Assembly (NCBI GenBank): GCA_905478015.1
Contig: CAJQGY010000005.1
Location: 1-41,400, forward strand
DNA from: an uncultured SAR86 cluster bacterium
GTDB lineage: Bacteria; Pseudomonadota; Gammaproteobacteria; Magnimaribacterales; D2472
Direction of reading: 5' to 3'
Length of the DNA stretch: 41,400 bases
The notes beneath the pieces were generated by a model, which searched no databases, was not told the DNA's origin, and worked only from the letters and a program-made list of their open reading frames with translations. Numbering within the stretch: the stretch's first letter is position 1; each line of letters starts with the position of its first letter. Below, piece by piece: positions 1-41,400 of the stretch. The position numbers and the translations under genes were made by a program.

Positions 1-30
1 GAAGTTTTAGAATTCCCATTTAAAAAATAG
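1..30 (+). CDS. rplE: 50S ribosomal protein L5, C-terminal end (partial)
   Basis: The first nine codons read EVLEFPFKK and end in TAG at 28-30. The FPF(K/R)K ending is the usual C-terminus of bacterial L5, and L5 directly precedes S14 in the spc operon. The rest of the gene lies upstream of the window. The identification rests on a very short peptide plus gene order. Confidence 0.8.
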
Positions 31-40
31 GTATAAATTT

Positions 41-346
41 ATGGCTAAAAAATCAATGATCGCAAGAAAAACAAAGAGGATAAAGACTGTTGCAAGATAT
101 GCAGAAAAAAGAGCATCGCTAAAAGCAATTTTTTCAGACCTTAACTTGCCCAGCGAAGAGAGATATGAGGCATACAAGAAGTTTCAACAACTTCCAAGAA
201 ATGCAAGTCCCTCAAGAGTAGTTAGAAGATGTCAGGTAACTGGAAGACCTCACGCTGTATATAGAAAATTTGGGCTAAGCAGAATTAAGCTCAGAGAAGC
301 AGCAATGAGAGGCGACATTCCAGGTTTAGTAAAATCAAGTTGGTAA
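41..346 (+). CDS. rpsN: 30S ribosomal protein S14
   Basis: This 101-residue protein has the long, zinc-free form of S14 found in proteobacteria; the CxxC pairs of the short zinc form are absent. The C-terminal block with [11 protein letters not shown] and IPGLVKSSW is nearly the same as in E. coli S14. S14 is a 30S head protein that contacts 16S rRNA. The gene starts 10 nt after the rplE stop and ends 4 nt before rpsH, so it is co-transcribed in the spc operon. No strong Shine-Dalgarno site is visible. Confidence 0.97.
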
Positions 347-350
347 TAAT

Positions 351-746
351 ATGAGTTTTCAAGATCCCATTTCAGATTGTTTAACAAGAATACGTAACGG
401 GCTTATGCGTGGAAAAGTTCATGTAGATGCACCTTACTCAAAATTAAAACATGAACTAGTTAATGTATTAGTTAATGAAGGCTACCTTAAAGGCTGTGAA
501 AAAACAGATAGTGAAGGAAAGCCAATAATTAAAATTGCTCTTAAGTATCATAACGAGAAGCCAGTGATAAAAAATATTTCAAGAGTTAGCAAGCCAAGCT
601 TGAGAAAGTACTCGGCCTCTTCAGACTTGAAGCAGGTTAAAAATGGTCTGGGATCTTTTATAGTCTCTACCAACCAAGGGCTTATGACAGATAAAGATGC
701 TAAGACAAAAAATATTGGCGGCGAAATTCTATGCGAGGTATTTTAA
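351..746 (+). CDS. rpsH: 30S ribosomal protein S8
   Basis: The 131-residue product has the S8 N-terminus (DPISDCLTRIRNG) and the C-terminal GGEILCEVF, matching the family's normal length of about 130 residues. S8 binds the central domain of 16S rRNA early in 30S assembly. In E. coli it represses its own operon by binding mRNA at the rplE start, which lies upstream of this window. The stop codon abuts the rplF start with no gap. Confidence 0.97.
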   Translation: MSFQDPISDCLTRIRNGLMRGKVHVDAPYSKLKHELVNVLVNEGYLKGCEKTDSEGKPIIKIALKYHNEKPVIKNISRVSKPSLRKYSASSDLKQVKNGLGSFIVSTNQGLMTDKDAKTKNIGGEILCEVF

Positions 747-1292
747 ATGTCTAGAGTTGCAAAAAATCCAATTTCTATTCCTGAAGGTGTTTCGCTTTCG
801 ATTGACTCTAACATTGTTAGTGTTAAAGGAAAGCTTGGAGAAATGTCATTAGAGCTATCAGATTCAATCTCAGTGGAGCTTGATGAAAGTATTGCTAATG
901 TAAAATACGATGAAAAATCACAACAATCAACTGCACTTGGAGGAACTTCAAGGGCACTTATTAACAATATGGTAATTGGTGTTTCTGTTGGTTTTGAAAA
1001 AAAACTTGAACTAAAAGGTGTTGGTTATAGAGCAAAAGCATCTGGTAAGTTGCTTGAATTAACGTTGGGTTTTTCTCATCCCGTTAAGTATCAACTTCCT
1101 GAAGAGGTTAGTGTGGAAACACCATCTCAAACTGAGGTTGTTTTAAAAAGCTATAACAAACAAGCATTAGGTCAGGCTGCCGCAGAAATTAGAGCATTTA
1201 GACCTCCAGAACCTTATAAAGGAAAAGGTGTGAAATATGCTGACGAGACTATCAGAAGAAAAGAAGCTAAAAAAGCTGCAGGAGGTGCGTAA
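747..1292 (+). CDS. rplF: 50S ribosomal protein L6
   Basis: The 181-residue protein begins MSRVAKNPISIPEGV and ends in the L6 signature region PEPYKGKGVKYADETIRRKEAKKA, the typical C-terminal block of L6. L6 lies near the base of the L7/L12 stalk. The ATG follows the rpsH stop directly, and the TAA shares its last base with the rplR ATG, implying translational coupling in the spc operon. Confidence 0.97.
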   Translation: MSRVAKNPISIPEGVSLSIDSNIVSVKGKLGEMSLELSDSISVELDESIANVKYDEKSQQSTALGGTSRALINNMVIGVSVGFEKKLELKGVGYRAKASGKLLELTLGFSHPVKYQLPEEVSVETPSQTEVVLKSYNKQALGQAAAEIRAFRPPEPYKGKGVKYADETIRRKEAKKAAGGA

Positions 1293-1639
1293 TGAGCATT
1301 AAAAATCTTTCAAGATTAAGAAGAGCAAAAAAAACAAGAATGAAGATTAGGCATCAATCATCACCTAGGCTTTCAGTTTTTAGATCATCTCAGCATTTCT
1401 ATGCTCAGATATTTGATAGTTTAGGTACTACTGTAATTGCTTCAGCATCAACTGTTGAAAAAGATATAGATGAAAAATCTAATAATGTAAAAGCTGCAGA
1501 GGCTGTAGGAAAGAAGGTTGCAGAAAGGGCTTTAGAAAATGGCGTAACAAAGGTTGTTTTTGATAGATCTGGTTACAAATATCACGGTCGTATAAAAGCG
1601 CTTGCAGATTCAGCAAGAGATGCTGGATTGGAGTTTTAA
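1292..1639 (+). CDS. rplR: 50S ribosomal protein L18
   Basis: The 115-residue basic protein has the L18 pattern: an N-terminal run of Arg/Lys, RLSVFRSSQHFYAQIFD near residue 28 onward, and the C-terminal FDRSGYKYHGRIKALADSARDAGLEF. L18 brings 5S rRNA into the central protuberance together with L5. Its start overlaps the rplF stop by one base (TAATG). Confidence 0.97.
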   Translation: MSIKNLSRLRRAKKTRMKIRHQSSPRLSVFRSSQHFYAQIFDSLGTTVIASASTVEKDIDEKSNNVKAAEAVGKKVAERALENGVTKVVFDRSGYKYHGRIKALADSARDAGLEF

Positions 1640-1651
1640 TTAAAAAATATT

Positions 1652-2164
1652 ATGAAAGACAATAGAAACAATACAAATAATCAACAGCAAGACGCTTTAG
1701 AAGAAAAGTTAGTTCAAGTTAACAGAGTAGCTAAAGTTGTAAAAGGTGGAAGAATTTTTGGCTTTACCGCATTAACAGTGGTTGGCGATGGTAATGGTCG
1801 AGTTGGTTTTGGAAGAGGTAAGGCAAAAGAAGTGCCTATAGCAATCCAAAAAGCAATGGAAAATGCTAGAAGAAGTATGGTTGAAGTTGAACTAAACAAC
1901 ACTACTATATGGTACCCAATCAAAGCCAAGCACGGATCTGCTAATGTTTACATGCAACCAGCATCCGAAGGTACTGGTATTATTGCTGGTGGAGCTATGA
2001 GGGCTGTTCTTGAGCTTGCTGGAGTGCAGAACGTATTGGCAAAATGTTATGGATCTACCAATCCTGTCAATGTAGTAAGAGCTACCATTAATGCTTTAAG
2101 CGCAATGGAATCCCCTGAAACAGTTGCTAGTAGAAGAGGTATTAAAGTAGAGAAAATATCATGA
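1652..2164 (+). CDS. rpsE: 30S ribosomal protein S5
   Basis: The 170-residue product has the S5 double-stranded RNA-binding domain ([24 protein letters not shown]) followed by the C-terminal domain with [21 protein letters not shown] polar Asn/Gln-rich segment precedes the domain (residues 4-15). S5 sits at the mRNA entry side of the 30S and affects decoding accuracy. The stop overlaps the rpmD start by 4 nt (ATGA). Confidence 0.97.
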
Positions 2165-2346
2165 GTAAAGCTAAAACTATAAATATTAAATTAATCAAGA
2201 GCGGCATTGGAAGAATGAAAAGGCATAAGTTATGCATAAAAGGCCTGGGATTCAAAAAACTAAATCAAACAGTAACTGTAATTGATACACCTAGCAATAG
2301 AGGATTGATTAACAAAATATCAGACATGATAGAAATTCAGGAATAA
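2161..2346 (+). CDS. rpmD: 50S ribosomal protein L30
   Basis: A 61-residue protein with the compact L30 fold pattern: [20 protein letters not shown], then [25 protein letters not shown]. The length fits bacterial L30 (about 59 residues). Its ATG overlaps the rpsE stop and it lies 4 nt before rplO, as expected in the spc operon. Confidence 0.96.
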
Positions 2347-2350
2347 TAAG

Positions 2351-2800
2351 ATGAGCGAAACTGAAAATAAAACTTTAGCCCTTAATACAATATCGGATGA
2401 AAGCACCTCTAAAAATAGAAAGAGAGTTGGAAGAGGTATTGGCTCAGGGACTGGTAAGACTGCTGGAAGGGGTCATAAGGGTCAAAAATCTAGATCCGGA
2501 GGAAATGTAAGACCAGGTTTTGAGGGTGGACAAATGCCTTTACAACAAAGGCTGCCAAAATTTGGTTTTTCATCAAGAAAAAATAATAATCTAAAGGAAG
2601 TTAATCTAAAAACAATTAACGGAATGGAAACAGTAAATATCGATACTCTTAAAGAAAGTAAAGTTATTGGAAAGGCAGTAAAGAAAGTAAAGATTTTTGG
2701 TGATTTTGAAGTAACTTCAAAAATGAATATTGAAGGAATAAAAGTTACCAAAGGAGCAAAAGCTTCAATTGAGAAGGCTGGAGGATCTGTTAAAGGATAA
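2351..2800 (+). CDS. rplO: 50S ribosomal protein L15
   Basis: The 149-residue product contains the diagnostic L15 stretch RVGRGIGSGTGKTAGRGHKG followed by FEGGQMPLQQRLPKFGF. The N-terminus is about eight residues longer than in E. coli and polar (MSETENKTLA), placed before the usual LNT start. L15 contacts 23S rRNA and is a late-assembly protein. It ends 2 nt before secY. Confidence 0.96.
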   Translation: MSETENKTLALNTISDESTSKNRKRVGRGIGSGTGKTAGRGHKGQKSRSGGNVRPGFEGGQMPLQQRLPKFGFSSRKNNNLKEVNLKTINGMETVNIDTLKESKVIGKAVKKVKIFGDFEVTSKMNIEGIKVTKGAKASIEKAGGSVKG

Positions 2801-2802
2801 TT

Positions 2803-4098
2803 ATGGCAGATCAAGGAACAGGAATGAGCGATCTCTGGAAAAGACTTAGGTTTGTCTTCATGGCTATTGTTGTCTATAGAATTGGTACACACATTCCAAT
2901 TCCGGGAATTGATCCTGACAGACTAGCACAGTTATTTGAACAGAATCAGGGAACGATTCTTGATATGTTTAATATGTTCTCAGGTGGTGCTTTAGAAAGA
3001 ATGAGTATTTTTGCTCTTAACGTAATTCCATATATATCTGCTGCAATTATCATGCAGCTATTTTCAAACTCAATTCCTTATTTAATTGAGCTTAAGAAAG
3101 ATGGTCAGGCGGGACGAAATAAAATTACTCAGTACACAAGATATGGAACTGTATTACTTGCATTTATTCAAGCCTCAGCTCTTGCAGTAACACTATCAGC
3201 AAGTGGCCTAGCCTTCGCTCCAGGCACATCATTCTTTATTTCAGCAGTATTTTCTGTTGTAGCTGGAACAGTTTTTCTTATGTGGCTTGGTGAGCAAGTC
3301 TCCGAAAGAGGTATAGGTAATGGAATATCTATTATTATTGCAACAAGTATTTTAACTGGTATTCCTGGAGCTATTGGACAAGCTCTAGAACAATCAAGAC
3401 AAGGAGATCTAAATATCTTGTTATTAATTGGCATAGGCCTATTAGCAATGGTTGTAATTGCTATCGTTGTATTCATAGAAAGAGGGCAAAGAAGAATCAC
3501 AGTTAATTACGCACAAAGACAGCAAGGCAGAAGAATGATGCAAGCTCAAACTAGCCATCTTCCTTTCAAAGTTAATATGGCAGGTGTTATTCCAGCTATT
3601 TTTGCTAGTACATTCCTTTTATTTCCAGCTTCATTGTCAACTTGGTTTGGTCAAAGCGACTCATTAGGATTCTTACAAAGTATTTCATTAGCATTAAATC
3701 CAGGACAGCCGTTGTATATCCTTGTATTTGCTACATTGATTATATCCTTTTGCTTTATCTGGCTAGCTTTAACCTTTAATACAAAAGAGGTATCCGATAA
3801 CCTCAAGAGATCAGGTGCGTACATTGCTGGAATAAGACCTGGAGAACAAACTGCAAACTATATAGATGCTGTTCTTGCAAGATTAACCGTTTTTGGAGCC
3901 ATCTATTTAACTCTAATATGCTTATTGCCACTAGCTCTGATAAATTTTGCTGGAGTATCATTCTATTTTGGAGGAACATCAGTTTTAATTATTGTTGTTG
4001 TTCTTATGGACTTCATGGCACAAGTACAATCTCATTTAATGTCAGGTCAATACGCGTCATTAATGAAAAAAGCAAACCTAAAAAACTACAAAAGATAA
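2803..4098 (+). CDS. secY: Protein translocase channel subunit SecY
   Basis: The 431-residue integral membrane protein has ten predicted membrane segments. Family landmarks are [13 protein letters not shown] near residue 25, the plug region with [32 protein letters not shown] mid-protein, and [19 protein letters not shown] before the last helices. It forms the inner-membrane channel with SecE and SecG for export of proteins such as BamA, BamE and Skp encoded elsewhere in this window. As usual it sits between rplO and rpmJ at the end of the spc operon. Confidence 0.97.
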
Positions 4099-4099
4099 T

Positions 4100-4216
4100 A
4101 TGAAAGTTAAAGCATCAGTAAAAAAAATATGCAGAAATTGCAAAATAGTGAGACGAAATGGTGTCTTATTTGTAATCTGTAAAACAGACAAAAAACATAA
4201 ACAAAGGCAAGGTTAA
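4100..4216 (+). CDS. rpmJ: 50S ribosomal protein L36
   Basis: A 38-codon gene one base after the secY stop encodes [20 protein letters not shown] and ends KHKQRQG. The length and the C11-xx-C14...C27...H33 zinc ligand set match the zinc-binding form of L36 (KVRASVKK-C-xxC pattern). The position between secY and rpsM is the usual one in gammaproteobacteria. It ends 3 nt before rpsM. Confidence 0.95.
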
Positions 4217-4219
4217 GTT

Positions 4220-4576
4220 ATGGCAAGGATAGCAGGCGTAAATATTCCAGAAAACAAACATGTAGAGATTTCTCTTACACATATATTTGGTATTGGCAGA
4301 ACTTCTGCACAAACCATATGCAAAGATCTAAAGATAGATTTTACTAGGAAAGTATCTGACTTAACTGAGGATGAAATTGAGCTAATAAGAGGCTCTATAG
4401 CTAAAGTAATAGTTGAGGGTGATTTAAGAAGAGAAATCAGCACAAATATAAAAAGATTGATGGATTTAAAATCCTACAGAGGTGTTAGGCATAGAAGAAA
4501 GCTCCCAACAAGAGGTCAGAGAACTAAAACTAACGCAAGAACAAGAAAAGGCGCTAAAAAACCAATGAGAGGTTAA
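4220..4576 (+). CDS. rpsM: 30S ribosomal protein S13
   Basis: The 118-residue product begins [14 protein letters not shown] and has the helix-hairpin-helix-like segment ([13 protein letters not shown]) and the basic tail [17 protein letters not shown] that reaches toward the P-site tRNA. The length is normal. It starts the alpha-operon gene order rpsM-rpsK-rpsD-rpoA-rplQ. Only 3 nt separate it from rpmJ, leaving no room for the separate S4-binding leader known from E. coli just upstream of rpsM. Confidence 0.97.
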
Positions 4577-4580
4577 TTAA

Positions 4581-4958
4581 ATGGCAGTAAAAGGTAAAAA
4601 ATCTAAGAAAATTGTAACTGATGGTGTTGCGCACATACATTCATCTTTCAACAATACAATAGTAACTATCACAGATAAACAGGGCAATACAATATGTTGG
4701 GCTACTTCTGGAGGCTCGGGGTTTAAAGGCTCTAGAAAGAGCACTCCTTTTGCAGCACAGATAGCAGCAGATAAAGCTGGAACAGCTGCTAAAGAGTTTG
4801 GAATGATAAATTTAGATGTAAAAGTTAAAGGTCCTGGCGGAGGAAGAGAATCCGCTATCAGATCTTTGAATGCATGTGGTTTAAAGATTAAAAGCATCAC
4901 GGATGTAACACCATTACCCCATAATGGCTGCAGACCATCTAAAAAAAGAAGAGTTTAA
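4581..4958 (+). CDS. rpsK: 30S ribosomal protein S11
   Basis: The 125-residue product carries [19 protein letters not shown], the G-rich [15 protein letters not shown] and the C-terminal [18 protein letters not shown], all near-invariant in S11. S11 lies on the 30S platform near the mRNA exit. It is 4 nt after rpsM and 11 nt before rpsD. Confidence 0.97.
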
Positions 4959-4969
4959 CGGAGAAGTAA

Positions 4970-5593
4970 ATGGCAAGATATAGAGGACCATCACTAAGGC
5001 TTTCACGAAGAGAGGGAACAGATTTGTTCTTGAAAAGTGGAGTAAGAGCAATTGAATCTAAATGTAATATGGATTCACCTCCAGGTGCAGCACAGGGTGC
5101 TAGACGTGGTAGGCTTTCAGATTATGGATTACAGCTAAGAGAGAAACAGAAAGTTAGAAGAATGTACGGCGTTCTAGAAAAACAGTTTAGAAATTACTAC
5201 AAAAAAGCTGCTTCTCAGAAAGGTAATACAGGTGAAAACCTTCTATCCCTTTTAGAAACAAGGCTTGATAATGTTATTTATAGAATGGGTTTTGGGTGTA
5301 CAAGAGCTGAAGCTAGACAAATGGTTTCACATAAAGCTTTTAAGGTAAATGGCCAAGTTGTAAACATACCTTCATATCAAGTTCAAGATGGTGATGAGAT
5401 TGAGGTTAGAGAGGCTAAAAAAGCACATCTAAGAATAGCATCTGCTCTTAAGATTGCAGCAACAAGAGAAGAATGCGATTGGGTTGAGGTTGACGACAAG
5501 AATTTAAAAGGAGTATTTAAATCAGCTCCAGATAGAGCAGATTTAGGAACAGAAATTAACGAAAATCTTATTATTGAGCTTTACTCAAAATAA
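4970..5593 (+). CDS. rpsD: 30S ribosomal protein S4
   Basis: The 207-residue protein has [40 protein letters not shown] and the S4 RNA-binding domain ([20 protein letters not shown]), ending in LIIELYSK. S4 starts 30S assembly at the 5' domain of 16S rRNA. In E. coli it also represses the alpha operon. Only one N-terminal Cys (ESKCN) is present, so this is the zinc-free form. The spacer before the gene contains GGAGAAG. Confidence 0.97.
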
Positions 5594-5614
5594 GTAATTA
5601 AGGCGGATATAATT

Positions 5615-6580
5615 ATGCAAACATCAGTAATCGACTTACTAGTCCCAACAGAAATTCAAGTTGATGATACTTCATCTACTTTGTCAAAAGTTACATTAGA
5701 ACCACTTGAGAGAGGTTTTGGACATACTCTTGGTAATGCACTAAGAAGAGTTCTACTTTCATCTATGCCTGGAGCTGCAGTAACAGATGTTGTTATAGAC
5801 GGAATAACTCATGAGTACAGCACAATTGAAGGTGTTAGAGAGGACGTAATTGATATCCTACTTAATATCAAAGAAATGCCTGTAAAGGTTATCGAAGGTG
5901 ATACAGCTGAAATAGTTTTAGATGTAACAGGCCCATGCGATGTCCTAGCTTCTTCTTTTGAAGTTCCTGGTAATGTTGAATTGGTTGATCAAGACTTTCA
6001 TGTAGCATCAATTATTGACAAAGTTAATTTAAAAATGACCCTTACTGTTAAAACAGGGAGAGGTTATGAGCCTGCTGACTTGAGAGATGATGAGGATAGA
6101 ATTGTAGGTGGACTAAAAGTTGATGCATCTTACAGCCCTGTAAAAAGAGTTTCATATACTGTAGATAATGCAAGATTCGAGAAAAGAACGGACTTGGACA
6201 AACTACTAATTGAGCTTGAGACTGACGGTACTGTAGATCCAAAAATGGCTATAGAGCATGCAGCTACTATATTTCAGCAACAACTAAGTGCTTTTGTAGA
6301 TCTAGATGCAATTGCTGAGCAGGAAGCCAAGAAAGATCAAAATGATTTTGATCCTCTATTGCTTAGATCTATTGAAGAGCTTGAATTAACAGTAAGATCA
6401 ACAAACTGTTTAAAAGCTGAAAGTATTTTCTTAATAGGAGATCTTATTCATAGATCAGAATTTGATTTATTAAAAACACCAAATCTTGGCAAAAAATCAC
6501 TTAATGAAATTAAAGACGTATTAGCTTCTAAAAATCTTTCATTAGGTATGACTGTAGAAAATTGGCCACCACTAGGATAA
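5615..6580 (+). CDS. rpoA: DNA-directed RNA polymerase subunit alpha
   Basis: The 321-residue protein has an N-terminal assembly domain (about residues 1-235) with [20 protein letters not shown], a short acidic linker, and a C-terminal DNA-binding domain (about 250-321) with [15 protein letters not shown] and [14 protein letters not shown]. The CTD arginine and asparagine that contact UP elements in E. coli are kept. The dimer nucleates core RNA polymerase assembly. An AGGCGG Shine-Dalgarno site lies upstream of the ATG. Confidence 0.97.
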
Positions 6581-6583
6581 AAA

Positions 6584-6994
6584 ATGAGACATAGAAAAGC
6601 AGGAAGAAAACTTAATAGAAACTCATCTCACAGAAAAGCTCTGTTAAAGAATCTTTCTATTGCGCTTATAGAGCAAGATATTATTAGAACAACTCTACCC
6701 AAAGCTAAAGAACTAAGAAAATTTGTAGAGCCTTTAATTACTATGGGTAAAACAGATACTGTTGCAAATAGAAGACATGTATTCAGCAAACTTCGTTCAG
6801 ATGCCGCTGTTGCAAAGCTATTTACTACCATTTCTGTTAATTCAAAAGATAGAAAAGGTGGCTATACCAGAATAATTAAAGCTGGATTTAGACCAGGCGA
6901 TAAAGCAGATATGGCCTATATTGAGCTTGTAGATCGAAACACTGAAACAGTTGTCGAAAACAGTGATGATTTAAAAGAAGGTTCAGCAGCTTAA
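6584..6994 (+). CDS. rplQ: 50S ribosomal protein L17
   Basis: The 136-residue product begins [19 protein letters not shown], the conserved L17 start, and has [21 protein letters not shown]17 lies near the peptide exit tunnel. It is the last gene of this run. Its TAA overlaps the convergent uvrA stop within the 4-base palindrome TTAA, and the operon's terminator hairpin is inside uvrA at 7013-7041. Confidence 0.97.
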
Positions 6995-9816
6995 TTTTTT
7001 AAAATATCTTTTAAAAAGGCTCCAGTATAGGAGCCTTTTTTATTTGAGACATCCTCTGGAGTCCCCTCAGCAACAATTGTTCCACCCTCACTTCCTCCTT
7101 CTGGACCTAAATCAATAATCCAATCAGCTGTTTTTACAACATCTAGGTTATGTTCAATTACAACAATTGTATTTCCTTGTTCTTTAAGTCTATTTAGTAC
7201 ATTCATCAATAACTCAATATCTGCAAAATGAAGTCCCGTTGTTGGCTCGTCTAAAATAAATAAAGTCTTACCAGTGCTGCGTTTAGATAGCTCTTTAGCA
7301 AGCTTAATTCTTTGAGCCTCGCCTCCTGAAAGTGTTATTGCAGATTGCCCGAGAGTAATATACCCAAGACCGACATCATTTAGGGTTACTAACTTTTTCT
7401 TTATAGCGGGGTGAGCATCAAAAAAATCAAGAGCTTCCTCTACTGTCATATTTAAAATATCACTTATGTTTTTTTCTTTAAATTTTACTTCTAATGTTTG
7501 TTCGTTATATCTATCACCATTACAAACATCACACTTTACATAAACATCTGCTAAAAAGTGCATTTCAACCTTCGTCATACCATCACCTTGACAGGCCTCA
7601 CATCTCCCACCTTTTACATTAAAACTAAATCTTCCAGGCTTATAACCTCTAGATCTAGCCTCAACAGTCTGAGAGAGCAAATCTCTAATGTGAGAAAACA
7701 ACCCAGTATAAGTTGCTGGATTAGACCTTGGCGTTCTGCCAATTGGAGATTGATCAATATTAATCACCTTATCAAGATGCTCCAGTCCTTCAACTTTTTC
7801 GCATTTAATTTCTTTGGTTAGCTTTGATTTATTAAGCATAAATGAACTAAGCGGAAGAAGGGTTTGGTTAATAAGAGATGACTTACCAGAACCAGAAACA
7901 CCAGTTATGCATGTAAATAAACCTACTGGGATACTTGCTGAAACATTCTGAAGATTGTTCTCATTAGAATTAACTATAGTAATAAATTTTTCTGAGCATG
8001 GCTTTCTCTTTTTTGGAATGACTATTTGCCTCTCACCAGAAAGATATTTTGCAGTTATGGAGTTTGGATTGTTAAGTATGTCTTCAAGCGAACCTTCTGC
8101 ACATATCTCGCCACCATGTTTACCTGCACCAGGGCCTATATCAATTATATGATCTGCACATCTAATAGCTTCCTCATCATGCTCTACAACTATAACCGTA
8201 TTGCCTAGATCTTTAAGATTATTTAATGTTTTAATAAGCTTTTCATTATCTCGTTGATGAAGTCCAATTGACGGCTCATCTAGAACGTATGTCACACCAA
8301 CTAAGCCAGATCCAATTTGACTTGCTAACCTAATTCGCTGAGCCTCTCCTCCTGATAAACTTTCTGCACTTCTTTCTAAGGTCAGGTAACTCAATCCAAC
8401 ATCTTCAAGGAAAGTTAGTCTATCGGAAATCTCTTTTAAAATTTTCTCAGCAATTTTTAACTCAGACCCTTTTAAGTTCATATTTTCAATAAATTTAGCA
8501 GCATCATTTATTCTTAAAGATGTAATAGAACCAATTGGAGTCTTATTAATAAAAACATTTCTTGAAATTCTGTTTAACCTAGATCCATTACAAACATTAC
8601 ATGAACTTTTAGACATTAGTTTTGATAATTCTTCTCTTATATATTCTGAATCAGTTTCTTTGAATCTTCTTTCTGTGCTTGGAATAATTCCTTCAAATTT
8701 ATGTTTTCTAACTATCTTACTTCCACTTCTAAACCTATGAGAAAAATCTACTTTATCTTTAGAGCCCCAAAGAATTATTTTTTTAATTTCATCAGGATAA
8801 TCTTTCCATGCGGTTGTTAGGCTAAAATTAAAATGACTACTTAGGCACTTAAGTTGATAGAAATAGAATCTATTTCTTCTTGTCCAGCCTTTTATTGCTC
8901 CATTGCTTATGGATACATCTTCATCTTGTATCAATCTTTTTTCATTGAAATATTGTATGACCCCCAAGCCATCACATTTCTCACAAGCACCATAGGGATT
9001 ATTGAATGAAAACATTCTAGGCTCTAGTTCCGGAATACTATAACCACACTTTGAACAAGAAAAATTAGATGAAAATAATTGTATATTTTGTTCATTGTCT
9101 ATTTCTTCAATTTCAACCAATCCGTCTGATAAAAACAAGGATGTTTCTATTGATTCTGACAGCCTAGATCGACCCTCTTCTGTTTTTTTTAAAACCACCC
9201 TGTCAATAACTGCTGAAATATCATGCTTTTTATTTTTTTCAAGCTCCGGAAATTCTTCAATAGGGTACACAACTCCATTTACCTTTACTCTTACATAACC
9301 AGCTTTTCTAAGCTCTTCATATACAGAATTATGCTCGCCTTTCTTTCCTCTCACTAGGGGAGCTAAAACCATTAGCTTTGCACCATCTGCCATTTTAAAA
9401 ATATCGTTACAGATTTCGCTAACTGTTTTTGCCTTTAATTCTTCATTATGATCAGGACAAATCGGCGTTCCAACTCTCGCATATAAAAGTCTTAGATAGT
9501 CATATATTTCCGTTACAGTCCCAACGGTTGACCTTGGGTTATGAGAGGTTGCTTTCTGCTCTATCGAAATTGCAGGCGATAAACCTTCAATTTGATCAAC
9601 ATCTGGTTTTTCCATCATCGATAAGAACTGCCTAGCATAAGTTGATAGTGATTCTACGTACCTTCTTTGCCCTTCTGCATAAAGAGTATCAAAAGCAAGA
9701 GAAGATTTTCCGGAACCAGATAACCCTGTAATTACTACTATTTTGTTACGAGGTATTTCTAGGCTTATATTCTTTAAATTATGAGTTCTAGCACCTTTAA
9801 TGTAAATATTGTCCAT
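6991..9816 (-). CDS. uvrA: Excinuclease ABC subunit A
   Basis: The 941-residue product is a full-length UvrA (E. coli 940), the damage-sensing ATPase of nucleotide excision repair. It has two ABC ATPase modules. Walker A motifs are GLSGSGKSS (residues 31-39) and GVSGSGKSS in the second half, and each module has an LSGGEAQRI signature and a [12 protein letters not shown] Walker B. Zinc-binding Cys motifs include CSKCGYS...CEKC in the first half and CEACQGDG...CDVCNG in the second. It is divergent from ssb (69-nt spacer), a common gammaproteobacterial arrangement. The last codons contain the terminator hairpin serving rplQ. Confidence 0.97.
7013..7045 (+). terminator. Intrinsic terminator of the ribosomal operon, inside uvrA
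   Basis: A perfect 11-bp stem (7013-7023 with 7030-7040) closes a 6-nt loop, AGTATA. A T-rich run follows on the + strand (TTTTTT at 7036-7041, then ATTT). The arms are AAAAAGGCTCC and GGAGCCTTTTT. It starts 19 nt after the rplQ stop and lies wholly within the 3' end of uvrA. Read on the minus strand the hairpin also forms, but the T-run after it is interrupted, so it should work best for the rightward ribosomal transcript. Confidence 0.88.
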
Positions 9817-9885
9817 AAGAAGAAATAATCCGTGATGAAAAAATTAATTTGAGTTAAACTTCATAGAATATTATAAGAGGTTATT

Positions 9886-10326
9886 ATGAGTAGAGGCGTA
9901 AATAAAGTTATTTTAGTTGGAAATTTAGGTCAAAAGCCTGAAATGAGATATACAGCAACACAGTCAGCTGTTGCCAATCTATCAATAGCAACTACCGAAT
10001 CATGGAAAGATAAAGAAAGTGGTGAGATGCGTGATAAGACAGAGTGGCATAGGGTTGTTTTTTTTGGAAAGCTAGCAGAGATAGTTGAAAAATATTTAGA
10101 CAAAGGATCTAGCATATATATTGAAGGAAAGTTACAAACAAGAAAATGGCAAGATAAATCTGGTGCAGATAGATGGACAACCGAGATAGTAGGAAATGAA
10201 TTAACAATGCTTGGTTCAAGAAATACTCAATCTGAATCTCCTATGAACAATAATCAATCTGAATCTCCATTCCCTTCTGAGGGCGATTCAGGCTCGGGCT
10301 TAACCGATGATGATATTCCTTTTTAA
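9886..10326 (+). CDS. ssb: Single-stranded DNA-binding protein
   Basis: The 146-residue protein has the OB-fold start ([21 protein letters not shown]), the [11 protein letters not shown] strand near residues 79-89, a Ser/Asn/Gln-rich linker and the acidic tip DDDIPF that recruits replication and repair partners. It is somewhat shorter than E. coli SSB (178) because the linker is short. AGAGG lies 5 nt before the ATG. The 69-nt gap to uvrA should hold both promoters, but I could not place a convincing -35/-10 pair for ssb. Confidence 0.96.
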
Positions 10327-10338
10327 GGAAATCAATAA

Positions 10339-11208
10339 TTGAATCTATCAACTCTTCTTTTTGAGGAAAGCAACTCAGTTGCGCTTATTACATTAAATAG
10401 GCCTAAAAAGCTTAATGCTTTTAATCAATCAATGCTTAAAGATTTTATAACTGTTTTAGATCACTGTGATGCTGATGATCATATTAAAGTTATTGTTATA
10501 ACCGGAGCAGGAAGAGCATTTTGTTCTGGAGCTGACCTTTCTGCAGGAAAAAATACCTTTAATGCTGAGTTTGATAATACTAAATCTTATTCAGAAGATT
10601 TTAATAGAGACTCAGGAGGAATATTGACATTAAGAATGTTAAACAGCCTCAAACCTATACTCATTGCATGCAATGGCCCTGCTGTAGGAGTTGGAGCGAC
10701 GCTGCAACTAGCAGCCGATATAAGGATAGCCTCAACGAATGCAAGTTTTAGCTTTCCATTTGCTAGAAGAGGAATTGCTCCAGACGCTTGCTCAAGCTGG
10801 TTTCTTCCAAAAATAGTTGGAATATCAAAAGCATTAGAGTGGTCATATTCAGGAGAGAAGGTCCTACCAGATGATGCACATAAAACAGGATTAATATCAT
10901 ACTTAACTAATCCTAATGACCTAATACCAAAAACACTGAATATAGCTAACAAGATAATTATTAATTCATCACCTGTTTCAATAGCAACTACACGTCAAAT
11001 GATGTGGTCGCTTTCATCATATCCTTCTCCCGAGGAAGCGCATATTATTGATAGTAAGGTTATTCAATCAAGAGGCGCTTCAACTGATGCTATCGAAGGA
11101 GTTATGTCTTTTTTAGAAAAGCGTAATGCAGTTTTTCCTAATAAAGTTTCTAAAGATATGCCAGATGTTTATCCATGGGTAAAATCAAAATTTGAAGAGG
11201 AGGACTAA
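10339..11208 (+). CDS. Crotonase-fold enoyl-CoA hydratase/isomerase-family protein
   Basis: The protein is 289 residues with a TTG start; AAGGAA lies about 8 nt upstream and no ATG fits. Crotonase landmarks are LNRPKKLNAF (residues 19-28), the first oxyanion-hole segment AFCSGADLS (60-68) and the second near GPAVGVGAT (113-121). The two catalytic glutamates of classical hydratases (rat E144 and E164) align to Thr121 and Phe141, so water addition is unlikely. An Asp in the APDA motif (D149) aligns with the catalytic Asp of PaaG-type isomerases. It is therefore more likely an acyl-CoA isomerase or a related enzyme; the substrate is unknown. It is one base upstream of the oxidoreductase gene, suggesting a two-gene unit. 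Confidence 0.85.
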   Translation: MNLSTLLFEESNSVALITLNRPKKLNAFNQSMLKDFITVLDHCDADDHIKVIVITGAGRAFCSGADLSAGKNTFNAEFDNTKSYSEDFNRDSGGILTLRMLNSLKPILIACNGPAVGVGATLQLAADIRIASTNASFSFPFARRGIAPDACSSWFLPKIVGISKALEWSYSGEKVLPDDAHKTGLISYLTNPNDLIPKTLNIANKIIINSSPVSIATTRQMMWSLSSYPSPEEAHIIDSKVIQSRGASTDAIEGVMSFLEKRNAVFPNKVSKDMPDVYPWVKSKFEEED

Positions 11209-11209
11209 A

Positions 11210-12289
11210 GTGTTGTTTGATAAATACACTCTTAATAAAACTGAATTAAGAAATCGAATTGTAATGGCTCCAATGACAAGAAACATGTCTCCAGGAGGCG
11301 TGCCAACACAAGATGTAATTGATTACTATGAAAGAAGGGCAAGAGCAAAGGTTGGTCTTATCATTACCGAAGGAATAGAGGTAAGCCATGACGCATCAAG
11401 CGCTTACCCAAATGTTCCAAGGCTTGATAGCGATTCTTCTAAAGACGCATGGAAAGCTCTAGTTAATGGCATTAAGGCAAATGATGGAGCTGTGATAGGG
11501 CAGCTATGGCATTGTGGCGGGTTTAGGAAGCCAGGCATGGGCCCTAATCCAAAAGTTCCAGGGCATACCGCCTCAGGCTTAACAAGGCCTGGCAAAAATG
11601 TTGCACATGCAATGACAGTTAAAGATATAAATGAAACTATAAATGCATATGCCGAAGATGCAAGAACATGCGAAGAAATTGGTTTTGATGGCATTGAAAT
11701 TCACGGCGCACATGGATATCTTATTGATAACTTTTTATGGGAAGGAACAAATCATAGGATTGACGATTATGGGGGCAGCATCGAAAAAAGAGCTAAGTTT
11801 GCCTCAGAGATTGTTAAAGCCATTAGAGCAAATGTCAGCAAGGACTTTATTGTTGGGTTTAGGTTTTCACAATGGAAACAGCAAGACTACACAGCAAGAC
11901 TGGCTAGAGATGCCATAGAGTTAACCAGAATGCTTAGTGGTCCAATTGATTCAGGGCTTGATTATTTACATTCAAGCATGAGGAGATATTGGGAAAGTGA
12001 GTTTGATGAAAACAATAATAATTTAGCATATTGGACTAAAAAAATATCAAAATTACCAACAATAAGTGTTGGAAGTGTCGGTTTAGACTCAGACTTTACT
12101 GACATGACAGCTCCGGCAGAAGTTTCAGGAATTGAAAGAGTGATTGAAGATATATCTGTTAGAAAATATGACCTTGTTGCAGTTGGAAGAGCTCTGTTGG
12201 CTGATCATGAGTGGGTGTTAAAAATGCAAGAGGGAAGGCTGAATGAAATTAAACCATATACATCAAATACCCTCAAAGAGTTTTATTAA
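11210..12289 (+). CDS. Old Yellow Enzyme-family NADH:flavin oxidoreductase
   Basis: The chosen GTG start at 11210 gives 359 residues (MLFDKYTLNKTELRNRIVMA). It is preceded by AGGAGG at 11198-11203 with a 6-nt spacer, which encodes the last residues of the upstream crotonase. A longer TTG-initiated reading from 11192 would overlap that gene and contain the ribosome binding site, so it is rejected. The FMN barrel signatures are GQLWHCGG and GFDGIEIHGAHGYLIDNFLW followed by NHRIDDYGGSIEKR. OYE-family enzymes reduce activated alkenes such as enones or enoates with NAD(P)H. Pairing with a crotonase suggests acyl-CoA or terpenoid-type metabolism, but the substrate cannot be read. It ends directly against fabB. 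Confidence 0.9.
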   Translation: MLFDKYTLNKTELRNRIVMAPMTRNMSPGGVPTQDVIDYYERRARAKVGLIITEGIEVSHDASSAYPNVPRLDSDSSKDAWKALVNGIKANDGAVIGQLWHCGGFRKPGMGPNPKVPGHTASGLTRPGKNVAHAMTVKDINETINAYAEDARTCEEIGFDGIEIHGAHGYLIDNFLWEGTNHRIDDYGGSIEKRAKFASEIVKAIRANVSKDFIVGFRFSQWKQQDYTARLARDAIELTRMLSGPIDSGLDYLHSSMRRYWESEFDENNNNLAYWTKKISKLPTISVGSVGLDSDFTDMTAPAEVSGIERVIEDISVRKYDLVAVGRALLADHEWVLKMQEGRLNEIKPYTSNTLKEFY

Positions 12290-13498
12290 CTAATATCTTG
12301 AAAGAATAAGTGTTGCGTTAGTTCCACCAAAACCAAATGAATTACTCATAACATTATCAAGTTTCTGTTCACGAGTTTCCTGATTAATATTAAGTCCATT
12401 AGCCTCATCTACTAAATTAGTAATATTTATTGATGGAGCGATGAAACCTTCATTAATCATCATTATTGAATAAATTGCCTCTTGTGCACCTGTTGCTCCC
12501 AAAGAATGTCCTGTCATAGATTTTGTAGAGCTTATAATTGGCGCATCACTCCCAAACACACGCTGAATTGCACCTAGCTCAGCCAAATCTCCAACTGGAG
12601 TACTTGTTCCATGTGCATTTATATAATCTACAGAGCCTCCAGAGGACTTTAATGCACCTTGCATACATCTTTCAGCCCCCTCACCAGAAGGAGCAACCAT
12701 GTCATACCCATCAGAATTAGCAAAATAACCTGATAAAGTTGCCAAGATGTTTGCACCTCTTTTTTTTGCATGCTCTTCCTCTTCGAGAACTAACATTCCA
12801 GCGCCTCCTGAGATAACAAAACCATCTCTATTTTTATCAAAAGCCCTAGATGCAAGATCCGGTGTTTCATTGAAATTGGATGATAGAGCTCCCATGGCAT
12901 CAAAGAGGCTTGATGAACTCCAATGCTCATCCTCACCTCCACCAACTATAACAATATCCTGCTGCCCAGATTTAATTAAATCAGACCCGTGACCAATACA
13001 ATGAGCGCTGGTAGAGCATGCAGAGGAGATAGAGTAGTTAACACCTTGTAATTTAAATGCTGTTCCCAATATTGCAGCAACAGTACTACCCATTGTTTTT
13101 GTCACTGCATATGGGCCAACTCTCTTAGGCCCTTTTTCTCTTGTTATATCTGCGGTGACAGTTTGCGTTCTTGTAGATGCGCCACCAGAACCCGCAACAA
13201 TACCAACCCTAGGATTTGAAAGAGCATCTTCTGATATGCCTGACATTTCTATTGCATCTAATGCTGCAAGGTAGGAGTATGCAGCAGTTTCACCCATAAA
13301 TCTTAAAAGCTTTCTATCTATTAAACCTTTTAATTCAATATTCATACTTCCTGATACATGACTTCTAAAATTCATTTCCTTGTATATATCATTTGCAACT
13401 ATGCCTGATTTGCCATTTTGCAAACTATCCAAAACTTCAACATAGGTATTACCAATACAAGATTTAATACCTATTCCTGTTACAACTACATTTTTCAT
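12290..13498 (-). CDS. fabB: 3-oxoacyl-[acyl-carrier-protein] synthase I (FabB)
   Basis: The 402-residue beta-ketoacyl-ACP synthase has the Cys-His-His triad at C161 (SSACSTSAH), H296 ([11 protein letters not shown]) and H331 ([12 protein letters not shown]), close to E. coli FabB positions 163/298/333. Direct linkage to fabA supports FabB rather than FabF: together they make unsaturated fatty acids, with FabB elongating the cis-3-decenoyl product of FabA. The ATG overlaps the fabA stop by one base. The stop abuts the convergent oxidoreductase stop with no spacer. Confidence 0.95.
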
Positions 13499-14019
13499 TA
13501 AAAATTACTCGTATCTTTAAATAAGCCTACTTTAAGATTTTCAGCTGAATATACTTCTCTACCATCAACAAACATTTTACCATTTGCCAATCCTAATACA
13601 GCACCTCTATTAATAACTCTTTTTATATCTAGTTCATATCTTACTTTTTTTGCTGTAGGGAGCACCTGACCAAAAAACTTAATTTTTTCCGCACCAAGAG
13701 CTCTCCCAACTCCTGGCAATCCTGACCATAACAAAAAGAAGCCAAGCAATTGCCACATTGCATCTAAACCAAGACACCCTGGCATTACTGGGTCACCTTT
13801 AAAATGACAATCAAAGAACCATAAATCAGGTTTTATATCTAGTTCTGCAATAATTTTACCCTTACCAAATTGACCACCATCATTGTTAATTAAGGATATT
13901 AGATCAAACATGAGCATGTTGTCAGAAGGGAGTTTCCCATCCTCCTTACTAAATAAATTACCATTAGCACATTCAATAATGGATTCTTTTGAATAATAAT
14001 TTTCTGGACTAAAGGTCAT
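13498..14019 (-). CDS. fabA: 3-hydroxydecanoyl-ACP dehydratase/isomerase
   Basis: The 173-residue hot-dog-fold enzyme has catalytic His72 ([15 protein letters not shown]) and Asp86 (GLDAMWQ), matching the H70/D84 pair of E. coli FabA, and [13 protein letters not shown] along the acyl tunnel. It dehydrates 3-hydroxydecanoyl-ACP and isomerises trans-2 to cis-3-decenoyl-ACP, the branch point for unsaturated fatty acids. The length matches the family (about 172). Its ATG overlaps the ispB stop by 4 nt and its stop overlaps the fabB ATG, so the three genes look translationally coupled. Confidence 0.96.
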
Positions 14020-14957
14020 TTTTTTCTATTTAGCGAGTTATCTAACAAGTTTAACATCTCATCATTAACAATTTTATTTTTTATTGAGCATGCAGATACC
14101 TCAGCTTTTTTCATAAAGCTAATAGCTAAATTTTCAGTCTCTTCCAATCCACCTAATTTCAAAACTAACTCATAAAGTTTTATATTGTCTATGGAATCAT
14201 CACCTAAGAATTTTTTTAATTCTTTTTTTTCAGCAGAGCTTCCATTTAGATATGCAAAGTAAAAAGGATACGTTATTTTTTTTTCCTTAATATCCTGAAA
14301 GTTTGGTTTTCCAGAATAGCTATCTATTTGATAATCCAATAAGTCATCTTTAATTTGAAATAAAATGCCAAGATTTTTTGAAAAATTAGTAGAATGTTTA
14401 ATATAGCTTCTAGTTCCACCAGCTAATATAGCTCCAGATTTTGCCGCAGCCTCAAAAAGTCTTCCTGTTTTAAAGTAGCTAATTTTTAAAAGGTAAGGTA
14501 GATCTATATTTATATTATTTATTGAGTCTAATTGAATCAGTTCGCCTTTAGAAATATCATTTGTGGCATCTGAAAGCTCTTCAAGAATCTTCATATTATC
14601 AAGACCAACCATCATCATAAATGCTTTTGAGTATATGTAATCACCAATAAGCACACTATGTGAATTAGTCCATATACTATTCACAGATGCATTACCTCTT
14701 CTTACCGCCGATGAGTCAACAACATCATCATGAACCAATGTAGCAGTATGTAATAGCTCAATAACTGCAGCCAATTTTAATCTTTTTACGCCTTTTCTTC
14801 TATCAATAGAAGAGGTCAGTAAAGATAAGCGAGCCCTTATCTGTTTCCCACTTGATTTAAATATATAGTCATAAAGATTAGAAATAATCTCCTCTTCAAT
14901 GATCTCATTTTTAAGAACTTTTCTTACTAGTAGTAATTCTTTATTTAAATTATTAAT
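14016..14957 (-). CDS. ispB: Octaprenyl/polyprenyl diphosphate synthase, non-canonical start proposed
   Basis: This trans-prenyltransferase would make the side chain of ubiquinone. Both aspartate-rich motifs are present: [10 protein letters not shown] and [11 protein letters not shown]. The first TTG (14774) would cut off helices that carry the IPP-binding motif, yet the frame stays open upstream to a stop at 14973-14975 and encodes that missing region, including [10 protein letters not shown]. No ATG, GTG or TTG occurs in this stretch. I propose ATT at 14957, preceded by AGGG at 14966-14969 with an 8-nt spacer and a TATAAT at 14992-14997, giving about 313 residues (E. coli IspB 323). The identity is firm; the exact start is inference. 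It is divergent from rplU, as in E. coli. Confidence 0.82.
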
Positions 14958-14991
14958 CTTCCGAACCCTGTATTAAATTAATTAAAGCAAA

Positions 14992-14997
14992 ATTATA
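14992..14997 (-). promoter_or_regulatory. Candidate -10 element for ispB-fabA-fabB
   Basis: The minus strand reads TATAAT, a perfect -10, preceded by TG. The -35 region (around 15015-15020) is weak. A start site about 7 nt downstream (near 14985) would leave a leader of roughly 28 nt before the proposed ATT codon of ispB, with AGGG inside it. Confidence 0.45.
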
Positions 14998-15005
14998 CAT
15001 AAGTA

Positions 15006-15034
15006 TTGATAAATTCTTCATTAAAGCGTATATT
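15006..15034 (+). promoter_or_regulatory. Sigma-70-type promoter for rplU-rpmA-obgE
   Basis: TTGATA at 15006-15011 and TATATT at 15029-15034 are separated by exactly 17 bp, close to consensus. Transcription would start near 15041, leaving a leader of about 17 nt before the rplU ATG. It lies in the 100-bp spacer shared with the divergent ispB gene. Confidence 0.65.
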
Positions 15035-15057
15035 TTGCCACCTTTAGAGATATTAAT

Positions 15058-15378
15058 ATGTATGCAGTAATAGAAACAGGCGGAAAACAACACAAAATAG
15101 AAAAAGGTATGAAATTACCTGTAGATTTATTAAAGGATGAGCCAGGCTCAAAAGTTACCTTTGATAATGTTTTACTATATGTTGATGGTGAAAATGTCGA
15201 GATAGGACAACCTTATCTTGCAAATGTTAAAGTCACTGCTGAAGTTGTAGATATCGTAAAGTCAGAAAAAATATCAGTTCTTAGATTTAGAAGAAGAAAG
15301 CATAGCATGAGAAAAATAGGCCATAGAGCTAGACATTCTCAAGTTGAAATCAAAGATATTAAAATAGAGAGCAAATAA
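15058..15378 (+). CDS. rplU: 50S ribosomal protein L21
   Basis: The 106-residue product begins [17 protein letters not shown] and has [25 protein letters not shown], the conserved L21 basic region. L21 binds 23S rRNA with L20. It is divergent from ispB and followed by rpmA and obgE, the standard proteobacterial cluster. Its TAA shares one base with the rpmA ATG (TAATG). Confidence 0.97.
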
Positions 15379-15635
15379 TGGCACATAAAAAAGCAGGTGG
15401 TTCCAGTAAGAACGGAAGAGATTCCAACGCCAAAAGACTTGGCGTAAAAAGATTTGGCGGACAAACAGTTAAGGCTGGTGAGATTCTTATTCGTCAAAGA
15501 GGAACTAATACACATCCTGGTATAAATGTAGGCATAGGCAAAGACGATACTTTATTTGCTAAAGCTGAAGGGGTTGTTCAATTTACTTATAAAGGCCCTA
15601 AAAGTAGAAAAACTGCCAACGTTATACCTGCATAA
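15378..15635 (+). CDS. rpmA: 50S ribosomal protein L27
   Basis: The 85-residue protein begins [20 protein letters not shown], the flexible N-terminus that reaches the peptidyl-transferase centre, and continues with [20 protein letters not shown]. The length is that of E. coli L27 (85). There is no N-terminal cleavage extension of the Firmicute type. It is coupled to rplU by a one-base overlap. Confidence 0.97.
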
Positions 15636-15651
15636 CGTTTTTTAAAGCCCC

Positions 15652-16674
15652 ATGAATTTTATAGACGAGGCCTTTCTCGAAGTTAGGGCTGGAAATGGTG
15701 GCGCCGGCGCATCAAGTTTTAGAAGAGAAAAATACATACCTTTCGGCGGCCCCGATGGCGGAGATGGTGGAAAGGGTGGAAATATTGTATTTAAAGTAAA
15801 TAAAAACAAAAACACATTAATAGATTTTCAAAATAAAAGGGTTTTTATTGCCAAAAATGGTAGGCCAGGTTCTGGAAAAAATAAATCAGGAGCGGCCGCT
15901 GAAGATATGGTTATCGACATTCCTAAAGGAACCGTAATATACGATGACTTTTCAAACGAGGAGTTAATCGACTGCTGCGATTCAGATATATCATACACAG
16001 TAGCTATAGGTGGCGATGGGGGTCAGGGTAACGCTAGATTTAAATCTAGTACAAATCAATCTCCTAGAAAGTTTACGCTAGGGTTTGAGGGTGAGATAAG
16101 AAATATAAGGCTTGAATTAAAATCTCTTGCTGATGTTGGTTTGGTTGGATTTCCTAATGCAGGAAAATCAACATTCTTAAATAGAGTTTCTTCTGCAAGA
16201 CCTAAGATCGGAAGCTATCCCTTTACAACACTGAGGCCTCATCTAGGAACTATTCAAGGTTCAGATTCAAGCTATGTCATAGCAGATATTCCTGGATTAA
16301 TTGAAGGCGCATCAGATGGTGCGGGATTAGGTATAAAATTTCTTCAGCATATTTCAAGAACAGGTTTATTGCTTATATTTGTTGATCTATTTGCAACAGA
16401 TGAAAATGATCCAGTTGAGCAAATAGAATTACTTAAGAATGAGTTAAGTAAGTATAAGGAAGATTTGACCCAAAAAGTTTCATGGATAGTTTGTAATAAA
16501 ATAGATTTGATGCAAGAAAGTGAAGTTGAAGCAATATCAAAAAGTATTCAAGAAAAATTAGGTATAAATAAAGAAGATATATTTTTTATTTCAGCAGCCA
16601 CTGGCGAGGGAACGAAAGAAATTCTTCAATCTCTTGAAGAGGTAATTGCAAAAGAAAGAGAGGAATTATCCTAG
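15652..16674 (+). CDS. obgE: Obg-family GTPase, ribosome assembly
   Basis: The 340-residue protein has the Gly-rich Obg fold (residues 1-158; GGPDGGDGGKGG) and a G domain with the P-loop GFPNAGKST (166-174), switch II DIPGLIEGA and NKID. It lacks the long acidic C-terminal extension of E. coli ObgE (390 residues). Obg GTPases act in late 50S assembly and stress signalling, fitting its place after rplU-rpmA. The last 9 nt, including the stop, overlap the 3' end of the convergent rpsT. Confidence 0.95.
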   Translation: MNFIDEAFLEVRAGNGGAGASSFRREKYIPFGGPDGGDGGKGGNIVFKVNKNKNTLIDFQNKRVFIAKNGRPGSGKNKSGAAAEDMVIDIPKGTVIYDDFSNEELIDCCDSDISYTVAIGGDGGQGNARFKSSTNQSPRKFTLGFEGEIRNIRLELKSLADVGLVGFPNAGKSTFLNRVSSARPKIGSYPFTTLRPHLGTIQGSDSSYVIADIPGLIEGASDGAGLGIKFLQHISRTGLLLIFVDLFATDENDPVEQIELLKNELSKYKEDLTQKVSWIVCNKIDLMQESEVEAISKSIQEKLGINKEDIFFISAATGEGTKEILQSLEEVIAKEREELS

Positions 16675-16929
16675 GTTTTTTACCGCTTTTGATAGTCTGC
16701 TTTTTGTTCTAGCGGCAGCATTTTTATGTATAACTTTTTTTGAAGCTGAGGAATCTAACACTTTTTCTGCTTTAACAAGGTTTTCTTTAGCCTTAACAGC
16801 ATCGTTTTCATCAATACTTGCACGAACTGCTTTTACAGCTGTTCTTACTACTGATCTCTGAGCATGCCTTAGCTTGTAAGTCTGTGCATTTTGTTTTGCT
16901 CTTTTGCTTGCTTGTTTTGAGTTAGCCAT
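16666..16929 (-). CDS. rpsT: 30S ribosomal protein S20
   Basis: The 87-residue basic helical protein begins MANSKQASKRAKQNAQTYKL and has VIHKNAAARTKSRLSKAVKNL at the end, matching S20 in sequence and length. It binds 16S rRNA at the bottom of the 30S. It starts with ATG (E. coli uses TTG) and no clear Shine-Dalgarno site is visible. It is a single-gene unit; its stop region overlaps the obgE end by 9 nt. Confidence 0.96.
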   Translation of the reverse strand: MANSKQASKRAKQNAQTYKLRHAQRSVVRTAVKAVRASIDENDAVKAKENLVKAEKVLDSSASKKVIHKNAAARTKSRLSKAVKNLG

Positions 16930-16966
16930 AATTAATAAATTTTAAAGAACCGTAGTTTAATGATCT

Positions 16967-16994
16967 AAGATAGATATGTCTAGAAAAATGTAAA
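16967..16994 (-). promoter_or_regulatory. Candidate sigma-70 promoter for rpsT
   Basis: On the minus strand TTTACA (16994-16989) and TATCTT (16972-16967) are 16 bp apart. The predicted start near 16960 would give a leader of about 30 nt. The spacing is slightly short and the -10 imperfect. Confidence 0.45.
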
Positions 16995-16998
16995 TAAT

Positions 16999-17508
16999 TT
17001 ATTCTAGAAGCTTTCTAGCTCTATTTACACAATCGGCAGCAGGATTCCAAAACCACCCCTTAGGATCCCAAGCTCTTCCATGAGCAAGAAACATGCATTT
17101 AGAGTATGCATTTTTAGCAAGATTGATTTTACCTATTTCTTCTAATGACCTTGCTTTGGCCCATAAAGCCATTGACACATCATTAACAGCATAGTTTTTA
17201 TGTATCTTTTCTTTCTCATTTCTGGTGACCCTGCCAATAGGTGGGTATTTAACTTTATTTGCATCAAGCTCTTTTTGCATAATTACCGCTTCTGTAGCAA
17301 AAACATCAAAGCATGCATCCACAATATGTATAGCTTCTTCAAATTGATTTTGAGCAAAAGATTCAATAGCTTCGCTAGCCCAATATGCAGAATCACCCAT
17401 CTCAGGATCACTTGAATAACATTGAAAGTCTCCGTGATTACCATCAGCAGTAATATTTGTAGAATATAGAATCACTACAAGCGTCATATATAAATTATTG
17501 ATTTTCAT
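16999..17508 (-). CDS. Exported protein of unknown function, TPR-like helices
   Basis: I do not recognise a named family. The 169 residues begin with a short charged n-region and a hydrophobic stretch (residues 6-17) followed by NITADG, consistent with a cleaved signal peptide and no lipobox. The mature part has four cysteines (30, 66, 138, 160), an even number that could form two disulfides in the periplasm. Two helix pairs look like tetratricopeptide repeats: about residues 42-70 and 107-140 (ALWAKARSLEEIGKINLAKN). An aromatic C-terminal block, RAWDPKGWFWNPAADC, is distinctive. It lies alone between rpsT and ssrA on the same strand. Confidence 0.75.
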   Translation of the reverse strand: MKINNLYMTLVVILYSTNITADGNHGDFQCYSSDPEMGDSAYWASEAIESFAQNQFEEAIHIVDACFDVFATEAVIMQKELDANKVKYPPIGRVTRNEKEKIHKNYAVNDVSMALWAKARSLEEIGKINLAKNAYSKCMFLAHGRAWDPKGWFWNPAADCVNRARKLLE

Positions 17509-17627
17509 AATTATTTTTTTAGATTAATTTTTGAAGTAAAGATATATTATTTAAAGAATCTTTGCAACATAGCAGGGATAGTGCCCATTTTTAAATTTAG
17601 ACCCCTGCATTCAGCTCGAGCAAAATA

Positions 17628-17975
17628 TGGTGGAGGCGGCGGGAATTGAACCCGCGTCCGCTAATCCTTCAGCCTAACTTCTACATGCATAGCTCACCCA
17701 ATTGGCTTTTTAACTTTAACGACCCGAGGAGCAGGGTGTAAAAGCGAGCTTGATTAATTTAACCAAACTGTGTCCAAGCAACACAGCTTGGCTGGACTAT
17801 GTGATTTGCCGATGCTTCAAACCATAGTCAATTCTGGCATCGGTTAGCATTAAGCTGCTAAAGCGTAGTTGTCGTTATTTGCAACTAAATTTTTTGTAGT
17901 ATGTTTTACAAGAATTACCACAATCTTGGCATGCGCTTTGGAGTCCAGTAGAAACGTCGAACCCTGTTCGCCCCC
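17628..17975 (-). ncRNA. ssrA: Transfer-messenger RNA (tmRNA)
   Basis: The 348-nt RNA frees stalled ribosomes and tags incomplete proteins. On the minus strand the 5' end GGGGGCG pairs over 7 bp with CGCCTCC before the encoded CCA (17630-17628). The third pair is G-U, the alanine identity element. The T-arm reads GGTTCAATTCCCGCC. The tag frame starts at GCA (17882) and ends in TAA (17850), encoding ANNDNYALAA; E. coli encodes ANDENYALAA. It lies just downstream of smpB on the same strand, as in E. coli. The ends are placed from the acceptor-stem pairing. Confidence 0.96.
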
Positions 17976-17987
17976 ATAGGGATGAAG

Positions 17988-17993
17988 ATTATA
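17988..17993 (-). promoter_or_regulatory. Candidate -10 element for ssrA
   Basis: The minus strand has TATAAT directly preceded by TG, 12 nt before the mature tmRNA 5' end. This would leave a few leader bases for removal by RNase P. The -35 is poor. It lies in the 51-nt spacer between smpB and ssrA. Confidence 0.5.
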
Positions 17994-18026
17994 CAGTATT
18001 ACTTAAAATTTTTTGTTGGGTGGTTA

Positions 18027-18491
18027 TTATTTTTTAGCTTGTTTGAGAATTCTTCCTTGATCACGCTCCCAATCTCTCTTTTTTATATCCTGCCTTTGAT
18101 CTCGCATTTTCTTTCCTTTACCAGTAGCAATATCGCACTTTATATGATTTTCTTTCCAATACATGGATGTCATGATAATTGTAAGATTTTTCTCATTCTT
18201 AAGCTTTTGTAATTCTGCAATTTCTTTTTTCTTTAGGAGTAATTTTCTTGTCCTAAGAGGATCAACATTGAAATCTTTTAATGATGCTGGAGGGTCTATT
18301 TTAATACCAAATAACCAAGCCTCATCTCTCTTAAAAGTTACATAACTATTCTTTACATCAATTTTTCCATCTCTAAGAGATTTAACTTCCCATCCCTCTA
18401 AAACAATTCCAGCTTGATATGCTTGACCTAGTGTATAGTTTCTTGATGCAGTTTTATTCTTTACAATTAATGCAGGCTTATCATTAGACAT
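18027..18491 (-). CDS. smpB: SsrA-binding protein SmpB
   Basis: The 154-residue protein shows the SmpB pattern: KNKTASRNYTLGQAYQAGIV, LEGWEVKSLRDGKIDVKNSYV, and a basic C-terminal tail (KKMRDQRQDIKKRDWERDQG) that mimics the missing mRNA in the decoding site. It delivers tmRNA to stalled ribosomes. It sits upstream of ssrA on the same strand. AAGGA lies 12 nt before the ATG, a rather long spacing. Confidence 0.96.
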   Translation of the reverse strand: MSNDKPALIVKNKTASRNYTLGQAYQAGIVLEGWEVKSLRDGKIDVKNSYVTFKRDEAWLFGIKIDPPASLKDFNVDPLRTRKLLLKKKEIAELQKLKNEKNLTIIMTSMYWKENHIKCDIATGKGKKMRDQRQDIKKRDWERDQGRILKQAKK

Positions 18492-18544
18492 ATCTTTATT
18501 ATGTCCTTAGATATATCTTGTGCAAGAAAAATATTAAATAAAAA

Positions 18545-19006
18545 TTGAACATCAATAAAATAAAATCAACTTTCGGATATGTGGGGTTTCTGCCATTTGC
18601 ATTATTTGCAATTTGTCCCTGGATATTTGGAAATAACTTTGGAGTCATTGCTATATATTTTCAATTAGCTTACGGTTCAATTATATTGTCATTTTTGGGT
18701 GGGATGGCATGGGGTTGGCGAGATGACCAGATCAATCAACGATTCAATCTGTCTATGGGAATAGTATATAGCCTCATAGGCTGTCTAACATTAGCATTAA
18801 CTTTTTTTGGTTTCATTTTATTTTCACTATTAATACTAATGATTGCTTTTCAATCTTATTATTACTTTGAAAGATCCACTGAAGACTTCAAAAAAAGAGA
18901 TGATGAATATAAAAATTTTAGAAAAATGCTTTCTCTTCTTGTTTCGATCAGTTTTTTGTTATCATCAGCATATTGGATTAACCCTTATAGCAACCCTTTA
19001 ATTTAA
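18545..19006 (+). CDS. DUF3429-like small membrane protein
   Basis: The 153-residue protein has about four to five hydrophobic segments (GYVGFLPFALFAICPWIFG at the N-terminus) and the stretch GSIILSFLGGMAWGW typical of DUF3429 proteins, whose function is not established. The start is a TTG at 18545 with no clear ribosome binding site. No ATG lies nearby in frame, so the start is uncertain, though the N-terminal hydrophobic segment must be included. It is 8 nt before the transporter gene and probably co-transcribed with it. Confidence 0.75.
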   Translation: MNINKIKSTFGYVGFLPFALFAICPWIFGNNFGVIAIYFQLAYGSIILSFLGGMAWGWRDDQINQRFNLSMGIVYSLIGCLTLALTFFGFILFSLLILMIAFQSYYYFERSTEDFKKRDDEYKNFRKMLSLLVSISFLLSSAYWINPYSNPLI

Positions 19007-19014
19007 TAAATATT

Positions 19015-20364
19015 ATGGAAATAGAAAAACAACTTAAATCTCATGGTGCCTGGATCGGAAAATGGACTTTTATATTAGCTGCAAGTGGTTCAGCTGTTGG
19101 GTTAGGAAATATATGGGGATTTCCTTATAAAGCTGGAACGAATGGGGGCGGCGCATTTGTATTAATATACCTTGGATGCATTTTAGTCATTGGGCTTCCT
19201 ATTATGATTAGCGAAATTATCATAGGAAGAAGGGCAGGTAATAGTCCTGTTAATGCAATGAGACGAGTTGCAATAGACTCCAATCAAAGCACACTATGGC
19301 GTTTTGTAGGCTGGAGCGGGATATTTGCTGGTGTATTAATATTATCTTTTTATAGTGTTATAGCTGGTATTTGTTTAAATTATATATTTATAGCAGCATC
19401 TTCATCTGGTGCCATAAGCTCCCCAGATCAGTTTTCATCCGTTATATCCTCACCTTTAAATCTTCTTTTTTGGCATACTATTTTCATGACGCTTACCGCA
19501 TTGATTGTATCTGCTGGTATTAAAGATGGCATTGGTAGGATGGTAAAAATATTAATGCCAATGCTCGGCGTACTAATGATCTTTATGGTCATTTACGCAA
19601 TGATCAATGGTGATTTCAGTCAGGCCATGACATTCTTGTTCGCTCCTGATTTTTCTAATGTTACTTCCGATACTCTTCTTCAAGCAATGGGCCAAGCATT
19701 TTTTAGTTTAGGTCTTGGAATGGGCTCAATAATGGCCTATGGAGCTTATATGTCTAAAGATCAAAACATTGTAACCAATTCTTTTACTGTAGCCTCCCTT
19801 GACACATTGGTAGCTATTTTGGCAGGTATTGCTATTTTTCCTATTATATTTGCTTTTAGCCTAGAACCTAATAGCGGCCCAGGCCTTGTCTTTGTTTCAA
19901 TGCTATCTGCATTTAATCAAATGCAATTTGGTCAAATTATAGGTCCTTTGTTTTTCATTTTACTTTCAGTCGCTGCTCTAAGCTCATCAATTTCTCTTCT
20001 AGAACCAGGCGTAGCATACATGTCAGAAGAAGGTATTTTATCAAGAAAAAGATCAGCTCAAATTATTTCATTTTTAGCATGGGTTCTTGGGATAGGATCA
20101 GCTTTAAGTTTTAATATTTGGTCTGACTATCAAATCATAGCCGAAAGGAACTTTCTTGATTCCATTGAATTTGTAACAAATCAAATACTTCTTCCATTGG
20201 GTGGAATGTTTATTGCTATTTTTGTTGGATGGTTTATGAAAAAATCACTCATCACGGATGAGATGGGCTCTATAAACCCAGTTTTATTTTTTTTATGGAG
20301 ATTTTTTGTAAAGTTTATTGCTCCTTTATCAGTTGCCTATATTTTTTATAAGCAATTTTTTTAG
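19015..20364 (+). CDS. Sodium-dependent transporter, NSS (SNF) family
   Basis: The 449-residue membrane protein begins the NSS core with SGSAVGLGNIWGFPYKAG and NGGGAFVLIYL, the unwound TM1 and TM2 that bind sodium and substrate in LeuT. The length and about 11-12 membrane helices fit bacterial NSS carriers of the MhsT/LeuT type, which import amino acids with Na+. Substrate specificity cannot be read. Sodium coupling suits a marine cell, but that is inference. It lies between the DUF3429 gene and ratA. Confidence 0.9.
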   Translation: MEIEKQLKSHGAWIGKWTFILAASGSAVGLGNIWGFPYKAGTNGGGAFVLIYLGCILVIGLPIMISEIIIGRRAGNSPVNAMRRVAIDSNQSTLWRFVGWSGIFAGVLILSFYSVIAGICLNYIFIAASSSGAISSPDQFSSVISSPLNLLFWHTIFMTLTALIVSAGIKDGIGRMVKILMPMLGVLMIFMVIYAMINGDFSQAMTFLFAPDFSNVTSDTLLQAMGQAFFSLGLGMGSIMAYGAYMSKDQNIVTNSFTVASLDTLVAILAGIAIFPIIFAFSLEPNSGPGLVFVSMLSAFNQMQFGQIIGPLFFILLSVAALSSSISLLEPGVAYMSEEGILSRKRSAQIISFLAWVLGIGSALSFNIWSDYQIIAERNFLDSIEFVTNQILLPLGGMFIAIFVGWFMKKSLITDEMGSINPVLFFLWRFFVKFIAPLSVAYIFYKQFF

Positions 20365-20374
20365 ACTTTAAGGG

Positions 20375-20794
20375 ATGATACGCAATATCAACTTTAATAA
20401 GTCACTTGATGAAAGCAGCGATAAGGCTTTAAATGTAATTTTAAATTTCAGTGAATACAAAAATTTTGTTCCAGGTTGTTCTGGAGCATCCTTAATTGAA
20501 AAAAATTACCCTATTGAAATTGGTAAACTTGAATTTAATATTTTAGGTAAAGAATATTTCATTACTTCAGAAAATACTCTCTCTGATGATTCAATCATTA
20601 TCAATCAGCTAGATGGACCATTTACTTATTTTAAAGGCAAATGGAGCGTTAAGGAGACCGGATTAAATTCATGCAAAATAAGCTTTGAAGCTGAGTTTGA
20701 ACTACCTTTTTTACTTAATGCTATTACTCCGCAGACGTTAATTGATTCATTTTCATCAAATATAATTGATGCGTTTATAAACAAAGTTAAATGA
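20375..20794 (+). CDS. ratA: RatA-like START/coenzyme Q-binding (COQ10) family protein
   Basis: The 139-residue protein fits the SRPBCC/START fold: NFSEYKNFVPGCSGASLIEK near the N-terminus, NQLDGPFTYFKGKWSV in the middle, and a long C-terminal helix (LIDSFSSNIIDAFINKV). RatA was described in E. coli as a toxin blocking 70S formation; its homologs (Coq10) bind ubiquinone, so the physiological role is unsettled. AAGGG lies directly against the ATG, an unusually tight spacing. Its stop overlaps the rnfH start by 4 nt. Confidence 0.88.
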   Translation: MIRNINFNKSLDESSDKALNVILNFSEYKNFVPGCSGASLIEKNYPIEIGKLEFNILGKEYFITSENTLSDDSIIINQLDGPFTYFKGKWSVKETGLNSCKISFEAEFELPFLLNAITPQTLIDSFSSNIIDAFINKVK

Positions 20795-21069
20795 AAGTTT
20801 TTTTTACATATCAAGGTAAAGCGGATAAATATTTTTTAGAATTTAATGTTTCATCAAGTCTAACAGTGTCTGAACTTCTTGATTTTGAAAGTATAAGAAG
20901 CATTATAAGCACTGTTGATCACGACATTATTCTTGCTGTTAACAGTGAAGTTTTAGATGGAATGTTTAGACCACACCCACACAAATACAGGCTAAGAGAG
21001 GGTGAGAGAGTTGAGTTATTAAGGCCTCTTACACAAGACCCAAAAGTAAGAAGGGTAAATAAAGCTTAA
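20791..21069 (+). CDS. rnfH: RnfH/RatB family protein (UPF0125)
   Basis: The 92-residue ubiquitin-like-fold protein has the family's central VNSEVLDG and the C-terminal LREGERVELLRPLTQDPKVRR. It typically follows ratA near smpB in gammaproteobacteria. Despite the name, a role in Rnf electron transport is not demonstrated and no rnf genes are present here. It starts within the ratA stop (ATGA). Its stop overlaps the convergent bamE stop. Confidence 0.9.
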   Translation: MKVFFTYQGKADKYFLEFNVSSSLTVSELLDFESIRSIISTVDHDIILAVNSEVLDGMFRPHPHKYRLREGERVELLRPLTQDPKVRRVNKA

Positions 21070-21404
21070 TTTTCAGAAGATTTTTCAATAATCCAGCTAT
21101 CAACAAAACCATCGTTATTAAAAAAAATTGATAATTTTTGTTCTGTGATTATCTGCTCACCAATAGTTATTGAATTAAAATAATCCCAACGATTATTATG
21201 AAACGGATCCATAATCACGGCCTTACCAAATATAAAATCAACCTGGCTTTTTGTCATACCTTTCTCTAACTTAGCAATGTCTTTTTCTTCAATTATATTT
21301 CCTTGCATTACTGGAACCTTGTATGGCTGCAGGTAAGAGCATGAGGTGGTAAAAAATGCAAAAATTACCAAAAGAACTAATTTTTTGTTGATAAGTTGTT
21401 TCAT
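21066..21404 (-). CDS. bamE: Outer-membrane assembly lipoprotein BamE
   Basis: The lipoprotein signal peptide ends in a lipobox, FFTTSC. The mature part contains KLEKGMTKSQVDFIFGKAVI and RWDYFNS, the SmpA/OmlA fold of BamE. It helps the Bam complex, whose core BamA is encoded at 33419. I chose ATG at 21404 (112 residues) over GTG at 21410 because TATAAT lies at 21421-21416 and would start transcription near 21409. It is divergent from fur, as in Pseudomonas (omlA-fur). Its stop overlaps the rnfH stop in TTAA. Confidence 0.92.
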   Translation of the reverse strand: MKQLINKKLVLLVIFAFFTTSCSYLQPYKVPVMQGNIIEEKDIAKLEKGMTKSQVDFIFGKAVIMDPFHNNRWDYFNSITIGEQIITEQKLSIFFNNDGFVDSWIIEKSSEN

Positions 21405-21480
21405 ATTCACGATGGATTATACTTTGTAAAACCTTTTAAGTCTGTGACTTATTATTAATAGACAAATTTAATTTAAGAAA

Positions 21481-21885
21481 ATGCAAAAAAAGAATAAAGA
21501 ATTACAAAAAGCTGGATTAAAAGCGACTCTCCCTAGAATAAAAATTTTAGAAGTTTTGGAGGCTAAGGGTCATCTTAGCGCTGAAGCCATCTACAAAGAA
21601 TTAATCTTGATGGATGAAGATGTAGGCCTTGCAACAATTTACAGAGTTCTTACTCAATTTGAATCAGCCGGGATCGTAATAAAACATAATTTTGAAGAAG
21701 CACATGCTGTTTATGAGATTGTTTCAGATGAACATCACGATCACATGGTGTGTATTGAATCAGGAAAAATTATAGAATTTCATGACGAAATTATTGAAGA
21801 AAGACAGTCTGAAATTGCTAGCAAGTATGGGTATGAAATTGTGGATCACAACATGGTTTTATACGTAAAAAAAATTAAATCCTAA
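21481..21885 (+). CDS. fur: Ferric uptake regulator Fur
   Basis: The 134-residue regulator has LRKAGLK-like LQKAGLKATLPRIKILEVLE, the recognition region VGLATIYRVLTQFESAGIV, and the metal-binding HHDHM (residues 85-89). In the segment CIESGK (91-96) only the first Cys of the E. coli CxxC pair remains and there are no C-terminal cysteines, so the structural Cys4 zinc site is absent. This resembles the shorter Pseudomonas Fur. It represses iron-uptake genes when loaded with Fe2+. It is divergent from bamE. Confidence 0.95.
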   Translation: MQKKNKELQKAGLKATLPRIKILEVLEAKGHLSAEAIYKELILMDEDVGLATIYRVLTQFESAGIVIKHNFEEAHAVYEIVSDEHHDHMVCIESGKIIEFHDEIIEERQSEIASKYGYEIVDHNMVLYVKKIKS

Positions 21886-21898
21886 ATTCACAAAAACT

Positions 21899-21926
21899 CT
21901 TGAACTAATTATTTGTATCCTCATAT
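21899..21926 (+). promoter_or_regulatory. Sigma-32-type heat-shock promoter before grpE
   Basis: CTTGAAC at 21899-21905 and CCTCATAT at 21919-21926 are separated by 13 bp. The E. coli RpoH consensus is CTTGAAA-N11-16-CCCCATnT, so each element has a single mismatch. Transcription would begin about 6-8 nt after 21926, giving a short leader that already contains the GAGGA site of grpE. This fits heat-shock control of grpE-dnaK-dnaJ. Confidence 0.75.
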
Positions 21927-21942
21927 ACGTCCTATGAGGATA
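21916..21942 (+). promoter_or_regulatory. Perfect 10-bp inverted repeat covering the grpE ribosome binding site
   Basis: TATCCTCATA (21916-21925) and TATGAGGATA (21933-21942) are exact reverse complements around a 7-nt spacer. The right arm contains GAGGA, 6 nt before the grpE ATG, and pairs with TCCTC in the left arm. The left arm also coincides with the -10 of the sigma-32-type promoter. In RNA read through from fur the hairpin would hide the ribosome binding site. RNA started at the heat-shock promoter would lack most or all of the left arm. It is not a CIRCE element. Confidence 0.8.
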
Positions 21943-21946
21943 AATT

Positions 21947-22471
21947 ATGTCAAATGATACTAAAGAAGATAATCTAGATTTAGATCAAAGTTCTGAGCCT
22001 TTGCAAGATGAGAGCATTGAAACCGATAGTTACGAAGAGCTTCTTGAAAAAAATCAAAATTTAGAGAAGTCATTCTTAAGAGCAACTGCTGATTTAGACA
22101 ATGCCATTAAAAGAACAGCATCTGAAGTAGAAAAAGCTCACAAATATGGAGTTGAAAAGCTCCTGAATGAGCTATTACCAGTGGTTGATAATATTGAGCA
22201 TGCTTTAGATAAATTATCAGAAGATGCGTCAGATGAAGATAGAGAGGGTCTTGAATTAACTTTGAAGTCTTTTGAATCTGCTCTTGATAAATTCGGAATG
22301 AGACCTATCTATCCTGATAATGAACAGTTTAATCCCGAAAAACATGAAGCTGTCTCAGTTATTCCTAATGAGGATAAAGAAGACGGAATGGTAGGGGATA
22401 TTTTTCAAAGGGGCTGGGAGCTCCATAACAGAATCTTAAGACCGGCAAGAGTGACGGTCATTAAGAATTAG
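21947..22471 (+). CDS. grpE: Nucleotide exchange factor GrpE
   Basis: The 174-residue protein has an acidic, disordered N-terminus, a long helix (SYEELLEKNQNLEKSFLRAT), and the C-terminal beta domain with NPEKHEAVSV and GWELHNRILRPARVTV. It releases ADP from DnaK. It is first in the grpE-dnaK-dnaJ-dapB run, 15 nt before dnaK. GAGGA is 6 nt upstream of the ATG and lies in the inverted repeat described separately. Confidence 0.96.
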   Translation: MSNDTKEDNLDLDQSSEPLQDESIETDSYEELLEKNQNLEKSFLRATADLDNAIKRTASEVEKAHKYGVEKLLNELLPVVDNIEHALDKLSEDASDEDREGLELTLKSFESALDKFGMRPIYPDNEQFNPEKHEAVSVIPNEDKEDGMVGDIFQRGWELHNRILRPARVTVIKN

Positions 22472-22486
22472 AAATAGAGGTAAATT

Positions 22487-24412
22487 ATGTCAAAAATTAT
22501 AGGAATAGATCTTGGAACAACTAACAGCTGTGTTGCGGTTATTGAAGGCCAACAACAAAAAGTAATAGAAAATGCTGAAGGTGGCAGAACAACTCCTTCA
22601 GTCATTGCTTATACAGATAAAGATGAAGTTCTTGTTGGCATGCCAGCAAAAAGACAGTCTGTAACAAATCCAGAGAATACTCTTTACGCAATTAAAAGAC
22701 TTATCGGTAGAACTTTTGACGATAAAGTTGTTAAAAAAGATGCAGATATGGTCCCATATAAAATTATTAAAGCTGACAATGGTGATGCTTGGGTAGAAGC
22801 TTCAAATAAAAAACTTGCACCGCCACAAGTAGCTGCAGAAGTTCTTAAAAAGATGAAGAAAACTGCTGAAGATTACCTTGGCCATGATGTCAAAGAAGCT
22901 GTAATAACAGTTCCAGCGTATTTTAATGATGCTCAGAGGCAAGCAACAAAAGATGCTGGAAAGATAGCAGGACTAGACGTTAAAAGAATTATTAACGAAC
23001 CAACAGCTGCAGCACTAGCATATGGCTTAGATAAGCATAAAGGTGACTCAACGGTTGCCGTATATGATCTTGGAGGAGGAACCTTTGACATATCGATTAT
23101 AGAAATATCTGATGTTGATGGCGAGCATCAGTTTGAAGTTCTATCTACCAATGGCGATACATTTTTAGGTGGAGAAGACTTTGATCTAAGATTGATTGAT
23201 TATTTTGTTGACCAGTTTAAACAAGAGTCTGGGTTTGACTTGAAAAGTGATCCTCTTGCATTACAAAGACTTAAAGAAGCAGCTGAGAAGGCAAAAATTG
23301 AGCTCTCATCTGCAGATCAAACAGAGGTTAACTTACCTTACATTACAGCAGATAGCTCTGGCCCTAAACACTTTGTTCACAAAGTGACTAGAGCTAAACT
23401 TGAATCTTTAGTTGAAGATTTGGTTGAAAGAAGTTTAGAGCCTTTAAAAATTGCTCTTTCAGATGCAAAAATCTCTAAATCAGAAATTTCAGAAATTTTA
23501 CTTGTTGGTGGTCAAACAAGAATGCCATTAGTTCAAAAGAAAGTTGCTGAGTTTTTTGGTAAAGAAGCAAGAAAGGATCTAAATCCAGATGAGGCGGTGG
23601 CAGTTGGCGCAGCTATTCAAGGCTCTGTTCTTTCTGGAGATACCACCGATGTTTTATTATTGGATGTAACTCCTTTAACTCTTGGAATTGAAACACTTGG
23701 AGGAGTATCAACTCCACTAATTGAAAAAAATACTACAATTCCTACACAAAAATCTCAAACTTTTTCAACAGCAGAAGACAATCAAACTGCAGTTACGGTT
23801 CATGTTATTCAAGGGGAAAGAACCCAGGCATCGCAGAACAAGTCTTTAGGGCAATTTAATTTAACTGACTTACCTCCAGCTCAAAGAGGAACACCTCAAA
23901 TTGAAGTTTCATTCGATCTAGATGCTAATGGAATTTTAAATGTATCTGCAAAAGATAAAAATACCGGGAAAGAACAATCAATCGTTATTAAGGCATCAAG
24001 TGGGTTGTCAGATGAAGACATAGAAAAAATGGTGCAGGATGCTGAGGCTAATGCCGAGGATGATAAAAAATTTGAAGAGCTTGTTAAAACAAAAAATAAC
24101 GCAGACATGTTAGTGCATGCAACTCGAAAAACTATTACTGATTCTGGTGATAAGCTTTCTGATGATGAAAAGGAACAGGTCGAGAAATCTGTTGTTGCCC
24201 TTGAAGAAGCTATAGCTAACGATTCAGTTGATGGTATAGAAACTGCAACACAAGCCCTGAATTATGTTTTAACTCCTCTAACACAGAAACTCTATACACA
24301 AGAAGATGTAGATCAGGCCAATCAAGATCAAGGCGGTGAATCAACTTCTGATGAGTCTTCTGATAATACAGTTGATGCTGAGTTTGAAGAAGTTAAAGAA
24401 GAAGATAAGTAA
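22487..24412 (+). CDS. dnaK: Chaperone DnaK (Hsp70)
   Basis: The 641-residue Hsp70 has the ATPase signatures [29 protein letters not shown] and [14 protein letters not shown], the interdomain linker [15 protein letters not shown], a substrate domain and an acidic C-terminal tail ([12 protein letters not shown]). The length matches E. coli (638). AGAGG precedes the ATG. It works with DnaJ and GrpE encoded on either side. Confidence 0.98.
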
Positions 24413-24415
24413 TTC

Positions 24416-25519
24416 ATGTCGAAAAGAGACTACTATGAAGTACTAGGTGTCTCTAAGGGAACGCCGAAACCAGAGCTTAAAAAAGCTTTTAAGAAGAAAG
24501 CAATGAAGTATCATCCGGACAGAAACCCGGATAACCCTGAAGCAGCTGAGAAATTTAAAGAAGCTGCTGAAGCATATGACGTACTTTCAGATCCTCAAAA
24601 GAAATCAGCCTATGATCAATTTGGCCATTCAGGTGTCGATGGAATGGGCGGTGGTGGTCCAAATTTTAATGATGTCAATGTTGGTGATATCTTCGGTGAT
24701 ATCTTCGGCGATGTTTTTGGAACTAGGTCGTCTTCAAGAAGATCACAAAGAGGCCAAGACCTTCAATATAATATTGAGTTATCGCTTAAAGAAGCAGTCC
24801 TTGGTGCTCAAAAGAAAATAAAAATTCCTTCACATAAAGAATGTAGCGAGTGCTCAGGTTCTGGCGCTGAAAAAGGAAGCTCACCTTCTAACTGTGATAA
24901 CTGTGGTGGCTCTGGTCAGGTAAGAATGCAACAAGGATTTTTTTCTATACAACAAACATGCTCTTCATGTAACGGCGCTGGAAAAATTATTAAAAATCCT
25001 TGTAGGCCTTGCTCAGGCAATGGTGCTATGAAGGAGAACAAAACTCTTTCCGTTAATATACCTTCCGGGGTTGATAATGGTGACAAGGTAAGACTTACTG
25101 GTGAGGGAGAATGGAAAGCTGGAGGTCAATCGGGTGATCTGTACGTAGCCGTAAGAGTTGCAGATAATCCAATCTTTGAAAGAGAGGGTAGAGATTTATA
25201 TATTGAAGTTCCTATATCTTTTGAAACATCAATCATAGGAGGATCTATAAAAATTCCTACATTAGAAAATTTTATCTCTTTAAAAATACCAGAACAAACT
25301 CAAACTGGAAAAGTTTTTAGAATAAGAAATAAAGGCGCATCAATTGTAAGAGATAGTAGAAGGGGTGATATTCTTTGTAGAGTTATTGTTGAAACTCCAT
25401 CAGGACTTAATAGAAAGCAGCTAAAGCTTTTAAATCAATTTACATCCAGCCTCAAAGATTCGTCAAATTATCCTGGAGCAGATACTTTTAAAAAGATATC
25501 ATCTAAATTACATGACTAA
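24416..25519 (+). CDS. dnaJ: Chaperone DnaJ (Hsp40)
   Basis: The 367-residue type I J-protein has a J domain (residues 1-70) with HPD at 33-35, a Gly/Phe region containing repeated GDIFG units, four CxxCxGxG zinc motifs (CSECSGSG, CDNCGGSG, CSSCNGAG, CRPCSGNG) and the C-terminal substrate domain. It stimulates the DnaK ATPase. It starts 3 nt after dnaK, and its last 8 nt overlap dapB. Confidence 0.98.
   Translation: MSKRDYYEVLGVSKGTPKPELKKAFKKKAMKYHPDRNPDNPEAAEKFKEAAEAYDVLSDPQKKSAYDQFGHSGVDGMGGGGPNFNDVNVGDIFGDIFGDVFGTRSSSRRSQRGQDLQYNIELSLKEAVLGAQKKIKIPSHKECSECSGSGAEKGSSPSNCDNCGGSGQVRMQQGFFSIQQTCSSCNGAGKIIKNPCRPCSGNGAMKENKTLSVNIPSGVDNGDKVRLTGEGEWKAGGQSGDLYVAVRVADNPIFEREGRDLYIEVPISFETSIIGGSIKIPTLENFISLKIPEQTQTGKVFRIRNKGASIVRDSRRGDILCRVIVETPSGLNRKQLKLLNQFTSSLKDSSNYPGADTFKKISSKLHD
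24683..24718 (+). repeat. Short tandem repeat in the dnaJ Gly/Phe region
   Basis: Two exact copies of the 12-mer GGTGATATCTTC (24683-24694 and 24695-24706) are followed by a diverged third copy (GGCGATGTTTTT). They encode GDIF-GDIF-GDVF in frame. Repeats of this kind are usual in the flexible G/F linker of DnaJ. Confidence 0.85.
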
Positions 25520-26171
25520 ACTATTTCTTAATGGTTCTTCAGGGAAAATGGGAGAATCTATTAAGAAGATTTTAGAAGGAAATTTAGATTTAAAAGTTCT
25601 TGAAGAAGATCTTTCAGCCGAACATGACTGTATTATTGATTTTTCCAGACCAGAATCAACAATTAAACTATTGGAAAGTTGTAAAAATAAAAAATTAAAT
25701 CTTCCTATGGTAATTGGCACAACTGGATTTTCTATTGATCAGATAGATGTAATCAAAGAGCACTCCAAAAAATTTCCAATCCTTCTTTCTTTTAATCTTA
25801 GCGATGGTATTTATAATTTGAAGGAAGGTATTAAGAATATATTACATGATTTGCAAACCCCAGTTAATTGCATAATTGAAGATATGCATCATATTAATAA
25901 AGTGGATGCTCCTTCAGGAACTGCAATAGATATAAAAAAATATATAGAAGGTCTTAATAATGATTTTGTAAGCGCTATAAATATAACCTCAAAAAGAGAA
26001 GGAGCTTTTTTTGGAATTCATCATGTTAGATTTGAAGGTGATCAAGTAAATTTGAGCATTAGCCATAAAGCGCTTTCAAGAAATATATTTGCCCAGGGTG
26101 CTATAAATGCTGCCTTATCATTAATTGATAAAGAACCTGGCTTTTACAGCCTTGAGTCAATTAAAAATTAA
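25512..26171 (+). CDS. dapB: 4-hydroxy-tetrahydrodipicolinate reductase, short form
   Basis: The 219-residue protein keeps the DapB core: the nucleotide-binding loop GSSGKMG (residues 8-14), IDFSRPES, IGTTGF, and the catalytic block DMHHINKVDAPSGTA. E. coli DapB has 273 residues. The shortfall is mainly between the first loop and IDFSRPES, within the Rossmann domain. It performs the NAD(P)H-dependent step of lysine and diaminopimelate synthesis. The ATG overlaps the dnaJ stop by 8 nt, and the dnaJ-dapB order is common in gammaproteobacteria. Confidence 0.92.
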   Translation: MTKLFLNGSSGKMGESIKKILEGNLDLKVLEEDLSAEHDCIIDFSRPESTIKLLESCKNKKLNLPMVIGTTGFSIDQIDVIKEHSKKFPILLSFNLSDGIYNLKEGIKNILHDLQTPVNCIIEDMHHINKVDAPSGTAIDIKKYIEGLNNDFVSAINITSKREGAFFGIHHVRFEGDQVNLSISHKALSRNIFAQGAINAALSLIDKEPGFYSLESIKN

Positions 26172-26204
26172 CTACGAATATCCTTTTAAAAGAACTCTAA
26201 TTTC

Positions 26205-26312
26205 TATAGAATACACCCACTTTAATCACGAAGACCTTACTATAGATTATTGCTGGGGTGCTCTTTTGAGTCAGCAATGCAGAGGTTGGAGAATAACCCC
26301 GAGGAGATAAAT
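26205..26312 (+). promoter_or_regulatory. rpsB leader with hairpin and candidate pseudoknot
   Basis: The 141-nt gap before rpsB holds a possible -10 (TATAGA, 26205-26210; weak -35). A 7-bp stem follows: ATTGCTG (26249-26255) with CAGCAAT (26272-26278), enclosing an inner CTC-TTTT-GAG. GGGGT at the 5' side of the loop (26255-26259) can pair with ACCCC (26296-26300), directly before the GAGGAG ribosome binding site. GGTT/AACC (26284-26287 with 26295-26298) offers a competing hairpin. Gammaproteobacterial rpsB leaders are known to mediate repression by S2. The promoter is tentative and the folding was done by eye. Confidence 0.6.
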
Positions 26313-27218
26313 ATGAGCGTTGTTTCAATAAAAGACCTACTTCATGCAGGCGTACACTTTGGCCATCAAAAGCGATTCTGGAATCCAAAGATGGATAAAT
26401 ATATTTTCGATACTAGAAAAAAAATTAGCATAATTGATCTTGAGTTGACCCAAGAGCACTTAAGTGCTGCTGCTTCTAAGGTAGAAGACATATGCTCAAA
26501 AGGGAATAAAGTTCTTTTTGTTGGAACAAAAAGATCAGCTAGCAAGACTATTAAAGAAGAGGCTTCAAAATTAGATTTACCATACGTTGATAAAAGATGG
26601 CTTGGAGGCACATTGACTAATTGGAAGACTATTAGAGGCTCAATTAGAAGACTTCAAGATATTGAAGAGATGGTATCTTCAGGAAGAATAGATAAGCTTA
26701 TAAAGAAAGAAGCTGTTGAAATTCAAAAAGAATTTGTAAAACTACAAGCTAGCGTTGGCGGTATTAAGGATATGAAAGGTCTTCCAGACGCAATTTTTGT
26801 AATTGATGTTAAGTATGAAAAAATTGCAGTTTTAGAAGCAAAAAAAATGGGGATCCCAGTTATTGCCTTAGTAGACACCAACTCTGATCCAGACGGAATA
26901 GAAACTGTAATACCCGGAAATGATGATGCAATAAGGTCAATCAGGCTAATTACTAAAATTATCGCAGAGGCTTGTGAGCGAGGGCTTGAATCTTCAAAAG
27001 GATTTGTTGCAAAAACTGAAACCACGACACCAATAATACAAAAAGTTAAAAAAGAAGAGGTTGAAGTAGAGGCACCTAAAGAACAAGAGGTTCTAGCTGA
27101 AGCAAAGATAGAAAATGAAGTTGTTGCTGAGTCAGAATCAATCGCATCTTCAGAAGAAGAAGTTAAAGAAAATATAAATAGCTCTAATGATGAAGAGCCT
27201 AAGGTAGAGGAAAAATAA
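26313..27218 (+). CDS. rpsB: 30S ribosomal protein S2 with acidic C-terminal extension
   Basis: ATG at 26313 is preceded by GAGGAG with a 6-nt spacer; a longer TTG-started reading from 26250 runs through the structured leader and is rejected. The 301-residue protein has the S2 core ([54 protein letters not shown]) to about residue 228. A Glu-rich tail of about 70 residues follows that is absent from E. coli S2 (241 residues). S2 binds the 30S near S1. It starts the rpsB-tsf-pyrH-frr order. Confidence 0.96.
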
Positions 27219-27220
27219 TA

Positions 27221-28078
27221 ATGGATATTACAGCAGCTATGGTAAAGCAACTAAGAGATATGTCTGGTGTGGCTATGATGGATTGTAAAAAGGCTTTGGT
27301 TGAATGTGAAGGGAATATCGATAATGCCCTTGACCTTCTTCGATCAAATAGTGCATTAAAGGCTGAAAAAAAAGCATCAAGGGTTGCAGCTGATGGTGTC
27401 TTAAAGGCTTTTGTTGGCGAAGATTATGCAACTATTGTTGAAATAAATTCAGAGACTGACTTTGCAGCTAAGGATTCCCAATTTATTAATTTTACCAATG
27501 AGGTGGCAGAGTTTATTACAAACAACAAAATAGAAGATATTAATGTTTTACATGAATCAGATATAGAATCTAAAAGAAAAACTTTGGTTCAGTCAATTGG
27601 AGAAAATATTCAAGTAAGAAGATTGGAAACTTTAAGCTATGAAAGCGAAATGAACAGCGGCTTATATATCCATTCTGATTCTAAATTAGCTACAGTTGTT
27701 GTATTAAGTGGAGGTGATGAAGCTCTTGCCAAAGACATAGCTATGCATGTTGCAGCCACAAACCCAATTTGTTTATCAAGAGATGAGATAGATCAAGATA
27801 TTCTTGAAAGAGAAAAAGCTATCTATCTTACCCAGGCAAAAGAATCAGGAAAACCTCAAGAGATAATGGATAAAATGGTTGAAGGAAAGCTAAATAGATT
27901 TCTTTCCGAAGTATCTCTTGTTTCACAACCATTTGTTAAAGATCCTGACACATCAATCGAAAAATTATTAAATTCAAACAACGCTACAATTCAGTCATAT
28001 GCAAGATTAAAAGTTGGTGAGGGCATCGAAGTTGAAACTAAAAACTTTGCAGATGAGGTTGCTGAGCAGCTTAAATAA
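27221..28078 (+). CDS. tsf: Elongation factor Ts
   Basis: The 285-residue protein has the N-terminal UBA-like domain (VKQLRDMSGVAMMDCKKAL) and the core EINSETDFAAKDSQF that contacts EF-Tu to drive GDP release. The length is near E. coli (283). It is 2 nt after rpsB and directly abuts pyrH with no spacer. Confidence 0.97.
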   Translation: MDITAAMVKQLRDMSGVAMMDCKKALVECEGNIDNALDLLRSNSALKAEKKASRVAADGVLKAFVGEDYATIVEINSETDFAAKDSQFINFTNEVAEFITNNKIEDINVLHESDIESKRKTLVQSIGENIQVRRLETLSYESEMNSGLYIHSDSKLATVVVLSGGDEALAKDIAMHVAATNPICLSRDEIDQDILEREKAIYLTQAKESGKPQEIMDKMVEGKLNRFLSEVSLVSQPFVKDPDTSIEKLLNSNNATIQSYARLKVGEGIEVETKNFADEVAEQLK

Positions 28079-28792
28079 ATGCATAAATTAGCCCATAAAA
28101 GAGTCCTTGTTAAATTTAGTGGGGAGTCTGTTGCTGGGAATGATGAGCATGGAATAGACCCTCAAGTTCTAAATGAAATGGCTAGCTCAGTAAAAGAGTG
28201 CATTGAAATTGGAGCTCAAATTGGCGTAGTAATAGGTGGAGGAAACCTTTTTAGAGGCGAAAAGCTCAACCATGCTGGAATGGATAGAGTAGCTGGTGAT
28301 CATATGGGCATGCTTGCAACTGTAATGAATGGTATAGCTTTCAGAGATGCCCTTGAAAGAGCTGGAATAAAAACAAGAGTAATGTCAGCAATAGCCATGC
28401 CAGGCATTGTAGAGCACTATGATAGAAGGCTTGCTATTCAGTTGCTTAATGATGGCTTTGTGGTAATTTTTACAGCCGGAACAGGAAACCCATTTTTTAC
28501 AACTGATACAGCCGGATGCCTTAGAGCGATAGAAACTCAATCTGAAATCATGTTAAAAGCTACAAGAGTTGATGGTGTTTATGATTCTGATCCCGAAAAA
28601 AATCCTGATGCAATATTTTTTGAAAATTTATCATTTAATGATGCAATAACAAAAAATTTAAAAGTTATGGATGCTACTGCTTTAACTTTAGCAAGAGATC
28701 ATGAATTGCCAATGAAAGTATTTAATGTAAATAGAAAGAATGCTCTTAAAGAAATAATTTGCGGTGAAAATATAGGTACGCTAATATCATAA
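28079..28792 (+). CDS. pyrH: UMP kinase
   Basis: The 237-residue amino acid kinase-fold protein has RVLVKFSGESVAG at the N-terminus, GVVIGGGNLFRG and FTAGTGNPFFTTDTAG, the nucleotide-binding signature of bacterial UMP kinase. It converts UMP to UDP. The ATG follows the tsf stop directly, suggesting translational coupling. Confidence 0.97.
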   Translation: MHKLAHKRVLVKFSGESVAGNDEHGIDPQVLNEMASSVKECIEIGAQIGVVIGGGNLFRGEKLNHAGMDRVAGDHMGMLATVMNGIAFRDALERAGIKTRVMSAIAMPGIVEHYDRRLAIQLLNDGFVVIFTAGTGNPFFTTDTAGCLRAIETQSEIMLKATRVDGVYDSDPEKNPDAIFFENLSFNDAITKNLKVMDATALTLARDHELPMKVFNVNRKNALKEIICGENIGTLIS

Positions 28793-28793
28793 T

Positions 28794-29348
28794 ATGGAAC
28801 AATTAATACAAAATACTTCTAACAGAATGGAAAAATCTATTAGCTCATTATCTGTAGCATTTAATAAAATAAGGACAGGAAGAGCAAATCCATCTTTATT
28901 GGATGATATTAAAATAGATTATTATGGGAATTTAACACCCCTCAATCAAGCAGCTAATATTTCCGTAGAAGAGGGAAGATCTCTTGTAATTTCTCCATGG
29001 GATAAAAGTCTCATACCTGAAGTAGAAAAAGCTATTTTAAATTCGAACATTGGGCTAAATCCAAGCACTTCTGGTGATTTAATAAGAGTAACTATGCCAG
29101 CCCTTACTGAAGAAACACGTCAAAATTATATTAAGCAAGCAAGAGCAGAGGCGGAAAATGCAAGAGTTTCTATAAGAAATATAAGAAGAGACTCTAATAA
29201 TAAAGCAAAGGAAGATCAATCTAGTGGCGATATTTCTGAAGACGAGCTCAGAAGAATAGAGGATTTAGTTCAAAAAGAAACAGATAAGCATATTTCAATA
29301 GTTGATCAAGAGTTGAAATCAAAAGAAGCAGACCTGCTAGAAATCTAA
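28794..29348 (+). CDS. frr: Ribosome recycling factor
   Basis: The 184-residue protein has the RRF fold: RMEKSISSLSVAFNKIRTGR, ANPSLLDDIKIDYYG and a C-terminal helix with NIRRDSNNKAKEDQ and DELRRIEDLVQKETD. The length matches the family (185). With EF-G it splits post-termination ribosomes. It starts one base after pyrH and ends 7 nt before uppS. Confidence 0.97.
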   Translation: MEQLIQNTSNRMEKSISSLSVAFNKIRTGRANPSLLDDIKIDYYGNLTPLNQAANISVEEGRSLVISPWDKSLIPEVEKAILNSNIGLNPSTSGDLIRVTMPALTEETRQNYIKQARAEAENARVSIRNIRRDSNNKAKEDQSSGDISEDELRRIEDLVQKETDKHISIVDQELKSKEADLLEI

Positions 29349-29355
29349 AAGCCCT

Positions 29356-30084
29356 ATGGCTACTCATATAAAAAATATAGCCCAAAACCATCTTGGAAAT
29401 GTAGCTATAATTATGGATGGAAATGGTCGATGGGCAAAAAAAAATGCTTTAAAAATAAGCAAAGGACACGAAAAAGGAGTCTCTGTTGTAAAAGAGATTG
29501 TTGAGGAGTCTATCAATCAAAAAGTAAAATCTTTGACCCTGTATGCCTTTAGCACAGAGAATTGGGGCAGGCCAACTCAAGAAATTAATGCAATTAAAAA
29601 TCTAATCGTTAATGCAATTAATGATCAAGTTCCCGAGCTAGTTGAGCAAAATGTGCAACTGAAATTTTTTGGTAATTTTGAACTATTTGGAAAAAAAATT
29701 ATTAATAAAATTGAATATGCCGAATCCTCTACAAAATCGAAAAATCCTTCATTGAAGCTTAATATTGCTCTCGGTTATGGAGGACAACAAGATATTATTT
29801 CTATAGTTAAAAGCGTAAGCAAAGGAGTTCTAGATGGCGAAATAGATATTAATAAAATTAGTGATAAAACAATTAAAGATTTCTCATGTGTACCTGAGCC
29901 ATCTATTGATCTTCTTATCAGAACAGGGGGTGATAAAAGGGTAAGCAACTTCCTTTTATATCAAATAGCTTATTCAGAAATATGTTTTTTAGATAATTTT
30001 TGGCCTGATTTCACTAGGTTAGAATATAAAAATTGCATAAATCAATATAAAACAGTGAGTAGACGTTTTGGGAAAAGAGTTTAA
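29356..30084 (+). CDS. uppS: Undecaprenyl diphosphate synthase (cis-prenyltransferase)
   Basis: The 242-residue protein has the catalytic start VAIIMDGNGRWAKK (Asp21), LYAFSTENWGRP and the C-terminal DLLIRTGGDKRVSNFLLYQI, all signatures of bacterial UppS. It extends FPP to the C55 carrier for peptidoglycan and LPS O-antigen. Its 3' end overlaps cdsA by 17 nt. Confidence 0.96.
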   Translation: MATHIKNIAQNHLGNVAIIMDGNGRWAKKNALKISKGHEKGVSVVKEIVEESINQKVKSLTLYAFSTENWGRPTQEINAIKNLIVNAINDQVPELVEQNVQLKFFGNFELFGKKIINKIEYAESSTKSKNPSLKLNIALGYGGQQDIISIVKSVSKGVLDGEIDINKISDKTIKDFSCVPEPSIDLLIRTGGDKRVSNFLLYQIAYSEICFLDNFWPDFTRLEYKNCINQYKTVSRRFGKRV

Positions 30085-30886
30085 ATCTAATTTTTTAACT
30101 AGAAGCATTACTGCTTTGGTTATAAGTGTGCCTATTTTTGGCATAGTATTATTCGAAAATAAAATTTTAGTTTTATTAACTATTTTAGTTACTTTATTTT
30201 TCGCTTTTCATGAATGGTTAAAAAACTCTACCTCAAGTTCTTTTGTCTTAAATCATATGGCATTGTTGATCTTTTTTATTTTGCTATTTTTAGCACCTCA
30301 TAAGTTTGCTGAGTTAACAATATTTTTATCAGGAGTATTTTGGATTATATTCAGTGTTTTTCTTATATCAAACTCAACATCAAAACTTTATTTTGTAAAT
30401 TTTAATAATATTTTTATTAGGTACCTAGTCATAATATCTTTCTTCTTATGTTCAATTTATATCTTAGAAGCGGATAACATTTTTACTTTTTCAAATTATA
30501 TTTTATTTCTAATATTTATTTTAAATTCAGCAATTTCAGATAGTGCGGCGTATCTAGCAGGTTCAAATTTTGGAAAAAATCCATTATTCTCTGAGATTAG
30601 TCCAAACAAAACGGTTGAGGGTTTTGTTGGGGGAATTTTGTTTAGTACTTTATTTGGTGGCCTCATATTTGCTTTATTTAATACAACGCCGTTGATAATA
30701 ATTCTTATGATAGCTGGTTCTTTTTATGCTTTTGTTGGGGATTATTTCTTTAGCTTTCTTAAAAGAAAGTCAGGTATAAAAGATACCGGAAATTTACTTC
30801 CTGGTCATGGTGGCATTCTAGATAGAATAGACTCTCACCTTTCCTCATTACCAATACTTACATCTATCTTGATCTTAGCTTTTTAA
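30068..30886 (+). CDS. cdsA: Phosphatidate cytidylyltransferase
   Basis: The 272-residue inner-membrane protein has about eight hydrophobic helices and the CDP-diglyceride signature SFLKRKSGIKDTGNLLPGHG followed by GILDRID. It makes CDP-diacylglycerol for phospholipid synthesis. The start is TTG at 30068 inside uppS; no ATG or GTG fits, and the first membrane helix begins only about 10 residues in. The upstream Shine-Dalgarno site is weak, so coupling to uppS is likely. The stop overlaps the dxr ATG by one base. Confidence 0.93.
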   Translation: MGKEFKSNFLTRSITALVISVPIFGIVLFENKILVLLTILVTLFFAFHEWLKNSTSSSFVLNHMALLIFFILLFLAPHKFAELTIFLSGVFWIIFSVFLISNSTSKLYFVNFNNIFIRYLVIISFFLCSIYILEADNIFTFSNYILFLIFILNSAISDSAAYLAGSNFGKNPLFSEISPNKTVEGFVGGILFSTLFGGLIFALFNTTPLIIILMIAGSFYAFVGDYFFSFLKRKSGIKDTGNLLPGHGGILDRIDSHLSSLPILTSILILAF

Positions 30887-32043
30887 TGAAAAATATACTC
30901 TTGCTTGGTGGAACTGGAAGTGTTGGAAGCAGTTCTTTAAAGGTTATACATCAAAATAAAAATGAATTTAATCTTTACGGAATATCTTTTGATAATAATG
31001 TAGATAGAGCAGTTGAAATTATTAAAGATTTCTCCCCAAATTTTATTCACACAAATAATGAGGAGTCAGCAAAGAAATTAGAAAAAGAATGTGGAAACTT
31101 TGACACACAAGTCATATTCAACAAAGATGACCTTCAAAATTTAATAGTTAAAGATGATGTGGACATAATTATCTCAGCTATCTCAGGTTTTGCAGGTCTT
31201 GAAACAACAATGTCAGCAGCAAAAACTGGCAAAACTATTCTTCTTGCTAACAAGGAAAGTATTGTTGTTGCTGGCGACCTTTTAATGCCTTTGGCTAAGA
31301 AATATAACACCTCCATAATTCCTATAGATAGCGAACACAACGCTATTCATCAATGCCTTGCTTCTTGTAAAAGCTCTAAAGACATCTCAAAAGTAATTAT
31401 CACTGCTTCTGGGGGGCCTTTTCTTGGTAAGTCAATTGGTGAATTAGATACAGTCACATTAGAACAAGCCCTTAATCATCCTAACTGGTCGATGGGATCA
31501 AAAATATCAATTGATTCTGCCTCACTTGTGAATAAATGCTTAGAATTAATTGAAGCAAAGTACTTATTTGATTTGCAGGAAAGTTTTTTTGATCTTGTAA
31601 TTCACCCTCAAAGCATAATTCATTCAGTTGTAACGTATGTTGATGGCTCAAGCATTGCGCATATGAGCAACCCAGATATGACAGTTCCTATTGCCAATGC
31701 ATTATCAAATAATAGAAAAATACCAATTCAATTTAACCCAATGGATCTAAATGGTTTAAACCTTTCGTTTGAGGCATTTCCAAAAGATCGTCTTTTTTTA
31801 GAAAAAATGGCTCGTGATGTTTGTAATGAAGGAGGATTAACAGGGACAGTTTTTAATGCAGCTAATGAGATGGCTGTTACCGCATTTCTTAATAAAGAAA
31901 TTAAATTCTCAGACATATATTCTATATTAAATAGAACTTTTAATGGCAAAGATATGTCTAAAGATATTGAGCTTGAATCAATATATGAAATGGATAAAGA
32001 AACACGCAAACAAGCTAAGAAGGTGATAGAATCTCTTACTTAA
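30886..32043 (+). CDS. dxr: 1-deoxy-D-xylulose 5-phosphate reductoisomerase
   Basis: The 385-residue protein has the NADPH loop LLGGTGSVGSSS (residues 5-16), LLANKESIVVAG, the metal-binding IPIDSEHNAIHQ, and ASGGPFLG and HPNWSMGSKISIDSA. It makes MEP, the committed step of isoprenoid synthesis, feeding UppS and IspB in this window. The length is close to E. coli Dxr (398). It starts on the last base of cdsA (TAATG). Confidence 0.97.
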   Translation: MKNILLLGGTGSVGSSSLKVIHQNKNEFNLYGISFDNNVDRAVEIIKDFSPNFIHTNNEESAKKLEKECGNFDTQVIFNKDDLQNLIVKDDVDIIISAISGFAGLETTMSAAKTGKTILLANKESIVVAGDLLMPLAKKYNTSIIPIDSEHNAIHQCLASCKSSKDISKVIITASGGPFLGKSIGELDTVTLEQALNHPNWSMGSKISIDSASLVNKCLELIEAKYLFDLQESFFDLVIHPQSIIHSVVTYVDGSSIAHMSNPDMTVPIANALSNNRKIPIQFNPMDLNGLNLSFEAFPKDRLFLEKMARDVCNEGGLTGTVFNAANEMAVTAFLNKEIKFSDIYSILNRTFNGKDMSKDIELESIYEMDKETRKQAKKVIESLT

Positions 32044-32056
32044 AATTACTTAAATT

Positions 32057-33412
32057 ATGTCAACTTTAATATATATATCATCATTTCTAGTTTTAATAGG
32101 AATACTAGTAACAATACATGAATATGGTCACTTTATCGTAGCAAGGCTATGTAAAGTGCATGTCCAAACATTCTCTTTAGGTATGGGACCAATAATTTAT
32201 AAAAGAAAAGACAAGCATGGAACAGAGTTTGCATTATCAGCCCTCCCTCTTGGAGGTTATGTTTCTATGATAACAAACAAGCTTATTGAGGTTGAGCCTG
32301 AAATTAAAAATCAGTTAACCGAGAAGCAGCTTCAGAATACTTTTGATTCAAAACCAAAATGGCAAAGAGCTGCCATAATGATTGCTGGCCCAATGGCTAA
32401 CTTTCTTCTTTCAATTTTAGTCTTCAGTTTTATTTTCATGAATACTATTGATCCAAATAATGTTGCTACGATTCAAAAAGTTGATGAATCAGTGAATATA
32501 CAGTCTGCAAATAATATTATCCCTGGAGATCAATTGGTGGGAATAAACTCTCAACTTATAACTGATCCAAAAGACTTTTCATTAGAGCTTCTATCATATG
32601 CAGGGTATACAGGCCCAATAGAACTTATGCTTAAAAGTGCAAACTCTTCGGAATCATACAATGCATCAATTTATCTAGAAGAATTTTTAGATACCTCAGA
32701 AGCGCAAAAAGATCCAATGTCAGGACTAGGGCTTGTGATTGAATATAAAAGCTTACCAATTATTGGAGGAGTTGCAGAAGGAAGTGCTGCAGATCTTGCT
32801 GATATTAAGCCTGGCGATAAGATATTAAAAATAGACGATCAATCCATTAACTATATTCAAGACATTAAAGGACTTATTAAAGATAACCCAGGAAAAGAGC
32901 TAAGTTTTCTGATTAATAGAAATGGCGAAGAGATATACAAACCAATTTTAATTGGCTCGGCATTAAATCAAAAAGAAATTTTACAAGGATCGCTTGGAGT
33001 AAGCTTTGGTTCTCAAAGGGGTTTTATCTCCTCTGTTAACAAAGCAACTTATGAGACATACAACCTAAGCATTAAAACACTTCAGTTTATAGGAAAAATG
33101 CTTACAGGAAATATGGGTGCTGATAATCTAAGTGGGCCGATAGGCATTGCCCAAATGGCAGGAGATACAGCTAAAGCTGGAATTATTCCTTTCTTATATC
33201 TAATGGCGCTTTTAAGCATAAGCTTAGGGGTGCTTAACTTATTACCGCTTCCAGTTTTAGACGGTGGGCAATTAGTGCTTTTAGGAGTAGAGGCTGTGAG
33301 AGGAAAACCTTTGCCTGAGAAAGTCGAAAACTATGTTTTTACCATTGGAGCAATTCTTGTTGGTATGTTGATGATTTTTGCTGTTTTTAACGATATCTCA
33401 AGGTATTTATAA
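32057..33412 (+). CDS. rseP: Site-2 zinc metalloprotease RseP
   Basis: The 451-residue membrane protease has the HEYGH zinc motif at residues 21-25 in the first helix, PDZ-like periplasmic regions (one around PGDKILKIDDQSI), and the C-terminal NLLPLPVLDGGQL motif with the third zinc ligand. E. coli RseP (450 residues) cleaves anti-sigma-E RseA during envelope stress and clears signal peptides. It lies directly before bamA, the usual order. Confidence 0.96.
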   Translation: MSTLIYISSFLVLIGILVTIHEYGHFIVARLCKVHVQTFSLGMGPIIYKRKDKHGTEFALSALPLGGYVSMITNKLIEVEPEIKNQLTEKQLQNTFDSKPKWQRAAIMIAGPMANFLLSILVFSFIFMNTIDPNNVATIQKVDESVNIQSANNIIPGDQLVGINSQLITDPKDFSLELLSYAGYTGPIELMLKSANSSESYNASIYLEEFLDTSEAQKDPMSGLGLVIEYKSLPIIGGVAEGSAADLADIKPGDKILKIDDQSINYIQDIKGLIKDNPGKELSFLINRNGEEIYKPILIGSALNQKEILQGSLGVSFGSQRGFISSVNKATYETYNLSIKTLQFIGKMLTGNMGADNLSGPIGIAQMAGDTAKAGIIPFLYLMALLSISLGVLNLLPLPVLDGGQLVLLGVEAVRGKPLPEKVENYVFTIGAILVGMLMIFAVFNDISRYL

Positions 33413-33418
33413 TTAAAC

Positions 33419-35842
33419 ATGAGTAAGTTTAAAAAAATCTTTCTGACTCTTCTTATAATCACCAATGTTAATGCCTTTGACGAGTTTTTAATTAGTGACA
33501 TAAGAATTATAGGGCTTCAGAGAGTTTCAACAGGTAGCATATTTAATGTGATACCTATTAGCGTTGGTGACAAAATTGATAACAGGAAATCTAGAGACAT
33601 AGTGAAGTCATTATTTTCTACAGAACAGTTTGATGATATTCAGATTGGCAAGGAAGGAAATACTTTGGTTATAACAGTTGCTGAAAGACCATCCATATCT
33701 GGAATTGATATAACTGGTAATAAGGCAATAAAAACAGAACAGTTGATGGATAGCTTGGATGGCGTTGATGTAAGAGAGGGTGAGGTATATAAGAGATCAA
33801 CTTTAGAAAAAGTTAAATCAGAGCTTGTTAGATCTTATGCTTCAAATGGACGCTATGGCGCAAATGTAGATATTCAAGAAAATATTAGGCCTCGAAATAC
33901 AGTTGAAATTTCTATTGAAGTCGATGAAGGCAAGAGCGCTACCATAAAAAAAATTGATATTATTGGTAACGAAGTTTTTGAATCAGAAGATCTTATAGAT
34001 AGTTTTGAACTATCAGAGGGCTCTTTATTTAGCTTTCTTTCAAACGATAACCAATACTCGAGAGAGAAATTGCAAGGGGATATTGAATCACTTGAATCAT
34101 TTTATTTAGATAGAGGGTATCTAAAATTTTCTATTGAGTCATCACAAATAAGTTTATCCAGAGACAAGAAATCAATATTTATAAGTTTTAATATATTCGA
34201 AGGCGATGAATATAAAATTTCTAGCGTTAATGTAATTGGAGACCTTCCATTTGATGAGAATGCATATTTACCAATCACCTCATCACAAGAAGGTCAAATA
34301 TACTCACAAGGACAAATAACTGCTATCGAAGAGTATTTTAAAAATATATTGGGTAATCAAGGTTATGCATTTGCTGAAGTAACTGGGGTGCCTGAAACTA
34401 ATGATGACGATAAAACAGTAGAGCTTACATATAATATTGTTCCTGGCAAACGAACTTATACTAGAAAAATACTATTCACTGGTAATGAGATAACTCAAGA
34501 TTATGTTTTAAGAAGAGAGATGAGGCAGTTTGAAGGTGCGTGGACGTCAGACGATAATATTGAGGCAGGAAGAATAAGACTGGAAAGACTTGGCTTCTTT
34601 AAAGAAGTATCTGTTGAAACCATTCCTGTACCAACAACAGATGATCAAATTGATGTAGTTTACTCAGTTGATGAAGAAAGCACAGGAAGTATTGGCGGAA
34701 ATGTTGGATATAGTGATTTTGGTCTTCAGCTTGGTTTTAATCTCCAAGAACAAAACTTTATGGGGACTGGAAATACCTTGAGCTTAGGAATCAATAAAAA
34801 TATCTACAGTGAAATGTATAATTTTTCTTTCATGGATCCTTATGCAACTGTTGATGGAGTGAGCGTAGGATACAATCTTTACTTTAGAGAAACGGATTAC
34901 GGGGAGTACAACGTAGCAAATTATTTAACTAATTCTGCTGGTTTAGGAGTTCAGTACAGCTACCCCATATCAGACACACAAAGACTTGGACTAAACTTAA
35001 CTTATGATCAAACAGATATTGATATTGGCACATTACCAGCAAGAGAAATTTATGATTTTGTAGCCTCAGAAGGGAATATATTTGATACTCTTAGTGCAAA
35101 CTTTGTGTGGTCAAGAGTTACTTTAAATAGAGGACTATTTCCCACTGATGGATCATCTACAAGTGTTAGCTTGATGGCAACTCTGCCATTTAGCGATTTA
35201 AATTATTATAGAGCGAGCATTCAACAAAAAGCATATCAACCATTAGGTTTTGCTAATCTTGTGGTTGGATTTAGTGGTGAATTAGGATATATGGATGCAT
35301 ATGGTGATACAAATGAGACACCTTTCTTTCAAAATTTTTATGCTGGAGGCCCCAGATCATTGCGAGGGTTTGAATCAAACACTCTTGGGCCAAGGAGCAC
35401 ACAAGCTCCTTGTTATGAATTTAATTACACAGAAGGATCTTGCCCAAATCTTATTGATACAGATGGAGATGAGATTTTAGATTTACCTTATTACAACCCA
35501 TACGCAAATAGTACATCTCGCTACTATGATGCCCCAATTGGAGGAAATGTTAAGGTTGAAGGAAGCCTTCAACTTATTTTTAGACTTCCATTTATTGAGG
35601 ATCAACGATCTATGCGATCTGCTTTCTTCTTTGATTTTGGTAATGTTTTTTCAGATAGCTGTAAAGATTATCAATATAACTGTTCTGAGCCTGATATTGA
35701 GGAGCTACGATATTCATATGGAGTAGGTGTTACGTGGATAACAAGCTTTGGTCCAATGAGTTTTGCAATTGCTAAACCTACAAATGCTGGGCCGCAAGAA
35801 AGAACAGAAGAATTTCAATTTACTGTAGGAAATGTTTTTTAA
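33419..35842 (+). CDS. bamA: Outer-membrane protein assembly factor BamA
   Basis: The 807-residue Omp85 protein has a signal peptide (residues 1-19), five POTRA domains (about 20-420; each with repeated GN.. and RxD.ES-type patterns) and a 16-strand barrel. The L6 loop motif reads LRGFESNTLGPR, where many homologs have VRGF. It ends in Phe (FTVGNVF), the usual outer-membrane C-terminal signature. It inserts beta-barrel proteins into the outer membrane with BamE (21066) and the chaperone Skp encoded next. Confidence 0.97.
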   Translation: MSKFKKIFLTLLIITNVNAFDEFLISDIRIIGLQRVSTGSIFNVIPISVGDKIDNRKSRDIVKSLFSTEQFDDIQIGKEGNTLVITVAERPSISGIDITGNKAIKTEQLMDSLDGVDVREGEVYKRSTLEKVKSELVRSYASNGRYGANVDIQENIRPRNTVEISIEVDEGKSATIKKIDIIGNEVFESEDLIDSFELSEGSLFSFLSNDNQYSREKLQGDIESLESFYLDRGYLKFSIESSQISLSRDKKSIFISFNIFEGDEYKISSVNVIGDLPFDENAYLPITSSQEGQIYSQGQITAIEEYFKNILGNQGYAFAEVTGVPETNDDDKTVELTYNIVPGKRTYTRKILFTGNEITQDYVLRREMRQFEGAWTSDDNIEAGRIRLERLGFFKEVSVETIPVPTTDDQIDVVYSVDEESTGSIGGNVGYSDFGLQLGFNLQEQNFMGTGNTLSLGINKNIYSEMYNFSFMDPYATVDGVSVGYNLYFRETDYGEYNVANYLTNSAGLGVQYSYPISDTQRLGLNLTYDQTDIDIGTLPAREIYDFVASEGNIFDTLSANFVWSRVTLNRGLFPTDGSSTSVSLMATLPFSDLNYYRASIQQKAYQPLGFANLVVGFSGELGYMDAYGDTNETPFFQNFYAGGPRSLRGFESNTLGPRSTQAPCYEFNYTEGSCPNLIDTDGDEILDLPYYNPYANSTSRYYDAPIGGNVKVEGSLQLIFRLPFIEDQRSMRSAFFFDFGNVFSDSCKDYQYNCSEPDIEELRYSYGVGVTWITSFGPMSFAIAKPTNAGPQERTEEFQFTVGNVF

Positions 35843-35872
35843 TTGAGTATTTTTCAAGAGTTTTAATATAAA
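35843..35872 (+). promoter_or_regulatory. Candidate promoter for skp-lpxD
   Basis: TTGAGT (35843-35848) and TATAAA (35867-35872) are 18 bp apart. An overlapping alternative uses TTTCAA (35851-35856) and TATAGA (35874-35879) with 17 bp. Either would start transcription just before the AAGGGG site of skp. I see no sigma-E-type GGAACTT element. Confidence 0.45.
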
Positions 35873-35898
35873 ATATAGAATTCCAACAAGGGGTAGAT

Positions 35899-36438
35899 AT
35901 GACTAACAAATTTAAATTTAACTTAATAGTACTTTCTGTATTATTTCTGGCACTTCCAGCTATTTCAGCTAATGGAGTCGCTGTTATAGATATGCGAACT
36001 GCTGTTCTATCAACACAAGCAGCTCAAGACGCATTTAAAGCTCTAGAAGAAGATGCTGATTATGCTGCAAATCTAGAAGAGGCAAGATCAATTCAGGCAG
36101 AAAGACAGACTCTTGCAGAAAATCTTCAAAAAGATGCTGAAACTCTTTCACAAGCTGAAATTGCAGAAGTACAAAGAGACATTCAAGAAAAAACTAAAGA
36201 CTTAGAATTTCTTGCAAGCAAAGTTCAGGCAGCACAAGAAGAAACAGCCCAAAGAGTTTTTGCTGAAAGTGGCCCAGAAATGCAAAAAATCATTGGAGAA
36301 CTTATAGCTGCAAAGCAAATAACTGTATTACTTGCAAAAAATGAAACTTTGCTTTTTAGTGATCCATCTCTAGATTTGACTGATGATGTTACATCTATGC
36401 TTGATGTTGCAGCTAATGAGCCCGCTTCAAGCGAGTAG
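35899..36438 (+). CDS. skp: Periplasmic chaperone Skp (OmpH family)
   Basis: The 179-residue protein has a signal peptide ending near PAISA and the conserved VAVIDMRTAVLSTQAAQ start of the mature OmpH/Skp fold. A long, Glu/Gln/Ala-rich coiled-coil segment (about residues 45-135) forms the tentacles that hold unfolded outer-membrane proteins. It is slightly longer than E. coli Skp (161). AAGGGG precedes the ATG. The TAG shares one base with the lpxD GTG. Confidence 0.92.
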   Translation: MTNKFKFNLIVLSVLFLALPAISANGVAVIDMRTAVLSTQAAQDAFKALEEDADYAANLEEARSIQAERQTLAENLQKDAETLSQAEIAEVQRDIQEKTKDLEFLASKVQAAQEETAQRVFAESGPEMQKIIGELIAAKQITVLLAKNETLLFSDPSLDLTDDVTSMLDVAANEPASSE

Positions 36439-37376
36439 TGACCAGCAGTAAGAATTATTCTTTACTAGAGCTCTCTAAGCTCTTAAACACTAAATTAATT
36501 GGCGATGGCAATGCCATCGTCGATAATCTAAAAACAATTCAAGATGCAAATGCCAACTCCCTAACATTTGTATCAAACCAAAAATATTCTAAATATCTTA
36601 CAACCTCTAAAGCATTGGCATTTATAGTTCATCCAAACACCATTAATGGTAATGAAATTGGCAATTATTTAGTTACTGAGGATCCGTATTTGGCTTATGC
36701 AAAAGCAAGCTCTTTATTTAGTCCACATCAATTGAAACAAAATATTGGTAGCGTTCATCCCACTGCAACTGTTTCTCCTGAGACCAAACTTGGACAAAAT
36801 GTTGTAATAGGCTCAAATGTATTTATTGGCCCTAATTGTTCTATTGGAGATTTTTCTTCTATTAGAGCAAACTCATCTCTAATATCAGATGTTCATATTG
36901 GTAGTAATACTCACATTCATAATGGAACAGTTCTTGGATCTGATGGTTTTGGGTATGCACCTTCAGAAGATGGTTATATTAAGATAGAACAACTGGGGAG
37001 TTTGATTATTGGATCAAATGTTGAAATGGGAGCAGGTTGCACTATTGATAGAGGTGCCTTGGGCGACACACATATCCATGATGGGGTGAAATTAGATAAT
37101 CAAGTTCATATTGCTCATAATGTAGAGCTTGGAAGTGATTCAGCAATTGCTGCATGTTGTGCTATCGCTGGTTCTACAGTTATTGGTAAGAAGTTTAGAA
37201 TGGGTGGATTATCAGGAGTTTTGGGACATCTCAATATCGCTGATGATGTTACTGTTGGAGCGCATACTTTAATAACAAAAAGCATTCAAGAAAGTGGAGA
37301 ATATATAGGTATAATGCCGGCACAAAAACCAAAAGACTGGGCTAAATCCTCAATCTTTATAAAAAGAAGGAAGTAA
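36438..37376 (+). CDS. lpxD: UDP-3-O-(3-hydroxyacyl)glucosamine N-acyltransferase
   Basis: The 312-residue protein has an N-terminal uridine-binding domain (residues 1-100; SLTFVSNQKY) and a left-handed beta-helix of hexapeptide repeats with the catalytic His227 in VHIAHNVELGS and DRGALGDTHI. It adds the N-linked acyl chain in lipid A synthesis. The start is GTG at 36438, overlapping the skp stop by one base. E. coli LpxD has 341 residues; the difference is mainly at the C-terminus. Confidence 0.95.
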   Translation: MTSSKNYSLLELSKLLNTKLIGDGNAIVDNLKTIQDANANSLTFVSNQKYSKYLTTSKALAFIVHPNTINGNEIGNYLVTEDPYLAYAKASSLFSPHQLKQNIGSVHPTATVSPETKLGQNVVIGSNVFIGPNCSIGDFSSIRANSSLISDVHIGSNTHIHNGTVLGSDGFGYAPSEDGYIKIEQLGSLIIGSNVEMGAGCTIDRGALGDTHIHDGVKLDNQVHIAHNVELGSDSAIAACCAIAGSTVIGKKFRMGGLSGVLGHLNIADDVTVGAHTLITKSIQESGEYIGIMPAQKPKDWAKSSIFIKRRK

Positions 37377-37378
37377 AA

Positions 37379-37819
37379 ATGTCGCAACCTAGTAAAGAGG
37401 TCTTAAAATACTTACCTCATAGAGAGCCATTCTTATTTGTAGATGAAATAATTGAAGTTGATGAAGGTAATTCTATTCATGCCATTAAAAATGTTTTGCC
37501 AACTGAAGACTATTTAAGAGGTCATTTTCCTGGAAACCCAATAATGCCAGGCGTCATCATTATCGAGGCTTTGGCGCAAGCATCTGGTATTTTAGGTTTT
37601 AAAACAATGGACAAAACTCCTGATGAAGGTTCTTTATATGTATTTGCGGGCGTTGATAATGTAAGATTTAGAAAAAGAGTTAGACCTGGAGATACGTTGC
37701 ATTTATTCAGCACTGTAAAAAATGTTAAAAGAGGTATATGGAAATTTGATGTTAGAGCAGAAGTTAATGGAGAATTAGCATGTTCTGCAACAATAATGTG
37801 CGCTGATAGGCCTGCATAA
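37379..37819 (+). CDS. fabZ: 3-hydroxyacyl-ACP dehydratase FabZ
   Basis: The 146-residue hot-dog protein has YLPHREPFLFVDEI and the active site GHFPGNPIMPGVIIIEALAQ with His49 and Glu63. It dehydrates 3-hydroxyacyl-ACPs of all lengths, competing with LpxA and LpxD for the hydroxyacyl-ACP pool, which explains the conserved clustering. It starts 2 nt after lpxD and shares one base with lpxA (TAATG). Confidence 0.97.
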   Translation: MSQPSKEVLKYLPHREPFLFVDEIIEVDEGNSIHAIKNVLPTEDYLRGHFPGNPIMPGVIIIEALAQASGILGFKTMDKTPDEGSLYVFAGVDNVRFRKRVRPGDTLHLFSTVKNVKRGIWKFDVRAEVNGELACSATIMCADRPA

Positions 37820-38598
37820 TGAATATTCATGAAACCGCTATCATTCACCCCGATTCTATTATTGATGAAAGCTCATATGTTGGGCCATTCTGCATTATTG
37901 GCAAGGGTGTCACGATAGGCGCAGGATGTAAAATTCACTCAAATGTTGTTATTAAAGGACCAACCTTTATTGAAGAGGGTAATAGCATCTACCAATTTTC
38001 TTCTATTGGAGAGGATACTCCTGATAAAAAATTTAAAGGCGAAGAAACTAAACTTATTATTGGTAAAAATAATATATTCAGAGAGGGAGTAACAGTCCAT
38101 AGGGGAACTATTCAAGATAATGGTATAACCCAGATAGGTAGTAATAATTTAATTATGGCATATGCTCATATTGCCCATGATTGTATGGTTGGTGATAATA
38201 ATATTTTTGCAAACAATTCAGGTTTAGCTGGCCATGTAAAGGTTGGCAATAATGTTACTCTCGGTGGATATACCCTTATCCATCAATTCTGCAATATAGG
38301 AGATTACGCATTCACTGGAATGAGCACTATGATCACAATGGACTTGCCTGCTTATGTGAAGGCCGCCTCTCATCCCGCAAGAGTTGTTGGATTAAACACT
38401 GTAGGTCTCTCAAGAAATGGAGTTAGCGAGGAGTCAATCTCAAACCTTAAGAAAGCATATAAACTGTTATATCGAAAATCATTAAAATTAGATGAAGCTA
38501 TATCAAAAATTGAAGAACTAAATAAAAAATATTCAGACAAGCACCTATTAAATTTTATTGACTCTGTAAAAGTATCCTCAAGAGGAATCACCAGGTAA
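37819..38598 (+). CDS. lpxA: UDP-N-acetylglucosamine O-acyltransferase LpxA
   Basis: The 259-residue beta-helix protein has hexapeptide repeats from the N-terminus, the catalytic His120 in AYAHIAHDCMVG (E. coli His125), and ANNSGLAGHV followed by GGYTLIHQFC and a C-terminal helical domain. It catalyses the first step of lipid A synthesis. The length matches the family (262). It abuts the GTG start of lpxB. Confidence 0.97.
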   Translation: MNIHETAIIHPDSIIDESSYVGPFCIIGKGVTIGAGCKIHSNVVIKGPTFIEEGNSIYQFSSIGEDTPDKKFKGEETKLIIGKNNIFREGVTVHRGTIQDNGITQIGSNNLIMAYAHIAHDCMVGDNNIFANNSGLAGHVKVGNNVTLGGYTLIHQFCNIGDYAFTGMSTMITMDLPAYVKAASHPARVVGLNTVGLSRNGVSEESISNLKKAYKLLYRKSLKLDEAISKIEELNKKYSDKHLLNFIDSVKVSSRGITR

Positions 38599-39711
38599 GT
38601 GACCCAAGAAAAATCTAGACTTAAAATAGGTGTTGTTGCTGGAGAGCACTCTGGTGACACTCTTGGGTACAACCTCATTAAAGAGATCGTTAAAGATAAT
38701 AATTTTGAGTTATATGGAGTTGGTGGCCCCAAGATAGAATCTTTAGGGCTAAACTCACTTTTTGATTTTAAAGAGCTTCAGGTAATGGGAATTATAGATC
38801 CCTTGCTAAACTTTAAAAAACTTACTAAACAAAGAAATAATTTAATTTCTTTGTTTAAAGATAAAGAGATAGATTTTTTTATTGGTATCGATTCTCCAGA
38901 CTTTAACATAGGCATACATAAAGCTCTCAAACCTATAAAAAAATGTAAAACTATTCAACTAGTTAGTCCATCTGTTTGGGGTTGGAGACAGGGGAGAATA
39001 AAGAAAATTGAAAAATACATAGACCATACCGTTTGTTTATTTAATTTTGAGCATAATTTCTATAAAGACAAAGGTTTGAGCAGCTCCCATCTAGGGCATC
39101 CATTTTCTGATCTTGTCTTAAGCAATGTAGATGATGTTCTTACTAAATATTCTTTAGAAGCAGGCAAGTCATTCATATCAATTCTTCCTGGAAGCAGAAG
39201 TTCTGAGATTATAAGTATGATGCCTACTTACAGAAATTTTATGGAGTTACATTATAAAAACAATAAAAATACATTTTTTTTAATTCCAACTGCCGACAAC
39301 TCAAGTACGCTTGATGTTAAAAAATACCTAAAGGATACCAATGCTCCATATCTAATTTATGAAGGAGCTACAAAAGATTTTTTATCAATTTCAAACAAAT
39401 CAGTTGTGACATCTGGAACAGCTTCACTTGAAGCCGCAGTCCTAAATGCATCTCCAATTATTTGCTATAAAACTAATTTTATTAATTATGCAATTATTTC
39501 AAAAATGCTGAAGGTTGACTTCATAGGGCTTCCAAATCTCTTACTAAATAAATCTATATATCCTGAGCTAATTCAGAACAAATGCACAGCAAAGCAAATA
39601 AATCACCTTATACAAATCCAAAATGATAATTCCTCTGTAATGGAGATTAAATCAATCCTTAAAGGAAAGGGTTTTGCATTAATAGCACAAGAAATATTAA
39701 ATTTATCTTGA
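38599..39711 (+). CDS. lpxB: Lipid A disaccharide synthase
   Basis: The 370-residue GT19 glycosyltransferase has GVVAGEHSGDTLGYNLI at the N-terminus, VSPSVWGWRQGRIKKIEKY, ILPGSRSSEI and TSGTASLEAAVLNASPIICY. It joins lipid X and UDP-diacylglucosamine. The start is GTG at 38599, immediately after the lpxA stop, and no nearer ATG fits. Its stop overlaps the TTG of rnhB (TTGA). Confidence 0.96.
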   Translation: MTQEKSRLKIGVVAGEHSGDTLGYNLIKEIVKDNNFELYGVGGPKIESLGLNSLFDFKELQVMGIIDPLLNFKKLTKQRNNLISLFKDKEIDFFIGIDSPDFNIGIHKALKPIKKCKTIQLVSPSVWGWRQGRIKKIEKYIDHTVCLFNFEHNFYKDKGLSSSHLGHPFSDLVLSNVDDVLTKYSLEAGKSFISILPGSRSSEIISMMPTYRNFMELHYKNNKNTFFLIPTADNSSTLDVKKYLKDTNAPYLIYEGATKDFLSISNKSVVTSGTASLEAAVLNASPIICYKTNFINYAIISKMLKVDFIGLPNLLLNKSIYPELIQNKCTAKQINHLIQIQNDNSSVMEIKSILKGKGFALIAQEILNLS

Positions 39712-40253
39712 AAGAGCTTATTGCAGGTGTTGATGAGGTGGGGAGGGGTTGTTTAGCCGGCCCTGTTATTGCTGCAGCTGTAATATTAAATAACTCAATT
39801 AGTAACCTCAATGATTCTAAGAGAATATCAAAAGATAAACGAAAACATCTAAGCACAATAATCATGCAGAATTCCTTTTTTGCATTTGGGCATGCTTCAC
39901 ATCAAGAGATTGATGAAATTAATATCCATAATGCATCTTTATTAGCAATGAAAAGAGCTATACTCAATCTAAATATAAAACCAAATAAAGTCTTGGTAGA
40001 TGGGCTCTATCTTCCAGATGTAGAATACAAAAAAGAGGCTATTGTGGGTGGAGATGCAATAATAAGCGAGATAAGTGCCGCTTCTATTATTGCCAAAGTT
40101 TATAGAGACAATTTGATGCTTGATTTTGATAAAAAATATCCTATTTATAAATTCTATAAACACAAAGGATATCCAACTAAATTCCATAAGGAGATGCTAA
40201 AAATTCATGGATCTTGCCCTATCCATAGACACTCTTTTAAGGGAGTTATCTAG
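39708..40253 (+). CDS. rnhB: Ribonuclease HII
   Basis: The 181-residue enzyme has the catalytic GVDEVGRGCLAGPV (Asp9, Glu10), VDGLYLPD and EISAASIIAKVYRD, the RNase HII active-site set. It removes ribonucleotides from DNA and RNA primers. The start is TTG at 39708, overlapping the lpxB stop by 4 nt. The position between lpxB and dnaE is conserved in gammaproteobacteria. Confidence 0.96.
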   Translation: MKELIAGVDEVGRGCLAGPVIAAAVILNNSISNLNDSKRISKDKRKHLSTIIMQNSFFAFGHASHQEIDEINIHNASLLAMKRAILNLNIKPNKVLVDGLYLPDVEYKKEAIVGGDAIISEISAASIIAKVYRDNLMLDFDKKYPIYKFYKHKGYPTKFHKEMLKIHGSCPIHRHSFKGVI

Positions 40254-40256
40254 GCA

Positions 40257-41400
40257 ATGAATAAAACTTTTTCTCATCTGAGAGTTTCATCAGAATTTAG
40301 CATAACTCAAGGGTTGCTAACTATTAATCAGATAGTAGATCAAGCTAAAAAATACTCTATTCCATCTGTCGCGCTTACAGATAATTTAAATATGTTTGGC
40401 TTAGTAAAATTCTTTAATAAATGTGAGTCAGCAGGAATAAAGCCAATATCAGGGGCATCTCTAAGAGTAATTTTTGATGGAGATGAACTTCCTCATGAAC
40501 TTCTTTGTTTAGCAAAAACTAATAAGGGACATATAAGCTTAATGAAAATTATTTCGCAAGCTCATAATAATTATAATTACTCCTCCCCAATAATAACTTT
40601 TAATGAATTATGTGAAATAAAAGAAGATTTGATAGTTATTTCTGGTGGAAAATCCAGTCATTTATTTGAGCTAATGAACCTTAACAAGGTTGATGAAACC
40701 AAAGATAGAATTGATAAATTTTTAAATAATTTTGGAGATGACTTTGTAATTGAAGTGCAAAATACCAAAAGACAAAATGAAATAGAATATATTAAAAATA
40801 TCCTACCAATCGCTTCCCATAAAGGCATTCCAGTCATAGCTACAAATGATGTACTTTTTGCAAATAAAGAAGATTATGATATTCACGAGACTAAGGTTTG
40901 CATCAATACAGGTAGAACTTTGAGTGATCCAAACAGAAAAAAGGCATTTTCATCGGAACAATATTTCAAATCATCTGACGAGATGTATGAATTATTTAAT
41001 GACATTGACGAAGTTGTTACAAACACAAATGAGATAGCCAGGAGGTGCAACGTATCAATCGATACTCAGGAATATTTCTTACCAGAATACCCTGTACCAA
41101 ATGAACATAATTTTGACTCCTTTCTTAATGAGCTTGCATTTAAAAATCTTAATGAATTTATTAAAGATTTTGATGATGATAAAAAAAGTATTTATATCAA
41201 GAGGCTTGACTATGAGCTTGAACAAATTAAAACAATGGGTTTCTCAAGCTACTTTTTGATTGTTTATGATTTCATTGAATGGTCAAAAAATAATGAGGTT
41301 CCAGTAGGCCCTGGTAGAGGTTCGGGCGCAGGTTCATTGGTAGCATTTGCCATCGGCATTACTGCACTTGACCCAATTGAGCATGGGCTATTATTCGAAA
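40257..41400 (+). CDS. dnaE: DNA polymerase III alpha subunit, N-terminal part (runs off the window)
   Basis: The open frame from ATG 40257 to the window end encodes 381 residues of DnaE. It begins with the PHP domain ([40 protein letters not shown]), then [16 protein letters not shown] and the start of the polymerase core with [20 protein letters not shown]. The PHP entry motif has Ser where active PHP enzymes have the second His, suggesting no PHP-based proofreading and dependence on a DnaQ-type subunit, as in E. coli. It is 3 nt after rnhB. Confidence 0.97.

Follow-up and report, generated by a model that had tools for sequence, protein, structure and literature searches.

Where does translation of ispB begin in a SAR86 genome whose reading frame holds no canonical start codon near its 5′ end? 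The window, that is, the whole stretch of 41,400 nt that was analysed, belongs to a single MAG (G000) that is 84.5% complete, and the ispB open frame lies on its reverse strand (14016-14972). The frame is open from 14972. It passes through 66 codons without meeting a canonical start, against at most 26 in any other of the window's 50 non-overlapping ORFs of 80 aa or more. A first-pass annotation had proposed initiation at an ATT, and had offered a sequence error or a base change that destroyed an ATG as the other explanation. On re-reading, its positions for the stop, the 66-codon open stretch, the ATT at 14957, the AGGG 8 nt upstream and the TATAAT were all exact, and its statement that the first 66 codons contain no ATG, GTG or TTG was confirmed, the first being the TTG at 14774. 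The features of the region are collected in Table 1. The SAR86 genus of the source genome is denoted g1 and is represented by three genomes (G000, G001 and G002), each a species; a second SAR86 genus with the ATT state, g2, is represented by one genome (G003).

Table 1. Features of the ispB gene and its start region, in window coordinates.
Feature	Position	Strand	Basis or remark
ispB-type polyprenyl diphosphate synthase, read from ATT	14016..14957	-	313 codons and stop; PF00348
Proposed start codon ATT	14955..14957	-	ATT shared by G000, G001, G002 and G003, 36 codons ahead of the GKxIR motif
Codon matching the ATG site of many relatives, here GTT	14964..14966	-	39 codons before the GKxIR motif
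Shine-Dalgarno-like AGGG	14966..14969	-	exactly 8 nt between AGGG and ATT
In-frame stop TAA, upstream limit for any start	14973..14975	-	sequence
-10-like TATAAT	14992..14997	-	sequence; predicted transcription start near 14985, putative leader ~28 nt
48-nt block between divergent ispB and rplU	14987..15034	.	nearly invariant across five SAR86 genera (14 chosen sequences aligned)

Identity and genomic context of ispB

The IspB translation matches PF00348 with 213.9 bits against a cut-off of 27 and contains both Asp-rich motifs (HDDVVD and KDDLLD). Its top NCBIfam match, the best of 16 families, is octaprenyl diphosphate synthase (NF008140) with 200.9 bits, which does not reach the cut-off of 412 of this octaprenyl-specific model. 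The domain and the Asp-rich motifs place the protein among putative long-chain polyprenyl diphosphate synthases (IspB). Such an enzyme is required to make the side chain of quinones. The only other homologue found in G000 is a paralogue with 30% identity.

The gene is divergent to three genes that, from their translations, we take to be rplU, rpmA and obgE. TATAAT is present upstream of ispB in all 45 anchored genes of g1, g2, g3, g4, g5, g6, g7, g9 and g10 and in 11 of the 30 anchored genes of g8, where the 48-nt block is also less conserved. This block carries the TATAAT of ispB on the minus strand and a promoter-like TTGATA-17-TATATT directed towards rplU on the plus strand. A promoter consensus scan did not include the TATAAT at 14992-14997 among its reported sites. 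A search of the window against Rfam at gathering scores matched only tmRNA and no RNA element at the ispB start; the tmRNA gene lies at 17628-17975 on the minus strand, with the tag ANNDNYALAA. A scan of viral contigs with part of the promoter block gave no match, nor did a phage collection.

Conservation of the ATT codon in relatives

Of the 104 family genomes in which ispB gave any match, 94 provided a readable 5′ end; in the remaining 10 the match was to the paralogue or a partial sequence only. Outside the family, the 5′ end was read in 16 of the 96 genomes of the order, these 16 representing two of the order's three other families. Codons were anchored by the GKxIR motif, for which 110 loci were read and 35 left out (31 not anchorable and four outside the family). 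Within the family, 89 of the 94 genes have an ATG near the start, defined as the interval from 60 nt upstream to 30 nt downstream of the position expected; four are in the ATT state (three of g1 and one of g2) and one is frameshifted. In this last gene (G088, SCGC AAA168-P09; L033/L050), the ATG is out of frame by a one-base difference near an A run, which may be either an error or a slippage site. All 16 ispB genes read outside the family have ATG, and the ATT state is confined to two of the genera read.

ATT occupies the same codon in all three g1 genomes and in the single g2 genome, with no ATG, GTG or TTG ahead of it, which lends support to the start proposed by the first-pass annotation. 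A sequencing or assembly error, or a strain mutation that destroyed the ATG in one genome, was that annotation's own alternative and would be conceivable for a single MAG. It is rejected because all three g1 genomes share the ATT: the two other species come from separate assemblies (JAQWXQ010000119.1 and CALJHI010000035.1), and show the same state within diverged flanks, which makes this reading highly improbable. Their IspB proteins are 88% and 77% identical to that of G000. Comparison with other genomes of the clade, which the annotation had named as a check, revealed no ATG at that codon within g1. The suggested base change survives in an evolutionary sense and not as a lesion of one genome, given that the ATG of relatives typically lies three codons upstream. 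Where measured, this ATG is typically 38-41 codons before the GKxIR motif, and in g9 it is usually three codons upstream of the ATT position.

The codon at the ATG site of relatives is GTT, GTA and GTT in the three g1 species and TAT in g2. Initiation at another non-canonical codon, such as this GTT or GTA, would retain the position of the ATG of relatives, with GTN in all three g1 species, and would resemble sigR, for which a GTC start is experimentally known (PMC5472188). A start of this kind is unlikely, as g2 has TAT at that codon and the g1 codon abuts or overlaps the SD-like sequence and therefore has no SD at a usable distance. The ATT at codon 36 before the motif is present in 4 of 71 anchored ATG-bearing family genes versus 4 of 4 here (Fisher p ~6e-5, a value that ignores shared ancestry, the ATT cases being only one or two independent events). 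In g2 the ATT follows the in-frame TAA after only four codons, and no other of the 12 codons next to this stop differs from ATG by a single base.

Phylogenetic trees were built from IspB, RplU, RpmA and ObgE of 22 genomes, and a second set added UvrA and DnaK. In these trees g1 sits beside g9, whose members use ATG, and g2 lies elsewhere; the grouping of g1 with g9 has a support of 69 with the four proteins and 52 when UvrA and DnaK are included. Forcing g1 and g2 together was not rejected (AU p 0.088 with four proteins and 0.244 with UvrA and DnaK). One or two origins of ATT are both allowed, because support for g1 with g9 is low and the grouping of g1 with g2 is not rejected; ATG may have been lost twice, or only once, in which case ATT persisted as the proteins drifted apart to 57% identity. 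The odds for AUU initiation are unaffected by the number of origins. Four g9 genomes (G100, G104, G092 and G103) have infC, uvrA, dnaK or an 807-aa gene (window 33419-35839) split or with stops, suggesting indel errors in the assemblies.

Probable translation of the N-terminal region

Codons 2-36 after the ATT have a dN/dS of 0.11 between G000 and G001, synonymous sites being saturated in the other two g1 pairs, which indicates that this stretch is under purifying selection; the comparison upstream of the ATT spans four codons only. The same codons align with the N-terminus of ATG-started relatives, and each of the three g1 species has the 313-codon frame intact.

A gene finder limited to ATG, GTG and TTG would call a protein of 252 aa from the TTG at 14774, and in G002 a TTG eight codons after the ATT could serve as a start. 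That the protein begins at one of these sites, with the N-terminal codons untranslated, is nonetheless very unlikely: codons 2-36 show the selection and alignment described above, a start at 14774 would drop the conserved GKQIRAR motif, and neither G000 nor G001 carries an equivalent of the G002 TTG ahead of the motif. The loss of a start codon would also suit a decaying pseudogene, a reading with almost no weight in view of the frame that is intact in three species, the low dN/dS, both Asp-rich motifs and the fact that the only other homologue found in the genome is the distant paralogue.

A short upstream frame from an ATG at 15000 might instead drive ispB by frameshifting or by termination and reinitiation, and it closes with a TAA that shares bases with the ATT of G000 and G002, and with a second ATT in G001. 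This ATG lies at the conserved -10 block, which is found as well in genera with an ATG of their own in ispB, the frame runs past the ATT in g2, and no SD was seen before the ATG at 15000, which leaves this route about as improbable as a downstream start.

An orthologue test was applied to 588 ORFs of at least 80 aa from 620 kb of G000, of which 328 had an orthologue in samples of two related genomes. Seven of the 328 were flagged at a threshold of at least 12 codons, and in ispB alone did protein conservation reach back past the first canonical start by more than 23 codons. The same test on controls flagged 11 of 286 ORFs in G095 (four beyond 23 codons) and 4 of 262 in G003 (two beyond 23 codons, one of them ispB). 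A late first canonical start alone is no proof of a non-canonical start, because these controls also give flagged genes, five of them beyond 23 codons besides ispB.

Ribosome binding and messenger structure

An SD-like match of at least 4 nt, located 4-12 nt before the start, is present in 4 of 4 ATT genes versus 9 of 89 ATG genes (p ~2e-4, shared ancestry ignored). In the ATT genes it is AAGG or AGGG, with matches of 4-5 nt lying 8-10 nt upstream (8-9 nt in g1). The nine ATG genes with a match comprise five of g8 and four of g5, and none of the 16 g9 genes has one; the SD-like match is thus not specific to ATT genes. Predicted pairing with the anti-SD, for which a canonical sequence was used rather than that of the 16S of this genome, ranges from -3.3 to -4.5 kcal/mol in the ATT genes and averages -0.7 in the ATG genes, 3 of 89 of which reach -4. 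Such SDs are uncommon in G000 generally, where an SD of at least 4 nt is found at 125 of 548 first canonical starts with a slightly different motif list. The messenger around the ispB start is weakly structured, with 196 of 200 shuffles folding at least as well. One tRNA-Met gene was found in the scanned stretches, with a CAT anticodon and the three G-C pairs that characterise initiator tRNAs.

Stronger SDs are reported to accompany weak start codons as a known trend, mainly for GUG and UUG (PMC5622118). The ispB genes resemble this trend in that an SD-like match is present in those with the weak start and absent from 16 of 16 g9 genes, and differ from it in that their proposed start codon is AUU. 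Switches to AUU are described there as very rare, with 1 of 61,358 ancestral AUG starts and 1 of 5,080 GUG starts (PMC5622118).

Other genes without a canonical start

The genome survey of G000 covered 619,872 bases, or 58% of the genome, and 548 ORFs of at least 100 aa, of which 18 were flagged for a late start at 18 codons or more and 15 at 22 codons or more. By eye, most of the flagged ORFs resemble antisense frames or else have a believable ATG or TTG further down. One case is clear: a short-chain dehydrogenase (PF00106; G000:C4, L205:408-1193; sisters L263 and L264) lacks an ATG, GTG or TTG start in all three g1 species and has ATT or ATC 8-9 nt after AAGGAG. In G000, ATT follows the AAGGAG; in both sisters the AAGGAG runs straight into a TAA, the T being next to the final G, with two further codons between this TAA and ATC. 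The orthologue in g2 carries ATG. The dehydrogenase was unflagged in the orthologue test; its g2 and g9 orthologues (G003:C17 and G095:C3) lie outside the sampled stretches.

A crude scan of G000 for ATT, ATC or ATA preceded by an SD of at least 5 nt, upstream of the first canonical start, found no excess (11 of 455 versus 83 of 3,647 for all codons); the SD of ispB is shorter than this threshold, and of the 11 matches only the dehydrogenase was convincing by eye. In G000, infC has no ATG, GTG or TTG ahead of its IF3_N domain, as is expected for this gene. By eye, the apparent start codon of SAR86 infC is ATA or ATC (L091 ~1208-1250 and L092-L121). An Ala codon usually comes next, and in many cases an SD-like AAGG or GGAG precedes the start by 7-9 nt; this reading covered 14 of 31 loci and missed 17, and some of the 14 also have GTG, TTG or ATG nearby. 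In pcnB of g1, TTG is the first canonical start in all three genomes.

A candidate AUU-start gene

The preferred reading, to which we assign a probability of roughly 0.85, is that ispB of g1 is translated from the AUU at 14957, its ancestral AUG having been lost, with placement by the SD-like sequence and a predicted low, IF3-sensitive output. The AUG three codons upstream of the AUU would have been lost, and AAGG or AGGG 8-10 nt before the AUU would place the ribosome on a weakly structured messenger. Initiator tRNA-fMet would read the AUU with a third-position mismatch, as in infC. Output of ispB would then be low and would fall as IF3 rises, an expectation drawn from the species tested, in which IF3 selects against codons of this kind; by analogy, ispB is probably sensitive to IF3. 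On the matter of regulation, low IspB output may itself be the benefit. The data fit drift as well, the plainer alternative: the gene would have tolerated losing its ATG, with an Ile codon close by and an SD coming to its rescue and no regulation involved.

Escherichia coli infC, which encodes IF3, has an AUU start with IF3 autoregulation. Under the AUU reading ispB resembles it in having AUU in place of AUG, and infC of SAR86 itself has at several loci an apparent ATA or ATC with an AAGG-type SD; ispB differs in being metabolic, and therefore in having no feedback loop on IF3, and any IF3 sensitivity of its own is a prediction. E. coli pcnB is, like ispB, a gene outside translation, and its AUU start limits expression; in g1 the first canonical start of pcnB is TTG, and ispB serves the quinone side chain. 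The non-canonical starts of infC, pcnB and sigR are described as weak, and infC and sigR as repressed by IF3 (PMC5472188, PMC9410913). In Streptomyces, the GTC start of sigR is repressed by IF3, conserved in a clade and missed by annotation (PMC5472188). ispB is similar to sigR in the conservation of an apparent non-canonical start within a clade and differs in its codon and in that sigR encodes a sigma factor with a start shown by experiment, against a predicted one in ispB. infC and pcnB are named as the only two AUU-start genes of E. coli (PMC9410913). On the best reading, ispB joins this small class as a candidate, having no canonical start near, a conserved ATT and a suitably spaced SD.

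Beyond infC, hardly any natural AUU starts are known, pcnB being the only one named in E. coli (PMC9410913). In the literature collection searched, no paper combined ispB, AUU and start codon, and the papers naming SAR86 together with start codon concerned, by title and abstract, other subjects. The unexpected aspects of the ispB case are that it involves a central metabolic gene, that it is conserved genus-wide, that a second genus has the same state and that a second gene in the same species lacks a canonical start. In practical terms, gene finders limited to ATG, GTG and TTG would cut 61 N-terminal codons, including a conserved motif. An AUU start preserved in a core metabolic gene of two genera, in each case with an SD-like sequence, would offer a natural example of how a gene outlives the loss of its AUG. 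More tentatively, and doubtful at present, g1 may keep AUU and AUC genes besides infC (ispB, the dehydrogenase and perhaps more) that are jointly set by the level of IF3 as a start-codon regulon, the switch in ispB being either old across the two genera or evolved twice. If such a regulon were true, quinone synthesis would be linked to translation capacity in a streamlined ocean bacterium.

Follow-up and report, generated by a model that had tools for sequence, protein, structure and literature searches.

Hairpins of the ROSE type lie within the leader of a gene's own mRNA and melt on warming. In the ROSE-type thermometer of ibpA, a heat-shock gene, the Shine-Dalgarno (SD) sequence is paired (PMC3669281). 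In phage T4, early read-through RNA of gene e forms a hairpin over the ribosome binding site (RBS) and yields about 100-fold less lysozyme, while the 5' strand of the structure carries the late promoters and late RNA is free of the hairpin (PMC3014915). In early or middle RNA the RBSs of I-TevI, segB and mobE are hidden; a late promoter that lies within the structure gives RNA in which they are exposed (PMC2988022). In B. subtilis, sigG lies behind another operon and has its own alternative-sigma promoter, and a large hairpin forms only in the RNA that reads through from PspoIIG (PMC5942855).

The window, that is, the whole 41,400-nucleotide stretch analyzed here, belongs to a draft SAR86 genome of 1.07 Mb. 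It carries a 61-nt spacer between fur and grpE, with dnaK and dnaJ downstream (Table 1), and fur relatives (52-95% identity) precede grpE at every inspected locus of the order. The original prediction had placed in this spacer a near-consensus sigma-32 promoter (CTTGAAC, 13 bp, CCTCATAT) and an exact 10-bp inverted repeat with a 7-nt loop, its left arm over the -10 element and its right arm holding the GAGGA of grpE. Both features were confirmed: the promoter spans 21899-21926 with a 13-bp spacer, TATCCTCATA and TATGAGGATA are exact reverse complements, and their coordinates agree with the proposed overlaps. The count of 7 A-U pairs out of 10 is also correct, since TATCCTCATA has 3 C. When the promoter pattern was scanned genome-wide, the counts were near the background of a reversed control pattern and nothing informative emerged beyond the grpE site.

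Table 1. Features of the fur-grpE region (positions in the window).
Feature	Position	Strand	Remarks
fur	21481..21885	+	134-aa ORF; co-directional upstream gene, proposed source of read-through
sigma-32-type promoter -35, CTTGAAC	21899..21905	+	from sequence; CTTGAA[CG] in 86/86 family genomes with a grpE match
outer 8-bp helix, left strand	21908..21915	+	RNA fold; found in G001 too
left (5') hairpin arm TATCCTCATA	21916..21925	+	exact complement of 21933-21942; overlaps the -10
sigma-32-type promoter -10, CCTCATAT	21919..21926	+	from sequence; C-rich, ATAT-ending form kept in the family
hairpin loop, 7 nt	21926..21932	+	predicted sigma-32 start site lies in it or next to it
right (3') hairpin arm TATGAGGATA	21933..21942	+	holds GAGGA; from sequence and fold
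grpE Shine-Dalgarno GAGGA	21936..21940	+	ends 6 nt before the ATG
grpE	21947..22471	+	174-aa ORF, ATG at 21947
outer 8-bp helix, right strand	21951..21958	+	RNA fold; within grpE codons 2-4
dnaK	start 22487		

Perfect 10-bp repeats with loops of 3-12 nt are as such not rare, occurring at 3 loci in the 41 kb against about 1 expected; inside the 61-nt spacer one arose in 22 of 20,000 shuffles. The 85-nt RNA from 21886 to 21970 folds at -16.5 kcal/mol, compared with -8.9 ± 2.6 for shuffled sequences (z -3.0), better than 200 of 200 dinucleotide shuffles. Elsewhere in the window, at 7013-7040, the strong inverted repeat AAAAAGGCTCC/GGAGCCTTTTT has the appearance of a two-way terminator. In the RNA fold of the window's genus the start codon is bracketed by the outer 8-bp helix. 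A start-codon lock as a family-wide feature was rejected, as across the family it did not exceed scrambled promoters or controls. In g4 (L133-L154) a second pairing is possible: G[TC]CATC, which precedes the -10, could bind GATGGC at the start codon. This pairing would cover the start codon directly and is exact in L141 and L152.

RNA made from sigma-32 promoters starts some 5-9 nt past the -10, and from this usual spacing the start site is predicted at about 21931-21935. The left arm sits upstream of that position and would for this reason be missing from heat-shock RNA. No site with a G+C-rich stem and a T run was found between fur and grpE on the + strand (0 sites), and AATTATG follows the hairpin stem where a terminator would need its T run. 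Because a terminator is absent between the two genes, read-through from fur into grpE is likely, judging from the sequence.

These elements probably work together as a transcript-origin switch. RNA coming from fur or from further upstream would carry both arms and fold, and since the hairpin would hide the ribosome site of grpE, GrpE would be poorly made from it. RNA from the sigma-32 promoter would start approximately at the loop, lack the left arm and, with an unstructured leader of about 12-17 nt, be translated. The -10 strand, or in some genera the strand between -35 and -10, would double as an anti-SD arm. We infer that read-through does take place, that the two RNAs differ in translation and that the benefit would be to keep GrpE, and possibly DnaK and DnaJ by polarity, under sigma-32 control despite a neighbor that lacks a terminator.

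Of 107 family genomes, 86 yielded a grpE homologue, and between fur and grpE every one of these 86 carries a sigma-32-type promoter. Its elements are separated by 13-14 bp, and 17-24 nt lie between the -10 and the start codon. In nearly all of the 86 genomes the strand of the promoter is paired to the SD region of grpE, through hairpins of about 6-14 bp that reach into the promoter spacer and past the SD. The hairpins differ in arm sequence, register and loop length (4-27 nt), and the left arm begins at any point between -14 and +1, counted from the -10. The arms are TCCTCATA/TATGAGGA in g1, TCCCTA/TAGGGA in g3, CCCAATA/TATTGGG in g4 and g5 (with a further pair, ACCCCTAT/ATAGGGGT, in g4) and AAATCCC/GGGATTT in g8 and g9 (with a further pair, AATATCCC/GGGATATT, in g8). 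The arms of g6 are ACCCTA/TAGGGT, with the left one displaced to a position before the -10; the right arm of g10 is the region of the start codon. Helices are weak and loops large in g9, and pairing is poor in two single genomes, g7 and G043. The latter (L167) has frame breaks in both fur and grpE, probably assembly errors. In a second family of the order (f2; 17 distinct sequences) the promoter is kept and SD-covering hairpins are built differently, for example as TCTTAA-AGCC/GGCT-a-TTAAGGA or by pairing of the -35 CTTG with the SD AAGG. In families f3 and f4 the two genes overlap or are almost adjacent, and neither promoter nor hairpin was seen there. At these loci (L217-L237) no sigma-32-type promoter was found in the 150 nt before fur either, despite the presence of rpoH. 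We considered loss of rpoH as the cause and ruled it out, since each of the order's four families has rpoH.

A C-rich -10 and a G-rich SD some 20 nt apart could pair by chance, the promoter fixing CCC and the SD fixing GG, and the hairpin would be a by-product of this baseline. Since such elements do pair somewhat by themselves, the arms of each of 72 distinct sequences were compared with swapped arms. The duplex energy was -11.6 kcal/mol for own arms, -10.5 for arms swapped within a genus and still -8.9 for arms swapped between genera. In a permutation stratified within genera, own arms paired better (z 5.0), with 0 of 5000 permutations as good. For the removal of kinship we used genome pairs on non-overlapping paths of a Fur+GrpE tree. 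In these phylogenetically independent pairs, helix strength was significant at all distance thresholds (Wilcoxon p 0.001-0.009), and folding energy gave p 0.0008 at a distance of 0.3 or more. In the cost of opening the RBS, coupling between the arms showed only among distant pairs (p 0.02 at a distance of 0.3 or more, p 0.57 over all pairs); the distance thresholds were introduced once the result without a threshold was known, and every threshold is reported. We relied on permutations and independent pairs because a MAFFT alignment made for pair counting, in which the variable loop threw the arms out of register, had to be set aside. With own arms outpairing swapped ones in both kinds of test, and helices extending into the spacer and beyond the SD, chance pairing is very improbable as an explanation. 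The comparison indicates that the pairing is kept by evolution with compensatory change, and the hairpin is well supported as a conserved feature at the RNA level; the arms of relatives, proposed as a check in the original prediction, are conserved and covary.

The same symmetry could be read at the level of DNA, as a palindrome over the -10 and start site that binds a repressor, its overlap with the SD being a by-product of the short spacer. Repressors do bind at -10/+1 positions, dyad symmetry in DNA equals pairing in RNA, and the mismatches in the arms (18 G-U against 17 A-C) do not favor RNA. A dimeric repressor, however, needs fixed half-sites and spacing, and neither was found at grpE: the changes of arm sequence between genera, the wide range of loop lengths and the shifting position of the left arm all weaken the case for a fixed operator, which the original prediction had also raised. 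The start codon region as right arm in g10 is also at odds with it, and the palindrome is absent from the htpG and groES promoters. We regard an operator as quite unlikely.

The transcript-origin switch was also considered in terms of modeled accessibility. For read-through RNA at 15°C, the predicted cost of opening the RBS averaged 14.5 kcal/mol over the 72 sequences. For sigma-32 RNA it was 3.7, and for RNA with a scrambled promoter 10.9-11.1; the modeled values for dnaK and groES were 4.5 and 8.9 kcal/mol. The excess over scramble was 3.5 ± 0.3 kcal/mol in the window's own family and 2.1 ± 0.4 in the second family. The fraction of SD nucleotides paired upstream was 0.76, versus 0.54 with scrambled promoters, and 69 of the 72 sequences had an upstream-paired SD. 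Compared with the SDs of dnaK and groES, that of grpE is weaker and varies more, as though pairing had compromised it.

An A-U-rich helix over the SD of a heat-shock gene also brings to mind an RNA thermometer, which on warming would melt and allow existing fur-grpE RNA to be translated quickly, on top of sigma-32 induction. The modeled opening cost of the window's RBS does drop, from 18.1 kcal/mol at 5°C to 12.5 at 37°C. In the model, however, the SD of the window hairpin remains over 95% paired at all temperatures between 5 and 65°C, with little change in most other genomes tested, so the predicted structure does not open in the physiological range. This weakens the thermometer put forward as an alternative in the original prediction. 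In addition, the pairing is exact, without the mismatches typical of thermometers, and no Rfam match appeared up to an E value of 1. A thermometer is thus unlikely.

Other heat-shock genes of the family served as controls. In family genomes htpG has a sigma-32-like promoter, a short leader and a co-directional gene upstream, and its RBS showed no excess pairing (0.1 ± 0.5 kcal/mol over scramble, 7 htpG sequences), which also speaks against chance pairing of similar promoter and leader elements at grpE. By inspection, groES has a 60-70-nt leader without such a repeat. Both genes lie 44-210 nt behind co-directional genes and lack the hairpin; it is therefore specific to grpE among these genes, and silencing of read-through RNA is no general need of heat-shock genes here. 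A role as a general insulator of heat-shock genes was ruled out on the same grounds. Inspection of Pseudomonas- and Halomonas-type genomes revealed a much longer sigma-32 leader of grpE, without this repeat. The transcript-origin switch anticipated in the original prediction thus finds support, at the level of sequence, in the covarying arms and in the absence of the pairing from matched heat-shock genes.

Several further observations concern these control genes and ClpB. Upstream of groES (L238-L287), the sigma-32-like promoter of the family is unusual: it reads TATTGATTT/TATTGAATT, has a -10 of the GCCC[AT]TAA type and is unlike the CTTGAAC type of grpE. At htpG of G044 (L353) a small repeat, ACCCA-AAAAA-TGGGT, lies at the promoter, beside the SD and not over it. 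Among 23 family genomes, G047 and G106 alone gave a full-length ClpB match (just under the curated cut-off); the remaining matches are split and lie in ORFs some 750 aa long that probably encode ClpA, so ClpB is seemingly missing from most of the family.

Selection for pairing would also be expected if the hairpin stabilized the 3' end of fur mRNA, RNA entering grpE being trimmed back to it. The absence of a terminator downstream of fur fits this idea, and the hairpin is the first strong structure past the fur stop codon. A 3' stabilizer would be free to sit anywhere in the spacer, though, and in every promoter-bearing family inspected the 3' arm is located at the SD or the start of grpE, in keeping with the prevalence of upstream-paired SDs in the modeled set. 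Nor is there such a hairpin in f3 and f4, with their overlapping or abutting genes. We give this explanation little credence.

For the transcript-origin switch we lean, with some reserve, toward a broader formulation: that the -10 acts as an anti-SD with compensatory evolution across two SAR86-type families, that translation of this core chaperone operon follows the sigma factor that made the RNA, and that the sequences of promoter and ribosome site limit one another, CCTCATAT going with GAGGA here and CCCAATAT with TTGGG elsewhere. If this is true, a deeply conserved case on a housekeeping heat-shock operon would show that abundant bacteria whose genomes are small and encode few regulators can make translation depend on promoter identity in a span of about 50 bp, with no need of a protein regulator or a terminator, and fur-grpE RNA in SAR86-type metatranscriptomes may not mean GrpE production. 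RBS hairpins that silence read-through RNA have so far come mainly from phage late genes and sigG. A literature search of partial coverage found no earlier one on a heat-shock operon, and to our knowledge no such case has been described.

Among the known systems, the ROSE-type thermometer shares with grpE a paired SD in a heat-shock gene, but it is carried in the gene's own mRNA, whereas the sigma-32 RNA of grpE would lack one arm and the modeled hairpin does not melt. As in T4 gene e and sigG, the RBS of grpE pairs upstream of the predicted start site and the promoter lies in or next to the 5' arm; at grpE the pairing is conserved with compensation. Transcription may reach grpE from the co-directional fur, 61 nt away with no terminator-like site between. 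Gene e is a phage late gene with late promoters, while here a bacterial chaperone gene is combined with a sigma-32 promoter and repression is predicted. The I-TevI, segB and mobE hairpins belong to mobile phage genes, where they serve to keep the endonuclease low and to safeguard splicing. As a chromosomal gene with its own alternative-sigma promoter and a read-through hairpin, sigG resembles the grpE case; it is a sporulation sigma gene with a hairpin of 20 or more bp, whereas here hairpins of about 6-14 bp precede a heat-shock operon in a streamlined marine lineage. The proposed design at grpE matches that of T4 gene e, of the T4 homing endonuclease hairpins and of B. subtilis sigG.
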